From the NCBI GenBank assembly GCA_017449215.1, contig JAFSJY010000038.1:1-64000 (forward strand): 64,000 bases of DNA, written 5' to 3'. Shown piece after piece: positions 1 through 64,000 of this stretch (its first letter is position 1; each line of letters starts with the position of its first letter). The DNA comes from Acholeplasmatales bacterium. GTDB lineage: Bacteria; Bacillota_I; Bacilli_A; Acholeplasmatales; Anaeroplasmataceae. A program made the translations under genes and the position numbers. The notes under the pieces were generated by a model that was not told the DNA's origin, did no database searches, and worked only from the letters and a program-made list of their open reading frames with translations.

Positions 1-38
1 AGACTAAATGATATGTCTTTTCTATTTTTGAATGGGCG

Positions 39-91
39 AACCCTTAAGGGTTTAAGAATAACGCTACGCTTATTAGGGGACACATTCCCCT
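39..91. other. Palindrome and hairpin cluster of unknown origin
   Basis: The first 209 bases hold no convincing gene. Bases 39-52 are a perfect 14-base palindrome (AACCCTTAAGGGTT). Bases 75-80 (AGGGGA) and 86-91 (TCCCCT) form a hairpin with a 5-base loop. Between them lies an imperfect dyad around CGCTACGC. The stretch is richer in G and C than its surroundings. It could be the 3' end of an upstream gene's terminator, or a small repeat element cut by the window edge. No second copy is visible in the window. Confidence 0.4.
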
Positions 92-161
92 ATAACCCTT
101 TGTGTATTACTGTCAATTTAAATTTTACAACTGATAGTTTACTCATTGAAAAATAAATCTA

Positions 162-190
162 TTTAGTTTTCACTTTTGTTCTGCTATAAT
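162..190 (+). promoter_or_regulatory. Putative promoter of the HAD gene
   Basis: A perfect -10 box TATAAT lies at 185-190, with a weak -35 (TTTAGT, 162-167) 17 bases upstream. Transcription would begin at about 197, almost on the ribosome binding site AGGTGAG (197-203), so the leader would be very short. Confidence 0.45.
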
Positions 191-209
191 CCTATTAGGT
201 GAGATTATT

Positions 210-863
210 ATGAAAAAATTCGATGGTGTCATATTTGATATGGACGGTGTAATTTTAGATTCTGAAAAAGCTGTAATGGATGTATGGCTTTTACTTGCTA
301 AAAAATATGGATTAAATAATATGGAAGAGGCATATTTAAAATGTACTGGAGTTAATGCTCAAAAAACTAAAGAAATAATGCTAGATTATTATGGTAATGA
401 TTTTCCATATGATAAATATAGAAAAGAAGCTTCAGAAATGTTTTTTGGGAAATATAATGATTATAAAATACCATTAAAAAATGGTGTCTTTGAATTATTA
501 GATTATTTAAAGGAAAATAATAAGAAAATTATTTTATGCTCATCAACTAAAAAAGAATTAGTAACAAAAGAATTAGAGGCTAATGGTGTATTAAAATATT
601 TTGATGTGCTAGTAACTGGTGATATGGTAAATAAAAGTAAGCCTGAGCCAGATATATTTTTAAAGGCAATAGAAGAATCAAAAATAAATGTAGATAAATT
701 ATATGTTATAGAGGATTCATATAATGGTGTTAGATCAGCAAATGCTGCCAATTTAAAAACAATAATGGTTCCTGATTTAATTATGCCTGATGATGAAATG
801 AAGAAAAAGGCTTATGTTATTAAAAATAATTTATTAGAAGTAATAGATTATTTAAATGAATAA
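210..863 (+). CDS. HAD-family phosphatase / beta-phosphoglucomutase-like hydrolase
   Basis: This is a haloacid-dehalogenase superfamily enzyme of 217 residues. Motif I (DMDGVILD) is at residues 10-17 and carries the nucleophile Asp and the general acid Asp. Motif II is the Ser-Ser-Thr near residue 112, motif III the Lys in KSKPEPD, and motif IV the acidic pair in VIEDSYNG. A helical cap domain lies between motifs I and II, as in beta-phosphoglucomutase and small sugar-phosphate phosphatases. The substrate cannot be read from sequence. Start: ATG preceded by AGGTGAG at good spacing. It is the first gene of the + strand block and stands apart from the upstream palindrome region. Family assignment is firm; exact activity is open. 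Confidence 0.85.
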   Translation: MKKFDGVIFDMDGVILDSEKAVMDVWLLLAKKYGLNNMEEAYLKCTGVNAQKTKEIMLDYYGNDFPYDKYRKEASEMFFGKYNDYKIPLKNGVFELLDYLKENNKKIILCSSTKKELVTKELEANGVLKYFDVLVTGDMVNKSKPEPDIFLKAIEESKINVDKLYVIEDSYNGVRSANAANLKTIMVPDLIMPDDEMKKKAYVIKNNLLEVIDYLNE

Positions 864-893
864 TGTTGTATAATAATTTTGAGGTATAGAAAA

Positions 894-1118
894 ATGAAAA
901 GATCAAATTTAATGTTTTTAGCAGCTATAATGTTTTTTGTGGCTGGTGCTATTTTTACATTCCTAGCATGGTTTAATTATGTTGAGGGTGAAACTTCTTT
1001 ACAAAAACAAATAATATCTAGAATTGTAATATGGTCTATACCAGTTTTAGTTTGTGTTATTTTAGGAATTGTTTTTAAAATATTAGAAAAGAAAAATGGT
1101 AATGATATAGAAGATTAA
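894..1118 (+). CDS. Small two-helix membrane protein, unknown function
   Basis: This is a 74-residue protein with two hydrophobic segments (about residues 6-28 and 44-64) separated by a short polar loop, and a charged, Lys/Asn/Asp-rich C-terminal tail. The ATG at 894 is chosen because TTTGAGG (878-884) lies at ribosome-binding distance; an in-frame TTG at 879 overlaps that site. A TATAAT at 869-874 just after the HAD gene may give it its own promoter. The gene ends directly at a hairpin terminator. I recognise no family. Confidence 0.6.
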   Translation: MKRSNLMFLAAIMFFVAGAIFTFLAWFNYVEGETSLQKQIISRIVIWSIPVLVCVILGIVFKILEKKNGNDIED

Positions 1119-1144
1119 CGGCATATAAAAATGCCGTTTTCTTT
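1118..1144 (+). terminator. Intrinsic terminator
   Basis: Stem ACGGCAT (1118-1124) pairs with ATGCCGT (1131-1137) and is followed by a T-rich run. The stem starts on the last base of the preceding stop codon. Confidence 0.8.
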
Positions 1145-1158
1145 ACTTTAAAAACTAG

Positions 1159-3179
<2,021 letters not shown>

Positions 3180-3180
<1 letters not shown>

Positions 3181-3686
3181 TGAAAAAGAAAAGAAACTAC
3201 ATGTTCAAGTTTGCTTTATCATTCACAATTGTTCCGTTGTTGCCAATTGAAGTGATAGTTTGGTCTATATTTTTAACAGTTAATTATGTAAATGGTAAAA
3301 TTCAAGGAATTGATATATGGATTAATATTGGATATATGTTTATTATATTATTTGGTGTATTTCTATTTCTTTCTTTAATTGCCTTTGGAATGATAAAGCT
3401 TTATGACAAAAATAAGCTAGAATATAAAAATAATAAGATATCTAATGGCGTATTCTTTATTAAAGAAGATGATATCAAATCAATAAGAGCTAAAAGATTT
3501 ATGTTTATATATTCCTTTTCTATAACAGAAAAAATGTGGTATTTTTTACCATCATTAACTTATTATTTTTATGGAAAAGAAGAATTAATAGATTTCTTAA
3601 ATGATAATAGCTTTGTATTAAAGCATGTAAATAAAAAGGATTTAATAAAATTAGGATTAGATAATAAAATTGAGCAAATTGTTTAA
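3180..3686 (+). CDS. Membrane protein of unknown function
   Basis: This 168-residue protein has two strong hydrophobic segments (about residues 8-33 and 47-72) followed by a cytoplasmic-looking, Lys-rich domain. The alternating pattern around LEYKNNKISNGVFFIKEDDI resembles small membrane proteins that carry a PH-like fold, but the match is too weak to name. Start ATG shares a base with the ligA stop, which suggests translational coupling. It ends inside a terminator whose stem begins in the last codons. I do not recognise an orthologue. Confidence 0.6.
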
Positions 3687-3703
3687 AAATTTGCTCTTTT
3701 TTT
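3672..3703 (+). terminator. Intrinsic terminator overlapping a stop codon
   Basis: GAGCAAATT (3672-3680) pairs with AATTTGCTC (3688-3696), followed by seven T. The stop codon at 3684-3686 lies in the loop. Confidence 0.88.
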
Positions 3704-3753
3704 CAATTTTTTAATACATTATGTCTCTTATTACTATATATGGAGGAAGAGAC

Positions 3754-4722
3754 ATGAATAAAGAAATGTTAGAAAAAGATTATTTTAATGATTTAAACAA
3801 AATTAAAGAGACTATTAGACAGAATCAGAATAAAGCAATGGTATATGTTAATAGTCAAATGATAATGACCTATTATGAAATAGGTACTATTATCAATCAG
3901 CGCAAAACCTGGGGTTCAAAGTATATAGAGAATCTCGCAAATGATTTAAAAGAATATGGTAAAGGATATAGTAAAAGAAATCTAGAATATATGATGAAAT
4001 TATCTAGTGTTTTTACAAAAGACGAATTTACGCAGCAACCTGCTGCGCAAATACCATGGTATACTCTTGTTAAAATAATGTATACGTCTAAGTCTCATGA
4101 AGAGATGTTATGGTATATTAATGCCACACATAAAAATGGCTGGTCGAGGGCTATGGTAATGAACCAAATAGAGATGAAAGCTTATGAACGTTCATTAATA
4201 GAACCTAGTACTACAGAAGTGGTAAAATCAGATGATTCAATAAATGAGATATTTAAGGATACAATTGTATTAGATTTCATAGATAAGAATGATTTAAAGA
4301 CTGAAAAAGATTTAAAGAATAAAATGATAGATAATATCATTAAATTTTTAAACGAGCTTGGTCCTGGTTTTACACTTGCTGGTAAGGAATATAAATTAGT
4401 TACGCCAACAGAAAAAGAATTCTATATAGATCTATTAATGTATCATACGAAGATACATGCCTATGTAGTAATCGAAGTAAAAATTGGCGATTTTAATCCA
4501 GCTGATTTAGGACAGTTAATATTTTATGTAAATGCCATAGATGACTTAGAAAGAACTGAAGGAGATAATGAAACTATTGGTTTATTACTATGTAAGGATG
4601 CCGATAATTATGTTGCAAAGACATCACTAAATAAAAGTTTACTTAAGTTAGGAGTTTCTAAATATAAGATGATAGAAGAATTACCTGAATATTTAGAAAA
4701 AAGATTAAAAGAAATTGAATAG
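3754..4722 (+). CDS. DUF1016 / YhcG-type PD-(D/E)XK nuclease-like protein
   Basis: This 322-residue protein matches the DUF1016 (YhcG) family. An N-terminal helical domain contains the family's QQPAAQ..PW stretch near residues 93-102. The C-terminal half has a PD-(D/E)XK nuclease-like core with FYIDLLMYH and VVIEVKIG supplying the acidic and Glu-x-Lys residues, followed by LGQLIFYVNA. Such proteins are often found beside restriction-modification or phage-defence genes; here it is alone between housekeeping genes. Start: ATG at 3754 follows GGAGGAAGAG, whereas the upstream in-frame ATG at 3721 has no site. Codon choice (CGC, CAG, ACG and CTC appear) departs a little from the neighbours, which hints at transfer. 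Confidence 0.8.
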   Translation: MNKEMLEKDYFNDLNKIKETIRQNQNKAMVYVNSQMIMTYYEIGTIINQRKTWGSKYIENLANDLKEYGKGYSKRNLEYMMKLSSVFTKDEFTQQPAAQIPWYTLVKIMYTSKSHEEMLWYINATHKNGWSRAMVMNQIEMKAYERSLIEPSTTEVVKSDDSINEIFKDTIVLDFIDKNDLKTEKDLKNKMIDNIIKFLNELGPGFTLAGKEYKLVTPTEKEFYIDLLMYHTKIHAYVVIEVKIGDFNPADLGQLIFYVNAIDDLERTEGDNETIGLLLCKDADNYVAKTSLNKSLLKLGVSKYKMIEELPEYLEKRLKEIE

Positions 4723-4736
4723 AACATCTATTTTCG

Positions 4737-4775
4737 AAAGGTATAACCATTCTAGGCTATGCCTTTTAATTTTGT
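4737..4775 (+). terminator. Probable intrinsic terminator
   Basis: AAAGGTATA (4737-4745) pairs with TATGCCTTT (4758-4766) with one G-T wobble, followed by T-rich sequence. Confidence 0.6.
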
Positions 4776-4805
4776 ATTAGGAATTATATTAAAAATATGA
4801 TATAT

Positions 4806-4834
4806 TATACTAGGTATAGAATTATAATTCTATA
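4806..4834 (+). promoter_or_regulatory. uvrA promoter region with 20-base palindrome
   Basis: TATACT (4806-4811) and TATAAT (4823-4828) are candidate -10 boxes. Bases 4815-4834 form a perfect 20-base palindrome (halves TATAGAATTA / TAATTCTATA) covering the second one. It could be a repressor site for this DNA-repair gene. It does not match the usual Firmicutes LexA box (GAAC-N4-GTTC). Confidence 0.45.
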
Positions 4835-4851
4835 AAGAAAGTAGTGTTTTT

Positions 4852-7665
4852 ATGGATAAGATTATTGTAAAAGGTGCAAGAGAGAATAATTTAAAGAATA
4901 TTGATATCGAGTTACCAAAGAACAAGTTAATAGTTATGACAGGTGTTTCTGGTTCTGGTAAATCATCTTTAGCCTTTGATACAATTTATCAAGAGGGACA
5001 AAGAAGATTCGTTGAATCATTATCATCTTTTGCTAGACAATTTATAGGTGGAAATGAAAAGCCAGATGTAGATTCCATTGATGGTTTATCTCCAGCTATT
5101 TCAATTGACCAAAAGAGTGCGTCTCATAATCCTAGATCTACTGTAGGTACAGTAACAGAAATACATGATTATTTAAGAGTATTATTCGCAAGAGTTGGTA
5201 CTCCTTATTGTCCTACTCATAAAATTCCTATTTCATCACTTTCTATTGATCAAATAGTAGATAGAATAATGGAAAAGGAAGATGGAAAAAGATTATATAT
5301 TACTGCCCCTGTTGTATTTAGACAAAAGGGTGAGCATAAGGCAATCTTTGAAAAATATTTAAAGGCTGGTTATGTTAGAGCACTAGTAGATGGAGAAATG
5401 ATTGAGATTGAAAATGCTCCTGCATTAGAAAAAAATAAGAAGCATAATATCTATATAGTTCTTGAAAGATTAGTTAAAAAGGAAGGAGTAAGATCTAGAA
5501 TTTTTGACGCTGTAGAACTTGCTGTTAAGGAATCTGATGGATATTGTGTTTTATATGTAGATGATAATGAAGAATTCTATTCTACTAAATTTGCATGCCC
5601 TGAATGTGGCTATTCACTTGCTAATTTAGAGCCTAGATTATTTTCATTTAACTCACCTTTAGGTGCTTGTCCTGAATGTAATGGTTTAGGTAAGAAGCTA
5701 TCTATTTCTAAAGAATTAATTATCGATTTTGATAAATCATTAAATAATGGTGCTATCATCCCTTATAAGAATCAGGAAGCTGGTAATTTAAGTGGTGAGG
5801 AATTAAGACAAACATGTAAATATTATGCAATTGACATGGATACTAAGTTTGTTGATTTAGATAAGCATAAGCAGGATATTATTCTTTATGGTTCACCTGA
5901 TATGATTGAATATAAGATGAAATCTACAAGTGGACATAAGCATGAGAAGAAATCTTATTTTGAAGGAATCATTAATATGTTCCAAAGAAGATACAGTGAA
6001 ACTAATTCAGAATGGATTAGAGATTGGATTGAAAACTTCATGGTTGAAAATCAATGTGAGGTTTGTAAAGGAAAAAGATTAAATGATTCAGTATTAAATA
6101 TTTTTATTAATGATAAAAATTTAGCTGATGTATGTGATATGCCAATTGATAGATTATATGATTGGTTTAAGAATTTAAAGTTATCTAAGGAAAAGACTGA
6201 AATAGCTAAGCTTGCTATAAAGGAAATTACAGATAGATTACATTTCTTAATTTCAGTTGGCCTTGAATATTTAACACTTGGTAGAAGTGCTGATACTTTA
6301 TCAGGTGGTGAGGCACAGCGTATTAGATTAGCTACTCAAATTGGTTCTCAATTAACTGGTGTTTTATATGTATTAGATGAGCCATCAATTGGTCTTCATC
6401 AAAGAGACAATATGAGATTAATTAATACATTAAAGGAAATGCGTGATTTAGGTAATACATTAATCGTTGTTGAGCATGATGATGAAACAATGCTAAATTG
6501 CGATTATTTAGTTGATATTGGACCAAAAGCTGGTGTTCATGGTGGTGAGGTAGTTGCTCAGGGAACACCTGAAGAGGTAATGAAGAATCCTAATAGCTTA
6601 ACTGGTAAATACTTAAATGGAACATTAAAGATTGAGGTTCCTAAAAAGAGAAGAGATTTAAATAATGGCTTTATAGAGATTGTTGGAGCTGAAGCTAATA
6701 ACCTTAAAAAGGTAAATGTAAAAATACCAAGAGGTGTTGTTACTGTTGTAACTGGTGTATCTGGTTCTGGAAAATCATCCTTAGTAAATGAGGTATTATA
6801 TAAAAATGCCTTTGTTAAATTATATAAATCTAAAAAGACAGTGCCAGGTAAGGTAGAAAGAATAGATGGGATATCTGATTTTGAAAAGATAATTCATGTT
6901 TCTCAACAGCCTATTGGTAGAACTCCAAGATCAAATCCTGCAACCTATACTGGTGTATTTGATGATATTAGAGATTTATTTGCTCAAACAAATGACGCTA
7001 AGGTTAAGGGCTATGATAAAGGTAAGTTCTCATTCAACTCTAAGGGCGGAAGATGTGAAGCCTGTGGAGGAGATGGCGTTAAGAGAATATCAATGCAATT
7101 CCTACCAGATGTTTATGTGCCTTGTGAGGTATGTAAGGGTAAAAGATATATGTCTGAAACATTAGAGGTAAAATTTAAGGGTAAAAATATAGCCGATGTT
7201 TTGGATATGAGAGTTGAGGAAGCGTTAGAATTCTTTGATGCTATTCCTAAGATTAAATCTAAGCTACAAACAATTTATGATGTAGGCTTAGGCTATATTA
7301 AGCTTGGTCAATCATCTACTGAATTATCAGGTGGTGAGGCACAGCGTGTTAAACTAGCCTATGAGCTTCATTCAAAGATTAATAATAAAACATTATATGT
7401 AATGGATGAGCCAACTACAGGCTTACATACTGATGATATTAAAAAGCTTATGAATGTTATTAATAGAATAGCTGATACAGGAGCTACTGTAATAATTATT
7501 GAGCATAATTTAGATGTTATTAAGCTAGCAGACTATATCGTTGATATGGGACCTGATGGTGGAGATAAGGGTGGTATGGTAGTCGCTACCGGAAGACCTG
7601 AAGACATTGCTAAATGTGAAAAATCTTATACAGGAAAGTATTTAAAGAATATATTAAATAAATAA
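4852..7665 (+). CDS. uvrA: Excinuclease ABC subunit A
   Basis: UvrA is the damage-recognition ATPase of nucleotide excision repair; a dimer loads UvrB on damaged DNA. The 937-residue length is typical. Both ABC modules are complete: the first Walker A GVSGSGKSS near residue 32 and signature LSGGEAQRI near 482, the second Walker A GVSGSGKSS near 639 and signature LSGGEAQRV near 824. Zinc-binding CxxC pairs occur in the first half (CPECG, CPECN) and the second (CEACG, CEVCKG). No uvrB or uvrC is nearby. Only a weak ribosome binding site precedes the ATG. The 20-base palindrome upstream may regulate it. Confidence 0.97.
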   Translation: MDKIIVKGARENNLKNIDIELPKNKLIVMTGVSGSGKSSLAFDTIYQEGQRRFVESLSSFARQFIGGNEKPDVDSIDGLSPAISIDQKSASHNPRSTVGTVTEIHDYLRVLFARVGTPYCPTHKIPISSLSIDQIVDRIMEKEDGKRLYITAPVVFRQKGEHKAIFEKYLKAGYVRALVDGEMIEIENAPALEKNKKHNIYIVLERLVKKEGVRSRIFDAVELAVKESDGYCVLYVDDNEEFYSTKFACPECGYSLANLEPRLFSFNSPLGACPECNGLGKKLSISKELIIDFDKSLNNGAIIPYKNQEAGNLSGEELRQTCKYYAIDMDTKFVDLDKHKQDIILYGSPDMIEYKMKSTSGHKHEKKSYFEGIINMFQRRYSETNSEWIRDWIENFMVENQCEVCKGKRLNDSVLNIFINDKNLADVCDMPIDRLYDWFKNLKLSKEKTEIAKLAIKEITDRLHFLISVGLEYLTLGRSADTLSGGEAQRIRLATQIGSQLTGVLYVLDEPSIGLHQRDNMRLINTLKEMRDLGNTLIVVEHDDETMLNCDYLVDIGPKAGVHGGEVVAQGTPEEVMKNPNSLTGKYLNGTLKIEVPKKRRDLNNGFIEIVGAEANNLKKVNVKIPRGVVTVVTGVSGSGKSSLVNEVLYKNAFVKLYKSKKTVPGKVERIDGISDFEKIIHVSQQPIGRTPRSNPATYTGVFDDIRDLFAQTNDAKVKGYDKGKFSFNSKGGRCEACGGDGVKRISMQFLPDVYVPCEVCKGKRYMSETLEVKFKGKNIADVLDMRVEEALEFFDAIPKIKSKLQTIYDVGLGYIKLGQSSTELSGGEAQRVKLAYELHSKINNKTLYVMDEPTTGLHTDDIKKLMNVINRIADTGATVIIIEHNLDVIKLADYIVDMGPDGGDKGGMVVATGRPEDIAKCEKSYTGKYLKNILNK

Positions 7666-7682
7666 AATGGGTTGGTGATTTT

Positions 7683-8219
7683 ATGCCTAAGCCTAAAAAC
7701 AAAAAGGAAAAGCCTGAGGATTTCATCAAGGAAATTGATGAACAAATTAATTCAGGTAAATTAACAGAGGAAGAAAAGCGTACCTTAAATGAATTAAAAA
7801 ATATAATAAATGCTAGTATCGAAAATGGAGATTTCATTAAAAAGAAATTTACATTTAAGGTTTTCCTATTATATGTTTGTAGATACATAAGTGAATTTGC
7901 TATAGCATTCTTATTTGTTCTTGTAATGTTTGGTATTACATTCTCGTTCTTAAAGAATACGAATTATTTACCACTTATGATTGCTGGATTATCCTTAGCA
8001 TTTGGATTTGTTATTACAGGAACATTTGATTATTTAAGGCTTTTATATGATAAGATATATCTTTCTATTAAGATAATTTTAATAATATTAAAATACTTTG
8101 TATTTGCGCTTATAAATTCGCTTGTGTTTGAATTATATGATCCAATGATATTCTTATTTATAACAATATTAGTATCAGATATATGTGCATCATATGTTTC
8201 AAGAAAGCTTTTAAAATGA
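7683..8219 (+). CDS. Membrane protein with charged N-terminal domain, unknown function
   Basis: Residues 1-58 of this 178-residue protein are highly charged and helical (rich in Lys and Glu) and probably face the cytoplasm. Four hydrophobic segments follow (about residues 60-82, 88-111, 117-140 and 146-168). It sits 17 bases behind uvrA and 11 bases ahead of hprK, with no terminator on either side, so it is likely part of one transcript. The start has a modest site (GGTGAT). No family recognised. Confidence 0.6.
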   Translation: MPKPKNKKEKPEDFIKEIDEQINSGKLTEEEKRTLNELKNIINASIENGDFIKKKFTFKVFLLYVCRYISEFAIAFLFVLVMFGITFSFLKNTNYLPLMIAGLSLAFGFVITGTFDYLRLLYDKIYLSIKIILIILKYFVFALINSLVFELYDPMIFLFITILVSDICASYVSRKLLK

Positions 8220-8230
8220 TGGAGGGTTAA

Positions 8231-9160
8231 ATGGAAGAGTTTATTTCTATTGCAAAATTTAAAAAAGATAATAACTTTGAGCTAATTGCTGGTGAAAAGG
8301 GCTTAGATAATAAAATTACAGAAGATGAAATATCAAGACCAGGCCTTGAATTTGCTGGCTTCTTTGATTTCTTTGAAAGTAAAAGAGTTTTATTAATTGG
8401 TAGTAAGGATGCTTCATTCTTAGAAACATTATCAAATGATGTTAAGGCTAAAAATGTAGAAAAGATTTTTGAGCTTAATCCACCATGCTTAGTATTTTCT
8501 GAAAGAGTTAAAATTGATGAGCTATTTATTACTTATGCAGAAAAATATAATGTTCCTATCTTAAGATCTAAGCTAAGAACAACAAATACTTCATCAAAGA
8601 TTTATACTTATTTACAAGAAAAATTTGCAGAAAAGCTTTCTGTTCATGGAACATTAATGGATATTAATGGTATGGGTACACTAATCATAGGTAAGAGTGG
8701 AATCGGTAAATCAGAAACTGCCCTAGAATTAATTAGAAGAGGACATCAGCTAATTGCCGATGATTTAGTTATGATCATGGAAAAGGAGCCAGGAAATCTA
8801 ATTGGTACATCTCCAGATATTTTAAAAAGATTTATGGAAATAAGAGGTATCGGTATTGTAGATGTTATTAACATGTTTGGTGCCTCATCATATAGAGAAA
8901 GAAAGAATATTAGATTAATTGTAGAGCTTGAAAAGTGGGACGAGGGTAAATATTACGATCGCTTAGGCTTAGATAATGAAAAGATTAAATATTTCAATAC
9001 AGAAATATCTAAGGTTACTATTCCAGTATTACCAGGTCGTACAGTTTCATTACTAGTTGAGTCTGCGGCTATGAATGAAAAATTAAAATTATTAGGTCAT
9101 AATTCTGCAGAAGAATTTGTATCAAAGGTAGATAGAAAGGCATCAAATAAGGGTGAATAA
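8231..9160 (+). CDS. hprK: HPr kinase/phosphorylase
   Basis: HprK phosphorylates HPr on Ser46 when glycolytic intermediates are high and removes the phosphate by phosphorolysis, releasing pyrophosphate. It is the sensor enzyme of catabolite repression in low-GC Gram-positives. The 309-residue length is typical. The N-terminal domain (1-130) precedes a catalytic domain with Walker A GKSGIGKS at 154-161, the acidic motif ADDLV near 176 and the family signature EIRGIGIVDV at about 203-212. A ribosome binding site (GGAGG) precedes the ATG. The next gene carries a PpaX-like phosphatase domain, the expected pyrophosphate-removing partner, and a CcpA-like regulator lies at 55.1 kb. Confidence 0.97.
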   Translation: MEEFISIAKFKKDNNFELIAGEKGLDNKITEDEISRPGLEFAGFFDFFESKRVLLIGSKDASFLETLSNDVKAKNVEKIFELNPPCLVFSERVKIDELFITYAEKYNVPILRSKLRTTNTSSKIYTYLQEKFAEKLSVHGTLMDINGMGTLIIGKSGIGKSETALELIRRGHQLIADDLVMIMEKEPGNLIGTSPDILKRFMEIRGIGIVDVINMFGASSYRERKNIRLIVELEKWDEGKYYDRLGLDNEKIKYFNTEISKVTIPVLPGRTVSLLVESAAMNEKLKLLGHNSAEEFVSKVDRKASNKGE

Positions 9161-9161
9161 T

Positions 9162-10676
9162 ATGTTTAATTATATAAATCCAACATTCCCCTTATTTGGC
9201 TTAAATATATCTTGGTATGCAGTATGTATTTTAATTGGTGTAATAATCGCTGTAATTCTAGGCTTAAAAGAGGGTAGAAGACTTGGTGTTTCATCAGATT
9301 CAATTTATATTGGTTTAGCTATAATTTTACCTTCCGCAATAATTGGTGCGAGACTTTGGTATGTAATATTTAACGCTAGTGATTTTAATTCTTTCGCGGA
9401 AATAATCGGTTTTAGAAATGGTGAATTTATAGGACTTGCTGGTCTTGCGATTCAGGGTGGTGTTTTAGTTACATGTATTATAGCACCTATCTATTGTAAA
9501 GTAAGAAAGATACCAATGTATCGTATTTTAGACCTAATCGCTCCAGGATTATTCGTTGGCCAGATTTGTGGTAGATGGGGTAATTTCTTTAATAGAGAGC
9601 TATATGGTCCATCTGTAGAAGCTGAGTGGTTCCAAAATGTATTAAAGATTTTTGGTGACCAAATGTACATTAATGGTGCCTATAGACATCCAGTATTTTT
9701 ATATGAAGGATTATTAAATTTAGTATGCTTAGTATTTATGCTTGTCATTAGAAGAAAGAATAAGAAGTATCTTAATTCTGGTGATATGATTGGTATTTAT
9801 TTAACTTGGTATGGCTGTGTAAGAATATTTACAGAATCATTAAGATTAAAAAGTGGAGTTGCAGAGCCTTTAATGGCAGGTCCTATTCCTGTTTCAATTT
9901 TACTATCTATTATCTTTATTATCGTTGGCATTTCATTCCTAGTATTAAAGAGAGTATTAGGTGGTAAGAAAATTAAGGGTAAGGTTATTTTCCCTACTGA
10001 AATTAAATATGCTGATTTATTAGCGGAAATTGAGAATAATAGATTCGATACTATTTTATTTGATTTAGATGGTACATTATTAAATAGTCAGGAATGGATA
10101 ACTAGGTCTTTTGAGCATACATTCCAAAAATTTAGACCAGATTTAGAAATAACTGAAGAGGAATATGTTTCATTCTTTGGTCCTACATTATATCAAACAT
10201 TCTCTAAATATAGCGATAATGAGGAAGAAATTAATGAAATGATTGCTTATTATAGAGAGTATAACGTTGCTGGATATGATGAAAATGTTAAGCTATTTCC
10301 TACTGTAAAGGAAACAATTAAGATTTTACATAGAAAGGGATATAAGCTAGGTATTGTATCTTCTAAGAAGAAGGATTTAGTAGAGCATACAATTGAATTA
10401 TTTGGATTAACTGATTATATTGATTTAATCATTGGCCAAGGTGATTTTGAAAAGCCAAAGCCAGATCCAGAAAGTATATTAATGGCAATTAATAAGCTTG
10501 AATCTAAAAATACATTATATGTAGGTGATACATTAAGTGATATGAAGGCAGCTAAAGCCGCTAATGCTAAAGCATGTGGTGTATTATATTCTGCAAGTAT
10601 TGAGGATTTATTAGATGAAAAGCCAGATTATGTTATTAAAAATATGTCACAATTAACAGAAATTTGTGGTGAATAA
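9162..10676 (+). CDS. lgt: Fusion: prolipoprotein diacylglyceryl transferase + PpaX-like HAD phosphatase
   Basis: One 504-residue reading frame joins two enzymes. Residues 1 to about 267 are Lgt, a multi-pass membrane enzyme that transfers diacylglycerol from phosphatidylglycerol to the lipobox cysteine of prolipoproteins; its signature GRWGNFFNRELYG lies at about 137-149. Residues about 295-504 are a HAD phosphatase with motif I FDLDGT, a Ser-Ser motif II (IVSSKK), Lys in KPKPDPE and motif IV VGDTLSDM. In Bacillus subtilis the separate genes hprK, lgt and ppaX stand in this order, and PpaX hydrolyses the pyrophosphate made by HprK. The fused half is therefore probably PpaX held at the membrane; that is inference. 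The ATG at 9162 follows GGGTG; an in-frame GTG at 9153 overlaps that site. Confidence 0.93.
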   Translation: MFNYINPTFPLFGLNISWYAVCILIGVIIAVILGLKEGRRLGVSSDSIYIGLAIILPSAIIGARLWYVIFNASDFNSFAEIIGFRNGEFIGLAGLAIQGGVLVTCIIAPIYCKVRKIPMYRILDLIAPGLFVGQICGRWGNFFNRELYGPSVEAEWFQNVLKIFGDQMYINGAYRHPVFLYEGLLNLVCLVFMLVIRRKNKKYLNSGDMIGIYLTWYGCVRIFTESLRLKSGVAEPLMAGPIPVSILLSIIFIIVGISFLVLKRVLGGKKIKGKVIFPTEIKYADLLAEIENNRFDTILFDLDGTLLNSQEWITRSFEHTFQKFRPDLEITEEEYVSFFGPTLYQTFSKYSDNEEEINEMIAYYREYNVAGYDENVKLFPTVKETIKILHRKGYKLGIVSSKKKDLVEHTIELFGLTDYIDLIIGQGDFEKPKPDPESILMAINKLESKNTLYVGDTLSDMKAAKAANAKACGVLYSASIEDLLDEKPDYVIKNMSQLTEICGE

Positions 10677-10678
10677 TT

Positions 10679-11611
10679 ATGTCTTTTACAACACAGGTTA
10701 AGGAAGATTTATTACATATTGAAAATGAAGAATATGGTATTGAATATGCTGAAGTTTTAGGTGTTTTAAGATTTGCTGGTGAGGTAAAACTTGGTAAAAA
10801 CCTAGGAATTTCATTTACATGTAATTCCATGGGTATTATTAGAAGATATATTAAAATACTAAAGGAAAGATATGAGCTAGATTATTCAGTTTTATCAAGA
10901 ACTATTTCTAGACTTGATAATCACGTTGTTTTTACTTGTGAAATATCTAAGGGTGCTGATAGTATTATAAAAGATTATAATTTATTAGGCTTTGAAATGA
11001 CTGAATTTGAAAATGAGGAACAAAAGAAGGCATTTTTAAGAGGTGCATTCTTGGTTCGAGGCTCTGTAAATGATCCTAATTCAAAATCATCTCATTTAGA
11101 GATATCATATAATTCTGATACTGAAATATTAGCATTACAAAGAATTATGAATGAATTTGATTTAAATGCTAGAATTGCAAAAAGAAAGAATAATTATATT
11201 GTTTATATTAAAAGTAAGGATTCTATAGGAGAATTCTTATATCTAATTGGTGCTTCAAAATCAATGGAATATTATCAAAATATAATTATTACTAAGGAAA
11301 TAAAAACAACAGCTAAAAGAACAATAAATCTAGATTTAGCAAATCAAACTAAAACTAACTCAGCCGCTTCTGAGCAGCTAAAGAATATTCAATACATTGA
11401 ATATCATTTTGATTTATCTAAGCTAGATAATAAGCTATTAATGGTCATGAAGGTTAGAAAGGATAACGTAGAAGCATCGTTATCTGAGCTCTTAGAAATC
11501 ATTCATGAGGAATATGATCCATATTTAACTAAGTCAGGTCTAAATCATAGATTTAGAAAGCTAAAGGAATTAGTTGAAGATGATTTAGAGCGTAAGAGCA
11601 AAAATAAATAA
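10679..11611 (+). CDS. whiA: WhiA-family sporulation/cell-division regulator
   Basis: WhiA proteins combine an N-terminal LAGLIDADG homing-endonuclease-like fold with a C-terminal helix-turn-helix and bind DNA. In Bacillus they support cell division and chromosome segregation even in non-sporulating conditions. The 310-residue length is normal. Family stretches visible are FLRGAFLVRGSVNDP in the middle and NAIIITKEIK-like and NHRFRKL-type sequences near the C terminus. It starts two bases after the Lgt-PpaX stop, with the site GGTG inside that gene's last codons. In Bacillus whiA is close to hprK-lgt-ppaX, so the neighbourhood is conserved. Confidence 0.95.
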   Translation: MSFTTQVKEDLLHIENEEYGIEYAEVLGVLRFAGEVKLGKNLGISFTCNSMGIIRRYIKILKERYELDYSVLSRTISRLDNHVVFTCEISKGADSIIKDYNLLGFEMTEFENEEQKKAFLRGAFLVRGSVNDPNSKSSHLEISYNSDTEILALQRIMNEFDLNARIAKRKNNYIVYIKSKDSIGEFLYLIGASKSMEYYQNIIITKEIKTTAKRTINLDLANQTKTNSAASEQLKNIQYIEYHFDLSKLDNKLLMVMKVRKDNVEASLSELLEIIHEEYDPYLTKSGLNHRFRKLKELVEDDLERKSKNK

Positions 11612-11616
11612 TCATA

Positions 11617-11669
11617 TTTATAACTTTAAGGTTATAAAACTTGTTTAAAAGTTGATTTTATGATAAAAT
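11617..11669 (+). promoter_or_regulatory. Promoter with upstream dyad
   Basis: TTGTTT (11641-11646), a 17-base spacer and TAAAAT (11664-11669) with a preceding TGn form a good extended -10 promoter for the next gene. Immediately upstream, TTTATAAC (11617-11624) pairs with GTTATAAA (11631-11638); without a T-run it is a weak terminator for whiA or an operator. Confidence 0.6.
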
Positions 11670-11709
11670 AAATTGATTTTTGTTTATTTTAAGCATAAGA
11701 GGAGTATTT

Positions 11710-12483
11710 ATGGCAACTATTAAGAGAAAAAAAGTAAATACCAATGCTACTAAGGGTGTATCAAAGGACAGTGTTTTTAAGACTAAAAAGTTCTGGATTA
11801 TATTTAGTAGTATTGTCGCTGGATTAATTGTAATCGGTGTATCAATTTGGTTAATTGTATATTTTGTAACTAAATCAAATGAAAATGAGATTCAAGATTA
11901 TTTTGGTGGAGAATCAACAAATTTATCATACAAATATAATGATGAAGAGGTTAAGTTTAATAAGATTTCATACGATGGAGTTTTAATGCATCATAATGTA
12001 AATGATGGTGGTGAAAATACATTCGTAAACTATATCTTTGTATTCGCTACTGATTTAACTACATTCTATGCAGATAAGGCTATCGATGATGGTAAGGATA
12101 AGGATGATGAAGATGTTACATTCTTATATAACAAGACAGCTAATTCAGTATTTAACCAATTAGTAAAGCTTCAAGGTGAAATTGATGATTATAATAAGAC
12201 TGCAGATGATGACGCAAAGGCTGTATTATATATCGTTGATACAGCAATAGCTGATAATTCAACTATTTTCGCAGATTCATTATTTGGTGGTACTGATGAT
12301 TCAACTAATACATTATTCTTTGGATTAATTGACGAGGATGGTCTTGTTAAGGATTTCGTTAATGATGAAAAGAAGACATTATCTTTAACTACAAATACAT
12401 TAGCAGATGTATCAAATACAATGGTTAATAACGCTGTAGTATTCATGAAGAATCAAAAATTTGTATCAAATGATGAGAATTAA
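11710..12483 (+). CDS. Membrane-anchored extracytoplasmic protein, unknown function
   Basis: This 257-residue protein has a Lys/Arg-rich cytoplasmic start, one hydrophobic anchor at about residues 29-53 and a large acidic domain outside the cell, rich in Asp, Asn and Thr. The external part has alternating hydrophobic stretches (for example NYIFVFATDL and KAVLYIVDTAI) but no motif I can name. The ATG at 11710 follows AGAGGAG; an earlier in-frame TTG at 11680 lacks a site. It has its own promoter and terminator. Its acidic, Asn-rich style resembles the two giant lipoproteins on the opposite strand, perhaps reflecting shared surface location. Confidence 0.7.
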   Translation: MATIKRKKVNTNATKGVSKDSVFKTKKFWIIFSSIVAGLIVIGVSIWLIVYFVTKSNENEIQDYFGGESTNLSYKYNDEEVKFNKISYDGVLMHHNVNDGGENTFVNYIFVFATDLTTFYADKAIDDGKDKDDEDVTFLYNKTANSVFNQLVKLQGEIDDYNKTADDDAKAVLYIVDTAIADNSTIFADSLFGGTDDSTNTLFFGLIDEDGLVKDFVNDEKKTLSLTTNTLADVSNTMVNNAVVFMKNQKFVSNDEN

Positions 12484-12509
12484 TAAGGTCTATTATGACC
12501 TTATTTTTC
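12482..12509 (+). terminator. Intrinsic terminator
   Basis: AATAAGGTC (12482-12490) pairs perfectly with GACCTTATT (12497-12505), followed by T. The stem begins in the stop codon. Confidence 0.88.
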
Positions 12510-12528
12510 ATAAATGGAGGATGGCAAT

Positions 12529-14715
12529 ATGAGTGAATTAGTAGTAAGTGAAAATGTAATTAATGAGGTAAGTGAATCCTTAAATTGTAAGAAGGAACAC
12601 ATCATCGCAGTTTTAGAAATGCTTGCTGATGATAAGACTGTAGCTTTTATCGCAAGATATAGAAAAGAGGCTACAGGTGGGTTAGATGAGGAAGAAATAA
12701 GAAAGATTGATGAAGCCTATAAATATGGTGTTAATCTAGAAAAGAGAAAGAATGACTGTATTAGATTAATTGAAGAAAAGGGCTTATTAACAGATGAATT
12801 AAGAAATCAAATTATGGCATCTACTAAGCTTATTGAAGTTGAAGATTTATATAGACCATTTAAGGAAAAGAAGAAAACTAAGGCTACTGAGGCTATTGCG
12901 GCTGGATTAGATGGACTTGCTGATATAATGCTTAAGCTATATCAAAGAGGTACTAAGGAAGAATATGTTAATAAGTTTATCAATGATAAGGTTAAAACTT
13001 ATGATGAAGCTATTACAGGTGCGAAATATATTGTTGCCGAAAGAATTTCTGACAATGCAGAATATAGAAAATATATTAGAGATGCTGCCTTAAAATATGG
13101 TACTATTTCTTGTAAGAAAAAGGCTAAGGCTGAGGATTTAGATGAGAAATATGCTAATTATTATGACTCTAGCGAGAATGTAGGAAGAATTAAGCCTCAT
13201 AGAGTATTAGCTATTAATAGAGCTGAGGATGAGGGAATTATCAATGTATCTATTACATTACAGCCTGAAAGAGATTTAGATTATTTATCATATAAGATTA
13301 CTAAAAAGAGAGAATCATTATTTAAGGATGAATTATTGGAGGCAATCGCTGATTCATATAAGAGATTAATTTCTCCATCAATTGAAAGAGAAATAAGAAG
13401 TATTTTAAGCGAAAAGGCAGAAGAACAGGCAATTAAGATTTTCTCTTTAAATTTAAAAAATATTTTACTTCAGGCTCCTATGAAGGGTAAGACTGTATTA
13501 GGCATTGACCCTGCCTATAGAACAGGATGTAAGCTAGCTGTTATATCTCCTGCGAGCCAGGTATTAGAGATTGGTGTTATTTATCCAAATGAAAGATCTA
13601 AGGATTCTAAGATTGATCCAAAGGAAGTAGAAAAATCTAAGAAGACTATTGTTAGTTTAATTAAGAAATATGGTGTATCTATTATCGCAATTGGTAATGG
13701 TACTGCTGGTAGAGAAACTGAAGCCTTCGTTGCTGAAATAATTAATGAGAATAAGCTAGATGTTAAATATGTAATGGTTAGTGAGGCTGGTGCGTCAGTA
13801 TATTCTGCCTCAGAGCTAGCTATTGAGGAATTCCCTGATTTAACAGTTGAAAAGAGATCAGCTATTTCAATTGCTAGAAGAATTCAAGACCCACTTGCTG
13901 AATTAATTAAGATTGACCCTAAATCTATTGGTGTTGGTCAATACCAGCATGATGTTACTCAATCTAAGCTTGAAAAGAGTCTAGATGATGTAGTAGATGA
14001 TGCCGTTAATAAGGTTGGTGTAAACCTAAATACTGCGTCTATTTCATTATTATCTTATGTATCAGGTCTTACTAAGGCTACTGCTAAAAATATCGTAGCC
14101 TTTAGAGATATGAATGGTAGATTTAATTCTAGAGATGATTTAAAGAAGGTTTCTAAGATGGGACCTAAAACATATGAGCAATGTGTAGGCTTCTTAAGAA
14201 TTATCGATGGTGAAAACAAATTAGATATGACACCTATCCATCCAGAAAGCTATCCAATAGCTTTAAAGCTATTAAAGAAGATGAATTTAGATACTAATGC
14301 CTTAGGTACTGAGGAAATGAAGAATGCCGTATCTAAATTAGATAAGAATGAATTAGTTAAGGAATTAAATACTGATATGTATACATTAAATGACATTCTT
14401 GATGCCTTTATAGCTCCTTTAAGAGATATAAGAGATGATTATCAGGGTTTAATCCTAAGAAGCGATATAATGCACTTTGAAGACATCAAGGTAGGCGATG
14501 AGCTTGATGGTGTTGTTAGAAATGTAGTAGATTTTGGTGCCTTTGTTGACTGTGGTGTAAAATATGATGGATTAGTTCATATTTCTAAGATGTCAAGAAA
14601 TAAGGTTAACCATCCATCAGATATATTATCTGTTGGAGATAATGTTAAGGTTTATGTAATTGATATTGATTATGCTAAGCATAAGATGGCATTATCTTTA
14701 ATTAAAGAAAACTAA
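12529..14715 (+). CDS. tex: Tex-family RNA-binding transcription accessory protein
   Basis: Tex is a conserved nucleic-acid-binding protein linked to transcription and RNA turnover. The 728-residue protein shows the family layout: an N-terminal helical region (VAFIARYRKEATGGLDEE near residues 33-50), a YqgF/RNase H-like domain (VLGIDPAYRTGCKLAV near 323), helix-hairpin-helix repeats (LSYVSGLTKATAKNIV near 510) and a C-terminal S1 domain (VVRNVVDFGAFVDCGV near 660). The ATG at 12529 follows GGAGG; the ATG at 12514 overlaps that site. It is monocistronic, bounded by a terminator upstream and a two-way terminator downstream. Confidence 0.95.
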   Translation: MSELVVSENVINEVSESLNCKKEHIIAVLEMLADDKTVAFIARYRKEATGGLDEEEIRKIDEAYKYGVNLEKRKNDCIRLIEEKGLLTDELRNQIMASTKLIEVEDLYRPFKEKKKTKATEAIAAGLDGLADIMLKLYQRGTKEEYVNKFINDKVKTYDEAITGAKYIVAERISDNAEYRKYIRDAALKYGTISCKKKAKAEDLDEKYANYYDSSENVGRIKPHRVLAINRAEDEGIINVSITLQPERDLDYLSYKITKKRESLFKDELLEAIADSYKRLISPSIEREIRSILSEKAEEQAIKIFSLNLKNILLQAPMKGKTVLGIDPAYRTGCKLAVISPASQVLEIGVIYPNERSKDSKIDPKEVEKSKKTIVSLIKKYGVSIIAIGNGTAGRETEAFVAEIINENKLDVKYVMVSEAGASVYSASELAIEEFPDLTVEKRSAISIARRIQDPLAELIKIDPKSIGVGQYQHDVTQSKLEKSLDDVVDDAVNKVGVNLNTASISLLSYVSGLTKATAKNIVAFRDMNGRFNSRDDLKKVSKMGPKTYEQCVGFLRIIDGENKLDMTPIHPESYPIALKLLKKMNLDTNALGTEEMKNAVSKLDKNELVKELNTDMYTLNDILDAFIAPLRDIRDDYQGLILRSDIMHFEDIKVGDELDGVVRNVVDFGAFVDCGVKYDGLVHISKMSRNKVNHPSDILSVGDNVKVYVIDIDYAKHKMALSLIKEN

Positions 14716-14725
14716 GACAAAAATA

Positions 14726-14757
14726 AAAAGCTAAATTCGAAAATTTAGCTTTTTATT
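14726..14757. terminator. Bidirectional terminator between tex and the giant lipoprotein genes
   Basis: AAAAGCTAAATT (14726-14737) and AATTTAGCTTTT (14742-14753) form a perfect 12-base stem with T-runs on both strands, serving the two convergent transcripts. Confidence 0.88.
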
Positions 14758-14758
14758 T

Positions 14759-17749
14759 TTACTTTTGATTTGGTCTATTCCAAATAGTTAAATCACCATT
14801 TACCCAATCATAGAATTCTGACTTCTTATCCTCATCAGTTGATTCATTATAATCAAGTACTAGCATCTTATAATAATTCTTTTCAGCGTTAACAACACTT
14901 GTTAATGTCTCATTAGAACTAATATTAATTCCTAAATAATTAATTAATAAATAATTTTGGAAATTAGAAGAAGTATAAGTACCAGTTGCGTTATCGCACA
15001 TTGAACCAATTAAGCTTGAAATTGAGCTATCTAATGAAGATGTTTGGCTCATATTGCCTTGGCAATAGTAGATAAAGAATTGATTGAATGATATCTTTGT
15101 AGTTTCTTCATTATATGAATTCATTGTTACATAGATATTATTATCCTCATTGTCCTCATCCTTGTAAACTAATACTTCAATTGCAGATTGAATACCAGAT
15201 GGGTCATCCTTAGCTGTATAGTTAGTCTTTGAAGGCTCTGTATAGCTATTTAAGATTAATAGGTGGTAACCAAATTCAGTAGCACACATCTTATCAGCAG
15301 TGATATTTGTAGAATCTGATTCCTTAGTACATAATTCAATCTTCTTATTTGTACTATCATATACATAAACTGAACCATGATCAAAGCTTGTTGATACATC
15401 ATCAGCTACACATGCCTTATAAGTGTCAATTACATAGTTCTTGAACTTCTCAACGAAGTTAGATACTGAATCCTGGTCGATATCAGAAGAAGCGGCTAAT
15501 TGCTCAACTGTTAATAGGAAGTTAAATTTAATATTGTTATTATCCCTCCATTCATCCCAGTTAGCAGCGCCTAAAGTTGTATTATAAATCTTTTCGCCTA
15601 ATTCGAATTGATTCTTAATAAACTTAAATACTTCATAATAAGACTTGCTTTCATTATATTCATCATGAACATAGATAGCTTCCTTATATAATGCTTGTGC
15701 TAATAATGTTACTTGCTCTTCATATTCAGCTTGAGTAACACCTGTCTTTTCAAAGAATTTAGTAGGATCATCTGGTGAACCATCACCATCGTCATCTAAA
15801 TTAATTAATACATGGTCTAAGTTAATAGCAAATAAATCTGAATATGTTGCATTACCTGTATCTAGAATAGTCTTTAGGAAGCTTGATGTAGCTAGGCTTG
15901 AATCATAAGTATATGTTCCATCGCCATTTTCCTTAGCCCATTCCTTATATACGTTTTGTGCTAAATAGCTCTTTAAGCATGTAGAAGCATCATAATAATA
16001 CTTGATTACGTCATCCTTATTATCATAGCCATAAGCCATTAATAAGTAATTCTCTAAACCAACTTCCTTAGAATATGAAGCATCCTCATTACTCTTAAAT
16101 GTGCTAATTGCAGAATCTAATGCATCTACATTATCATCATGTGTATCAGAATCTACATAGTCATCATAATACTTATAAGCATACTCTAATGAGAAATAAT
16201 TATAAATAACAGAAGAACCATATTCCTTTGTGGCATCATTATAGAAATCCTTAACTGAATATGTGAATGGAGTATCAGAACCATCAATCTTAATAGAAAT
16301 GACGTTGTTATTATCGAATTTTTCAGCATCCATTAATACATATTCATTAGAATAAGTAGAATAGAACTTATATTCAAATACTGGGTCATAAATTAAGATA
16401 TCATCTGACTCATCATCGTTATTACTACGATTATAAATCATTGTTTGATAGTTTGTATTAACATAAGATGAAGCATTGTCAGTTAAGATGTCATACTTAA
16501 ACTTCTTAGTTAACTTTGCCTTTGTAGTATCATCTAAATCCTTCCACTCAGTCTCTTCAGTACCATCATTGATAGAATAAGTAGAATCATATCTAATAGC
16601 CATTACATATTTATTATCAATATTTCTTGGCTGACTTAAATATTGCTTTGTAATATCATCTGGATCCTCTTCGAATGTTTCCTTGATTAATGTCTTGATT
16701 GAAGAAGATAAATCATCAAAATCATCCTTGATAGAATTTACATTAAATGTGAACTTTTCATCATTTAAGCTAGTGATATTCTTATAGTTGTAATAATTAT
16801 TATAAAGCGCTAAATAGTTTTGCTTAATTGTATCTAAAGATGTTGAAGTGAAGTCAAAGCCTTCAATAGCCTTGTTAGCTTGCTTTAATGAATCAAATTG
16901 AATAATAATTGCATGATAAGTACCATATGTCTTTATAGTAGAATCATATCTATCCTTTAGATAATCTCCGTCCTTATCATATAAAAGGTTAGTATTCTTT
17001 GTTGGTTCATCATCATCAGTATCATCATACTTAGATACATATTCCTCGTCTGCAATTTGATATAAAGCATTTTGTGCACTTAAATTTGCAGCCTCAGTTA
17101 ATAGGTATCCAGATACAATCTTCTTGAAGCATTCATCAGTTACATGATCAAAAGATACTAAATCTGATTTATCAGTAGGTAATGTATAAGTTAAATCTGC
17201 CTTAGTAAATGTTTGATTAATTCTAGCTCTAGCAGTAATAAATGAATTATACTTCTTATCTAAATCATCTTGCTTATAATTCTTAATAGTTTCTGCGGAA
17301 GTAGAACCAAGAATTAATGAAGATAATTGCTTATTGATAGACTTATATAAATTCTTCTTGATATAAGTTAGGTTGTCATCGCCAACCTCACTTAATTCAG
17401 TTCCTTCTAAAGTGAATAGTTTTTCACCATCCTTAGTTGGAATAAGAAGATTCTTTTGTTCCTCAGTTAATGTTTCACCATAGAATAAAGCAGTTAAAGT
17501 CTTATATTCCTTATTATATAAAGCTTCTCTAATCTTATTTTCTACTAATGTATTTCCTGAGTAACGTAATTTGTTGTAATAATTTTTATTGTTTAATGTT
17601 AATGAATTATTTAATGCAGTAGCAACTGTGGCATTTAAATCTAAATCGCCAACAGGTACGCTTGTGTTTCTTTCGCTAGAACAAGATGTTAATGCGAATG
17701 TAGATAGGCCTACTAAAGAGGCACCGAAAATAATCTTTTTTAATTTCAT
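14759..17749 (-). CDS. Giant lipoprotein with degenerate parvulin/foldase-like regions
   Basis: The predicted protein has 996 residues. A signal peptide ends in the lipobox LTSC (Cys near 23), so it should be lipidated by Lgt and held on the outer face of the membrane. The mature part is acidic and rich in Asn, Tyr and Thr. Two stretches recall PrsA/SurA foldases: TYHAIIIQFDSLKQANKA, like the opening strand of a parvulin domain, and ATEFGYHLLILNSY, like its closing EFGYH strand. LDHVLINLDDDGDG may be another. The catalytic pattern is not clear, so activity may be lost. The ribosome binding site is AGAGGGGG. It lies 15 bases behind its larger paralogue and shares the promoter at 21.1 kb. These two genes are the only ones on this strand. 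Confidence 0.75.
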   Translation of the reverse strand: MKLKKIIFGASLVGLSTFALTSCSSERNTSVPVGDLDLNATVATALNNSLTLNNKNYYNKLRYSGNTLVENKIREALYNKEYKTLTALFYGETLTEEQKNLLIPTKDGEKLFTLEGTELSEVGDDNLTYIKKNLYKSINKQLSSLILGSTSAETIKNYKQDDLDKKYNSFITARARINQTFTKADLTYTLPTDKSDLVSFDHVTDECFKKIVSGYLLTEAANLSAQNALYQIADEEYVSKYDDTDDDEPTKNTNLLYDKDGDYLKDRYDSTIKTYGTYHAIIIQFDSLKQANKAIEGFDFTSTSLDTIKQNYLALYNNYYNYKNITSLNDEKFTFNVNSIKDDFDDLSSSIKTLIKETFEEDPDDITKQYLSQPRNIDNKYVMAIRYDSTYSINDGTEETEWKDLDDTTKAKLTKKFKYDILTDNASSYVNTNYQTMIYNRSNNDDESDDILIYDPVFEYKFYSTYSNEYVLMDAEKFDNNNVISIKIDGSDTPFTYSVKDFYNDATKEYGSSVIYNYFSLEYAYKYYDDYVDSDTHDDNVDALDSAISTFKSNEDASYSKEVGLENYLLMAYGYDNKDDVIKYYYDASTCLKSYLAQNVYKEWAKENGDGTYTYDSSLATSSFLKTILDTGNATYSDLFAINLDHVLINLDDDGDGSPDDPTKFFEKTGVTQAEYEEQVTLLAQALYKEAIYVHDEYNESKSYYEVFKFIKNQFELGEKIYNTTLGAANWDEWRDNNNIKFNFLLTVEQLAASSDIDQDSVSNFVEKFKNYVIDTYKACVADDVSTSFDHGSVYVYDSTNKKIELCTKESDSTNITADKMCATEFGYHLLILNSYTEPSKTNYTAKDDPSGIQSAIEVLVYKDEDNEDNNIYVTMNSYNEETTKISFNQFFIYYCQGNMSQTSSLDSSISSLIGSMCDNATGTYTSSNFQNYLLINYLGINISSNETLTSVVNAEKNYYKMLVLDYNESTDEDKKSEFYDWVNGDLTIWNRPNQK

Positions 17750-17764
17750 ATTCTTTGCCCCCTC

Positions 17765-20700
17765 TTACTTATCCTCTAATAATAATGAATCAACGATTTG
17801 TGATATTTCATCCCACCATGTTTCATATGGATTAGAAGTACCAGTTGTATCATTATAAATATAATTGTAATTATCAGCATTTCTTTGGTTGATTAAAATG
17901 TAATTATTGAAAATACCATCTACACCATTGTATGCTTCATTATCAAACTTAACTACATCATAGAATTTAGTTGACGAATCTAAGCCTGACTTATTTCTAA
18001 TGAAACTTAATAATACTATTCTTTGTGTTTCTGAACTTGTGAATCTACTTACAATTCCAGATAAATAATTATTAAATGCATCAGCTAAAGAATTAGGTAC
18101 AACAGTAGAAGAATTATTAATAGCATAATCTAATACATAGTACTTAATTTGATTCTTATTTAATTGCTCACCATCGTTATAAATATTATCAATTGTAATG
18201 TCCTTGTCATTATACTTGAAATAAATATCAGTTAAGATGTTTTCGCTATTTTTCTTTTCTGTGAATTCAGCAGAAGACTTTGCTGTACCACTTGTAATAA
18301 GAATTAAGTTATAACCATCCTCAGACATAACAATATCATCATTTGTTAATGAAGCATCAGTTAATGTCTCCATGAAGCATGTAGGAGTAGTTTGATTTAA
18401 GAAATATTGATATGTCTTAGTATTATCTTCGTTATGACCTCTTGAATAATCATATACTCTTTGCTTAATGTTGAAGTCAACATCAGTTGAAGTATTTGAT
18501 ACAGATAGATCAGCAGTCTTTACCTTTAATCCTAAATGTAAGTACTTAGCCCATCTGTTTTCTGAAGCAAGTGGGTTTTCATCATTTTCGTATTCTACCT
18601 TAGCAGAACCTTGAATTTCACTAACAATCTCAGATAGCTTATCTGCATGTGCACTTGTAGAAGCAGCGATTAATGTATAGATTTCATTAATCATCTTCTT
18701 AGCAACATATTCACGAGTCTTGCCAATGAATTCTGCTACGTCAGTTTCATCTGCAGTGATTACATGATTTTGCCATGCATTTGTAGCTGATGTCTTATCA
18801 GCCTTACTATCATCGTTACCATCGAAGTATACAACCATTCTTGTTCCTGATAAAGAGAAGAATGTATTATATAGATTTTGTGAATAATCAGAGAAGAAAT
18901 CAATTAGCTTATCACTTGAATAGTCAGTTAATAAGTCAACTGATGCAAATTGAACCTTATAATAGTTGTCAATAATTTCATCGATTACAGCAGTATGGAA
19001 ATATAACATTAAGAAATTATATTTACCAATTGAAGAAGGATAACCATTAGATTCGAATGAGCCATTTGAGAATTGATATAAAATAGCATCAATATAATCT
19101 AAATACTTATCTCTATCCTTAGACTTTTCTTCATAAGCCTTAGTTTGCTTAACAAGCTTCTTAGAAATTAAATCAATTGAAGTAGTAGTACCTGATGTTC
19201 TTTCAAGTTCATCGAATACACCATATGCCTTATTTGGATTTCCAGGAATAGTTAATGTCTTAGTTGAATCAGTATCTTCACTAAGCTTAGAATTGTCAGC
19301 TACAATTTGAATATTGTATGTAACATCATTGTAAGTAATAGATGCTATAACATTAGAATCACTATTCTTAGATAATGTCTTTGAATATGTTGAATGAGCA
19401 GCTAAATAAGCAATTTCAGTTGGCTCATTATAAATCTTAACCTTAACATCCTCTAATGCAGTTGTTAAATATGAAGTAATATTAGTTTCAGTTAATTTCT
19501 CAACCTTTAAATACTTTTCTACAGTACTTGTTAATTCTTCCTTTTGAATGAAATTTAAAATTTCGTAATTAGATCTATCAGTATTATAGAAATCTATATA
19601 TTTTTGTAGTGTTTCATAATCTTCATCATCTGATGCGTCTAATTTTTGATCAGCTAGCTTATAACCAACATAATAACCATCACTGATTGATGTTGTAGAA
19701 GAAGAATATCTCTTTGAATAATCCTCAACACTTAATGTATCATGTAAGAAATTAGTTAAAGATTTAGAGATATCATCTGATGTTTCCTTTGAATATAAAG
19801 TACATGTATCACCATTTGTATCATCATAGTTTTCAATTAAATTCTTTACAGCAACTTCAAATTTTTCGTCTGTATCAATACTATAATCATCAATGATTTG
19901 TCTTGTTAATTTTCTTAAATTATCAAGCTTAACATTACTTGCGTTATATGCAACATTTCCAGTAGAAAGTGTTGTTCTATAACCACCATAATAATAGTTA
20001 TACATTTGAGTATAGATTTCAATCATAGCCATATCATCAATAGCCTCAGCCTTATTACTTAATTGGCTTGATTGGAAATCATCATAATATTTGATATAGT
20101 CATCATAACTCATTGTTGAGCTTGTTGCGTCAATGAAGTAGAACTTATCCTTATAATATCTAATACCAAATGCTCTTAATGTTTGGTCATATTCTTCAGT
20201 TGATGAGAACTTGATTAGAATAGCATTTACCTTATTTAAATTAGTAAAATGCTCCTTGAACATAGAGATATAATCAGATGTACCGAAGTATCCCCATTTA
20301 TCGTCATCATCATCCTCATCATTTTCGTTAGCCTCTTCAACCTCTTCAGTTAAAGAATCAAATGCTAATAATTCCTTTGCAAAATCAACATAGTAGATTT
20401 GTCTTAATTCTTCACTATTAGCAATTGTTAGATAATTATCAAAATTATCTTTGAAAGATACGTCTGCACCCATATCCTCAAGTACTACATATTCCTTTAA
20501 TGGCTTGTTATCAATACTAGAAACATGATAAGTACTGTAGATATTATCTATGTACTTGTTTTCATATAAAATCTTGTTGTATGATTCTAGATTTTTGATT
20601 TCATCCTCATAACCACCGATATCGAATGTTAATGAGAATACATCCTGAATAACATAGTCAACTAGTCTTTCACTATATTCCTTTTTTAAATCGTTGAATG

Positions 20701-21046
20701 AATCCTCGGCACCAGTAGCATCCTTTTCGATACCAACTGCTGATAATTCATCTGCTGATAAGTCAGCAAAATTTTTGTTCATAACATTGTAGATGTTAGT
20801 GAAGTATTTTTGAAGAACTACATTTGTAATTTGATTCTCTAAAACACTTTCTGAACTCCACTGAAGCTCATCCCATAATTCACCATATGTTACATTACAG
20901 CCATTAGCAGAAGCATAAACTGTGTCTTTCTTCTCATCTAATTTGCCGTATGTATTAGTGGCTCCGGTACATGAACTTAGTGCTATTGTTAGCGCAGAAG
21001 CAAGTGCTGCAGTACACATTCTACGCGCCATTTTACTCTTGTTCAT
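17765..21046 (-). CDS. Giant lipoprotein, paralogue of the downstream gene, foldase-like
   Basis: This 1093-residue protein starts with a signal peptide and lipobox LSSC (Cys near 26). The next stretch (VYASANGCNVTYGELWDEL) resembles the start of PrsA/SurA foldases, whose N-terminal helical domain begins with a similar strand and helix. NKVNAILIKFSS and MSEDGYNLILITSG look like the first and last strands of degenerate parvulin domains. A highly acidic insert (EDDDDDKW) lies near residue 255. Its C-terminal part aligns by eye with the paralogue (NYILINQ versus NYLLINY). The ATG at 21046 is chosen because AGGAG lies nine bases upstream. A possible role is folding of secreted proteins; surface adhesion or binding is equally possible. 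Confidence 0.75.
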   Translation of the reverse strand: MNKSKMARRMCTAALASALTIALSSCTGATNTYGKLDEKKDTVYASANGCNVTYGELWDELQWSSESVLENQITNVVLQKYFTNIYNVMNKNFADLSADELSAVGIEKDATGAEDSFNDLKKEYSERLVDYVIQDVFSLTFDIGGYEDEIKNLESYNKILYENKYIDNIYSTYHVSSIDNKPLKEYVVLEDMGADVSFKDNFDNYLTIANSEELRQIYYVDFAKELLAFDSLTEEVEEANENDEDDDDDKWGYFGTSDYISMFKEHFTNLNKVNAILIKFSSTEEYDQTLRAFGIRYYKDKFYFIDATSSTMSYDDYIKYYDDFQSSQLSNKAEAIDDMAMIEIYTQMYNYYYGGYRTTLSTGNVAYNASNVKLDNLRKLTRQIIDDYSIDTDEKFEVAVKNLIENYDDTNGDTCTLYSKETSDDISKSLTNFLHDTLSVEDYSKRYSSSTTSISDGYYVGYKLADQKLDASDDEDYETLQKYIDFYNTDRSNYEILNFIQKEELTSTVEKYLKVEKLTETNITSYLTTALEDVKVKIYNEPTEIAYLAAHSTYSKTLSKNSDSNVIASITYNDVTYNIQIVADNSKLSEDTDSTKTLTIPGNPNKAYGVFDELERTSGTTTSIDLISKKLVKQTKAYEEKSKDRDKYLDYIDAILYQFSNGSFESNGYPSSIGKYNFLMLYFHTAVIDEIIDNYYKVQFASVDLLTDYSSDKLIDFFSDYSQNLYNTFFSLSGTRMVVYFDGNDDSKADKTSATNAWQNHVITADETDVAEFIGKTREYVAKKMINEIYTLIAASTSAHADKLSEIVSEIQGSAKVEYENDENPLASENRWAKYLHLGLKVKTADLSVSNTSTDVDFNIKQRVYDYSRGHNEDNTKTYQYFLNQTTPTCFMETLTDASLTNDDIVMSEDGYNLILITSGTAKSSAEFTEKKNSENILTDIYFKYNDKDITIDNIYNDGEQLNKNQIKYYVLDYAINNSSTVVPNSLADAFNNYLSGIVSRFTSSETQRIVLLSFIRNKSGLDSSTKFYDVVKFDNEAYNGVDGIFNNYILINQRNADNYNYIYNDTTGTSNPYETWWDEISQIVDSLLLEDK

Positions 21047-21083
21047 TAAATAAAACTCCTTTACACTAAATAATTTTACGCAC

Positions 21084-21112
21084 ATATTATCATAACATTA
21101 TTCTTTTGTAAA
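21084..21112 (-). promoter_or_regulatory. Promoter of the giant lipoprotein operon
   Basis: On the minus strand, TTTACA (21107-21112), a 17-base spacer and TAATAT (21084-21089) with an adjacent TGn form a strong extended -10 promoter, about 40 bases ahead of the start codon. Confidence 0.75.
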
Positions 21113-21163
21113 AGCAATGAAAAACGCAATTTTATTTATGTGAAATTATGAACTAGATTTGAT

Positions 21164-21192
21164 TTAAAATTAAATGACCTTATGATATAATC
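21164..21192 (+). promoter_or_regulatory. Promoter of walJ-rlmH
   Basis: TGA-TATAAT (TATAAT at 21187-21192) is a perfect extended -10. TTTAAA (21164-21169) is a possible -35 at 17 bases. It is divergent from the giant lipoprotein promoter. Confidence 0.65.
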
Positions 21193-21212
21193 ATAACGAG
21201 GTTTTTTTATTT

Positions 21213-22052
21213 ATGAAGTATACAGTGTTTTCGTCTGGCTCAGCAGGCAACTGCTCATTGCTAAAAACAAATGAATTAAATATCCTAATTGATGCTGGTA
21301 TTAGTAAGAAGCAAATAGAGGAATGTTTATCACCATTAAACATGTCGCTAAATGATATAAATTACTTGCTAATAACTCATGAACATATCGATCATATTAG
21401 AGCTTTTAGCCAATTAATCAAATTGCCAAATTTGAAGGTAATTATATCTAAGGGTACATTAAAATGGATCACAGATTATGCAAGAGAGCATAATAAGATT
21501 AAGGATTTAGAGAATATATCCTATAAGCTACAAACTAACATGATTACAGAGGTTGAAAGAATAGATGATACTATCATGTATCCTACTATAAATATAAATA
21601 CGTTAAGCATATCTATCTTACCTCTATTCCATGATGCTAGAGAACCAATTGGTTTCTTATTTGAGGAGGATAATAAGAAGCTATGCTACATAACTGATAC
21701 AGGCTATGTTCATAGTGATTTAATGCCTTTAATATATAATTGTGAGGCATATGTTTTAGAATCAAATCATGACCCAGAATTATTGATGGCATCTGATAGA
21801 CCTTATTATACTAAGCTAAGAATAATAGGAGATCATGGACATATTTCGAATGAGGATTCAATGTATCTGTTATCTAAGAGTATTGGGAATAAAACTAATC
21901 TCGTAATGCATGCCCATGTATCACAGGAATGTAATTTAAATATATTAATTGAGAATAAGAGGAAAGAAGTATTTAAGCAATATAATGTTGATGATAAAAA
22001 TATTGAATTTGTGATACTTGGATTAGCACCAACAAAGGAGTATTTAATATGA
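21213..22052 (+). CDS. walJ: Metallo-beta-lactamase-fold exonuclease-like protein WalJ/YycJ
   Basis: This 279-residue protein belongs to the WalJ (YycJ) group of metallo-beta-lactamase-fold enzymes. The GSSGNC-type opening appears as SSGSAGNC near residue 8, and the metal motif HEHIDH near residue 61 supplies the zinc or manganese ligands. Later ligands include LPLFHDA and the closing HAHVS. In Bacillus WalJ is encoded with the WalRK two-component genes and links wall control to DNA replication or repair. Here the wal kinase genes are absent, but rlmH follows as in many Bacilli. The two genes overlap at ATGA, so they are translationally coupled. Confidence 0.9.
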   Translation: MKYTVFSSGSAGNCSLLKTNELNILIDAGISKKQIEECLSPLNMSLNDINYLLITHEHIDHIRAFSQLIKLPNLKVIISKGTLKWITDYAREHNKIKDLENISYKLQTNMITEVERIDDTIMYPTININTLSISILPLFHDAREPIGFLFEEDNKKLCYITDTGYVHSDLMPLIYNCEAYVLESNHDPELLMASDRPYYTKLRIIGDHGHISNEDSMYLLSKSIGNKTNLVMHAHVSQECNLNILIENKRKEVFKQYNVDDKNIEFVILGLAPTKEYLI

Positions 22053-22528
22053 AAATAACTATATTAGGCGTTGGTACAATTAAAGAAAAATATTTTATTG
22101 ATACTATAAAAGAATATTCTAAAAGAATATCTAAGTTTTCTAAGGTGGATTTTATCACTGTTTCTGATGAGGCTATTCCTGATAATGCGAGTCAAAAGGA
22201 AGAAGAAATTATTAAGAATAAAGAAGGAGAAAAAATATTAAAGGCTATCCCTTCTAATTCTTATAAGGTTGCGTTAGATTTACATGGACAAATGCTAGAT
22301 TCAGTAGAGCTTGCGAATAAGATAAGTGATATATTCACACATGGTAATTCTAATATCGTATTTATTATTGGTGGTTCATTAGGATTATCTAAAAGTGTTA
22401 TTGATTCAGTAGATTATAAATTATGCTTTTCAAAAATGACATTCCCACATAAGCTTATGCAGGTTATTTTGTTAGAACAGATTTATAGAGCTTTTAAGAT
22501 TAACAACAACGAGACATACCACAAGTAG
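22049..22528 (+). CDS. rlmH: 23S rRNA pseudouridine-1915 N3-methyltransferase
   Basis: RlmH methylates pseudouridine 1915 in helix 69 of 23S rRNA, using S-adenosylmethionine, on the assembled 70S ribosome. The 159-residue length is exact for the family. The SPOUT-fold SAM site is FIIGGSLGLSKSV near residue 108, and the C-terminal hallmark ending in AFKINNNETYHK is present. AAGGAG inside walJ serves the start, which overlaps the walJ stop by four bases. A terminator follows. Confidence 0.97.
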   Translation: MKITILGVGTIKEKYFIDTIKEYSKRISKFSKVDFITVSDEAIPDNASQKEEEIIKNKEGEKILKAIPSNSYKVALDLHGQMLDSVELANKISDIFTHGNSNIVFIIGGSLGLSKSVIDSVDYKLCFSKMTFPHKLMQVILLEQIYRAFKINNNETYHK

Positions 22529-22573
22529 TTTATTTAACAAAAGTGGAGTATTTAATTATTAATAATTAGGATG

Positions 22574-22602
22574 ACGATAATTATATGTTATCGTTATTTT
22601 TT
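22574..22602 (+). terminator. Intrinsic terminator after rlmH
   Basis: ACGATAA (22574-22580) pairs with TTATCGT (22588-22594), followed by T-rich sequence. Confidence 0.75.
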
Positions 22603-22617
22603 CTATATTTTATTTAA

Positions 22618-22646
22618 TTGACTATACACATATTAAGTGATAAAAT
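22618..22646 (+). promoter_or_regulatory. Strong promoter of the uxaBAC operon
   Basis: TTGACT (22618-22623), a 17-base spacer and TAAAAT (22641-22646) with an adjacent TGn form one of the best promoters in the window. Confidence 0.8.
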
Positions 22647-22647
22647 T

Positions 22648-22680
22648 ACAATATAAAATTGTGCACCAATTTCGCATTGG
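22648..22680 (+). promoter_or_regulatory. Two dyads in the uxaB leader, possible operators
   Basis: ACAAT-N5-ATTGT (22648-22662) lies right at the expected transcription start. CCAAT-N5-ATTGG (22666-22680) follows. Both could bind a hexuronate-responsive repressor or fold in the leader. No regulator gene is adjacent. Confidence 0.4.
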
Positions 22681-22696
22681 GCGTTTATGGAGGTAA

Positions 22697-24202
22697 ATGA
22701 TTGTGACACAAGTTAAAGACTTACCTTTAATTAATGAGGTAAATAAAAAAGAAGTAAGACCAGTAAAGGTATTACAATTTGGTGAAGGAAACTTCCTTCG
22801 TGCATTCGTTGATTGGATTATCAATTCTGCAAATAAGGCAGGCTCTTTTGATGGAGGAGTAGCTGTTGTTCAACCAATTGAGCAATTTGGTAGAGTAAAG
22901 GAATTAGCAGAGGCTGATTGCTTATATACTCTTTATTTACAAGGCTTACAAGATGGTAAGGCTGTTAGACAGCATGAGGTTATTAAGACTATTCAGGATG
23001 CATTCAATCCTTATTTAGATTATAATAAGTTCTTAGAATACGCTGTATCTGATGATTTACAATGTGTTATTTCTAACACAACTGAGGCTGGTATTGCTTT
23101 CGATGAAAATGATACTGATTTCTCTAAATGTCCTAATTCATATCCAGGAAAGCTTTTAGCATTATTAAAGGCTAGATATGAAGCTGGTAAGAAGGGTTTA
23201 TTTATTGTTCCTTGTGAATTAATTGACCACAATGGTGCTACTTTAAAGGAAGTAATGGTTAAGTTAGCTAAGCACAATAATTTTGATGCTAAGTTCATTA
23301 ACTATGTTGAAAATGAAAACAAGTATTTCAATACATTAGTAGATAGAATTGTTCCAGGCTATCCAAGAAATGATGCTGAACAATTCCAATTAGATTTAGG
23401 CTACCAAGATCAAAATATGGTTGTTGGTGAAATCTTCCACTTATGGTGTATTGATGCTCAAACTGTAGAAGATAAGAAGGTTGCTAAGGCTAACCTTGAG
23501 GAATTAAAGAAGTTCTTAGGAACTGAGAAGGCTGGATTAAACGTATTATTCGTTGATTCAATCGTTCCTTATAAGCAAAGAAAGGTTAAGATCCTAAATG
23601 GTTCTCATACTACATTAGTTCCAGTTTCTTATTTAGCTGGTATTGATGCTGTTAAGGAGACTATCGTTGATGAGCAATTAGGTAAGTTTGTAAGAGAGTT
23701 CATCTTTGATGAAGTTATTCCTACAATCGATATTCCAAAGGATCAAATGGTTGCATATTCAAATTCAGTATTAGAAAGATATATGAACCCATATGTTCAT
23801 CATTTATTAATGTCAATTGCATTAAACTCATCTTCTAAGTATAAGGAAAGAGTATTACCTACTGTATTACAAAATATCCAAAACTTAAATACGTTACCTA
23901 AGCATGCTTTATTCTCATTAGCTGCATTAATGGTATTCTATAGAGGTACTAGATTATCAGATGGTAACAAGATTGAAATCTCTGATACTAATACTGCTTG
24001 GTTAGATTTATTAAATGGTCTATGGGCTCAATATGATAAGGATAAGAATGCTAACGCTGTTGTTACTGCAGTTTTAGGTTTCAAGGCTCATTGGGGTGTT
24101 GACTTAAATGAATTCGATGGTGTAAATGAATATGTTACAGCATCTTTAGAGGCTATTTTAGCTAAGGGTATTAGAGAAGCAATCAAGGAGATTGTTGACT
24201 AA
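22697..24202 (+). CDS. uxaB: Tagaturonate reductase (altronate oxidoreductase)
   Basis: UxaB reduces D-tagaturonate to D-altronate with NADH, the second step of galacturonate breakdown. The 501-residue protein belongs to the mannitol dehydrogenase family. The dinucleotide-binding and family stretch LQFGEGNFLRAFVDW lies near residues 25-39, and the catalytic Lys is expected in the KILNGSHT region near 299-306. The start is uncertain: GGAGG (22689-22693) is only three bases from the ATG at 22697 but nine from an in-frame GTG at 22703, which fits the spacing seen elsewhere in this window better. It is first in the operon with uxaA and uxaC. Confidence 0.93.
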   Translation: MIVTQVKDLPLINEVNKKEVRPVKVLQFGEGNFLRAFVDWIINSANKAGSFDGGVAVVQPIEQFGRVKELAEADCLYTLYLQGLQDGKAVRQHEVIKTIQDAFNPYLDYNKFLEYAVSDDLQCVISNTTEAGIAFDENDTDFSKCPNSYPGKLLALLKARYEAGKKGLFIVPCELIDHNGATLKEVMVKLAKHNNFDAKFINYVENENKYFNTLVDRIVPGYPRNDAEQFQLDLGYQDQNMVVGEIFHLWCIDAQTVEDKKVAKANLEELKKFLGTEKAGLNVLFVDSIVPYKQRKVKILNGSHTTLVPVSYLAGIDAVKETIVDEQLGKFVREFIFDEVIPTIDIPKDQMVAYSNSVLERYMNPYVHHLLMSIALNSSSKYKERVLPTVLQNIQNLNTLPKHALFSLAALMVFYRGTRLSDGNKIEISDTNTAWLDLLNGLWAQYDKDKNANAVVTAVLGFKAHWGVDLNEFDGVNEYVTASLEAILAKGIREAIKEIVD

Positions 24203-24235
24203 TTTTAATAAAAAATATTTAGGATAGGTGATAAC

Positions 24236-25720
24236 GTGAAAGATTATATCATTATTAACCCGCTTGATAATGTTGCTGTATGTCTTCGCGAGCATAACGC
24301 TGGTGAGGTTGTAGAAGGCGTAACATTATTACAGCCAATTCCAAGAGCACATAAGGTTGCTTTAAAGGAAATTAAAAAAGGAGAAAACATCATAAAGTAT
24401 GGTTGCCCTATTGGTCATGCAACTGCTGATATTAAAGTAGGTGAGCATGTTCATACACATAATGTTGCTACAAACCTAGATGATGTAATCACCTATAAAT
24501 ATGAGCCAAATTATCCTCAGGTTTTAGGATATGTAGACAAGAAGAGAACTGTTGAGTTATATCCTAGAAAGAATGGATTATATGGTGCTAGAAACGAATT
24601 ATGGATTGTTCAAACTGTAGGTTGTATTTCTGGTAACGCTCATAAGATAATTGAAGAATTTAAAAAGAGATATGATACATCAGATATCGATGGTGTATAT
24701 ACATTTAATCATCCATTTGGTTGTAGCCAAATGGGTGGTGACTTAGATATGACTCGTACAATCTTAACTGATATGGCATTACATCCAAATGCTGGTGGTG
24801 TATTAGTATTAGGTTTAGGTTGCGAGGAAAACCAAATGCCTAAGTTCATTGAAACTTTAGGTGATAGATATGATAAGGAACGTACTAGATTCTTAGTTTC
24901 TCAAGAATCAGAGGATGAAATTGAGGATGGTGTAAAGCTATTAAAGGAGCTTTATGATGTAATGAAGAATGATAAGAGAGTTACACGTCCTTTATCAGAT
25001 TTAAGAATTGGTTTAAAGTGTGGCGGTAGTGATGGTATGTCAGGTATCACTGCTAACCCATTATTAGGTAGATTATCTGATTATTTATCTATTAATGGCG
25101 GTACTACATTATTAGGTGAGGTTCCTGAAATGTTCGGTGCAGAGCAGCTATTAATGGCTCGTGCTAAGGATGAAGCTACATTTGATGAGATTGTTAAGCT
25201 AATCAATGATTTCAAGATTTACTTTAAGAATCATCATCAGGTTATTTATGATAACCCATCACCAGGTAATAAGGCTGGTGGTATTACTACACTAGAAGAT
25301 AAATCTTTAGGCTGTACTCAAAAGGGTGGAGCATCTAAAGTAAATGGTGTTATTCCTATGGGTGGTATGATTAAGGAAAAGGGATTAAACCTAATTTCTA
25401 CACCAGGTAATGACCTTTGTGCTTGTACAACTTTAGCAGCTGCTGGTTGCCAAATTGTATTATTCACTACAGGTAGAGGAACACCATTTGGTACATTTGT
25501 TCCTACAATGAAGATTGCTACTAACACTGATCTTGCTACACATAAGGCAAACTGGATTGATTACAATGCTGGTGACCTAGTAGACAAGAAGAATATGGAT
25601 CAATTATTAGAGGATTTCATTGATTTAGTATGCGATGTTGTTTCAGGAAAGAAACAAGCAAAGAATGAACAAAACGACTTCAGAGAGATTTCAATCTTTA
25701 AAGATGGAGTTATGTTATAA
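24236..25720 (+). CDS. uxaA: Altronate dehydratase
   Basis: UxaA dehydrates D-altronate to 2-keto-3-deoxygluconate and depends on iron. The 494-residue protein has the N-terminal SAF-like domain (about 1-90, with HVHTHN near 77) and the large C-terminal catalytic domain with conserved Cys and His in TFNHPFGCSQ, GLGCEENQ, GLKCGGSDG and CACTTLAAAGCQ. The start is GTG, with AGGTG upstream; a GTG start is unusual among its neighbours. It lies 33 bases behind uxaB and 23 ahead of uxaC with no terminator between. Confidence 0.95.
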   Translation: MKDYIIINPLDNVAVCLREHNAGEVVEGVTLLQPIPRAHKVALKEIKKGENIIKYGCPIGHATADIKVGEHVHTHNVATNLDDVITYKYEPNYPQVLGYVDKKRTVELYPRKNGLYGARNELWIVQTVGCISGNAHKIIEEFKKRYDTSDIDGVYTFNHPFGCSQMGGDLDMTRTILTDMALHPNAGGVLVLGLGCEENQMPKFIETLGDRYDKERTRFLVSQESEDEIEDGVKLLKELYDVMKNDKRVTRPLSDLRIGLKCGGSDGMSGITANPLLGRLSDYLSINGGTTLLGEVPEMFGAEQLLMARAKDEATFDEIVKLINDFKIYFKNHHQVIYDNPSPGNKAGGITTLEDKSLGCTQKGGASKVNGVIPMGGMIKEKGLNLISTPGNDLCACTTLAAAGCQIVLFTTGRGTPFGTFVPTMKIATNTDLATHKANWIDYNAGDLVDKKNMDQLLEDFIDLVCDVVSGKKQAKNEQNDFREISIFKDGVML

Positions 25721-25743
25721 AAGAACAAATTAAGGAGAAAAAT

Positions 25744-27177
25744 ATGAAAGAATTTATGGACAAGGACTTCTTACTTACAACTGAAACAGCTAAGAAGTTA
25801 TATCATGAGCATGCAGAAAATATGCCAATTATTGACTATCACTGTCATTTACAACCTCAAGAAATCGCTGAAGATAAGCACTTCAGAAATTTAGCTGAGG
25901 CTTGGTTAGGTGCTGGTAATAGATATGGTGACCACTACAAGTGGAGAGCATTACGTGCTAGAGGCTATGAAGAGGATTCAATTTCTGGTAATATTCCTGG
26001 TAAGTCATTAGAGGAATCTGACTATCAAAAGTATTTCCAATTCTGTGAGTCTATGCCTTATTTCGTTGGTAACCCATTATATCACTGGTCTCATCTTGAA
26101 TTAAGAAGATACTTTGGTATTAATGACATTATCAATGCAAAGAATGCAAAGAAGATTTGGGATGCTGCTAATAAGAAGCTAGAGACATTATCAGCAAGAG
26201 AAATGTTATATAAGTTCAATGTAGATACAGTTTGTACAACTGATGACCCAGTTGATGATTTACATTGGCATAAGCAAATGAATGCAGATAAGACATTGAA
26301 GGTTAAGGTTAGACCAGCATTCCGTCCTGACAAGGCAATTAATGTTGAATTAGACTGGTTTGGTGATTGGGTTAACCAATTAGCAAAGGTTGTTGGTTAT
26401 AAGATTGACTCAGTTAAGTTATTATGTAAGGCTTTAGCTGAAAGAATCGATTTCTTCCATGAAATGGGTTCTCGTTTATCTGACCATGCACTTGACGTAT
26501 TATGCTATGCTCCAGCAACTGAGGCTGAGGTAGAGGCTATCTTCCAAAAGGGTATGAAGAATGAGCCTATCTCTGTTGAAGAGCAAGACAAGTATAAGGG
26601 TTATATTTTAGTATTCTTAGGTAAGGAATATGCAAAGCGTGGTTGGACTCAACAATATCATATTGGAGCTTTAAGAAATAACTCAAAGTCTATGTTAAAG
26701 AAGATTGGACCAGATACTGGTTTCGATGCTATTGAAGATGCAGTTTATATGGAAAAGTTATCTGCATTACTTGGTGCGTTAGATGCTGCTGATTCACTTT
26801 CTAAGACTATCCTTTATTGCTTAAATCCTCGTGATAATTATGCATTAATGGTATTAGCTGGCTGCTTCCAAAAGGAAGGCGTTCAAAACCGTGTTCAAGT
26901 TGGTACAGCTTGGTGGTTCCTAGATCAACAAGATGGTATGAGACAAAATATGGAGACAATGATGCAAGTTGCTATCATCTCTCAAACAGTTGGTATGTTA
27001 ACTGACTCTCGTTCATTCTTGGCATATCCTCGTCATGAATACTATAGACGTTTATTATGTCAAATGTTAGGTAATCTAGTTGAATCTGGTCAATATCCAG
27101 CTGAGGAATTAGATACATTAGGCAAGATTGTAGAAGATATCTGCTACAACAACGCTAAGAAGTATTTCGGATTCTAA
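25744..27177 (+). CDS. uxaC: Glucuronate/galacturonate isomerase
   Basis: UxaC isomerises D-galacturonate to D-tagaturonate and D-glucuronate to D-fructuronate. The 477-residue length is typical. The amidohydrolase-like opening DYHCHLQPQEI near residue 31 carries the metal-site histidines, and RNNSKSMLKKIGPDTGFD near 307 is characteristic. Together with uxaB and uxaA the operon covers galacturonate to 2-keto-3-deoxygluconate. The kinase, aldolase and transporter needed to complete the pathway are not in this window. AAGGAG precedes the ATG. Confidence 0.97.
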   Translation: MKEFMDKDFLLTTETAKKLYHEHAENMPIIDYHCHLQPQEIAEDKHFRNLAEAWLGAGNRYGDHYKWRALRARGYEEDSISGNIPGKSLEESDYQKYFQFCESMPYFVGNPLYHWSHLELRRYFGINDIINAKNAKKIWDAANKKLETLSAREMLYKFNVDTVCTTDDPVDDLHWHKQMNADKTLKVKVRPAFRPDKAINVELDWFGDWVNQLAKVVGYKIDSVKLLCKALAERIDFFHEMGSRLSDHALDVLCYAPATEAEVEAIFQKGMKNEPISVEEQDKYKGYILVFLGKEYAKRGWTQQYHIGALRNNSKSMLKKIGPDTGFDAIEDAVYMEKLSALLGALDAADSLSKTILYCLNPRDNYALMVLAGCFQKEGVQNRVQVGTAWWFLDQQDGMRQNMETMMQVAIISQTVGMLTDSRSFLAYPRHEYYRRLLCQMLGNLVESGQYPAEELDTLGKIVEDICYNNAKKYFGF

Positions 27178-27189
27178 TTAATAATGATT

Positions 27190-27214
27190 GAGGCTCTTTT
27201 ATGAGCCTTTTTCT
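27190..27214 (+). terminator. Intrinsic terminator after uxaC
   Basis: AGGCTC (27191-27196) pairs with GAGCCT (27203-27208), followed by a T-run. Confidence 0.85.
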
Positions 27215-27216
27215 TT

Positions 27217-27225
27217 TGGTATAAT
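27217..27225 (+). promoter_or_regulatory. Extended -10 promoter of the cinA-like gene
   Basis: TGG followed by TATAAT (27220-27225). It sits immediately after the uxaC terminator; no clear -35. Confidence 0.6.
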
Positions 27226-27252
27226 AAAAGTGATTTTCGCGAGGTGGTTTCG

Positions 27253-27723
27253 ATGAATGAATTTGATTTGGTAAATCTATTAATGGAAAAGAATTATCAC
27301 ATAACAACTGCCGAAAGCTGTACAGGTGGTTTGGTATCCGCATCAATTGTAAATGTTCCAGATGCCTCTAAAGTATTAAAAGAAGCTTATGTAACATACG
27401 CAGCTGAATCTAAGACAGCAATCCTAGGTGTAGACCCTAAGACTATTGAAAAATATAATGTTGTATCAGAAGAGGTAGCTAAGGAAATGGCATTTGGTGC
27501 TAAATTAAGAGCTAATGCCGATGTTGCTATTTCAATTACTGGTATGGCAGGTCCATCTAGTGATGGAATAATAGAGGTAGGTACTGTTTGCTTTGGCGTT
27601 GTTACAAATAGCACATATAAAACTGTTACTAAAAAGTTTGGAAATTTAGGAAGAAATGTTGTAAGAGCAAAGGCTGCTATCTTTGCTATTGAATTTGCAT
27701 ATCAGGTATTAAAAGATGAATAA
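27253..27723 (+). CDS. CinA C-terminal domain protein (nicotinamide-nucleotide amidase, PncC-like)
   Basis: Stand-alone CinA C-terminal domains (PncC) deamidate nicotinamide mononucleotide to nicotinate mononucleotide, recycling the by-product of NAD+-dependent DNA ligase. The 156-residue protein has the family motif ESCTGGLVSASI near residues 21-32 and the GMAGPSSDG stretch near 100. The N-terminal molybdopterin-binding-like domain of full CinA is absent. The ATG at 27253 is chosen because AGGTGG is well placed; the GTG at 27244 overlaps that site. It overlaps the next gene by eight bases. A link to LigA in this same window is reasonable but indirect. Confidence 0.9.
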   Translation: MNEFDLVNLLMEKNYHITTAESCTGGLVSASIVNVPDASKVLKEAYVTYAAESKTAILGVDPKTIEKYNVVSEEVAKEMAFGAKLRANADVAISITGMAGPSSDGIIEVGTVCFGVVTNSTYKTVTKKFGNLGRNVVRAKAAIFAIEFAYQVLKDE

Positions 27724-28126
27724 GAAGATATTAATTACATTTTTAATTATTAATTTAATATTTGTTATTGCAGCATTTTTAACTTTTTCATTAATGAAGT
27801 TTTCTTATTCAGGCTTTAGAATTACATTGTTAATTATTGGTAGCTGTGCTGTAATTAATTTAATTTCTATATCGATTTTAGAATATAAATTTAAGGAATA
27901 TAAGGCTAAAAAATTTAGTTTAATATTACATTCTACAGTAGGAGTTTTAGCTGTTGCTGGAATTTATATTTTAAATTACACAGAAAACTATGATGATTAT
28001 AAATTAGTTTATATATTCTCTATTTTAGGTAGTATTGCCTTTGTTATTGTATTATTTACTGTTTTAAATTTTATTATTAAAGAAAAGCCGAAGAAAGTCT
28101 ATGCTAACAAAACTTTGAATAAATAA
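27716..28126 (+). CDS. Four-helix membrane protein, unknown function
   Basis: This 136-residue protein has four hydrophobic segments (about 5-26, 33-53, 66-86 and 96-121) and a short Lys-rich tail. Its start overlaps the cinA-like gene by eight bases, so the two are probably co-translated. I recognise no family. The -35 of the metA promoter lies inside its last codons. Confidence 0.6.
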   Translation: MNKKILITFLIINLIFVIAAFLTFSLMKFSYSGFRITLLIIGSCAVINLISISILEYKFKEYKAKKFSLILHSTVGVLAVAGIYILNYTENYDDYKLVYIFSILGSIAFVIVLFTVLNFIIKEKPKKVYANKTLNK

Positions 28127-28142
28127 AAAAGTGTTGTATAAT
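28115..28142 (+). promoter_or_regulatory. metA promoter
   Basis: TTGAAT (28115-28120), a 16-base spacer and TATAAT (28137-28142). The leader is too short for a SAM riboswitch or T-box. Confidence 0.65.
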
Positions 28143-28178
28143 AAAAATGATTTTTAATTTTATGAAAGGAGTGGTAGT

Positions 28179-29108
28179 ATGCCAATTATTATCCCACAAG
28201 ATATTCCAGCTTATAAAACATTAGAAGATGAGAACGTCTTTGTCATGCATACTGAACGTGCAAATACCCAGGATATTAGACCAGTTGACATTTTAATTTT
28301 AAATCTAATGCCAACTAAAATTGTAACTGAAACTCAGCTTGCAAGATTATTAGCTAATACTCCACTTCAGGTTAATTTAACTTTTATTGTTCCAAAGGGT
28401 CATGTATCTAAAAATACAGATCAATCACATCTTGATAAGTTCTATACAACATTTGATGATATTAAGGATAGACATTTTGATGGTATGATTGTCACAGGTG
28501 CGCCTGTTGAGCATTTACCTTTCGAAGAAGTAGATTATTGGGATGAATTAAAGGAAATATTTGAATATTCTAAAACAAATGTTACATCAACTATGTTTAT
28601 TTGCTGGGGTGCTCAAGCAGCCTTATATCATTTCTATGGAATTGATAAATATCCTCTAGAAAAGAAGCTATTTGGTATTTATCCTCATAGAAAGGCTGTG
28701 ATTCATGAGGTTTTATTAAATGGTATTGATGATGTATTTTATGTACCTCAATCAAGACATACATTTAATAAGGAATGTGATTTATTAAATAATGAAAACT
28801 TAATTCCACTTGCATCATCTAAGCTTTGTGGAACTACAATTTTAAAGAGTAAGAAAAATAATCAAATCTTTATTTTAGGTCACCTTGAATATGATAAGGA
28901 TACTCTAAGATTAGAATATGAAAGAGATTTAAATAAGGGCTTACCTATTGAAAAGCCAATTAATTATTTTACTGAAGATGGCGATATAGATGTTAGATGG
29001 AGAAGTACAGCCAATATTTTATACTATAACTGGTTAAATTATTATGTATATCAGATTACTCCATTTAAGTTTAAGGATCCTAAGGTAAAAGCTAAAATTA
29101 AAAAGTAA
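28179..29108 (+). CDS. metA: Homoserine O-acyltransferase MetA, probably acetyl-CoA dependent
   Basis: MetA activates homoserine for methionine synthesis. The 309-residue length is typical. The catalytic Cys is residue 142 (FICWGAQAAL), and the His and Glu partners are expected in the GHLEYD region. Residue 111 is Glu (TGAPVEHL). In this family Glu at 111 goes with acetyl-CoA use, as in Bacillus cereus, while Gly goes with succinyl-CoA, as in E. coli. The sequence therefore predicts O-acetylhomoserine as product; that is an inference from one residue. A good site (AAAGGAG) precedes the ATG. MetF and MetH are encoded 8 kb downstream. Confidence 0.95.
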   Translation: MPIIIPQDIPAYKTLEDENVFVMHTERANTQDIRPVDILILNLMPTKIVTETQLARLLANTPLQVNLTFIVPKGHVSKNTDQSHLDKFYTTFDDIKDRHFDGMIVTGAPVEHLPFEEVDYWDELKEIFEYSKTNVTSTMFICWGAQAALYHFYGIDKYPLEKKLFGIYPHRKAVIHEVLLNGIDDVFYVPQSRHTFNKECDLLNNENLIPLASSKLCGTTILKSKKNNQIFILGHLEYDKDTLRLEYERDLNKGLPIEKPINYFTEDGDIDVRWRSTANILYYNWLNYYVYQITPFKFKDPKVKAKIKK

Positions 29109-29111
29109 TTG

Positions 29112-29141
29112 CATGCAAATTTATGATTTGCATGTTTTTTT
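29112..29141 (+). terminator. Intrinsic terminator after metA
   Basis: CATGCAAAT (29112-29120) pairs with ATTTGCATG (29126-29134), followed by seven T. Confidence 0.9.
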
Positions 29142-29195
29142 CTTAATAAAACCGCTTTTAAATTTTAGTTTTTACTACAAATTTATGATATTTTG

Positions 29196-29204
29196 TGATA
29201 AAAT
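29196..29204 (+). promoter_or_regulatory. Extended -10 promoter of leuS
   Basis: TGA followed by TAAAAT (29199-29204). The same TGATAAAAT element occurs before uxaB, the 257-residue anchored protein and the Y-family polymerase. Confidence 0.6.
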
Positions 29205-29241
29205 GTTAAAAGCATATTTATGTTTTTAGGAGGTAAATTAC

Positions 29242-31665
29242 ATGAGTGAATTTAATCATAAAAAAATAGAAAAGAAATGGCAAGAATATTGGGAAAAGAA
29301 TAATACATTCTATACAGATGTTTGGGATTTTTCAAAGCCTAAGTTTTACGCGCTTGATATGTTCCCATATCCATCAGGAGTAGGCTTACATGCTGGACAT
29401 CCAGAAGGATATACTGCAACTGATATTGTATCAAGAATGAAGAGAATGCAGGGTTATAATGTATTACACCCAATGGGATATGACTCATTTGGTTTACCTG
29501 CTGAGCAATACGCAATTCAAACAGGTAATCATCCAGAAGGATTTACAAAGAAGAATATCGAAACATTTACACATCAATTAAAGGAATTAGGCTTTGATTA
29601 TGACTGGTCTAAATGTATTTCAACTTCTGATCCTAAGTTCTATAAGTGGACTCAATGGATTTTTAAGAATCTTTATAAGGATGGCTATGCTAAATATATC
29701 GATATGCCAGTTAACTGGTGTGAGGAATTAGGTACAGTATTATCTAATGATGAGGTTATCGATGGTAAGAGTGAGCGTGGTGGATTCCCAGTTGTTAGAA
29801 AGAATATGAAGCAGTGGGTAATTGACCAGCCAGCTTTTGCAGAGGATTTATTAGAGGGCTTAAACGAAATTGATTGGCCAGAATCAACAAAGGAAATGCA
29901 AAGAAATTGGATTGGTAAGTCAACTGGTGTTGAGGTTGATTTCAATATTGTTGATGGTGGTAAGTTCTCTATTTATACAACTTGTATTGAAACTATTTAT
30001 GGTATTACATTCATGGTATTAGCTCCAGAGGGAGAACTTGTTAAGGAATTAATGCCTAGAATTGAAAATAAGGATGAGGTATTAGCTTATATTGATGCTG
30101 CATCTAAGAAGAGTGAGCTTGAAAGAACAGAGTTAAATAAGACTAAGACTGGTTGTCAGTTAAAGGGCTTATATTGTATTAACCCTGTTAATGGTAAGAA
30201 GGTTCCATTATTCATTGGTGATTTCGTATTAGCAGGATACGGAACTGGTGCTGTTATGGCTGTACCATCTCATGACCAAAGAGACTTCGAATATGCTATA
30301 GCTCATAATATTCCTATGATTCAAGTAATCGATGGTGCTGATGTATCTGCACACGCATTTGAGAAGCAGGATTATTTAGGTAAGGGCTGTAAGCTTATGA
30401 ATTCAGAGGAATTCACTGGTCTTACTGTAGAAGAGGCTAAGGAAGCTATTACTTCAAAGCTTGAAAAGATGGGTATTGCTAGAAGAACAGTTAATTATAA
30501 GTTCCGTGAGTGGATTTTCGCTCGTCAAAGATATTGGGGTGAGCCAGTACCTGTTGTTCATACAGAGGATGGTAAGGTATACACATTACCAGATGAAGAA
30601 TTACCACTTGTATTACCAGAATTAGAGGATTATAAGGGTAAGAATGGTAAGGCACCACTTGAAAATGCAGAAGAGTGGAAGCACTATAACAAGAATGGTG
30701 TTAAGGGCTTAAGAGAAACATCAACTATGCCAGGCTCTGCTGGTTCAAGCTGGTATTTCTTAAGATATATTGATCCAAACAACGATAAGGAATTAGCTAA
30801 TAAGGAATTATTAAAGCATTGGATGCCTGTTGATTTATACATTGGTGGTCCAGAGCACGCTGTTGGACATTTAATGTATTCTAGAATTTGGAATAGATAT
30901 TTATATAACAAGGGTATTGCTCCAACTAAGGAGCCATTTAAGAAGCTTGTACATCAAGGTATGATTTTAGGCTCTAATGGTATTAAGATGGGTAAGAGAT
31001 TCCCTGAATATGTTGTTAACCCTTCTGATATCGTAAGAGAATATGGTGCTGATACATTACGTTTATACGAAATGTTTATGGGACCACTTGAGGCATCAAA
31101 GCCTTGGAGCCAAGAGGGTGTTGAGGGTGCTCGTCGTTTTATCGATAGAGTATATCGTTTAGTTGTTGATTATAAGGATAAGTTTACAACTGAATATGAT
31201 AAGTCTATGGAAATGATTTATCATAAGACAGTTAAGAAGGTAACTACTGACTTTGAAGCATTAGCATTCAATACAGCAATTTCTCAATTAATGATTTTCG
31301 TTAATGAGGCATATAAGGCAGAAAAGATTTATATTGGATTTATTGAAGGTCTAGTTAAGCTATTATCTCCAATTTGTCCTCATATCTGTGAAGAATTATG
31401 GGAGTCATTAGGTCATGATAAGACTATTGCTTATGAAGCATGGCCAACTTATGATGAAGCAAAGACAGTTGATAATGTTGTAACTTACGCTGTATCTGTA
31501 AATGGTAAATTTAGAGATAAGCTAGCTTGTGGCTTAGATGTAGCTAAGGATGATGTAATTGCATTAGCTAAGGAATTAGACAAGGTTAAGGCACAAATCG
31601 AAGGAAAAGAAATTGTTAAAGTAATTGTAGTTCCTGGAAAGATTGTAAATATCGTAGTTAAGTAA
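29242..31665 (+). CDS. leuS: Leucyl-tRNA synthetase
   Basis: LeuRS charges tRNA-Leu. The 807-residue length is normal. The HIGH region appears as [15 protein letters not shown] near residue 43, and the editing (CP1) domain occupies about 225-420. Two motifs depart from the usual bacterial form: KMSKS reads KMGKR (near 577), and the threonine-rich editing peptide TTRPDT reads TTCIET (near 248). The later editing motif [15 protein letters not shown] is intact. These changes look like a lineage subtype, not decay, since the frame is complete. A strong site (AGGAGG) precedes the ATG. No T-box is present, unlike tyrS. Confidence 0.95.
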
Positions 31666-31697
31666 AAATTGTAGTATTTAAGAAAGGAAGACTAATA

Positions 31698-32519
31698 ATG
31701 AGTAATGTACTTAAGGTTACAAACCTTTTTGCAAGAGTTCCTGAAAAAGAAATATTAAAGGGATTAGATTTAGAAATGAAAACTGGTGAGGTTCATGCCA
31801 TAATGGGACCTAATGGTACTGGTAAGTCTACACTTTCATCTATAATTATGGGTCAAAGAAGATATGAGGTAACTAATGGTGATATCACATTAGATGGTGT
31901 ATCTTTATTAGATAAGGAAGTAGATGAAAGAGCTAGAATGGGATTATTCCTAGCTTATCAAAATCCAGCTGAGGTACCTGGTGTAACTAATTCAGATTTT
32001 ATCCGTGCTGCTATGAAGGCAACAAGTGGTATTAATCCATCATTATTTAAATTTATTAAGGAATATGATAAGGCTATTTCTGATTTAAAAATGCGTGAGG
32101 ATTTAGGTCAAAGATATTTAAATGATGGTTTTTCTGGTGGAGAAAAGAAGAAAAATGAAATATTACAAATGAAGATGCTTAAGCCTAAATTTGCTATTTT
32201 AGATGAAATAGATTCAGGCTTAGACGTAGATGCTCTTCGTATTGTTGGTGAAAATGTAAGCAATATGATTAATGAGAATCTAGGTGTATTATTAATTACT
32301 CATTACCAAAGATTATTAGATTATATTAAGCCAGATTTTGTTCACGTTATGATTAATGGTAGAATTGTAAAAACTGGTGGAGCTGAATTAATCGAAAAGA
32401 TTGATAAGGAAGGCTATAGTTGGATTGAAGATGAGCTTGGAATTAGTGTTAATCCTGAAGTAGAGCAGAAGACCCATGCTGTTTTAGGAGCATGTGCTCA
32501 TAATCCTAAAAATAATTAA
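31698..32519 (+). CDS. sufC: Fe-S cluster assembly ATPase SufC
   Basis: SufC is the cytosolic ABC-type ATPase of the SufBCD scaffold that builds iron-sulfur clusters. The 273-residue protein has Walker A GPNGTGKST near residue 37, the signature FSGGEKKKNE near 150 and Walker B FAILDEIDSGLD near 172. It is somewhat longer than the usual 245-255 residues; the C terminus ends in a Cys/His-containing tail (GACAHNPKNN). It opens the sufC-D-S-U-B operon, the order common in Firmicutes. AAAGGAAG precedes the start. Confidence 0.96.
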   Translation: MSNVLKVTNLFARVPEKEILKGLDLEMKTGEVHAIMGPNGTGKSTLSSIIMGQRRYEVTNGDITLDGVSLLDKEVDERARMGLFLAYQNPAEVPGVTNSDFIRAAMKATSGINPSLFKFIKEYDKAISDLKMREDLGQRYLNDGFSGGEKKKNEILQMKMLKPKFAILDEIDSGLDVDALRIVGENVSNMINENLGVLLITHYQRLLDYIKPDFVHVMINGRIVKTGGAELIEKIDKEGYSWIEDELGISVNPEVEQKTHAVLGACAHNPKNN

Positions 32520-32521
32520 TA

Positions 32522-33292
32522 ATGGCAGAATTAAAAATTGTTAAAATTTCTGATTTGGGTCAATCAGATATTAATTTGAATAATGATGTCATTTATCTTA
32601 TTGATAATGATGTAAATTTAAATATAAAATCTGGAATTAACGCTAAATTTGTTGATGTATTATCAAATGGTAATGTAAGTATTACTGTTGAAGAAAATGC
32701 ATTTGTTAACTATACAATATTAAGTTCTTCTAATACAAAAAGAAAGTTTAATGTATATGGTAATTTAGAATTAATGGAGATTTCATTAGATAGTACTAAT
32801 GAAAGCTTAGATGTTGATTTATTAGCAGAAAATGCAAGCTTTAATTCTAAGTGCTTATCATTTGCTGGTAATGTAAATTCAGATTTTCATATTTATGTAA
32901 ATCATTTAAAGAAATATACATTCTCTAATGTAGAAAATACTGGTGTGGCATTAAATGGTGGTAAGCTATTATTTGATGTTGTTGGTAAGATTCAAAAGGG
33001 AATGAGTAAATCTAAATGCTCTCAGCTATCTCGTGGAATTGTTATGGATAATGATTCTAAGGTAGATGCTAAGCCTGTATTATTAATTGATGAATTTGAT
33101 TGCTTCGCAAATCATGGAGCTTCAATTGGTAAGGTATCAGATGAGGATTTATTCTATTTAATGAGTAGAGGCTTATCTAAGAATGAAGCATTTATATTAA
33201 TTTTAGATGGAATTATTAGACCATTCATTGATAGTATTGTTATTGAAGAATATAAGAATCAAATCAGTGAAAAGGTTGCTAAATTGATTTAA
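32522..33292 (+). CDS. sufD: Fe-S cluster assembly protein SufD, shortened
   Basis: SufD pairs with SufB in the scaffold complex. This copy has only 256 residues against roughly 400-440 in most bacteria. The C-terminal signature survives (the RGIVMDNDSKVDAKPVLLI region, then [25 protein letters not shown] as in SufB). The middle is a beta-helix-like run of hydrophobic and Asn-rich repeats. The N-terminal helical domain appears to be missing. The start two bases after sufC and the operon setting suggest this is a genuine short form. Confidence 0.85.
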   Translation: MAELKIVKISDLGQSDINLNNDVIYLIDNDVNLNIKSGINAKFVDVLSNGNVSITVEENAFVNYTILSSSNTKRKFNVYGNLELMEISLDSTNESLDVDLLAENASFNSKCLSFAGNVNSDFHIYVNHLKKYTFSNVENTGVALNGGKLLFDVVGKIQKGMSKSKCSQLSRGIVMDNDSKVDAKPVLLIDEFDCFANHGASIGKVSDEDLFYLMSRGLSKNEAFILILDGIIRPFIDSIVIEEYKNQISEKVAKLI

Positions 33293-33303
33293 GGAATGAT
33301 TAG

Positions 33304-34509
33304 ATGGATATTAATAAAATAAGAAATAATTTTCCTGTTTTTAGAGAGAATCCAAATTTAGCTTATTTAGATTCTGCAGCTATGGCTTTAAAGCCAGATG
33401 CTGTAATAGAAGCAGTTGATGATTATTATAATAAATTAGGTGTAAATGTTCATAGAGGTGTTTATCGTTTAAGCTATGAGGCTACTGATAAATATGAAGA
33501 GGCTAGAAATGTTATTGCTAAATTCTTAAATTGTGCCTTTGAAGAGGTTGTATTTACAAGAGGCTCTTCAGCATCTTTAAATTTAGTTGCTTCAAGCTAT
33601 GGCTTAAATTTCTTAAAGCCAGGCGATGAGGTTATTACATCTGAGCTTGAGCATCATTCATCACATATGCCTTGGTTTAATGTATGTGAAAGAACTGGTG
33701 CTAAATTAAAATATGTTGAGCTAGATAAGGATAATAGAATTACAGTTGAAAACTTTAAAAAGGTTTTAACTAAGAATACTAAGGTTGTAGCTTTAACATA
33801 TGTATCTAATGTAATGGGATATATTACTCCTATTAAGGAGATTATAAAGCTAGCTCATGAGGTTGGTGCTATTGTTACAGTAGATGGTGCACAGGCAGTT
33901 CCTCATATGAAGGTTGATGTTAAGGATTTAGATTGTGATTTCTTATCATTTTCTGGTCATAAGCTATGTGGTCCAACAGGTATTGGTGTTTTATATGGTA
34001 AATTAGATTTATTAGAAAAAATGCCTCCTATTGAATTTGGTGGAGACATGGCTGATACTGTATTATTAGATTCTCAAACATATAAGGCAGCCCCTTATAA
34101 ATTTGAAACTGGTACACCTATTATTGCTGGGGCGATTGGCTTAGCAGCTGCTTGTAAATATATTGAATCGATTGGATTTGATAATATCATTAAACAAGAA
34201 AAGATGTTAAGAGCTAAGGCAATAGAGGAATTAAAAAAGATTGATGGCGTAATCATTTATAATGAATCATGTGAAACAGGTGTTATAGCCTTTAATTTAG
34301 ATGGAATTCACCCACATGATGCCGCATCTGTTTTTGATAATAATGATGTATGTATTAGAGCAGGACATCATTGTGCTCAATTAATTACTAAAAAGCTAGG
34401 TACTATTGGTACTATTAGAGCTTCATTCTATTTTTATAATAGAGAAGAGGATATTGAAAAGTTTATTAAAGCTGTTAAGGAAGCAAAGGATTTCTTCGGA
34501 CAGTTTTAA
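33304..34509 (+). CDS. sufS: Cysteine desulfurase SufS
   Basis: SufS is a pyridoxal-phosphate enzyme that takes sulfur from cysteine and hands it to SufU. The 401-residue length is typical. PLP-site features include TRGSSASLN near residue 82, DGAQAVPH near 195 and the Schiff-base Lys in SFSGHKLCGPTG near 221. The persulfide-forming Cys is in IRAGHHCAQ near 360. The gene is within the suf operon, 11 bases behind sufD. Confidence 0.97.
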   Translation: MDINKIRNNFPVFRENPNLAYLDSAAMALKPDAVIEAVDDYYNKLGVNVHRGVYRLSYEATDKYEEARNVIAKFLNCAFEEVVFTRGSSASLNLVASSYGLNFLKPGDEVITSELEHHSSHMPWFNVCERTGAKLKYVELDKDNRITVENFKKVLTKNTKVVALTYVSNVMGYITPIKEIIKLAHEVGAIVTVDGAQAVPHMKVDVKDLDCDFLSFSGHKLCGPTGIGVLYGKLDLLEKMPPIEFGGDMADTVLLDSQTYKAAPYKFETGTPIIAGAIGLAAACKYIESIGFDNIIKQEKMLRAKAIEELKKIDGVIIYNESCETGVIAFNLDGIHPHDAASVFDNNDVCIRAGHHCAQLITKKLGTIGTIRASFYFYNREEDIEKFIKAVKEAKDFFGQF

Positions 34510-34529
34510 TTTTTGGGAGGTATAAAGTC

Positions 34530-34970
34530 ATGGACTTAAATACTTTATATAGAACTGTTATTATGGATAATTATAAGAATCCAAAGAATAAAGGATTAAA
34601 GCAAACTGATGATTATCATTTTGTTCATTTAAATAACCCATCTTGTGGTGATGAAATGAATGTTGAAATCAAAATTGAAGATGGAATCATTAAGGATGTT
34701 AGACAGGATGGACATGGTTGCTCAATTTCTATGTCATCTGCCTCAGTAATGAGTGATGTATTAATCGGTAAGACAGTTGAAGAAGCAAGAAAGATTATTC
34801 TAGATTTTTATGGAATTGTTACAGGTACTGATCCAGAGGATGAGGAAGCATTAGGTGAGGCAATTGCTTATATGGGTGTAAGACAATTCCCTGCTAGAGT
34901 TAAATGTGCTACATTAGCCTGGAAGGCAATTGAACGTGCAATTGATGAGGTGACAGATAATGGCAAATAG
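34530..34970 (+). CDS. sufU: SufU-type zinc-dependent sulfurtransferase
   Basis: SufU accepts persulfide sulfur from SufS and passes it to SufB. The 146-residue protein has the three conserved Cys positions: NPSCGDE near 38-44 (with the nearby Asp), GHGCSIS near 63-69 and RVKCATLAW near 129-137. The Asp after the first Cys fits the zinc-binding SufU form and not classical IscU. GGAGG precedes the start; it overlaps sufB by 11 bases. Confidence 0.96.
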
Positions 34971-36369
34971 TAAAAAGGAAGCTAATGAAATAGTTGGTGA
35001 CTATAAGTATGGCTTTAAGACTGATGTTGAAAATGTACTATCATCTGGTAAGGGCTTAAATGAGGACGTTGTTAGATTTATTTCTAAGGCTAAGAATGAG
35101 CCTGATTGGATGCTAGATATTAGACTTAAGGCTTATAAGGCATTCTGTGAAATTGAAAATCCTAAATGGGGTCCAGATTTATCTGGTATTGATTTCCAGG
35201 ATTATACATATTATATTAAATCAAGTAAGAAGGCTGAGGATAGCTGGGATGAGGTTCCTGAGGCAATAAAGGAAACATTTGATAAGCTGGGTATTCCTGA
35301 GGCTGAAAGAAAGTATTTAGCAGGAACATCAACACAGTTTGAATCTGAGGTTGTATATCATAAGAATTTAAAAGAATTAGAGGATCAGGGTGTAATATTC
35401 TGTGATACTGATACAGGATTAAGATTATATCCTGAATTATTTAAGGAATATTTTGCAAAGCTAGTTCCTTATACAGATAATAAGTACGCAGCTTTAAATA
35501 CTGCAGTATGGAGTGGTGGTTCATTTATTTATGTGCCTAAGGGTGTTAAATTAGATAAGCCAGTACAATCATATTTTAGAATCAATAGTGAAAGAATGGG
35601 TCAATTTGAAAGAACATTAATTATTGTTGATGAGGATGCGGATTTACATTATGTAGAAGGATGTACAGCACCTTTATATTCAAAGGATTCATTACATGCC
35701 GCAGTAGTAGAAATCTATGTTAAGAAGAGAGCTCATGCTAGATATTCAACTATCCAAAATTGGTCAAATAACATTGTTAATCTAGTTACTAAGAGAACAT
35801 TAGTAGAGGATTATGGCCATATGGAATGGATTGATGGTAATGTTGGTTCTGGTCTAAATATGAAATATCCAGCATGTATTTTAAAGGGCGATTACGCTAA
35901 GGGTACTACAATTTCTGTAGCCTTCGCAAGTGAGGGTCAATTACAGGATGCTGGTGCTAAGATGATTCATCTTGGAAAGAATACTACATCTACAATTATT
36001 TCTAAATCTATTTGTAGAGGTGGAGGAAAAGTTAATTATCGTGGATTAGTTAAGGTAGGAAAATCAGCAAATGGTGGACGAAGCCATGTAGAATGTGATA
36101 CACTAATATTAGATGATAAATCTACATCTGATACTATTCCACTAAATTCTGGTGAAAATGGAGATATGTACATTGAGCATGAGGCTACAGTATCTAAGGT
36201 CAATGAGGAGCAATTATTCTATCTAATGAGTAGAGGCTTAACAGAGGCAGAGGCTACTGAGATGATTGTCATGGGCTTCATTGAACCATTCTCAAGAGAA
36301 CTACCAATGGAATACGCAGTAGAATTGAATAGATTAATCAAGCTAGAAATGACAGAAAGCGTAGGTTAA
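34960..36369 (+). CDS. sufB: Fe-S cluster assembly protein SufB
   Basis: SufB is the main scaffold subunit on which Suf clusters form. The 469-residue length is normal. Recognisable stretches include [13 protein letters not shown] near residue 185, [10 protein letters not shown] near 231, [14 protein letters not shown] near 320, [10 protein letters not shown]-like sequence near 370 and the closing [13 protein letters not shown] near 426. It starts inside sufU, so the two are coupled. No terminator is obvious between sufB and the next small gene. Confidence 0.97.
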
Positions 36370-36373
36370 AATT

Positions 36374-36742
36374 ATGAGATATTTATGGCAAGTTTTATTT
36401 CACATGGCAGTAACAGCTGCTGGAGTTTTAATGATTGTTTTTGGTGCTCAAAATGATAATACAGCTCTTTGGGTTTGGGGTATTGTTGTTATTGTTGCCG
36501 GAAATTTATGCGTTTACGGATTATTATTCATTATTGGTTTATTAATGATTCCTGCTGCGCGTAGACAAGATTCAGAAACTGGTATGAATAAGTATAATAT
36601 CAGCAATAGAGTTAAGTACTGCAAGAAGTGTGGTAAGGAAGTTGAATACTCTGTTATGATTTGTCCTAACTGTGGTAATAAGACATATACTGAGGAAAAG
36701 CCATTAGGTATTGTAGAAGAGAAAAAAGAAGAAAATAACTAA
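36374..36742 (+). CDS. Small membrane protein with C-terminal zinc ribbon
   Basis: This 122-residue protein has two hydrophobic segments (about 8-27 and 33-57). A cytoplasmic zinc ribbon with two CxxC pairs (CKKCG near 83-87 and CPNCG near 98-102) follows, then an acidic Lys/Glu tail. It is four bases behind sufB and ends in a terminator, so it probably belongs to the suf transcript. Zinc-ribbon membrane proteins of this size are common in Firmicutes and mostly uncharacterised. No function can be assigned. Confidence 0.65.
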   Translation: MRYLWQVLFHMAVTAAGVLMIVFGAQNDNTALWVWGIVVIVAGNLCVYGLLFIIGLLMIPAARRQDSETGMNKYNISNRVKYCKKCGKEVEYSVMICPNCGNKTYTEEKPLGIVEEKKEENN

Positions 36743-36767
36743 GATAGACTTAAAGTCTATCTTTTTT
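36741..36767 (+). terminator. Intrinsic terminator of the suf operon
   Basis: AAGATAGACT (36741-36750) pairs with AGTCTATCTT (36754-36763), with T after. The stem starts in the stop codon. Confidence 0.88.
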
Positions 36768-36940
36768 ATAATCTTGATATAGTTTAAAACTATGACAAAT
36801 ATACAATATAAAATATAATTCTATAACATATATTTGTAATATAATAATATAAATATCATACCAAAAAACTAGGATTATGATGTAAAATATAAATAATGAG
36901 AAAGTAAATTATTATATAATTTAAAGCATGGGTGAAGATT
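36768..36940 (+). promoter_or_regulatory. AT-rich leader and promoter region of the metF operon
   Basis: This roughly 170-base region has no gene. It holds a 15-base dyad (ATAGTTT-A-AAACTAT, 36779-36793), a TAAAAT at 36883-36888 and a TATAAT at 36915-36920 just ahead of the metF site. I looked for a cobalamin riboswitch (B12 box) and a SAM riboswitch and saw neither. Confidence 0.4.
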
Positions 36941-37816
36941 ATGAGAATAGATGAGATATTAAAGAATAAAAAGACATTATCATTTGAAACGTTTCCTCCA
37001 AAAAAGGAAGTAGAGGAGGACTTAATTAAAACTAAAAATGTTTTAAATGAATTAGCAAAATTAAATCCAGATTTCATATCAGTTACCTATGGTGCTGGAG
37101 GTTCTAATTCAAAGGGCAATGTTGAATTAGCATCGTATATTCAAAATGTTTTACATATAGAAGCCTTAGCTCACCTAACTGGTGGTCCTTCAACAAAGGA
37201 GGATATTGATAGAATAGCTAATGAATTTAAGAAGAATAATATTGAAAATGTATTAGCCTTAAGAGGAGATAAGCCTTTAGATTTTAATCAAGAATACTGT
37301 AAGGAATTTAAGCACGCAACTGACTTAATGGAATACTTAAACAAATATGATTTCACACTTGCAGGTGCTTGTTATCCAGAGGGTCATATTGAATGTGATT
37401 CATTAAAGAAGGATTTAGAATTCATGAAATTAAAGGAAGAAAAGGGTGCTAAATTCTTTGTTACTCAGATTTTCTTTGATAATGAATATTATTATAGATT
37501 AGTTAGTGAAGCTAGAAATATGGGTATTAAATCACCAATTATTCCTGGTATTATGCCACTAATATCACCTAAATCAATTGCTAGAACTAAATCAATGTGT
37601 GGATCTACAATTCCTCTAAATTATAGAAACATGCTTGAATTCTATCAGGATAAGCCTAAGGCATTTAAGGAGCTAGGCTATAATTATGCAGTATATCAAA
37701 TTATGGATTTACTAGCTAAAGGTGCTCCTGGTATTCATTTATATGTAATGAATAATGTTGATACAGCAAAAGAAATAATTAGGAGACTTGAAAATGTCAT
37801 CAAGGAATATTTCTAA
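36941..37816 (+). CDS. metF: Methylenetetrahydrofolate reductase
   Basis: MetF reduces 5,10-methylene-tetrahydrofolate to 5-methyl-tetrahydrofolate, the methyl donor for MetH. The 291-residue protein has FETFPPKKEVEEDL near residue 16, the folate/FAD loop SVTYGAGGSN near 50, ALRGDKP near 111 and KEEKGAKFFVTQIFFDNEYY near 168. The ATG at 36941 is used; an in-frame GTG at 36932 lies within the ribosome binding site GGTGAAG. It overlaps the next gene by 23 bases, and the run metF, activation domain, metH is tightly coupled. Confidence 0.96.
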   Translation: MRIDEILKNKKTLSFETFPPKKEVEEDLIKTKNVLNELAKLNPDFISVTYGAGGSNSKGNVELASYIQNVLHIEALAHLTGGPSTKEDIDRIANEFKKNNIENVLALRGDKPLDFNQEYCKEFKHATDLMEYLNKYDFTLAGACYPEGHIECDSLKKDLEFMKLKEEKGAKFFVTQIFFDNEYYYRLVSEARNMGIKSPIIPGIMPLISPKSIARTKSMCGSTIPLNYRNMLEFYQDKPKAFKELGYNYAVYQIMDLLAKGAPGIHLYVMNNVDTAKEIIRRLENVIKEYF

Positions 37817-38411
37817 TATTGTTGATTTAGCTTATACATATTTAGGATATTCTAAATTATCTAGAAGTTCTGATATTGATAAATTAATAATGGAATCTAT
37901 TGATGAATTAGATAAGATTGCTCAATTTAATTATATTTATCAGGATTTTGATTATAAGCTAGATTTTATTAAGAATAATCCTATTTATGAATCCTTTTTA
38001 GAGGGCTCAACACATTATTATTTAGTATTAACTACATTAGGTAAAAGAGTAGATGATAGAGTTAAATATTATTCAATTACTGATATGAAGAAGATGGTTG
38101 TGTTTGATGCTGTATGTGGTGCTTATTTAGAGGTATTAGCTGACCAATATGAAAAGGATAATTTTGATGAATTAAGAACATATAGATTCTGTCCTGGCTA
38201 TCAAGGAACTAAGACAGCTGATTTACAGGATATATTTAAAATATTAAAGCCTGAAAGAATAGGAGTTATTATATTAGAATCTAATTTAATGGTTCCTTTA
38301 AAAACAATGTGTGGCTTAATTGGCTTTGGTAAAAAGATGAATAAATCATGTGGTAAATGTGATATTCGTGATAAGTGCGAATTCAGAAAGAGAGGTATGA
38401 CATGCTACTAG
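37794..38411 (+). CDS. Stand-alone MetH activation (SAM-binding) domain protein
   Basis: In E. coli the last domain of MetH binds SAM and reductively methylates inactive cob(II)alamin. Here a separate 205-residue protein carries that role. The SAM-binding pattern appears as YRFCPGYQGT near residue 129, and the LQDIFKILKPERIGV...LMVPLKTM stretch matches activation domains of split systems such as those of Firmicutes and Thermotoga. A C-terminal Cys cluster (CGKCDIRDKC) is typical of the stand-alone type and may hold a metal. It overlaps metF by 23 bases and metH by 10, so production should be matched. Confidence 0.88.
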   Translation: MSSRNISNIVDLAYTYLGYSKLSRSSDIDKLIMESIDELDKIAQFNYIYQDFDYKLDFIKNNPIYESFLEGSTHYYLVLTTLGKRVDDRVKYYSITDMKKMVVFDAVCGAYLEVLADQYEKDNFDELRTYRFCPGYQGTKTADLQDIFKILKPERIGVIILESNLMVPLKTMCGLIGFGKKMNKSCGKCDIRDKCEFRKRGMTCY

Positions 38412-40747
38412 AAAATTTAGGTAAAAAGGTAATGATTTTTGATGGCGGTATGGGAAGTGAAATAGAGAAAAAGGGCCTTGCTGGATTTATTCCTGAGGAA
38501 TTAAATATTACACATCCTGATGATATTTATGATATTCATGCCTCATATAAGGATAGTGATTTTATCACTACTAATACATTTGGCTTAAATAGAATTAAAT
38601 ATCATGGAAGCTATGATATTAAATTATTATGTGAAAAGGCAATTGAAAATGCTAGAAGAACTAATAAGATAGTTATGTTTGATATAGGCCCAACAGGTGC
38701 CATGCTAAAGCCTATTGGAAATTTATCATTTGATGAGGCATATGAAGCATTTAAGGAAGTAGTTTTATATTCAAAGGATTTAGTAGATGGATATATATTA
38801 GAAACATTTACTGATTTATATGAGGCTAAGGCTGCCTTACTTGCAGTAAAGGAAAATAGTGATAAGCCTGTATTTATTACAATGACATTTGATAAATCAG
38901 GAAGAACCCTAACAGGCTCAACACCTGAAATTGTAATTAATACATTAGAGGGCTTAGGAGCTGATGTCATTGGTGTAAATTGTTCCTTAGGACCAAAAGA
39001 ATTATATCCAATAATTGAAGCATTCATTAATAATGCTCATAAGCCTATTTTAATTCAGCCTAATAGAGGCTTACCAACACTTAAAAATGGTAAAACTATT
39101 TATAATTTAGAGTTTTCTGAATTTGATGAATATGTAAAAAAATATGTTGATATGGGTGTATCAGTAATAGGTGGATGCTGCGGTACAAATCCTGAATTTA
39201 TTACTGGTATTTCTAAATATAGAGGGTTAGAGGTAAATAGAAAGAATAATCCTTATAATACATTAGTTAATTCAGCTACAGTATTAACTAACATTGAAAA
39301 TGTTAAGGTCTGTGGTGAAAGATTAAATCCAACTGGTAAGAAGAAACTAAAACAAGCATTAATTGATGGTAATTACGATTATTTAGTTAATGAGGCTGTA
39401 AAGGAACAAGAGGCTGGTGCGGATTTATTAGACTTAAATGTAGGTGTACCTAAAATTGATGAGGTTGATAGAATGGTAAATTCTATTTTAAAGGTACAAG
39501 AATATTGTGATTTGCCTCTTCAAATTGATTCATCTAATAAGGACGCAATAGAGGCAGGATGTAGATATTATAACGGTATTCCTCTTATTAATTCAGTTAA
39601 TGGTGAAGATGCTGTTATGGATAGAGTATTCCCTATTGCTAAAAAATATGGTGCTGTTGTTTTAGGATTAGCACTTGATGAAAATGGTGTTCCTAAGACT
39701 GCAGAGGAAAGATTTGAAATAGCTAAAAGAATTATTAAAAGAGCCGAAGAATATGGTATTCCTAAGCATAGAATAATGATTGATACCTTAGTTTTAACTG
39801 CAAGTGCTGAGCAAGCATTAGTAAAGGAAACCTTAAAGGGCTTAACATTAGTTAGAAGCTTAGGTGTTAAAACAGCACTTGGTGTATCTAATGTTTCATT
39901 TGGTCTTCCTAATAGAGGATTATTAAATAAAACATTCTTATCTATGGCCATGTATGCTGGCTTAAATATGCCTATTTTAAATCCATTAGATACTGAAATG
40001 ATGGGTGCTATCGCATCATATAATGTATTAATGGGAATTGATAAGGATAGTCAAAATTATATTGATAAATATAAGGATGTAGAAATCTCAATTACTACAA
40101 CATCTAGTGGTACTGTAAAAGCAGATAATACAGGTAGCTTAGATTTATATAATGCAGTAAAGAAGGGCTTAAAGCCTGAAATAGAAAGATTAACAATAGA
40201 AGAATTATCTAAGAATGATCCAATGTATGTAATTAATGAAATATTAATTAAGGCACTTGCTGATGTTGGTACATTATATGATAAGGGTAAGCTATTCTTA
40301 CCTCAATTAATCGCATCTGCAGAGGCTGCTAAGGAAGCCTTCGCTGTAATATCTTCAAAATTCCCTAAGAAGGAAAATAAGAAGGCAACAATCATTATGG
40401 CAACTGTTAAGGGAGATGTACATGATATTGGAAAGAATATTTGTAAGGTAGTTGCTGAAAGCTATGGCTATGAGGTTATAGATTTAGGTAAGGATGTACC
40501 TATTGAAAAGGTAGTAGAGGCAGATAAGAAGTATCAGCCATTTGCGATTGGCTTATCTGCACTTATGACAACTACAGTTATTTCAATGGAGGATACAATT
40601 AAGGCCTTAAGAGCTTCAGGTACAAAGGCTCATATCTTTGTAGGTGGAGCTGTTGTGACAGAGGATATAGCTAAATCAATTAATGCAGATTATTATACAA
40701 AGGATGCATTAAGCTTAGTTAATTTATTAGAGGAGTTATTAAAATAA
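38402..40747 (+). CDS. metH: Cobalamin-dependent methionine synthase lacking the activation domain
   Basis: MetH transfers a methyl group from 5-methyl-tetrahydrofolate to homocysteine through methylcobalamin. The 781-residue protein has the homocysteine-binding domain (about 1-290; zinc Cys in GVNCSLGP and GGCCGTNP), the pterin-binding domain (about 300-560; VGVPKIDE and QIDSSNKDAIEAG), the cobalamin cap and the B12-binding domain with GDVHDIGKN (His near 674). The activation domain is missing and is encoded by the gene just upstream. The start at 38402 follows AGAGAGGT. Confidence 0.97.
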   Translation: MLLENLGKKVMIFDGGMGSEIEKKGLAGFIPEELNITHPDDIYDIHASYKDSDFITTNTFGLNRIKYHGSYDIKLLCEKAIENARRTNKIVMFDIGPTGAMLKPIGNLSFDEAYEAFKEVVLYSKDLVDGYILETFTDLYEAKAALLAVKENSDKPVFITMTFDKSGRTLTGSTPEIVINTLEGLGADVIGVNCSLGPKELYPIIEAFINNAHKPILIQPNRGLPTLKNGKTIYNLEFSEFDEYVKKYVDMGVSVIGGCCGTNPEFITGISKYRGLEVNRKNNPYNTLVNSATVLTNIENVKVCGERLNPTGKKKLKQALIDGNYDYLVNEAVKEQEAGADLLDLNVGVPKIDEVDRMVNSILKVQEYCDLPLQIDSSNKDAIEAGCRYYNGIPLINSVNGEDAVMDRVFPIAKKYGAVVLGLALDENGVPKTAEERFEIAKRIIKRAEEYGIPKHRIMIDTLVLTASAEQALVKETLKGLTLVRSLGVKTALGVSNVSFGLPNRGLLNKTFLSMAMYAGLNMPILNPLDTEMMGAIASYNVLMGIDKDSQNYIDKYKDVEISITTTSSGTVKADNTGSLDLYNAVKKGLKPEIERLTIEELSKNDPMYVINEILIKALADVGTLYDKGKLFLPQLIASAEAAKEAFAVISSKFPKKENKKATIIMATVKGDVHDIGKNICKVVAESYGYEVIDLGKDVPIEKVVEADKKYQPFAIGLSALMTTTVISMEDTIKALRASGTKAHIFVGGAVVTEDIAKSINADYYTKDALSLVNLLEELLK

Positions 40748-40748
40748 A

Positions 40749-42212
40749 ATGAGAAAGAAAAGTTTATTATTTAGTATTTTAGTTGCCGGTGCTTTAGTTA
40801 CTTTAGCATCATGTGGAAATAGCGAAGAATTAGATGATTTAAAGAAGGAGGTAGCTTCTTTAAAGGAAGAAAACTCTACTCTAAAGAATGATAAGGATAC
40901 TTTAACACAAAGTAATCAAACATTAAGTGATGAAAAGAAGGCACTTAAGGATTCTAATGATTCATTAAGGGAAGATTATTCAAAAATAGTAACAGATTTT
41001 GAAAAACTAAAAGGCGACTATAAGACACTAGAAGGTATGTATGAAAGCCTTGTTGATGCAAATGGAGAATTGAAGTCTGATGTAATAAATTATTTAAAGA
41101 CTGAGGATTTATATGCTGTTAAATATACTGATCCAGCTGGTGGAAGTCAAATCTTATTATTTAATGATTCTGTTAGCTTATCACAAGCGATAGTAACAGA
41201 TTTTAATGGTGTTATTAGTGATAGTGGATTCGTTACCAGTGTAAAAAATTATTCTGACCCTAACTGGTATGTAGCCTTATATGAAAATGGTGAATATACA
41301 TCTGTTGGTGTTAATGATTTAGTTGTTGATGCTGGTGATGTATTTGATCTTAAGCAAGAATGCTTGAATTCTAAAGAATCAGGCTATGGTACTTTAGATG
41401 AGTTTGATGTATTAGTAGATAAGGCTATTTATAATTATTATGTAAATGTATTACCTAAAAAACTTCAAAGTGTTAATACATATACAGGTAGCACATATTG
41501 GGATTCAATGGCTTTATATAAGCTAAAGAATACTCAATTATATGGTGCTAATGCTTATTCATATGAATCAACAGTTAATAATCCATTCTCATATGATTAT
41601 GTAACTGCACTAAATAATGTTAACCAATCAGAATTAAGTGGTAATAATTTATTTAAGTATTATTATGCTGATAGATTAGTTGCTAATAATAGAAATTATG
41701 ATGCTTTAAAGACTAAGTATCAAAGCTACTTAGATACATTGACTTCATATTCAGCATGGGGTGAATATGCTAACCCATTCCATACAGGTGCGGCTAAATC
41801 ATTAGGATTAACAGTAAATGATGCTATAAAGAATACTGAATATAGAGCTGATACAACTTATGGTACAGATGGTTTAGCTTGGGAGCTAGCTGGTCTTGCT
41901 TGCTATAATACATTAACAACAGCTGATTTAAGTGGATTATCATTTGAGGCATTAGAGAATAACGCAGCTAAGGATGTTTCATTATCAGCATATATCCTAC
42001 CTTACGCAGCTTCTAATATTAACTTTAGAGAATTGAAGGATTCTAATGATCAAGATGCATTAAGAGTTTTATTTAGCTATTATGATGAATCTACAATGCA
42101 ATTCGATACTGAGAAATTATCAAATGATATGTCTTCAAATCAAATTTATGCAGCCTTAGTTGCTTATAAGATTCAAAGAGATACAAATAATGCTCAGAAC
42201 CTTTTTGAATAA
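40749..42212 (+). CDS. Transcobalamin-like lipoprotein (coiled coil, DUF4430-like domain, alpha/alpha domain)
   Basis: This 487-residue lipoprotein has a signal peptide with lipobox LASC (Cys 22). A coiled coil (about 25-105) follows and could lift the rest off the membrane. Residues about 110-200 look like DUF4430, the domain related to the C-terminal half of transcobalamin and intrinsic factor (WYVALYENGEYTSVGVNDL, then VDAGDVFDL). Residues about 205-485 are helical and end in YAALVAYKIQRD, a style seen in alpha/alpha-barrel repeats such as the other half of transcobalamin. It sits two bases behind metH and ahead of a second DUF4430 protein and an ECF S component. I infer surface capture of cobalamin; binding is not shown by sequence alone. 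Confidence 0.75.
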   Translation: MRKKSLLFSILVAGALVTLASCGNSEELDDLKKEVASLKEENSTLKNDKDTLTQSNQTLSDEKKALKDSNDSLREDYSKIVTDFEKLKGDYKTLEGMYESLVDANGELKSDVINYLKTEDLYAVKYTDPAGGSQILLFNDSVSLSQAIVTDFNGVISDSGFVTSVKNYSDPNWYVALYENGEYTSVGVNDLVVDAGDVFDLKQECLNSKESGYGTLDEFDVLVDKAIYNYYVNVLPKKLQSVNTYTGSTYWDSMALYKLKNTQLYGANAYSYESTVNNPFSYDYVTALNNVNQSELSGNNLFKYYYADRLVANNRNYDALKTKYQSYLDTLTSYSAWGEYANPFHTGAAKSLGLTVNDAIKNTEYRADTTYGTDGLAWELAGLACYNTLTTADLSGLSFEALENNAAKDVSLSAYILPYAASNINFRELKDSNDQDALRVLFSYYDESTMQFDTEKLSNDMSSNQIYAALVAYKIQRDTNNAQNLFE

Positions 42213-42750
42213 AAAGAATATACTGAAAATTTTAATAATCTTATCATTTGTTGGAATTACTATTTTAGCTTTTTTCTTAGCTGACCAATTTTCTAAAAAT
42301 TATAAAAATGATGATAGTAAAAATTCTACTAACATAACTGAAAATATCAAAAAGGAGGAAACAAGCTCAAATCAAGAAAATACTGATTCCAAGCCTGAAT
42401 CAACATTAGATGAAAATAATTCTAATAATGATTTAGATAAAACTTATGATGATGGATTAGTTTCAGTACAATTACAATTAATAGATCGATTTGGCAATGT
42501 TATCTTTGATGAGGTTAGAAGAGCGGAAGAAAAAGAGGTTCTTTATGATGTTTTAGTTAAATATCATGAGGTAAGAGCTGAAAGTGGTACTTATGGTAAG
42601 GTTATATTTGATATAGATTCTGTTAAAACAAAATTTTATCAGGAATCATATATATCAATTTTAGTAAATGGTAAATATTCATCATTTGGTGTATCGAGTA
42701 TTTATGTTTATGATGGAATGAAGGTTACCTTTAAGGAGGTGGCCCTATGA
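42190..42750 (+). CDS. Membrane-anchored DUF4430-like protein
   Basis: This 186-residue protein has one hydrophobic anchor (about residues 12-31), a polar Asn/Ser/Glu-rich linker (about 32-85) and a C-terminal DUF4430-like domain (about 90-186; YISILVNGKYSSFGVSSI, then VYDGMKVTF). The start is taken as ATG 42190, inside the end of the lipoprotein gene; an earlier in-frame ATG at 42160 is possible. The last bases overlap the ECF S gene at ATGA. Domain and setting suggest a partner of the upstream lipoprotein in delivering cobalamin to the transporter. Confidence 0.75.
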   Translation: MLRTFLNKKNILKILIILSFVGITILAFFLADQFSKNYKNDDSKNSTNITENIKKEETSSNQENTDSKPESTLDENNSNNDLDKTYDDGLVSVQLQLIDRFGNVIFDEVRRAEEKEVLYDVLVKYHEVRAESGTYGKVIFDIDSVKTKFYQESYISILVNGKYSSFGVSSIYVYDGMKVTFKEVAL

Positions 42751-43280
42751 CAGTAAAAAAATTATGCTATTTAGTTGTTTTAACAACAATAATATTTGTA
42801 CAGGAGGAATTGCTAACACCAATTCCTTCAGTACAGCTAACATTCTTTTTAGTAATGATATATGGAGCGACACTTGGAATTGGATATGGTTCTTTAATAG
42901 TAGTAGCGCATGTATTATTAGATAATTTATATATGTCATCATTTGGTATTACAACAATAGGTCCAATGCTTATAGGCTATGAAATAACATTGATTATGGG
43001 ATATCTATTAAGAGGGAAAAATGAAATATTAAATGGAATTGTTAATGCACTATGTGCAGTAATTTATAGTGCTTTATTTATTCCAGTTAATATATTTGTA
43101 TATGATGTTGAGCCTTTAGCATATATCATAGCTGATATACCATTTGTGTTAGTATTGATGACATGTAATATGTTTTGTGCATTATTCTTATATAAGCCAA
43201 TATATAAGGTTTTAAATAATGAATTTAATAAGGATAAATATGTTGGAAACATATTTGAGAATGAAAATGGATTAGAATAA
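42747..43280 (+). CDS. ECF transporter S component, probably for cobalamin
   Basis: The 177-residue integral membrane protein has about five to six hydrophobic segments and the compact layout of energy-coupling-factor S components. The conserved-looking N-terminal helix and the GATLGIGYGSLIVVAHVLLD loop are typical of that group. The substrate is not readable from the fold. Its coupling to two DUF4430 proteins and B12-dependent methionine synthase points to cobalamin, as proposed for CblT-type S components. The shared EcfA/EcfA'/EcfT module is not in this window and must be elsewhere. GGAGG precedes the start; a terminator follows. Confidence 0.8.
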   Translation: MTVKKLCYLVVLTTIIFVQEELLTPIPSVQLTFFLVMIYGATLGIGYGSLIVVAHVLLDNLYMSSFGITTIGPMLIGYEITLIMGYLLRGKNEILNGIVNALCAVIYSALFIPVNIFVYDVEPLAYIIADIPFVLVLMTCNMFCALFLYKPIYKVLNNEFNKDKYVGNIFENENGLE

Positions 43281-43297
43281 AATAATCCATTTTTTTC
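43266..43297 (+). terminator. Intrinsic terminator of the metF-metH-ECF operon
   Basis: AATGGATTA (43266-43274) pairs with TAATCCATT (43283-43291), followed by T. The stop codon (43278-43280) is in the loop. Confidence 0.88.
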
Positions 43298-43307
43298 TTT
43301 GCTTACA

Positions 43308-43340
43308 AAACTTGTTTGTCCAACTTGAACAAACAAGTTT
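43308..43340 (+). promoter_or_regulatory. Large inverted repeat upstream of the Y-family polymerase gene
   Basis: AAACTTGTTTGT (43308-43319) and ACAAACAAGTTT (43329-43340) form a perfect 12-base dyad around CCAACTTGA. No T-run follows, and an extended -10 (TGA-TAAAAT, 43380-43388) lies downstream, so an operator is more likely than a terminator. Confidence 0.55.
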
Positions 43341-43379
43341 AAATGAAAATATTTACATCACTTATAGAAATGTTATTTA

Positions 43380-43388
43380 TGATAAAAT
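43380..43388 (+). promoter_or_regulatory. Extended -10 promoter of the Y-family polymerase gene
   Basis: TGA followed by TAAAAT (43383-43388), about 40 bases past the inverted repeat. Confidence 0.55.
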
Positions 43389-43411
43389 TAATAGTACTAG
43401 GAGGCGTTAAA

Positions 43412-44668
43412 ATGAGTAGAGTATATTTTGTTATTGATATGAAATCATTTTTTGCCTCTGTTGAATGTGCTGAAAGAGGTATTGATCCTTATACTGCTAA
43501 TTTAGTAGTTGCTGATAAGGAAAGAACTGAAAAGACTATTTGTCTTGCTGTATCAATAAATATGAAAAAGCTTGGTGTAAAGAATAGATGTAGATTATGG
43601 ATGGTTCCTAAGAATATTGATTATATTTGTGCTAAGCCTAGAATGAAAAAATATATGGAATATGCTGCGAACATTTATGCATTATATTTAAAATATATTG
43701 ATAAGGATGATATTCATGTTTATTCAATAGATGAATGCTTCTTAGATGTTACTGATTATTTAAAGCTATATAACATAAAGGCTAAGCCCTTTGCTATGAA
43801 GCTTATGAATGAAATATGGGAAAAATATCATATTCCTGCAACCTGTGGAATTGGTACTAATATGTATTTAGCTAAAATAGCATTAGATATTACTGCTAAA
43901 AGCTCTAAGGATAGAATAGGCTGGTTAAATGAAGAAAAGTTTATTAAGGAATTATCATTATATGAGCCTATTACAGATTTTTGGAGAATAAGTACTGGTA
44001 CTAAAAATAGATTGTTAAAATATGGTATTCATAACCAAGAGGGTATAAGAAGAATAGATGAGGATATTTTATATAAGGAATTTGGTGTTGACGCTGAATT
44101 ATTAATAGATCATGCCTATGGTATTGAAACTGTAACTATGGCAGATATTAAGGGCTATAAATCAAGATCTAAATCTGTATCTAGCCATGAAATTTTAACA
44201 TGTGGCTATATGAAGAAGGATGCTCTTATTGTATTTAAGGAAATGATTCAAAATGGATGCTATAATTTATTCTTAAAGAATTTAGTAACATCATCTGTAT
44301 CGTATGTAATTGGATATACTGAGGGCGGCTTTAGCCACGCTACAGTGTCTTATAATATTAGAACTAATTTATATAATTTCTTAATTGATGATTTAGTTAA
44401 ATCATATGAAAAGACTGTATTAAATAATACTGAAATTAAAACTATAGGATATTCATTTAATGTATCAGGAATAGAAACAGAGCATTATGATATATTTACT
44501 GATTTAAAGGACGTAGAAAAGGAAAAGAAACTAGTTTCAAGTATTTTATCGTTAAAGAATAAATATGGTAAAAATTCAGTATTAAAGGCCTTAGATATTG
44601 ATGATAAGGCAACTATTATTGAAAGAAATAAAATGATAGGAGGTCATAACAGTGGGGAAGATGAGTAA
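43412..44668 (+). CDS. Y-family DNA polymerase (UmuC/UvrX-like)
   Basis: This 418-residue protein is a translesion DNA polymerase of the Y family. The first catalytic Asp lies in YFVIDMKSFFASVEC near residue 9, the second acidic pair in YSIDECFLD near 107, and the family loop GIGTNMYLAKIALD near 145. A little-finger domain fills the C-terminal third. Pairing with a YolD-like gene is typical of the UmuC/UvrX type seen in Firmicutes and their plasmids and phages, not classical DinB. The ATG at 43412 follows AGGAGG; an upstream in-frame ATG at 43343 has no site and overlaps the promoter. Confidence 0.92.
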   Translation: MSRVYFVIDMKSFFASVECAERGIDPYTANLVVADKERTEKTICLAVSINMKKLGVKNRCRLWMVPKNIDYICAKPRMKKYMEYAANIYALYLKYIDKDDIHVYSIDECFLDVTDYLKLYNIKAKPFAMKLMNEIWEKYHIPATCGIGTNMYLAKIALDITAKSSKDRIGWLNEEKFIKELSLYEPITDFWRISTGTKNRLLKYGIHNQEGIRRIDEDILYKEFGVDAELLIDHAYGIETVTMADIKGYKSRSKSVSSHEILTCGYMKKDALIVFKEMIQNGCYNLFLKNLVTSSVSYVIGYTEGGFSHATVSYNIRTNLYNFLIDDLVKSYEKTVLNNTEIKTIGYSFNVSGIETEHYDIFTDLKDVEKEKKLVSSILSLKNKYGKNSVLKALDIDDKATIIERNKMIGGHNSGEDE

Positions 44669-44972
44669 TAAGGATAGAGCTAAGCAATTCTTACCATTTG
44701 ATTCACTTAAGGGCCTTCAGGATGCCTTAAGAATAAAGGAATATGAAAATGAAAGAATTAGTAGAGGCGAAATATCAGAAGATATTATAGAAAAGATATC
44801 TAATAATATGATTAATTATGAGGAAGGTAATGAGGTATTAATTAAATATTTTATTGATGGATATTATAAAAATATCAAAGGAGTTCCTTTAATTGATTCT
44901 GATAAAAGAATTATAAAAATAAATGAAATTATAATTGATTTTGATAATATATTTGATTTTGAATTGGTGTAA
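44652..44972 (+). CDS. YolD-like family protein
   Basis: The 106-residue protein matches YolD-like proteins, small partners encoded beside Y-family polymerases in Firmicutes. The family's Arg-rich opening and aromatic stretch appear as DRAKQFLPFDSLKGLQDAL near residues 8-26, followed by a beta-rich C-terminal half. The GTG at 44652 is preferred because GGAGG lies eight bases upstream; the ATG at 44661 is too far. It overlaps the polymerase gene by 17 bases. Function is unproven in the family. Confidence 0.85.
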   Translation: MGKMSNKDRAKQFLPFDSLKGLQDALRIKEYENERISRGEISEDIIEKISNNMINYEEGNEVLIKYFIDGYYKNIKGVPLIDSDKRIIKINEIIIDFDNIFDFELV

Positions 44973-45034
44973 TCTACATAAATTACATAACATACATATT
45001 ATTAAATTTTGTCTTAGTTTACGTTTTCATAAAA

Positions 45035-45063
45035 TTGAAATATAGCATATATTATGCTATAAT
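45035..45063 (+). promoter_or_regulatory. Promoter with overlapping dyad operator
   Basis: TTGAAA (45035-45040), a 17-base spacer and TATAAT (45058-45063) make a strong promoter. TATAGCATA-TAT-TATGCTATA (45041-45061) is a perfect dyad filling the spacer and entering the -10, an ideal repressor position. Confidence 0.75.
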
Positions 45064-45088
45064 CTAAAAATGTTTTAGGAGTGATTGT

Positions 45089-46456
45089 ATGGATTCATTA
45101 GATGAATTAAAACTAAAAATTGATAAATTTAATAAGGCAAGAGATTGGGATCAATTTCATTCACCTGCTAATTTAGCTAAGTCAATTGTTATTGAGGCAG
45201 CTGAATTATTAGAATGCTTCCAATGGAATGATGAATATAATTTAGATGATGTTAAGGATGAGCTTGCTGATGTAATTAATTATTGTATTCAAATGTCTAT
45301 GGTATTAGATTTAGATATTAAGAAGATAGTTAATGATAAGATGCTTAAGAACGCTAAAAAATACCCTATTTCTAAATCTAAGGGTAAGGCTGATAAATAT
45401 GATAAGCTTGTGTCTAATGAAGAAAAAATCGTAAAGAAAAGTGAAGATATAAAGGAAGAAAAGAGTAAGAAGGTAGTATTCTCTGAAAAGGTAGAGGCTA
45501 AGAAGGAAGTAAAGAAGGTTATTTCTGAGCCTAAGAAGGAAGCCGCTAAGGCTAAAAAGGAAGAAAAGCCAAAGAAGGATGAAAAGGTTAAAGGCTTTTC
45601 TGCATATGATTCTTCTTATGATAAGAAATTCTTTTATGATATTACAGCTAAGTCATTAATTAATAATGAAAAGAAATATAAGGATTTAACTAAGAGAAAG
45701 CTAATTGATGAAATTATTAAATATTATAGCTCTATGAATGTTATTGATTATTTATTATCTGAAGAGGAATTATTATTCCTTAAGGTAAATTGTAAGAAGA
45801 CTGCGAAGGCTAATGATAATCAATTTAGATATTTAAAGGATTTAATGATATTCTCTGAAAACAATGGTAAGCTAGCTGTTACTACAGAGCTTATGCCTGT
45901 AATTTGTGATGCCATAGTTCAATATAAGGATAAAAAGGATGATATTGAAGCAAAGAAGGAAAATGCTTATTTATTAGTTGGTATCATGAGAGTATTTGGT
46001 GCTTTAACTAATTTTGAAATAAATAAGATTTTATCTAAATATACTACTGATGAAATTGGTAATTTCTTTGAATTACCATATGCTTTAAGACATGTAGAAT
46101 ATAAGGATGAATATGGTACATCTTATTTTGCATTAAGAGATTTAGGATTAGATGCTTTAGCCTTAATTGAAACTCGTGGAGATAATATTAGATGTAATTA
46201 TTCTAAAAAGGAATTAATCGCTATTGGTAAGGCATATTTTAATGTCCATGGTGGAGATTATAAAGCAATTGCTAAAAATCCTAAATTAATAGCTTTACTT
46301 CAAAAGGTAGATAAGGAAGAATTAATTAAGGCTGCTGGTCGTGGAGACGAAACTAAGTTCTATATTATGGATTTCTATTCAAATGATGATGTAGATGAAA
46401 AGGAAAGAACAATGGTTTATAATTTTGTTAAATCATTGCCAAAATATACAAAGTAA
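45089..46456 (+). CDS. MazG-like nucleotide pyrophosphohydrolase fused to an unknown C-terminal domain
   Basis: Residues 1 to about 97 match the MazG-like/dCTPase family (DWDQFHSPANLAKSIVIEAAE, LLECFQW and DELADVINYC supply the EExxE-D metal motif), which hydrolyses nucleoside triphosphates to monophosphates. A Lys/Glu-rich linker (about 98-185) leads to a 270-residue helical C-terminal domain I do not recognise; it has winged-helix-like stretches (VGIMRVFGALTNFEINKIL, then LRHVEYKDEYGTSYFALR). Stand-alone MazG-like enzymes are about 100 residues, so this is a fivefold larger form. It follows the polymerase/YolD pair but has its own promoter. AGGAG precedes the start. Confidence 0.8.
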   Translation: MDSLDELKLKIDKFNKARDWDQFHSPANLAKSIVIEAAELLECFQWNDEYNLDDVKDELADVINYCIQMSMVLDLDIKKIVNDKMLKNAKKYPISKSKGKADKYDKLVSNEEKIVKKSEDIKEEKSKKVVFSEKVEAKKEVKKVISEPKKEAAKAKKEEKPKKDEKVKGFSAYDSSYDKKFFYDITAKSLINNEKKYKDLTKRKLIDEIIKYYSSMNVIDYLLSEEELLFLKVNCKKTAKANDNQFRYLKDLMIFSENNGKLAVTTELMPVICDAIVQYKDKKDDIEAKKENAYLLVGIMRVFGALTNFEINKILSKYTTDEIGNFFELPYALRHVEYKDEYGTSYFALRDLGLDALALIETRGDNIRCNYSKKELIAIGKAYFNVHGGDYKAIAKNPKLIALLQKVDKEELIKAAGRGDETKFYIMDFYSNDDVDEKERTMVYNFVKSLPKYTK

Positions 46457-46496
46457 CTTTATATTATAACATATAAATATTAATTTGTTAATGTGG

Positions 46497-46537
46497 GCTC
46501 AACCTAAAAAAAGTTTTTTAATAGGTTGAGCTTTTTT
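46497..46537 (+). terminator. Intrinsic terminator after the MazG-like gene
   Basis: GCTCAACCTA (46497-46506) pairs with TAGGTTGAGC (46522-46531), followed by six T. Confidence 0.88.
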
Positions 46538-46574
46538 CATAAATTTATTTTTTATATAAAATGTGTTATAGAGT

Positions 46575-46603
46575 TAGACAAGATTAATTTTTTATATTAT
46601 ATT
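46575..46603 (+). promoter_or_regulatory. Promoter of the candidate RNA gene
   Basis: TAGACA (46575-46580), a 17-base spacer and TATATT (46598-46603). Transcription would begin near 46610. Confidence 0.5.
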
Positions 46604-46609
46604 AAAGGT

Positions 46610-46814
46610 AGAAAGACAAAATAAATCTTTTAAAAATTTAAGAAAGGAAGGTACAGCTTATCGATAGTATGGCAAAACCAAGAGTTAGCCGAGAGAAGAA
46701 TTATTAAAACTAGGGAAGAGAGGTACTAGGCCAGAATAAAAAATAAGAAAAGATTACATAAATGAATATACATAAAGGGGGATAGGTTCTTTTATAAAAA
46801 CCTATCCTTTTCTT
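46610..46814 (+). ncRNA. Candidate structured non-coding RNA, family unknown
   Basis: Bases 46538-46943 contain no gene of usual size. Within them a stretch of about 200 bases has its own promoter and a strong terminator (46780-46814). An 8-base stem (AATCTTTT, 46624-46631, with AAAAGATT, 46748-46755) encloses a purine-rich core of about 116 bases with G/C-containing segments (AAGGAAGGTACAG, AGTTAGCCGAGAG, GGGAAGAGAGGTACTAGGCC) that stand out from the AT-rich background. No reading frame with a ribosome binding site is apparent. It does not look like tmRNA, RNase P, SRP RNA or a riboswitch class I know. Strand is taken from the promoter and terminator. Confidence 0.6.
46780..46814 (+). terminator. 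Terminator of the candidate RNA
   Basis: GGATAGGTT (46780-46788) pairs with AACCTATCC (46799-46807), followed by TTTTCTT. Confidence 0.85.
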
Positions 46815-46882
46815 ATGCTTTTATAGAAATAACACTTAAGTAAAAAAATGTACATAAGATGGCATAAGAGGATGTTTTTTGC

Positions 46883-46911
46883 TTGAAGGTTTAGATGTAA
46901 AGGCGTATTAT
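46883..46911 (+). promoter_or_regulatory. Promoter of the 221-residue lipoprotein gene
   Basis: TTGAAG (46883-46888), a 17-base spacer and TATTAT (46906-46911). Confidence 0.65.
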
Positions 46912-46943
46912 GATACTAGAAAGTGTTATATCGAGGTTTTGTT

Positions 46944-47609
46944 ATGAAAAAAATAGTTTTATTGTTATCTTTTATATTCTTATTGGTTTTATCTTCATGT
47001 AGTAAGATTTTAGATCAAGATGATAAAGATATTTTATTAGAATCAATTAATAATTTTGATAATAGTGAAGTAAGAAATTATGCCTATAAGGATTCAAATA
47101 ATAATTTAAACACAATAAGGGTATCTTTTATGGATGATGTATCTTTTATGGATAATTATTATTCTTTTTCTTTAAATGGTAATAGATATAAGCATAACAC
47201 TTTATCTAATGATATATATGAAAATGGATTATTAGTTGATAATAAAGAATTTAAAGACCCTGATTCATTTGTTAAATATGTTTTTAATTTTTACTATTCA
47301 AATGGTATTTTATTATCTTTTTATGAATGTGTTCCTTTTATTAAGGATGTATTTAGTAGTAATGATGTTAATATTGGAAGAATAGCACATGAAAGTGATT
47401 ATAGTGAAGCATATTATTATAGTGTTGTAGTTAAAGAAGAATTAATTATTGAATCTACATTTTATGATAAATTTAAAGAATTAGCTCATAAATTTACTGA
47501 ATCAAATGATGATTTAGTTACAGTATCTATTATTGGTTCATTAAAAGATAAAAAAATCGAGTCTAGAATCGTTTTTTCAATTTATAATAATGCAATATTA
47601 TCACTATAG
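46944..47609 (+). CDS. Small lipoprotein, unknown function
   Basis: This 221-residue protein has a signal peptide with lipobox LSSC (Cys near 19) and an Asp/Asn/Ser-rich mature domain with alternating hydrophobic strands. I see no motif. The ATG at 46944 follows GAGG and starts the typical MKK signal sequence; an upstream in-frame ATG at 46923 has no site. It has its own promoter and directly precedes the FtsZ/FtsK-like gene, which also has its own promoter. Confidence 0.7.
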   Translation: MKKIVLLLSFIFLLVLSSCSKILDQDDKDILLESINNFDNSEVRNYAYKDSNNNLNTIRVSFMDDVSFMDNYYSFSLNGNRYKHNTLSNDIYENGLLVDNKEFKDPDSFVKYVFNFYYSNGILLSFYECVPFIKDVFSSNDVNIGRIAHESDYSEAYYYSVVVKEELIIESTFYDKFKELAHKFTESNDDLVTVSIIGSLKDKKIESRIVFSIYNNAILSL

Positions 47610-47611
47610 GT

Positions 47612-47639
47612 TTGTTTTTTAGTTAATTTAATATATAAT
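47612..47639 (+). promoter_or_regulatory. Promoter of the FtsZ-C/FtsK-gamma-like gene
   Basis: TTGTTT (47612-47617), a 16-base spacer and TATAAT (47634-47639). An AATTTAAT/ATTAAATT dyad overlaps the -10. Confidence 0.55.
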
Positions 47640-47667
47640 TAAATTAGATATCTCGGAGGTACATATA

Positions 47668-48687
47668 ATGCTTGAGGAATTAGGTTTAAGACTAAAAAAA
47701 CAGCTTATTGATACAGGTATGATAGATGCTATTAAATTAATATCATCTACTACGGGAGTAGTTAATATCGATATTAATGATATTAAAACATTCGATAATA
47801 AGGTTTTAACATCAGTTATTGATTTTGAAACTGATACTATGAGTGATGATATTAGCATTTTAAAGGTATCTGATTTTAAGCCTACTGACGCTATTATAGC
47901 TGTTATTTCTAAGGGTAGCTTACCTGTAGATGCGATTGGAAGAATTACAGCTAAAATTGAATCTCAATTAAGATGTGATTTAAATATTATTCTAGGCGTA
48001 TATGTAGATTCATTACAGTTATCTGAAATAAGAGTAATTGGATTATTAGGTGCTGATTGTGAATGGACTGAGGATGAGGATACATTAAAAACTACTGTTA
48101 ATGAGGAGCTATTTAGAGATAGACCTGTATCATTAAGAATAGAATCTGATGAGGTATTAGCTAATTTAGATAAGAATCCAAAACCCACTGAGGTTTTGAG
48201 ATTCCCAACTCCATTTGATAAGGATTTATTCTATTATACAAAGACTATGATAGAAAAGGATTTAACAACTATCTATAAGTTACAGGATGAATTTGATATT
48301 TCATTCCAAAAGGCATCAAAGGCTATTCAAGCATTAGAGCAAATGAAGATATTATCAGAAAGAGGATCTGATGGTAAAAGAAGATTCATTATAACTAATT
48401 CTAGAGATATTTATAATATTATTTGTAATACTGGTAAATTTGTTTCAGATGATGAAAAGCTAGATAAAATATATCAAGCAGGTCAATATGTTCTTGCCTC
48501 TGGTGATACATCTATTGGTGGTATTCAAGCAAGATTTAATATGACATTTGGAGAGGCTTCAGGTATCATTGGTAAGCTTGAGGCATATGGCATTATATCT
48601 GTTAAGAATGGTATAAATCCAAGAAAAATATTAATAAATAATGTTCACGAGGTATATTTAAAAATCTACGGTAGTGAGAATAATTAA
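47668..48687 (+). CDS. FtsZ C-terminal-like domain fused to two FtsK-gamma-like winged helices
   Basis: Residues about 15-130 of this 339-residue protein look like the second half of FtsZ: VVNIDINDIKTF resembles the helix/strand LINLDFADVKT after the GTPase domain, and LNIILGVYVDSLQLSEIRVIGLLG resembles NIIFGA...DEIRVTVIATG. The tubulin-type GTPase motif is absent. Residues about 185-245 and 262-325 each resemble the FtsK gamma winged helix that reads KOPS sites (IGGIQARFNMTFGEASGIIGKLEAYGII near 282-309). I know no named family with this pairing. A role in division or chromosome segregation is inference. GGAGG precedes the start; a GAAA-loop terminator follows. Confidence 0.7.
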   Translation: MLEELGLRLKKQLIDTGMIDAIKLISSTTGVVNIDINDIKTFDNKVLTSVIDFETDTMSDDISILKVSDFKPTDAIIAVISKGSLPVDAIGRITAKIESQLRCDLNIILGVYVDSLQLSEIRVIGLLGADCEWTEDEDTLKTTVNEELFRDRPVSLRIESDEVLANLDKNPKPTEVLRFPTPFDKDLFYYTKTMIEKDLTTIYKLQDEFDISFQKASKAIQALEQMKILSERGSDGKRRFIITNSRDIYNIICNTGKFVSDDEKLDKIYQAGQYVLASGDTSIGGIQARFNMTFGEASGIIGKLEAYGIISVKNGINPRKILINNVHEVYLKIYGSENN

Positions 48688-48693
48688 TAAATT

Positions 48694-48725
48694 GCACTTT
48701 ATGAGAAATCATAAGGTGCTTTTTT
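48694..48725 (+). terminator. Intrinsic terminator with GAAA tetraloop
   Basis: GCACTTTATGA (48694-48704) pairs with TCATAAGGTGC (48709-48719) with one G-T wobble, around a GAAA loop and followed by T. Confidence 0.88.
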
Positions 48726-48798
48726 AATTTATATAATAAATTAGCTGTTTAATTGGACGATTTTTTGAAAAAAGTTTAAAAAAATACCTCAAAATACC

Positions 48799-48835
48799 TT
48801 GACACACGATATACCTCGTGATAAGATGTATATCG
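48799..48835 (+). promoter_or_regulatory. padR promoter with operator dyad
   Basis: TTGACA (48799-48804), a 17-base spacer and TAAGAT (48822-48827) with an adjacent TGn. CGATATAC (48807-48814) and GTATATCG (48828-48835) form an inverted repeat around the -10. Upstream there are further ATACCT repeats (from 48783). This is a likely PadR autoregulation site. Confidence 0.75.
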
Positions 48836-48851
48836 AAAGGAGATGTATAGC

Positions 48852-49163
48852 ATGGATGCACAGCTAAAGCGAGGATTATTAGATGTATGTGTGCTAGCGG
48901 CAATCAAAAGTGAAGATTCATATGGATATAAAATCATAAAAGATGTAAGTCCATTCTTGGAATTATCTGAATCGACACTTTACACTATCTTAAAAAGATT
49001 AGAAGAAGCTAGGATGCTAGAGGTTAGATCAGTAGAATATGCCGGAAGGCTTAGAAAATATTATCATATAACAAATGTTGGTTTAGAAAGAATAGAGAGT
49101 TTTAAGGAAGAATGGAAGGAAATAATGTTGGTTTATTCTTTCATTTGTAAGGAGGAGAGGTAA
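48852..49163 (+). CDS. PadR-family transcriptional regulator
   Basis: The 103-residue protein is a PadR-type winged-helix repressor (LKRGLLDVCVLAAIKSEDSYGY near the start, then SESTLYTILKRLEE). The ATG at 48852 is chosen by AAAGGAG at 48836-48842; an ATG at 48843 abuts that site. It starts a three-gene run with DUF1700 and DUF4097 proteins, an arrangement common in Firmicutes, where the PadR protein is thought to control the membrane pair. The dyad at its promoter fits self-control. Confidence 0.92.
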   Translation: MDAQLKRGLLDVCVLAAIKSEDSYGYKIIKDVSPFLELSESTLYTILKRLEEARMLEVRSVEYAGRLRKYYHITNVGLERIESFKEEWKEIMLVYSFICKEER

Positions 49164-49164
49164 A

Positions 49165-49779
49165 ATGACAAAGCAGGAATATTTGAGTGCACTAAGAAAT
49201 AAACTTAAGGGTTTACCAAGTAGAGAGGTTGAAGAGAAGGTTGAGTTCTATTCTGAAATGATTGATGATTACATGATTGAAGGTGGAATCTCAGAGGAAG
49301 AGGCTGTTTCAAAGATTGGAGCGGTTGAGGATGTATCTAAAGATATTATTAGTGAAACTCCACTAGTAAATATCGTTAAGGAAAAATATAAGCCAAAGAG
49401 AAGATTAAGTGGCTTAGAAATATTCTTATTAGTATTAGGCTTCCCATTATGGTTCCCATTACTAATCACATTCATGGTATTAGCATTTGTTATCTATTTA
49501 TTAACTTGGGTTTTAACAATTGTTTTATTCGCAGTAGATCTTGCATTAATAGTTGCAGGTGGTGGAGCTATAGTTGCAGGCTTTGCAAATATGGCACATG
49601 GTAATTTAATGTATGCATGCTTCCTAGGTGGTGTAGGTGCTATATCAATTGGTGTTGGTATTTTATTCTACTTCCTAGCTAAGGAATCAATTAAGTTATC
49701 ATTTGGTTTATCAAAGAAGTTATTATTAAGCGTTAAGCTTGGAGTTGTATCTGGAGGTAAAGATAATGAAAACAATTAG
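49165..49779 (+). CDS. DUF1700 (HAAS-domain) membrane protein
   Basis: This 204-residue protein has the HAAS-type N-terminal domain (MTKQEYLSALRNKLKGLP, then a second helix pair) and three to four hydrophobic segments (about 92-123, 127-150, 157-175). The family is usually encoded with PadR regulators and DUF4097 adhesin-like proteins. It starts one base after padR. Its stop overlaps the next start by 14 bases. Confidence 0.88.
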   Translation: MTKQEYLSALRNKLKGLPSREVEEKVEFYSEMIDDYMIEGGISEEEAVSKIGAVEDVSKDIISETPLVNIVKEKYKPKRRLSGLEIFLLVLGFPLWFPLLITFMVLAFVIYLLTWVLTIVLFAVDLALIVAGGGAIVAGFANMAHGNLMYACFLGGVGAISIGVGILFYFLAKESIKLSFGLSKKLLLSVKLGVVSGGKDNENN

Positions 49780-50710
49780 GAGATTATTTGTTATTATAGC
49801 TTTTGTATTAATTATTGGTGGTATTGGTTTAGTTACAATTTATGGTGTTAAGACAGGCTTTAAGTTTAAAGAAGAATTAGTAACTAATACTCATGAAAAT
49901 CTTGCAAGCTATGAATCAATGGATTTAGATATTGAAATCGCAGATGTTGAATTTATTAACTCTGATTCATTTAAGGTTGTATGCATTGAAACTGAAAAGC
50001 TAACACACGAGGTTAAGGTAGAAAATAATACATTAAAGATTAATTATAAAGATGATTTAAAGTGGTATGAAAAAATCTTTGGATTTAGATATCAAGATAC
50101 TAAGGTAGAAATCTATTTACCATATGGTGAATATAATAATTTAAAGATTAAAGCAGCTACTGGAGATATTACTATCCCAGCTGAATATAGCTTTAATAAG
50201 ATTGATATGACAGTATCAACAGGAGATGCTAAGATTAAGGCATCTGCAAAAGAGATGAGCTTCAATTCATCAACAGGGGATATCACATTAGAGAATTCAA
50301 AATATGAAAATTTAACAGTTGTTGGAACAACAGGTGCTGTTAATTTAACTAAAATCGAAGTAGAGAATAATTTAAAGATTGAAACATCAACAGGCGAAAT
50401 TAAATTAAATGATGTTAAAGCAAAGGGCTTAAAGGCTGAAACATCAACAGGTGACATTTTAGTATATGAAACATTAATTGATGGTGATATGAATTTAATT
50501 ACATCAACAGGAGATGTTACATTTAGAGCAGCAGATGCTAAAAGCATTAAGGTTGAAACATCAACAGGAGATGTTACAGGATCATTATTAACTGGTAAGG
50601 CATTTACTACTAAAACATCAACAGGTGATATAAATGTTCCTTCAAATAGTGGTACTGATACTTGTGATATTAGAACATCAACAGGCGATATTGAGATTAC
50701 TATTAAGTAA
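49766..50710 (+). CDS. DUF4097 beta-helix protein with STGD repeats
   Basis: This 314-residue protein has an N-terminal membrane anchor (about 6-27) and an external domain made of about eight repeats of the type STGDI-x-L, which should stack as a right-handed beta helix. DUF4097 proteins are called putative adhesins, with little proof. The ATG at 49766 follows GGAGG; an earlier in-frame TTG or similar start is less likely. It closes the PadR module and is followed by a hairpin terminator. Confidence 0.88.
   Translation: MKTIRRLFVIIAFVLIIGGIGLVTIYGVKTGFKFKEELVTNTHENLASYESMDLDIEIADVEFINSDSFKVVCIETEKLTHEVKVENNTLKINYKDDLKWYEKIFGFRYQDTKVEIYLPYGEYNNLKIKAATGDITIPAEYSFNKIDMTVSTGDAKIKASAKEMSFNSSTGDITLENSKYENLTVVGTTGAVNLTKIEVENNLKIETSTGEIKLNDVKAKGLKAETSTGDILVYETLIDGDMNLITSTGDVTFRAADAKSIKVETSTGDVTGSLLTGKAFTTKTSTGDINVPSNSGTDTCDIRTSTGDIEITIK
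50150..50710 (+). repeat. In-gene repeats encoding the STGD beta-helix rungs
   Basis: The element ACATCAACAGG followed by an Asp codon recurs at about 60-75-base intervals, at roughly 50388, 50439, 50499, 50557, 50618 and 50673, with weaker copies upstream. The conserved nucleotide core suggests recent expansion or recombination of the rung. Confidence 0.75.
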
Positions 50711-50713
50711 TTA

Positions 50714-50775
50714 GTTAAAAATAGTTAGGGAAAATATTAATATATATAATATATTTCCTTGACTATTTTTATTTT
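50714..50775 (+). terminator. Long imperfect hairpin terminator
   Basis: AAAAATAGT near 50717 pairs with ACTATTTTT near 50762, with an inner GGAAAATAT/ATATTTCC stem. The -35 of the marR promoter is embedded in its right arm. Confidence 0.6.
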
Positions 50776-50823
50776 ATGAGTAAAATATCTAATAGTGTTA
50801 GATAATTTAACTAACAGTGTTAG
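50759..50823 (+). promoter_or_regulatory. marR promoter with two operator dyads
   Basis: TTGACT (50759-50764), a 16-base spacer and TAAAAT (50781-50786). TATCTAA-TAGTG-TTAGATA (50786-50804) and CTAAC-AGT-GTTAG (50811-50823) are two dyads at and after the transcription start that share AGTGTTAGAT. They are likely binding sites for the MarR protein encoded directly downstream. Confidence 0.75.
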
Positions 50824-50840
50824 ATATCAAGGAGGTAAAT

Positions 50841-51275
50841 ATGACTGGAGAAGAATATTTCGAAAGAATATCAGCCCTAATGAAAAAATACGGAAAGCCT
50901 AAATTTGATCAAAATGAAGGATTCCATGGAGTTATTCCTGTTTTATCTGAATTAGTTAAATATGAGGATGGAATTGTAGCTGGAGAGATAGCAGAAAAAT
51001 TTCAAATATCAACAGCTAGAGTTGCTAAAATCCTAAATTATTTAGAGGATAAGGAATATGTCATTAGGAAGAAGCATGAAATTGATAAAAGAGTAACTAT
51101 TGTTTCAATTACAGAAAAGGGTAAGGAATTCTTAATTAGCTTTAAGAAGCAACGAGCAGATGATATGACATATGCTTTAGAAGGTATTCCTGATAGTGAT
51201 ATAGAAACATTTATTGATGTTACTGAGAAAATAATTTCTAAATTATGTCAAAGGAAGGTAGAAGAGAATGCTTAA
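50841..51275 (+). CDS. MarR-family transcriptional regulator
   Basis: The 144-residue protein has the MarR winged-helix core (VAGEIAEKFQISTARVAKILNYLEDK, then wing residues DKRVTIVSITEKG). It is likely a repressor that responds to a small toxic compound and controls the following ABC exporter. The ATG at 50841 follows AAGGAGG. It overlaps the exporter gene by eight bases, so all three are one unit. Confidence 0.92.
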   Translation: MTGEEYFERISALMKKYGKPKFDQNEGFHGVIPVLSELVKYEDGIVAGEIAEKFQISTARVAKILNYLEDKEYVIRKKHEIDKRVTIVSITEKGKEFLISFKKQRADDMTYALEGIPDSDIETFIDVTEKIISKLCQRKVEENA

Positions 51276-53154
51276 GCTATATAAAAGATTAAGTGTTAAG
51301 GATGTAATATTTGTAATCCTAATTTTAGGATTAACAGTATTATCTGTATTCTTTACTATGCAACTAGTAGATTGTATTACAGATATTATTTCATCTATAA
51401 CATATTTAAATTATCAAAATCATCCTGAGGAAATGTTTAAGGGCCAATATGAAGCCATGCTACCGATGTTTGAATCATTAGGCTGGGATGGCATTAAGAA
51501 CATGGCATTAGCTATGGGTGATGATGGTAAGGTTATTATTGAATACATCAATAATATTCAAAATGCCACTGTTGGTGATATTTGGGTTAATGGTGGTATA
51601 ATGCTTGCTTATGCCGTAGGCTCTATGATTGTTCAAGGTGTTATTGCAGTACTTGCATCATTTGTAGCTGCTAATTTAACTACTATGATTAGAAAAGAAT
51701 TATATAAGAAGATTGAGGATTTCTCTTTATCTGAAATTGATAAATTCTCAACTGCATCATTAGTAACAAGAACTACTAATGATTTACAGCATATTCAAAT
51801 GGCTAATTTAATGACTATGAGAATGATATTCCAAGCACCAGTAACTGCCATTTGGGCTTTAATTAAATTCTCTAATTCAGCCGCTTCATTATCATATGCA
51901 ACTATTATTGGTATTGTAATTATAGTAATAGTAGTAGGTTCTATTATGATTTTAGCTATTCCTAAGTTTAAGGTAATGCAAAAGCTTACTGATAACTTAA
52001 ATCAGGTTACAAGAGATAATTTAACTGGTATTAGAATTGTTAGAGCATATAATGCTGAAAAATATGAAGAAAATAGATTTGATGTTTCAAATACAAATAT
52101 TACTAAAGCTCAAATGTTTACTGGTAAGCTTATGAGCTTAATGAGCCCAGTTATTACAATTGTAATGAACGGATTAAGCTTAGGTATTTATTTAATTGGT
52201 GCTTATTTAATTAATGATAATGTAATATCATATGCAGAGGTAGTATCATCTGTTATGCTATCAAGCCAAATTATCATGTCATTTATGATGATATTAATGC
52301 TATTTATTATGTGGCCTAGAGCTATAGTAGCTGCAGGTAGAGTAAATGAGGTATTAGAAACTAAGCCAACTATTGTTAATCCAGAAAATCCTAAGCAATT
52401 TATTGAACAAGGTACTATTGAATTTAAGAATGTATCATTTAGATATCCTAATGCTTTAGGTGATGTTATTTCTAATATCAGCTTTAGTGTTAAAAAGGGT
52501 GAAACACTAGCTATTATTGGTGCTACATCAAGTGGTAAAACAACTATTTTAAATATGATTTCTAGACTTTATGACGCAACTAATGGTGAAGTATTAGTTG
52601 ATGGTATTAATGTTAAGGATGCTAATATTCAGGATTTAAGATCTAGAATAGGCTTCGTTCCTCAAAAGGGATTCCTATTTAATGGTACAATCGCATCTAA
52701 TATTACCTTTGGTAGTGATGAGGTAGATGTAGAGAAGATGAGATTCGCATCAGATGTTGCATGTGCTTCAGAATTTATAGATGAAAAGGAAGAAAAATAT
52801 GATTTTGTAATAAGCCAGGGTGGTAAGAATGTTTCTGGTGGACAGCGTCAAAGATTATGTATTGCAAGATGTGTATATTTATCTCCTGAAATTTATGTGT
52901 TTGATGATTCATTTTCTGCACTAGATTATAAGACTGATAAGCTTGTAAGAGAAAATCTTAATTCATTAGATAAGGATAAAACAAAGATTATCGTTGCTCA
53001 AAGAATTGGTACAATCATGGATGCCGATAAGATTATCGTTTTAGAGGAAGGTAAGATTGTAGGCTTTGGTAAGCATGATGAATTAATTCATAATTGTGCA
53101 ATTTATCAAGAAATTGCATTATCACAATTATCAAAGGAGGAATTAGGACTATGA
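51268..53154 (+). CDS. ABC exporter half-transporter with degenerate ATP site
   Basis: A 628-residue half-transporter. The membrane domain (about 1-340) carries an unusually large external stretch between the first two helices (about 45-115). The ATPase domain has Walker A GATSSGKTT near residue 416, signature VSGGQRQRL near 524, and Walker B ending in Asp-Asp (YVFDDSFSALD) where the catalytic Glu is normally found. Such a substitution is typical of the inactive-site partner in heterodimeric exporters of the LmrCD, PatAB or TM287/288 kind. It overlaps the second subunit gene by four bases. Confidence 0.92.
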   Translation: MLKLYKRLSVKDVIFVILILGLTVLSVFFTMQLVDCITDIISSITYLNYQNHPEEMFKGQYEAMLPMFESLGWDGIKNMALAMGDDGKVIIEYINNIQNATVGDIWVNGGIMLAYAVGSMIVQGVIAVLASFVAANLTTMIRKELYKKIEDFSLSEIDKFSTASLVTRTTNDLQHIQMANLMTMRMIFQAPVTAIWALIKFSNSAASLSYATIIGIVIIVIVVGSIMILAIPKFKVMQKLTDNLNQVTRDNLTGIRIVRAYNAEKYEENRFDVSNTNITKAQMFTGKLMSLMSPVITIVMNGLSLGIYLIGAYLINDNVISYAEVVSSVMLSSQIIMSFMMILMLFIMWPRAIVAAGRVNEVLETKPTIVNPENPKQFIEQGTIEFKNVSFRYPNALGDVISNISFSVKKGETLAIIGATSSGKTTILNMISRLYDATNGEVLVDGINVKDANIQDLRSRIGFVPQKGFLFNGTIASNITFGSDEVDVEKMRFASDVACASEFIDEKEEKYDFVISQGGKNVSGGQRQRLCIARCVYLSPEIYVFDDSFSALDYKTDKLVRENLNSLDKDKTKIIVAQRIGTIMDADKIIVLEEGKIVGFGKHDELIHNCAIYQEIALSQLSKEELGL

Positions 53155-54950
53155 TGAGAAGACCTATGCATGCTGAAAAGAAAAAAGTTTCTAAGGATGC
53201 TTATAAGAAATTATTTAATTCATTAAAACCATATATAATTCCTATTTTGATTTCAATGATATTTGTTATAACGAGTGTTGTTGTTAGTATCATTGCTCCT
53301 CAATTCTTGAAGGATTTAACTAATGAAATTCAGGCTGGCTCAACTGATGGTAATATCGATATTGATAAGGTTTGGGATATAGCTATTATTATGATTATTT
53401 TATATTCTATCTATGCTGTTACAGCATTCCTATCAGGATATATTATGACAATTGTTACTCAAAAATATGGATATAATTTAAGAAAGGAAATTTCTAATAA
53501 GATTAATAGAATGCCTTTATCTTATTTTGATTCACATCAATATGGTGATACATTATCAAGAGTAACTAATGATGTTGATACTATTACACAAAGCTTACAG
53601 CAATCTATAACTATGCTATTACAAGCAATAGCTATGCTAGTTGGTGTATTAATCGCAATGTTTATATCTAATTGGATTATGGCATTAACTGTATTATCTA
53701 CAGTACCTCTTGCTATACTTCAAACTATCTTTATTACTAAGCTTGCTGTACCTCATTTTAAGGAAAGACAAAAGAATACTGGTAAGGTAAATGCAATTGT
53801 AGAAGAGAATTTCACTGGTGCTATTATAATTAAATTATTCAATTCTGAAAAAAGAAGAGAAGAAAAATTTAATGAGGCTAATGAGGAATTACATACATCA
53901 ATGATTAAGGCTCAAATCTTTGGTGGTATGATGATGCCTATTATGACATTCATTTCATATTTTGCTTATGTTGCTGTATGTGTTGTTGGTGGCTTATTAA
54001 TGGCATATGATATGGGTATTACATTTGGTATGATTTCTGCATTCTTAGTTTATGTTAATTTATTCCAATCTCCACTTTCTCAGCTTGCTCAATCTATGAA
54101 TACTGTTCAAATGGCCGCTGCGGCATCTGATAGAGTATTTGAATTATTAGATGAGGAAGAAGAATTAAATGAGGATAATAAGCCATATTTATTATTAAAT
54201 AAAGAAAATGGTGTTAAGGGTAAGGTTGAATTTAAGAATGTTAAATTTGGTTATACTCCTGAAAAAATAATTATCCCTGATTTTTCTGTAACTGTTGAAC
54301 CAGGTATGAAGGTTGCAATTGTAGGTCCTACTGGTGCTGGTAAAACAACTATTGTTAATTTATTAATGAGATTCTATGAAATGCAAGATGGTGATATCCT
54401 AATTGATGGCATATCAATTAAGGATATGTCTAGACGTGAAATAAGAGATATCTTTGGTATGGTGCTACAGGATTCTTGGATCTTCGATGGCACTATTAGA
54501 GATAATGTAATCTATTCAAAGGAAAATGTATCAGATGAAACATTAAATAAGGCATTAAAGGATGCGTCTTTATATCACTTTGTTGATACATTAGAGAAGA
54601 AGGCAGATACTGTTGTATCAGGTGAAAGTAGCTTATCTCAAGGTCAAAGACAGCTTGTTACTATTGCTAGAGCGTTTGTTGAAAATGCACCATTAATGAT
54701 ATTAGATGAAGCTACATCTAATGTAGATACTAGAACTGAAATTCAAATTCAAAATGCTATGGATAATTTAACAAATGGAAGAACATCATTTGTAATTGCT
54801 CATAGATTATCTACTATTAAGAATGCTGATTTAATATTAGTATTAAAGGATGGTAATATTATTGAGCATGGTAACCATGAAGAATTAATGGCATTAAATG
54901 GCTTCTATAATTCTTTATATAATTCTCAATTTGTTGAGGAAATGGAATAA
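53151..54950 (+). CDS. ABC exporter half-transporter with canonical ATP site
   Basis: The 599-residue partner subunit. Six membrane helices occupy about residues 30-330. The ATPase domain has Walker A GPTGAGKTT near 390, signature LSQGQRQLV near 497 and Walker B LMILDEATSNVD with the catalytic Glu. Together with the preceding gene it should form a heterodimeric multidrug or peptide exporter controlled by MarR. AAAGGAGG is ten bases ahead of the ATG, which overlaps the first subunit's stop. Confidence 0.93.
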   Translation: MMRRPMHAEKKKVSKDAYKKLFNSLKPYIIPILISMIFVITSVVVSIIAPQFLKDLTNEIQAGSTDGNIDIDKVWDIAIIMIILYSIYAVTAFLSGYIMTIVTQKYGYNLRKEISNKINRMPLSYFDSHQYGDTLSRVTNDVDTITQSLQQSITMLLQAIAMLVGVLIAMFISNWIMALTVLSTVPLAILQTIFITKLAVPHFKERQKNTGKVNAIVEENFTGAIIIKLFNSEKRREEKFNEANEELHTSMIKAQIFGGMMMPIMTFISYFAYVAVCVVGGLLMAYDMGITFGMISAFLVYVNLFQSPLSQLAQSMNTVQMAAAASDRVFELLDEEEELNEDNKPYLLLNKENGVKGKVEFKNVKFGYTPEKIIIPDFSVTVEPGMKVAIVGPTGAGKTTIVNLLMRFYEMQDGDILIDGISIKDMSRREIRDIFGMVLQDSWIFDGTIRDNVIYSKENVSDETLNKALKDASLYHFVDTLEKKADTVVSGESSLSQGQRQLVTIARAFVENAPLMILDEATSNVDTRTEIQIQNAMDNLTNGRTSFVIAHRLSTIKNADLILVLKDGNIIEHGNHEELMALNGFYNSLYNSQFVEEME

Positions 54951-54962
54951 TAGTTTTTTAAG

Positions 54963-54989
54963 GACGAGCAAATTTATGCTCGTCTTTTT
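54963..54989 (+). terminator. Intrinsic terminator of the exporter operon
   Basis: GACGAGCA (54963-54970) pairs with TGCTCGTC (54977-54984), followed by five T. Confidence 0.9.
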
Positions 54990-55049
54990 CCTCAAAAAAG
55001 TTATGAAAATAGATTTAACCAAAATAGAAAAAATGGCTTAATTGTGTCA

Positions 55050-55065
55050 AAGTAAACGATTTCAT
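55050..55065 (+). promoter_or_regulatory. cre-like catabolite response element
   Basis: AAGTAAACGATTTCAT matches the cre consensus WTGNAANCGNWNNCAW at all but one fixed position. It lies just upstream of the ccpA promoter, so it could mediate self-control. Confidence 0.55.
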
Positions 55066-55083
55066 TTATTTTCATAAACTCTA

Positions 55084-55112
55084 TTGAAAACCCAATTTTG
55101 ATATGATATAAT
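55084..55112 (+). promoter_or_regulatory. ccpA promoter
   Basis: TTGAAA (55084-55089), a 17-base spacer and TAATAT (55107-55112) with an adjacent TGn. Confidence 0.75.
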
Positions 55113-55144
55113 ATTTTAGAAATTTAGCGAAGGAGGGAATCGAT

Positions 55145-56137
55145 ATGGCAAACACAACAATCTATGATGTAGCAGGTGCTGCAAAGGTATCTTTAGCTAC
55201 AGTAAGCCGTGTAATGAATAATCCCGAAAAGGTTAATCCTGAAACTAGAGAAAAGGTTTTAAGAGTAATTAAAGAGCTTGGATATCATCCAAATGCAATT
55301 GCTAGAGGCTTAGCTTCTAGAAAGTCAACAACAGTTGGTATTGTAATGGCAGATGTATCTAGAGCCGCAACAGCTGCTTTACTTGGTGGTATTACTGATA
55401 TCGCTAAGAAGTATGATTATGCTATTAAACTATTTACTATGGATCCTGAGGATGATATTAAGGAAGCTATGCGTAAGTGTGTTGCAGAACAGGTAGATGG
55501 AATTTTACTTTTAAATGATGAACTAGAATTAGATGATATGGGTATGGTTATCGATTTAATTCAGGATGCTCAAATTCCACTTGTATTATGTAATACAATT
55601 TATAATGAAAAGGATGTTCCTACAGTTGCTATTGATTATACAAAGGCAACATATGATATAACTAAGAAGCTTTTAGCTGAGGGTAAGAAGTATATTTATT
55701 TTGCTCAAACAGTACATAAATATTCTATTAACCAATTCAAAGCTGAGGGCTATACTAAGGCGATGGAAGAGGCTGGCTTAGATCCATTAATTTTAAAGTC
55801 TAGTGGTGATGTTTCATCTAATTCAGTTCAATTTAGAGAATTCTTAGAGGGTGGAAATAAGGTAGAGGCATTTATCTCTGTTAGAGATTCAATTGCTGTA
55901 AGCTTTATGAACCAAGCTATTGAACTTGGATTTAAGGTTCCAGAGGATATCAAGGTAGTAGGCTTACAAAATACTAAGTACGCATTATTATCTAGACCTA
56001 CATTAACTTGTGTTGATACACCAGTTTATGATATCGGAGCTGTATCTATGAGATTATTAACTAAGTATATGACTCATAAAGATGTAGCTGACAATAAGGT
56101 ATTCTTACCTTATAGAATAGTTGAAAGACAATCTTAA
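55145..56137 (+). CDS. ccpA: LacI-family catabolite control protein, CcpA-like
   Basis: The 330-residue regulator has the LacI-type DNA-binding domain (TIYDVAGAAKVSLATVSRVM near residues 5-24, then RGLASRKSTTVGIVM) very like CcpA. The periplasmic-binding-protein-like core follows. CcpA binds HPr phosphorylated on Ser46 and acts at cre sites. HprK and a PpaX-like domain in the same window support this reading. GGAGGG precedes the start. No clear terminator separates it from the T-box of tyrS. Confidence 0.88.
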   Translation: MANTTIYDVAGAAKVSLATVSRVMNNPEKVNPETREKVLRVIKELGYHPNAIARGLASRKSTTVGIVMADVSRAATAALLGGITDIAKKYDYAIKLFTMDPEDDIKEAMRKCVAEQVDGILLLNDELELDDMGMVIDLIQDAQIPLVLCNTIYNEKDVPTVAIDYTKATYDITKKLLAEGKKYIYFAQTVHKYSINQFKAEGYTKAMEEAGLDPLILKSSGDVSSNSVQFREFLEGGNKVEAFISVRDSIAVSFMNQAIELGFKVPEDIKVVGLQNTKYALLSRPTLTCVDTPVYDIGAVSMRLLTKYMTHKDVADNKVFLPYRIVERQS

Positions 56138-56340
56138 TATATCTAGTGATTAGAACCTAGTAGATATAAAGATATTTTTATAGAGAATTCGTGGTTGGTG
56201 GAAACGAATAAATGCTTTATATTGAATTACAATCTATGAAGATAATTTTTAAATGAGTGTTGTATTTTTTATACAGAACTAAGGTGGTACCGCGATAATT
56301 CGTCCTTAGAGCATTAGCTTTAAGGACTTTTGTTTTTATA
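56138..56340 (+). promoter_or_regulatory. Tyrosine T-box leader of tyrS
   Basis: The T-box sequence AAGGTGGTACCGCG lies at 56281-56294. Stem I pairs TATAAAG with CTTTATA and ATTCGT with ACGAAT around the GGTTGGTGG distal loop. The specifier codon TAC (Tyr) sits in the ATTACAATC stretch near 56230. A terminator stem GTCCTTA (56302-56308) with TAAGGAC (56321-56327) and a T-run follows. Uncharged tRNA-Tyr would stabilise the antiterminator and allow tyrS expression. A perfect 8-base dyad (TATATCTA at 56138-56145, TAGATATA at 56161-56168) at the 5' end may belong to the fold or end the ccpA transcript. Confidence 0.93.
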
Positions 56341-56365
56341 AATTCATTTTGGGAGGAGTATTAAT

Positions 56366-57589
56366 ATGGGAATTTATGAAGAATTAGAATGGAGAGGATT
56401 AATTAAGGATGTATCTGATCCATCAATTAAGGAAAAATTAAATAAGGGTGGAATGACTTTCTATATTGGAACTGACCCAACAGGTGATTCACTTCACATT
56501 GGTCATTTCTCAAGCTTCTTAATCTCTAAAAGATTAAAGGATGCCGGACATCATCCTATCCTATTAGTAGGTGGAGGTACTGGTTTAATTGGTGACCCTA
56601 AACCAGATGCTGAAAGACCTATGATTACATATGAAACAGTTGATCATAATTTTAATTGCTTAAAGGCTCAGGCAGAAAAGCTATTTGGCTTTGAGGTAGT
56701 TAATAATAGAGATTGGTTAGGGAAGATTAATATCATTGATTTCTTAAGAGATTATGGTAAGTATTTCAATGTTAATTTAATGCTTCAAAAGGATATCGTT
56801 GCTAGACGTCTAGATTCAGGTATTACATTTACTGAATTCTCTTATATGATTTTACAAGCATTAGACTTCTGGTATTTAAATAAGGAAAAGAATGTAACTA
56901 TGCAGGTTGCTGGTCAAGACCAATGGGGTAATATCACAGCTGGTATTGATTTAGTTAGAAGAAAGGAAGGTAAAGAGGTTTACGGATTTACTATGCCTTT
57001 ATTAACTAAGTCAGATGGTACTAAGTTTGGTAAGACAAATGGTAAGGCTATTTGGTTAGACGCTAAGAAGACTTCACCTTATGAAATGTATCAATTCTTT
57101 ATTAATAGTGAGGATGCTAAGGTAATTGATTACTTAAAGTTCTTAACATTCTTATCTAAGGAAGAAATTGAAGAACTAGAAAAGAAGAATGCTGAAGCTC
57201 CACATTTAAGAGAGGCTCATAAGGCATTAGCTAAGGAAGTTATTACTTTCATTCATGGTAAAGAAGCTTACGAAGAAGCAGTAAAGATTAGTGAAGCATT
57301 ATTCTCTGGTGATATTAAGTCATTAACTGCAGACCAAATTGAAATGGGCTTCAATGGCTTAACTACAATTGATGGTGCAGCTGATAAGACATTACTTACA
57401 GGCTTAGTAGAGGCAAAGCTTGCTTCATCTAATAGAGAGGCACGTCAATTCCTACAAAGCGGTGCTGTATCTGTAAATGGTGATAAGGTTACTGATATGA
57501 ATATGATGTTATCTAAGGAAAATGCAATTGAAGGTAGATATATCGTATTAAGAAGAGGTAAGAAATTATACGCACTTGTTAAGTGCTAA
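56366..57589 (+). CDS. tyrS: Tyrosyl-tRNA synthetase
   Basis: TyrRS charges tRNA-Tyr. The 407-residue length is normal. The HIGH motif is HIGHF near residue 42, and the KMSKS loop reads KFGKTNGKA near 226, a common TyrRS form. QVAGQDQWGNI near 189 is the family tyrosine-site stretch. A C-terminal S4 domain (SNREARQFLQSGAVSVNG near 350) binds tRNA. GGGAGG precedes the ATG. Controlled by the T-box just upstream. Confidence 0.97.
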   Translation: MGIYEELEWRGLIKDVSDPSIKEKLNKGGMTFYIGTDPTGDSLHIGHFSSFLISKRLKDAGHHPILLVGGGTGLIGDPKPDAERPMITYETVDHNFNCLKAQAEKLFGFEVVNNRDWLGKINIIDFLRDYGKYFNVNLMLQKDIVARRLDSGITFTEFSYMILQALDFWYLNKEKNVTMQVAGQDQWGNITAGIDLVRRKEGKEVYGFTMPLLTKSDGTKFGKTNGKAIWLDAKKTSPYEMYQFFINSEDAKVIDYLKFLTFLSKEEIEELEKKNAEAPHLREAHKALAKEVITFIHGKEAYEEAVKISEALFSGDIKSLTADQIEMGFNGLTTIDGAADKTLLTGLVEAKLASSNREARQFLQSGAVSVNGDKVTDMNMMLSKENAIEGRYIVLRRGKKLYALVKC

Positions 57590-57601
57590 TAGAAAAAAAT
57601 T

Positions 57602-57640
57602 CGAGTATATTTGAAAAAATATGCTCGTTTTTTTAATTTT
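57602..57640 (+). terminator. Intrinsic terminator after tyrS
   Basis: CGAGTATATT (57602-57611) pairs with AATATGCTCG (57618-57627) with one wobble, followed by seven T. Confidence 0.88.
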
Positions 57641-57695
57641 TGGGTCGATTATTGTATGAAAATCGTTTTTATTAGGTTTTATATTAAAAAATATA

Positions 57696-57704
57696 TGGTA
57701 TAAT
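57696..57704 (+). promoter_or_regulatory. Extended -10 promoter of the aconitase gene
   Basis: TGG followed by TATAAT (57699-57704). Confidence 0.6.
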
Positions 57705-57740
57705 GGCATCAAATATTTTATTTTTGGGAGGTATCTTTTA

Positions 57741-59603
57741 ATGGGAAAAACATTAGCTTATAAGATTTTAGATGCACATAAGGTTTCTGAGACTGAAACT
57801 ACTATGGATATCGTAATCGATCAAACTTTAACACAAGACGCTACAGGTACAATGGCATATCTTGAATTCTTATCATTTGGTATTGATAAGGTTAGAACTA
57901 AACTATCTGTATCTTATGTAGATCATAATACATTACAAAATGGTTTCATGAATGCAGATGACCATAAGTTTTTACAAACAGTTGCCGATAAATACGGTAT
58001 TGTATTTTCTAAGGCAGGTAATGGTATTTGCCACCAGGTAAATCTTGAAAGATTTGCTGTACCAGGAAGAACTATTTTAGGTTCTGACTCTCATACACCT
58101 ACATCTTCAGGTATTGGTGCTATCGCAATTGGTGCTGGTGGATTAGATGTTGCTTGTGCTATGGCTGGTAAGCCTTTTACAATCGTTAAGCCAAAGATTG
58201 TTGGTGTTAAGTTAATTGGTAAATTAAGAGATGGTGTTTCTGCAAAAGATATCATTATTCACCTTTTAGGTATTATGACTGTTAAGGGTGGAGTTAATAA
58301 GATTATTGAATATTATGGAGAAGGCGTTAAGTCTTTAGGTGTTCCAGCTCGTTCAACAATCTGTAATATGGGTGCTGAATTAGGTGCTACATCATCAGTA
58401 TTCCCATCTGATGAGGTAACTAAGGAATTCTTAGCTATTCAATCAAGAGTAGAGGATTTTACACCACTTTCAGCTGATCCTGATTGTGTATATGATGAAA
58501 ATTATACAATTGATTTAGATACATTAGAGCCATGTGCATCTTGTCCAAATTCACCAGATGCAGTTAAGCCTATTAGTGAATTAACTAATATTAAGGTTGA
58601 TCAGGTATTAATTGGTTCTTGTACAAACTCAAGCTACTATGACTTTGTTAAGGTAGCTTCAATCCTAAAGGGTAAAAGAATTCATAAGGATGTATCTTTA
58701 GGTATCGCTCCTGGTTCTCAACAGGTATTACAAATGATTACTAAGAATGGTATTTTAGATGTATTACTTGAGGCTGGTGCTAGAATTTTAGAGTCTGCAT
58801 GTGGTCCATGTATTGGTATGGGTCAATCTCCTGCAACTGACGCTGTATCTTTAAGAACATTCAATAGAAACTTCTATGGTAGAAGTGGTACAAATTCAGC
58901 TAAGGTATATTTAGTATCTCCAGAGGTAGCTGCTTTATCTGCAGTTAATGGTTATATTTCAAATCCACTTGGCTGTAAGACATTACCTGAATTTAGATTA
59001 GATGTTGAATATCCTAAGTGTGATAGCTTATTATATAAGCCAACATTTACAAGTGAAGTTGTAATGGGTCCAAATATTAAGCCAATCCCTCATTTTGAGC
59101 CAATTGGTGAAAACTTTGATGCTAAGGTTATGATTTCACTAGAGGATAATATTACAACTGACCATATTATGCCTGCAGGTGCTAAGGTATTACCTTATAG
59201 ATCAAATATTGAAAAGATTTCTGAATTCGTATTCTCAAATATCGATGAGGGCTTCTCAAAGAGATGTTTAGCTAATGGTGCTGGTGTTATCGTTGCTAAA
59301 TCTAATTATGGTCAAGGCTCATCAAGAGAGCATGCTGCTATCGCTCCTAGATATTTAGGAATTAAGGCTGTTATCGCAGCTTCATTCGCAAGAATTCATA
59401 AGAAGAACTTAATTAACTTCGGTATTCTACCTATTGAATTAGATATTGAAGCTGATTTATTAGATGAAATTAATGTAACATGGGATTTCGATAATGTTAC
59501 TGTAACAAATAAGACAAAGAATAAGACATGGACTCGTAAGAACGAGTTAACAGAAGAGGAATATAAGCTAATTAGCGTTGGTGGTTTATTAAATAATATG
59601 TAA
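57741..59603 (+). CDS. Aconitate hydratase
   Basis: Aconitase isomerises citrate to isocitrate with a 4Fe-4S cluster. The 620-residue protein is the shorter, mitochondrial-like form and not the 900-residue AcnA type. The cluster cysteines are in GSCTNSS near residue 290 and SACGPCIGMG near 352. SDSHTPTSSG near 115 and SNYGQGSSREHAA near 524 are active-site stretches. It is 19 bases ahead of citrate synthase. Acting together they convert oxaloacetate to isocitrate, the way into glutamate synthesis. No isocitrate dehydrogenase lies in this window. Confidence 0.95.
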   Translation: MGKTLAYKILDAHKVSETETTMDIVIDQTLTQDATGTMAYLEFLSFGIDKVRTKLSVSYVDHNTLQNGFMNADDHKFLQTVADKYGIVFSKAGNGICHQVNLERFAVPGRTILGSDSHTPTSSGIGAIAIGAGGLDVACAMAGKPFTIVKPKIVGVKLIGKLRDGVSAKDIIIHLLGIMTVKGGVNKIIEYYGEGVKSLGVPARSTICNMGAELGATSSVFPSDEVTKEFLAIQSRVEDFTPLSADPDCVYDENYTIDLDTLEPCASCPNSPDAVKPISELTNIKVDQVLIGSCTNSSYYDFVKVASILKGKRIHKDVSLGIAPGSQQVLQMITKNGILDVLLEAGARILESACGPCIGMGQSPATDAVSLRTFNRNFYGRSGTNSAKVYLVSPEVAALSAVNGYISNPLGCKTLPEFRLDVEYPKCDSLLYKPTFTSEVVMGPNIKPIPHFEPIGENFDAKVMISLEDNITTDHIMPAGAKVLPYRSNIEKISEFVFSNIDEGFSKRCLANGAGVIVAKSNYGQGSSREHAAIAPRYLGIKAVIAASFARIHKKNLINFGILPIELDIEADLLDEINVTWDFDNVTVTNKTKNKTWTRKNELTEEEYKLISVGGLLNNM

Positions 59604-59622
59604 TTAGCAGAAAGGAGCTTAT

Positions 59623-60948
59623 ATGGATTTCTTAACAAAGAAATATCAAGACCTTTTAAAGGATGGTTCAATTGAACCTAATTTATATGAGCAATTTAGA
59701 GTTAAAAGAGGCTTAAGAAATGATAATGGAACTGGTGTATTAGTAGGTCTTACTAAGGTTGCCGAGGTTTCTGGTTATTATGTTGAAAATGATGTAAAGA
59801 TGCCTAAAAAGGGTAATCTATATTATCGTGGAATTGATATAAGAGATGTAGTTAAGCTTGCTGGTGATGACTATGGTTATATAAATACATGCTTCCTATT
59901 ATTATTTGGACATTATCCATCAACTGAGGAAGCTGATAGATTTATGGATATCATAAGAGATAATTATGATTTACCAGATGGTTATTTAGAGGATGTTATT
60001 TTAAAAAGCCCATCTAAGAGCTTAATGAATCATATCGCAAGATGTATTTTAGCTTTATATTCATATGATGATGATCCAGATAATCTAGATGGATTAGAGC
60101 TAATAAAGAAGGCTGTATCATTAATTGGTAAGATGCCTGCAATTATTGCTTATTCATTACAGGCTAAAACACATTATTTAGATAAGGATTCATTACATAT
60201 TCATTTCCCTAAGAAGGAATATACATTCGCTGCTAACCTTCTTTATATGTCAAGAAATGATGGTAAGTTTACTGAGCTTGAGGCTAAGACATTAGATAGA
60301 TGCTTAATGGTTCATGCTGACCATGGTGGAGGAAATAATAGTGCCTTCGTTGGTACATGTGTTGCCTCTACATTAACAGATTTATATGCTATGATTACTG
60401 CGTCACTTTCATCACTTAAGGGTCCAAGACACGGTGGTGCTAATATGGCAGTACAGGATATGATGGCTGTAATCATTGATGATATTGGCTTAGACGCATC
60501 TGATGATGAAATTAGAAAGGTATTAGTAAAAATCTTAAATAAGAAGTATTTTGATAATAGTGGTTTAATCTATGGCTTAGGCCATGCCATTTATACATTA
60601 TCTGATCCAAGATGTGAAATCCTAAAGGATGAGGCTAGAAAGCTTTCTCATGAAAAGGGATTAGATAAGAAGTATGAATTCTACTTAAAGGTAGAAAAAA
60701 TTGGCTTAGAGCTATTAGAGGAAAAGAATGGCAAGAAGTCATGTGCTAATGTCGACTATTATTCAGGATTTATATATGATATGCTAAATATCCCAAGAGA
60801 TTTATTCATTCCTATCTTTGCTTGTGCTAGAATTGTAGGTTGGGTAGCTCATGATATTGAAACATTATTATATTGTAATAAGATTGTAAGACCAGCAACT
60901 AAATATGTTGGTGAAGAATACGACGATTATACAAAGAATAATAAATAA
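59623..60948 (+). CDS. Citrate synthase
   Basis: The 441-residue enzyme condenses oxaloacetate and acetyl-CoA. Conserved active-site stretches are HADHGGGNNSAF near residue 226 (His), KGPRHGGANMAV near 265 (His) and GLGHAIYTLSDPR near 318. The long N-terminal section (about 1-65) is characteristic of the citrate synthases found in anaerobic Firmicutes. AAAGGAG precedes the start. It forms an operon with aconitase and ends in a compact terminator. Confidence 0.95.
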   Translation: MDFLTKKYQDLLKDGSIEPNLYEQFRVKRGLRNDNGTGVLVGLTKVAEVSGYYVENDVKMPKKGNLYYRGIDIRDVVKLAGDDYGYINTCFLLLFGHYPSTEEADRFMDIIRDNYDLPDGYLEDVILKSPSKSLMNHIARCILALYSYDDDPDNLDGLELIKKAVSLIGKMPAIIAYSLQAKTHYLDKDSLHIHFPKKEYTFAANLLYMSRNDGKFTELEAKTLDRCLMVHADHGGGNNSAFVGTCVASTLTDLYAMITASLSSLKGPRHGGANMAVQDMMAVIIDDIGLDASDDEIRKVLVKILNKKYFDNSGLIYGLGHAIYTLSDPRCEILKDEARKLSHEKGLDKKYEFYLKVEKIGLELLEEKNGKKSCANVDYYSGFIYDMLNIPRDLFIPIFACARIVGWVAHDIETLLYCNKIVRPATKYVGEEYDDYTKNNK

Positions 60949-60951
60949 AAT

Positions 60952-60975
60952 ATCCGGATGAAAATCCGGATTTTT
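60952..60975 (+). terminator. Compact intrinsic terminator with GAAA loop
   Basis: ATCCGGAT (60952-60959) and ATCCGGAT (60964-60971) are identical palindromic arms around GAAA, followed by T. Confidence 0.85.
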
Positions 60976-60978
60976 ATA

Positions 60979-60987
60979 TGCTATAAT
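60979..60987 (+). promoter_or_regulatory. Extended -10 promoter abutting the terminator
   Basis: TGC followed by TATAAT (60982-60987). The -35 region would lie inside the preceding terminator. Confidence 0.6.
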
Positions 60988-61007
60988 CGAGTTAAGGATG
61001 TGATATT

Positions 61008-61907
61008 ATGCTTAAAATTGGTATTTATGGATTTGGTGGAGTAGGCTCTGCAATTTATAATGAATTACAGGAATATAAGGAATTATATATTTTAGTAGAT
61101 AAGGTGAGATTTGAAAAATATGAAAATGAAGAATTCATTATAAATGATAGAAAGGTATCTCCTAAATTTATTACAGAAGGTAAATTAGATTTAATTATAG
61201 TAGCTGTTAAGAATTATCAATTAAAGGATGCTCTTCCTAATTTAAAATTATTTATGAAGCCTGATACTGTAATATTACCTTTATTAAATGGTATTACAGC
61301 TCATGATACAATTAAGGATTATTATCCTAAGCATAGAGTATTATATGGTGTTATTAATGTTGAATCTAATAAGGTAGGAAATGTTTGTCATACATCTAAG
61401 ATAATTAATTTACAATATGGTGATAAATATAATTATGTGTTAAGATGGCCACTTATTGAAATGAGAAGGATATTTAATAAATATAATATTAATAATCATA
61501 TCTATCAAAATATGCAAAGAAGAGTATGGCATAAATGGACATTGAATCTAGCAATTAATCAAATATCTGCGTTAATGAACGCGACCTATTTAGATATGTC
61601 TCATCCATTAATATTAGATACATTTAATGATATTTTTGATGAGGTATATAATGTATCTAAGTTTTATAATGTTGGATTAACAATAGATGATATTAATGAT
61701 ATAAAAAAAATATGTGAGGATTTTAGCTCTGATAGAGTAACCTCACTTACAATAGATGTTAACAATAATAAAGAAAATGAATTAGATTATTTTGGCAAAG
61801 AATTAATAAATAGAGCTAAAAAAGCTAATATAGAGGTTAAAGCTAATAAGACTGTATATAATTTAGTTAAGGCCTATAGTGAAAATAAGAAAAGAAAAGG
61901 ATACTGA
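61008..61907 (+). CDS. Ketopantoate reductase family (ApbA/PanE-like) protein
   Basis: The 299-residue protein has the N-terminal dinucleotide fold (KIGIYGFGGVGSAI near residues 3-16) and the LPLLNGI stretch near 93 typical of 2-dehydropantoate 2-reductases, which make pantoate for coenzyme A with NADPH. The helical C-terminal domain carries a likely catalytic Lys (HKWTLNLAINQISAL near 180). No other pan genes are nearby, so a related 2-oxoacid reductase role remains possible. It is monocistronic; the stop codon is within the terminator stem. Confidence 0.85.
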   Translation: MLKIGIYGFGGVGSAIYNELQEYKELYILVDKVRFEKYENEEFIINDRKVSPKFITEGKLDLIIVAVKNYQLKDALPNLKLFMKPDTVILPLLNGITAHDTIKDYYPKHRVLYGVINVESNKVGNVCHTSKIINLQYGDKYNYVLRWPLIEMRRIFNKYNINNHIYQNMQRRVWHKWTLNLAINQISALMNATYLDMSHPLILDTFNDIFDEVYNVSKFYNVGLTIDDINDIKKICEDFSSDRVTSLTIDVNNNKENELDYFGKELINRAKKANIEVKANKTVYNLVKAYSENKKRKGY

Positions 61908-61933
61908 TAAAGTCAGTACCCTTTTCCTTTTTT
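61894..61933 (+). terminator. Intrinsic terminator overlapping the stop codon
   Basis: GAAAAGG (61894-61900) pairs with CCTTTTC (61920-61926), and TACTGA with TCAGTA inside it, followed by T. Confidence 0.85.
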
Positions 61934-61986
61934 GGGAGAGATTATTTTGAAAAGTTATTATCTTTTGCACTTATAGAATATCACTT

Positions 61987-62058
61987 ATGAAAACGCTTGT
62001 CAACAAAAAAATAAAAATAAATTAAACTTTATTATAAATTTAGTATTTATGGTATAAT
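61987..62058 (+). promoter_or_regulatory. Promoter of the 136-residue gene, with near-cre sequence upstream
   Basis: TGG followed by TATAAT (62053-62058) is an extended -10. TGAAAACGCTTGTCA (61988-62002) carries a perfect left cre half and centre but one extra base on the right. Confidence 0.4.
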
Positions 62059-62076
62059 TTTTAAGGTGATGTTATT

Positions 62077-62487
62077 ATGGATAGAAGAGCATACTTATTA
62101 AATATGAGAAAGGCTGGCTTATTAAAGGGACAAAAGCCATGCTTCATAACATTAAGACAAAATTTAGGTAAGATATATAATTCAGGATCTGCTGATTTTA
62201 TTATGAGCTATCGTAATGGTATTTTATATTTCCAAAGATTAAGCTTATTTTTTAGAAGCCTAAAGCCAAAGCTAGATTTTGAGGTTCATACAGGTAGATT
62301 TGTAGAATATAGATTTATTAATAAGAATTTTATGAATACTTTATGCTTATATGATAAGGATGGAAACTATTTAGAGATTCATTATCAGAAGGGCAATTTA
62401 GAGACTGCCTCAACTGAGGATAACATTCAAAGAATTGTTGATATATTAAAGGAAAATGGATTAAGACTTGCAGAGGATGAGAATTAA
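62077..62487 (+). CDS. Conserved-looking protein of unknown function
   Basis: This soluble 136-residue protein has a basic N-terminal half (LLNMRKAGLLKGQ, then RSLKPKLDFEVHTGRFVEYRFI) and a beta-rich C-terminal half ending in a helix. No signal peptide or membrane segment. It is coupled (TAATG) to a 50-residue protein and then to the CvfB-like RNA-binding protein, so a role near RNA is possible but unsupported. AAGGTGAT precedes the start. Confidence 0.65.
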   Translation: MDRRAYLLNMRKAGLLKGQKPCFITLRQNLGKIYNSGSADFIMSYRNGILYFQRLSLFFRSLKPKLDFEVHTGRFVEYRFINKNFMNTLCLYDKDGNYLEIHYQKGNLETASTEDNIQRIVDILKENGLRLAEDEN

Positions 62488-62639
62488 TGGTTAAGCAAGA
62501 AAAGAAAGAATATACTAAAAGTGAAATGGAATTAATAAAGAAGTATGAATCTAATAGAAAGAAAACTTCTTTTAAGGACAAAAAGGAAATGTATTTGAAA
62601 CAAACTGATAGAAATTATAAGGATGGTGATCGCAATTGA
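62487..62639 (+). CDS. Small highly charged 50-residue protein
   Basis: A short frame starts with the ATG that shares a base with the previous stop (TAATG) and ends in TGA overlapping the next gene's TTG. The product is almost all Lys, Glu, Asp, Tyr and Arg (MVKQEKKEYTKSEMELIKKY at the start) and probably helical. It fills the gap between two genes exactly, with coupling at both ends, which supports real translation. Function unknown. Confidence 0.6.
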   Translation: MVKQEKKEYTKSEMELIKKYESNRKKTSFKDKKEMYLKQTDRNYKDGDRN

Positions 62640-63481
62640 TTAAGATAGGTGAATTTCAAAAATTAAGAGTAGTAAGATTATCAGATTTAGGTTATATGCT
62701 ATCAGATGATAATGAGGATGTATTATTACACTTTAGACAAGCTACTAAAGAATATAAGCCAAATGATATGGTAAATGTATTTATATATACTGATAAGGCA
62801 GGGAGAAAAACAGCGACTGAATCTGCTCCTATAATTACATTTGATAAGCCAGGCTTTGTTAAGGTTACAGAGGTATTACCTGGTGCTGGTGTATTTGTTA
62901 ATATAAATATGCCTAAGGATGTTTTAATATCTAAGGATTATTTACCTTATGATGAAACATTGTGGCCACAAAAGGGTGATGAACTATTAGCTGTATTAAA
63001 AATAAAGAAGGATATGTTATCAGCTAAGCCTATTGGTAGATTTGATATCATTGCCTTAAAGAGAATGGTAAATTATATCGAAGGTGAGGATGTTAATGCA
63101 GTTGTAGTAAGAGTAGGTGAAAAGGGATTATCCTTAGCTACTCATGATCCTATGTATATTTTTGTTCCTAATTCTCAATTAAGAGGTAAGCATAGATTAG
63201 GAGAAGAATTAAAGGTTACTATTACTAAAAAAATTGAAAATGAATATTATGGTAGATTAAATGCACAAAAGGAAGAAATGATTGAACCAGATAAGAAAAT
63301 CATTTTAGATTATTTAGATAAGCATCACGGTGTTATGAAGATTACCGCTAAAACAAGTGCGGATATTGTAGAAAAGGAATTAGGATTATCTAGAAAAGCC
63401 TTTAAGAGAGCCTATGGTGGCTTATATAAGGATAGAGTCATTGATTTTGATGAAGAGAAAACATTTGTGATAAATAAATAA
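62636..63481 (+). CDS. cvfB: CvfB-like S1-domain RNA-binding protein
   Basis: The 281-residue protein has the CvfB layout of tandem S1-like OB folds and a C-terminal winged helix. Visible are RVVRLSDLGYML near residue 11, VTEVLPGAGVFVNINMPKDVL near 79 and the closing helices DIVEKELGLSRKAFKRAYGGLYK near 247. CvfB affects virulence and translation in Staphylococcus. The start appears to be TTG overlapping the previous TGA, with AAGGATGG upstream; a TTG start is otherwise rare here. Confidence 0.88.
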   Translation: MIKIGEFQKLRVVRLSDLGYMLSDDNEDVLLHFRQATKEYKPNDMVNVFIYTDKAGRKTATESAPIITFDKPGFVKVTEVLPGAGVFVNINMPKDVLISKDYLPYDETLWPQKGDELLAVLKIKKDMLSAKPIGRFDIIALKRMVNYIEGEDVNAVVVRVGEKGLSLATHDPMYIFVPNSQLRGKHRLGEELKVTITKKIENEYYGRLNAQKEEMIEPDKKIILDYLDKHHGVMKITAKTSADIVEKELGLSRKAFKRAYGGLYKDRVIDFDEEKTFVINK

Positions 63482-63505
63482 TTTTTGTGAATTTTTGTGA
63501 ATTTT
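63481..63505 (+). repeat. Two-copy 10-base tandem repeat
   Basis: ATTTTTGTGA occurs twice in direct tandem (63481-63490, 63491-63500), then ATTTT. It lies in the short gap after cvfB; no terminator is obvious there. Confidence 0.7.
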
Positions 63506-63556
63506 CTATTGAAATGTGTGAAATAAAGGTGTATATTTAATGTAGAGGTGATAAAT

Positions 63557-63937
63557 ATGCTAGAATTTTATGATTCAGATGATAAAATTGGCACAGTAAC
63601 TCTATATGATAGACACCTTTTATTAAATTCTAAGCTTATTAAGTACTTTGAAGAGGCTTATAAGGTTAGAGTAGGCTTGGATAAGGAATTAAATGAGGTT
63701 TATATATTCCCTATCGATAAGGATCATGCCTTATCAGGAGAATTAAAGGAATCTTCATTATTATCTATATCCGTATCTAAGAGTTATGTAAGAATTGCAT
63801 CGAAGCAATTAATTGAATATTTATCGACGGCCTTTAATCTGACGATTAACAAGGGTGACAGTATTCAATTTAAGGGAAGCTTTGATGATAATAAGAAGTG
63901 CCTTGTAATTGATATGGGAGGTAAGAAAAATGCTTAA
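63557..63937 (+). CDS. Protein of unknown function
   Basis: This 126-residue acidic protein consists mainly of short predicted strands with two similar-looking halves: DRHLLLNSKLIKYFEEAYKVRVGLD near residue 20 and KSYVRIASKQLIEYLSTAFN near 75. Each has the pattern strand-helix-strand, suggesting an internal duplication. The ATG at 63557 follows AGAGGTGAT. It overlaps the next, cut-off gene by eight bases. Confidence 0.6.
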   Translation: MLEFYDSDDKIGTVTLYDRHLLLNSKLIKYFEEAYKVRVGLDKELNEVYIFPIDKDHALSGELKESSLLSISVSKSYVRIASKQLIEYLSTAFNLTINKGDSIQFKGSFDDNKKCLVIDMGGKKNA

Positions 63938-64000
63938 TACTATATTGTCATTTGCAATTGAAGATTATACTATTTGGCTATGGCTTGCAGTATTTGTTAT
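63930..64000 (+). CDS. N-terminal fragment of a membrane protein, possibly NfeD-like
   Basis: The gene runs off the window edge. The visible 23 or so residues begin MLNTILSFAIEDYTIWLWLA and continue hydrophobic, with GGAGG upstream. The aromatic-rich helix after an acidic residue resembles the start of NfeD-type membrane proteins, but there is too little to be sure. Confidence 0.45.
   Translation, partial: MLNTILSFAIEDYTIWLWLAVFV

Follow-up and report, generated by a model that had tools for sequence, protein, structure and literature searches.

The last three genes of a six-gene operon in the window (the whole 64,000-nucleotide stretch of DNA that was analyzed) very probably make up a cassette for the import of vitamin B12 (cobamide) that is read through from the genes of a B12-requiring enzyme and consists of a lipoprotein proposed to clasp the ligand (hereafter LP), a DUF4430 protein that would mediate hand-over and an ECF-type S component that would be served by a shared motor. 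That the cassette imports vitamin B12 appears to be nearly settled. This reading, first put forward in a first-pass annotation of the sequence, draws on cobalamin riboswitches in 28 related loci, the match of the S component to CbrT, the lack of CbiD in the family, the transcobalamin-like beta domain of LP and a fusion of DUF4430 with the S component.

The operon and the split methionine synthase

All six genes are located on the plus strand, in the same direction, between positions 36941 and 43280 and in the order metF, MetH activation gene, metH, LP, DUF4430 protein and S component (Table 1). The junctions along this series (-29, -37, +1, -23 and -4 nt) are all overlaps or a 1-base gap, in agreement with the tight coupling recorded in the first-pass annotation; the junction between the activation gene and metH becomes about -10 nt if the ATG at 38402 is taken as the metH start. 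The promoter-like match 5' of metF is possibly the promoter of the operon; such matches are no more frequent in this AT-rich region than expected by chance, and shuffled sequences give as many. LP is also found in 18 other sampled genomes of the order, in most of which it is encoded 3' of metH, which is usually preceded by metF and the activation gene. This arrangement is unlikely to be accidental because it recurs in relatives whose LPs share 22-68% identity.

Table 1. Features of the operon and its upstream region in the window.
Feature	Positions	Strand	Basis and remarks
Terminator-like hairpin closing the preceding operon	36741..36763	+	
Promoter-like match ATGACA-16-TATAAT, 5' of metF	36792..36819	+	11/12, best in the region
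metF, methylenetetrahydrofolate reductase	36941..37816	+	PF02219, 240 bits
Separate MetH activation (reactivation) protein, 207 aa	37788..38411	+	PF02965, 19.4 bits, below the 25-bit cut-off; position and motif kept in relatives
metH, 790 aa	38375..40747	+	S-methyltransferase (homocysteine), pterin-binding and both B12-binding domains
LP, candidate B12-capture lipoprotein, 487 aa	40749..42212	+	
LP signal peptide and lipobox LASC, Cys22	40749..40814	+	
LP coiled-coil stalk, residues 25-101, predicted	40821..41051	+	Single helix in the AF2 model
LP beta-grasp (DUF4430, transcobalamin-beta-like) domain, about residues 117-206	41097..41366	+	AF2 pLDDT about 90; Foldseek
LP all-helical domain, residues 216-487	41394..42209	+	alpha/alpha-toroid homologue by profile chain
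Membrane-anchored DUF4430 protein, 186 aa	42190..42750	+	TM 11-29, linker, DUF4430 at residues 117-182; PF14478
ECF-type S component, CbrT-like, 177 aa	42747..43280	+	Profile match to 6fnp_A; relatives match PF12822

The methionine synthase is split, as the first-pass annotation had it: the four catalytic and binding domains are contained in the metH product, in which a Pfam domain search detects no activation domain, and the latter appears, below the family cut-off, as a separate protein. The gene for this protein occupies the same place in 12 relatives, and its product has, at the C terminus, a four-cysteine motif (in the window, CxxCx5Cx6GxxCY) that is conserved in the relatives. A similarly split MetH is known in Bacteroides thetaiotaomicron (PMC7311316). 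MetH is the sole methionine synthase of the window genome, from which MetE is absent; only four other genomes of the family encode MetE.

The host group comprises gut and rumen mollicutes of the Anaeroplasmataceae. Close relatives of the S component are found in Acholeplasmatales and Anaeroplasma genomes, including that of a cultured isolate, Anaeroplasma bactoclasticum ATCC 27112, so that the system, initially presented as a Gram-positive one, should be described as that of a mollicute. Among the mollicutes surveyed in 2009, 88.2% of the organisms had lost nickel and cobalt use (PMC2667541).

Riboswitches, dependence on B12 and the S component

The cassette is linked to B12 by riboswitches in related genomes. 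An RF00174 cobalamin riboswitch is located directly upstream of the cassette, on the same strand, in 28 distinct related loci, with scores of 67-98.5 bits (threshold, 31.5). These loci are found both within the family (L025, L027, L028, L030, L033 and L121-L123) and elsewhere (L127-L130, L132, L133, L135-L137, L139, L158, L161, L164, L165, L167, L168, L170, L171, L173 and L174). In the window operon, neither a cobalamin riboswitch nor any other Rfam element is detectable even at E<=1, and its connection to B12 therefore rests on homology and on metH. The riboswitch is missing in all 10 loci where LP abuts metH (the window, L023, L024, L026, L032, L035 and L037-L040), and the distance between the two genes is bimodal, with -17 to +16 nt in the loci without a riboswitch versus 246-263 nt in the three loci that have both metH upstream and a riboswitch. 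In A. bactoclasticum, too, the riboswitch is situated between metH and LP. The contrast is significant by Fisher's test (p=1.6e-6) on counts uncorrected for kinship. For other reasons, riboswitches are also lacking in L036, L124 and L138, in the LP-only locus L131 and in the DUF4430-only locus L134.

Outside the family, the cassette occurs repeatedly without metH, either as LP-DUF4430-S or as DUF4430-S alone. The proposed tie to a B12-using enzyme holds for the window, where the trio is part of the metH operon, but the cassette is usually found by itself behind a riboswitch of its own, and the association with metH is a local variation. A second, differently ordered association is found in L168, where the S component and the riboswitch are located ahead of, not behind, the metF-activation-metH genes. 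The cassettes of L121 and L122 adjoin YgiQ-type and B12-binding radical-SAM genes, and the neighborhood of L135 contains hut genes.

CbiD, which marks the anaerobic route of B12 synthesis, was not found in the 55 genomes of the family. B12-binding domains above the cut-off are present in 25 of these genomes and the S component in 22, with both in 21 (Fisher p=3e-10, kinship uncorrected); within the genus, the counts are 18, 1, 4 and 4 (p=0.017). Co-occurrence with B12 enzymes had been suggested beforehand as a test of the import hypothesis, and all but one of the 22 family genomes with the S component encode an enzyme with a B12-binding domain, the exception being a genome that is 78% complete. 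The window genome has no clear BtuC-type permease; it yields a borderline match to FecCD (25 bits, or 26.5 with neighbors, against a cut-off of 26.5), which probably represents another ABC family.

A profile built from 30 S-component sequences has a single match in the PDB at E<=10, namely 6fnp_A (E=3.6e-4, 23.5 bits, residues 3-162), which we take to be CbrT, the S component of the B12 transporter ECF-CbrT; none of the other S components present in the PDB is retrieved at this threshold. By this profile comparison, CbrT is the closest characterized relative of the window protein, and the match is a distant one. Six of the 30 aligned relatives match PF12822 (ECF_trnsprt; best E-value 8e-8), and the window protein itself has no Pfam match; together with the PDB match to an S component, this substantiates the original assignment. 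The motor genes are not encoded beside the S component, an arrangement that agrees with a group II ECF transporter. An EcfA-EcfT-TruA cluster is located elsewhere in the genome (G000:C59), with a second EcfT on C63, so that a shared motor is available.

The cargo could be a B12 precursor or another cobamide, e.g., cobinamide or pseudocobalamin, rather than cobalamin itself, given that cobinamide is also carried by CbrT (PMC5997447) and that many corrinoids trigger cobalamin riboswitches (PMC9600662). Computation cannot tell cobamides apart and nothing specific speaks against such a cargo, which appears to be a somewhat unlikely variant of the import scenario.

The lipoprotein and its membrane-anchored partner

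The predicted coiled coil of LP, with the lipobox ahead of it, agrees with the stalk envisaged in the first-pass annotation. In the AF2 model from the LP sequence alone, residues 31-80 of the stalk mostly have pLDDT values of 74-91, and residues 91-101 fall below 50. Prediction for LP from the single sequence gave a pLDDT of 39.7, as opposed to 89.8, with a pTM of 0.90, for residues 117-487 when an alignment of 17 sequences was supplied. In Foldseek comparisons, the first ~95 residues of this model match the DUF4430-like structure 3u7z (TM 0.72, probability 1.00) as well as the beta domain of human transcobalamin, both apo (5no0) and cyanocobalamin-bound (5np4; TM 0.56-0.58, probability 1.00); a search against viral structures produced no match at E<=0.001. 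In the model, then, the LP beta domain folds like the beta domain of transcobalamin. By sequence, it scores just under the DUF4430 (PF14478) cut-off on its own (22.4 against 23.8 bits), and relatives of LP reach 39.1 bits. Mollicutes have no cell wall, and LP would therefore face the medium directly.

The first-pass annotation had singled out residues 205-487 as the region on which the transcobalamin comparison would stand or fall, predicting an alpha/alpha barrel. This region is predicted to be all-helical, with about 12 helices (residues 102-363 of the AF2 model), and profile comparison via intermediates shows homology to alpha/alpha toroids, although no toroid is among the Foldseek top 50 for the model. 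Sequence bridges were sought for this reason. The LP of an outgroup matches, by its helical part only, a Vescimonas protein annotated as 'terpene cyclase/mutase family protein' (E=2.9e-14 for the outgroup profile), a Vescimonas DUF4430 protein and an LPXTG protein of Latilactobacillus curvatus (E=1e-15 by profile comparison). The helical profile of the window clade, in turn, aligns with the outgroup profile over the full domain (E=1.9e-27), and the Vescimonas bridge protein matches squalene-cyclase structures (E=1.3e-8) and, under the family cut-off, the Pfam 'Prenyltransferase alpha-alpha toroid' family (E=5e-4). The direct match between the window-clade profile and the Vescimonas protein is weak (E=0.007, probability 5.5%). 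The Pfam toroid families show no match to LP or its relatives, the helical-only profile finds nothing credible in the PDB, and its self-comparison reveals no internal repeat. Among the 247 genomes of the class, there is no match above the cut-off to PF01122, the animal cobalamin-binding family, and a search of the class with PF13243 (squalene cyclase) likewise detected no relative above the cut-off. The lone sub-threshold PF01122 match was discarded, its open reading frame reading like a cysteine desulfurase. Taken as a chain of profile matches, these relationships indicate that the helical domain of LP is likely an alpha/alpha toroid, an assignment that is well supported by descent and not yet by geometry.

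The adjacent DUF4430 protein matches PF14478 with 27.1-27.3 bits (cut-off, 23.8). In several of the same loci it is also retrieved by the LP profile, which implies homology between the beta domains of the two proteins. A separate DUF4430 gene is missing from eight genomes (L025-L029 and L031-L033), in which a TM segment, DUF4430, a second TM segment and the S component are combined in one protein of ~375 aa (368-385 aa where complete); A. bactoclasticum ATCC 27112 is among the sources of the fused protein. This fusion is strong evidence that DUF4430 and the S component act together; no description of it was found in the literature searched, which did not extend to subscription journals.

The contribution of LP itself is open to another interpretation, which we consider unlikely, namely that corrinoids are indeed imported but that LP serves chiefly for adhesion or as a spacer, B12 being bound by the S component alone. 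LP is the most divergent member of the cassette, with 22-41% identity to most relatives and a highly variable N-terminal stalk, and it is missing from several cassettes that contain DUF4430 and the S component (e.g., L121, L122, L165 and L167), so that it is not indispensable. In addition, ECF-CbrT transports B12 without any accessory extracellular binding protein (PMC5997447). A mere spacer, however, sits poorly with the position of LP, where present, directly behind the B12 riboswitch, with the joining of both transcobalamin module types in one protein and with the invariant residues retained in the helical core across relatives.

Proposed mechanism and related systems

Under the preferred reading, in which LP captures the ligand for the importer, LP would stand on its coiled-coil stalk at the outer face of the membrane and bind cobamide between the beta domain and the toroid-like helical domain. 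The membrane-anchored DUF4430 protein would sit over the S component and assist in transferring the cobamide onto it; the S component would dock on the shared EcfA/EcfT motor, and B12 would be released into the cell for use by MetH, the enzyme being kept in its reduced state by the small activation protein. B12 binding by each of the proteins, the clasp, the order of hand-over and the use of the shared motor are features that we infer from the domains present, the order of the genes and the fusion. To our knowledge, ECF transporters function without a separate binding protein. The chances appear about even that the present system is an ECF importer supplied by dedicated extracellular proteins, the cobamide being captured by a lipoprotein of the transcobalamin type and then received by a beta domain that is tethered to the S component (covalently fused to it in eight genomes) and loads it. 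ECF loading of this kind would be new, with a B12 carrier of two modules delivering its ligand straight to the transporter, and a genuine hand-over from binding domain to S component would change the view of how ECF transporters gather scarce substrates. For many gut bacteria, the transporters that take up B12 and B12 precursors are a stated open problem (PMC6593275), and the cassette offers a testable B12 capture system, with a cultured mollicute at hand, that is built from modules of human transcobalamin.

The closest precedents are the bacterial systems described by Burroughs et al. (2007), in which SLBB domains are fused to toroids in either order, with second SLBB proteins in the same operon and CbiO/CbiQ-type ECF neighbors, in hosts without B12 synthesis; B12 scavenging was proposed for them (PMC1796856). 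The order of domains in LP, beta first and helical second, is the reverse of that in the animal proteins, as pointed out in the first-pass annotation; because both orders were described in 2007, this feature is not new. The systems have in common a surface protein that combines a beta domain with a toroid (a probable one in LP), an additional extracellular SLBB protein in the operon, ECF genes nearby and the lack of B12 synthesis. The present cassette differs in its mollicute host, the location of the motor genes elsewhere in the genome, the possibility of a DUF4430-S fusion, its place in a metH operon and the riboswitches in its relatives. The 2007 proposal was based on domain and gene context, and this prediction now gains support from the riboswitches of 28 loci, from the fusion between a binding domain and an importer and from a link to a B12 transporter of solved structure.

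ECF-CbrT of Lactobacillus delbrueckii resembles the window system in the fold family of the S component, the shared ECF module and the operon link to a B12 enzyme, and differs in its only distantly similar sequence and in its demonstrated independence of an extracellular binding protein (PMC5997447). In human transcobalamin and intrinsic factor, as proposed for LP, a beta-grasp domain and an alpha/alpha toroid surround B12; unlike these animal proteins, LP is beta-first and lipid-anchored on a coiled coil, and there is no overall sequence match. The BtuG/BtuH system of Bacteroides, with its different folds and outer-membrane setting, is analogous only. The resemblance lies in the use of surface lipoproteins to capture B12 for a transporter (PMC8941943).

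Finally, an operon of Latilactobacillus curvatus (CP117684) encodes, in this order, a toroid-LPXTG protein, a DUF4430 protein, EcfT, an ABC ATPase and an S component. Its toroid is homologous to the helical domain of LP, it has a DUF4430 partner and its S component is related to that of the window (E=8.7e-10), whereas the toroid protein is wall-anchored, the toroid and the beta domain are on separate proteins and the motor genes are its own. This operon, with no cobalamin riboswitch found on searching, could, together with the many architectures of DUF4430 proteins, be taken to mean that the trio imports vitamins or peptides in general and lies in the metH operon by chance. The 28 cobalamin riboswitches, the CbrT match and the presence of B12 enzymes in the same genomes strongly disfavor this notion, to the point of making it very improbable. 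The L. curvatus operon is the walled counterpart of the mollicute B12 cassette. Altogether, the elements that are new with respect to the earlier sources are the riboswitch evidence and control, the DUF4430-S fusion, the coupling to metH in place of the riboswitch, the kinship of the S component to CbrT and the mollicute host.

Genes adjoining the cassette

At two relatives' loci, L121 (genome G052) and L122 (G060), a cobalamin riboswitch, the DUF4430 gene and the ECF S component gene occur without the capture lipoprotein and are adjoined by YgiQ-type and B12-binding radical SAM (DUF4080) genes. Given these neighbours, the cassette appears able to serve a different B12 enzyme. At L135, the cassette is adjoined by a histidine-utilisation cluster (hutH, hutU, formiminotransferase and amidohydrolase), and L130 carries genes that resemble those at L135 in size.

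Variant architectures

In L025-L029 and L031-L033, the DUF4430 domain is joined to the S component via a second TM helix in a single gene, the complete products of which comprise 368-385 aa. L030 encodes two lipoproteins in tandem behind one riboswitch. The Latilactobacillus curvatus plasmid CP117684 (L179) combines a toroid LPXTG protein, a DUF4430 protein, EcfT, an ABC ATPase and an S component in one operon, at which no cobalamin riboswitch was found.

Other features of the window

The MetH activation protein and its relatives share a C-terminal motif of four conserved cysteines, which reads CxxCx5Cx6GxxCY in the window protein and may be a metal or Fe-S cluster site. The ORF directly downstream of the T-box leader reads like a tyrosyl-tRNA synthetase, an ordinary arrangement.

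Coordinates of the features discussed
Feature	Location	Score (bits)
MetH activation protein	window 37788-38411	
T-box leader	window 56137-56310	101.9
Synthetase-like ORF	window 56366-57589	
Fused DUF4430-S gene (example)	L028:9994-11151	
Tandem lipoprotein genes	L030:9563-12111
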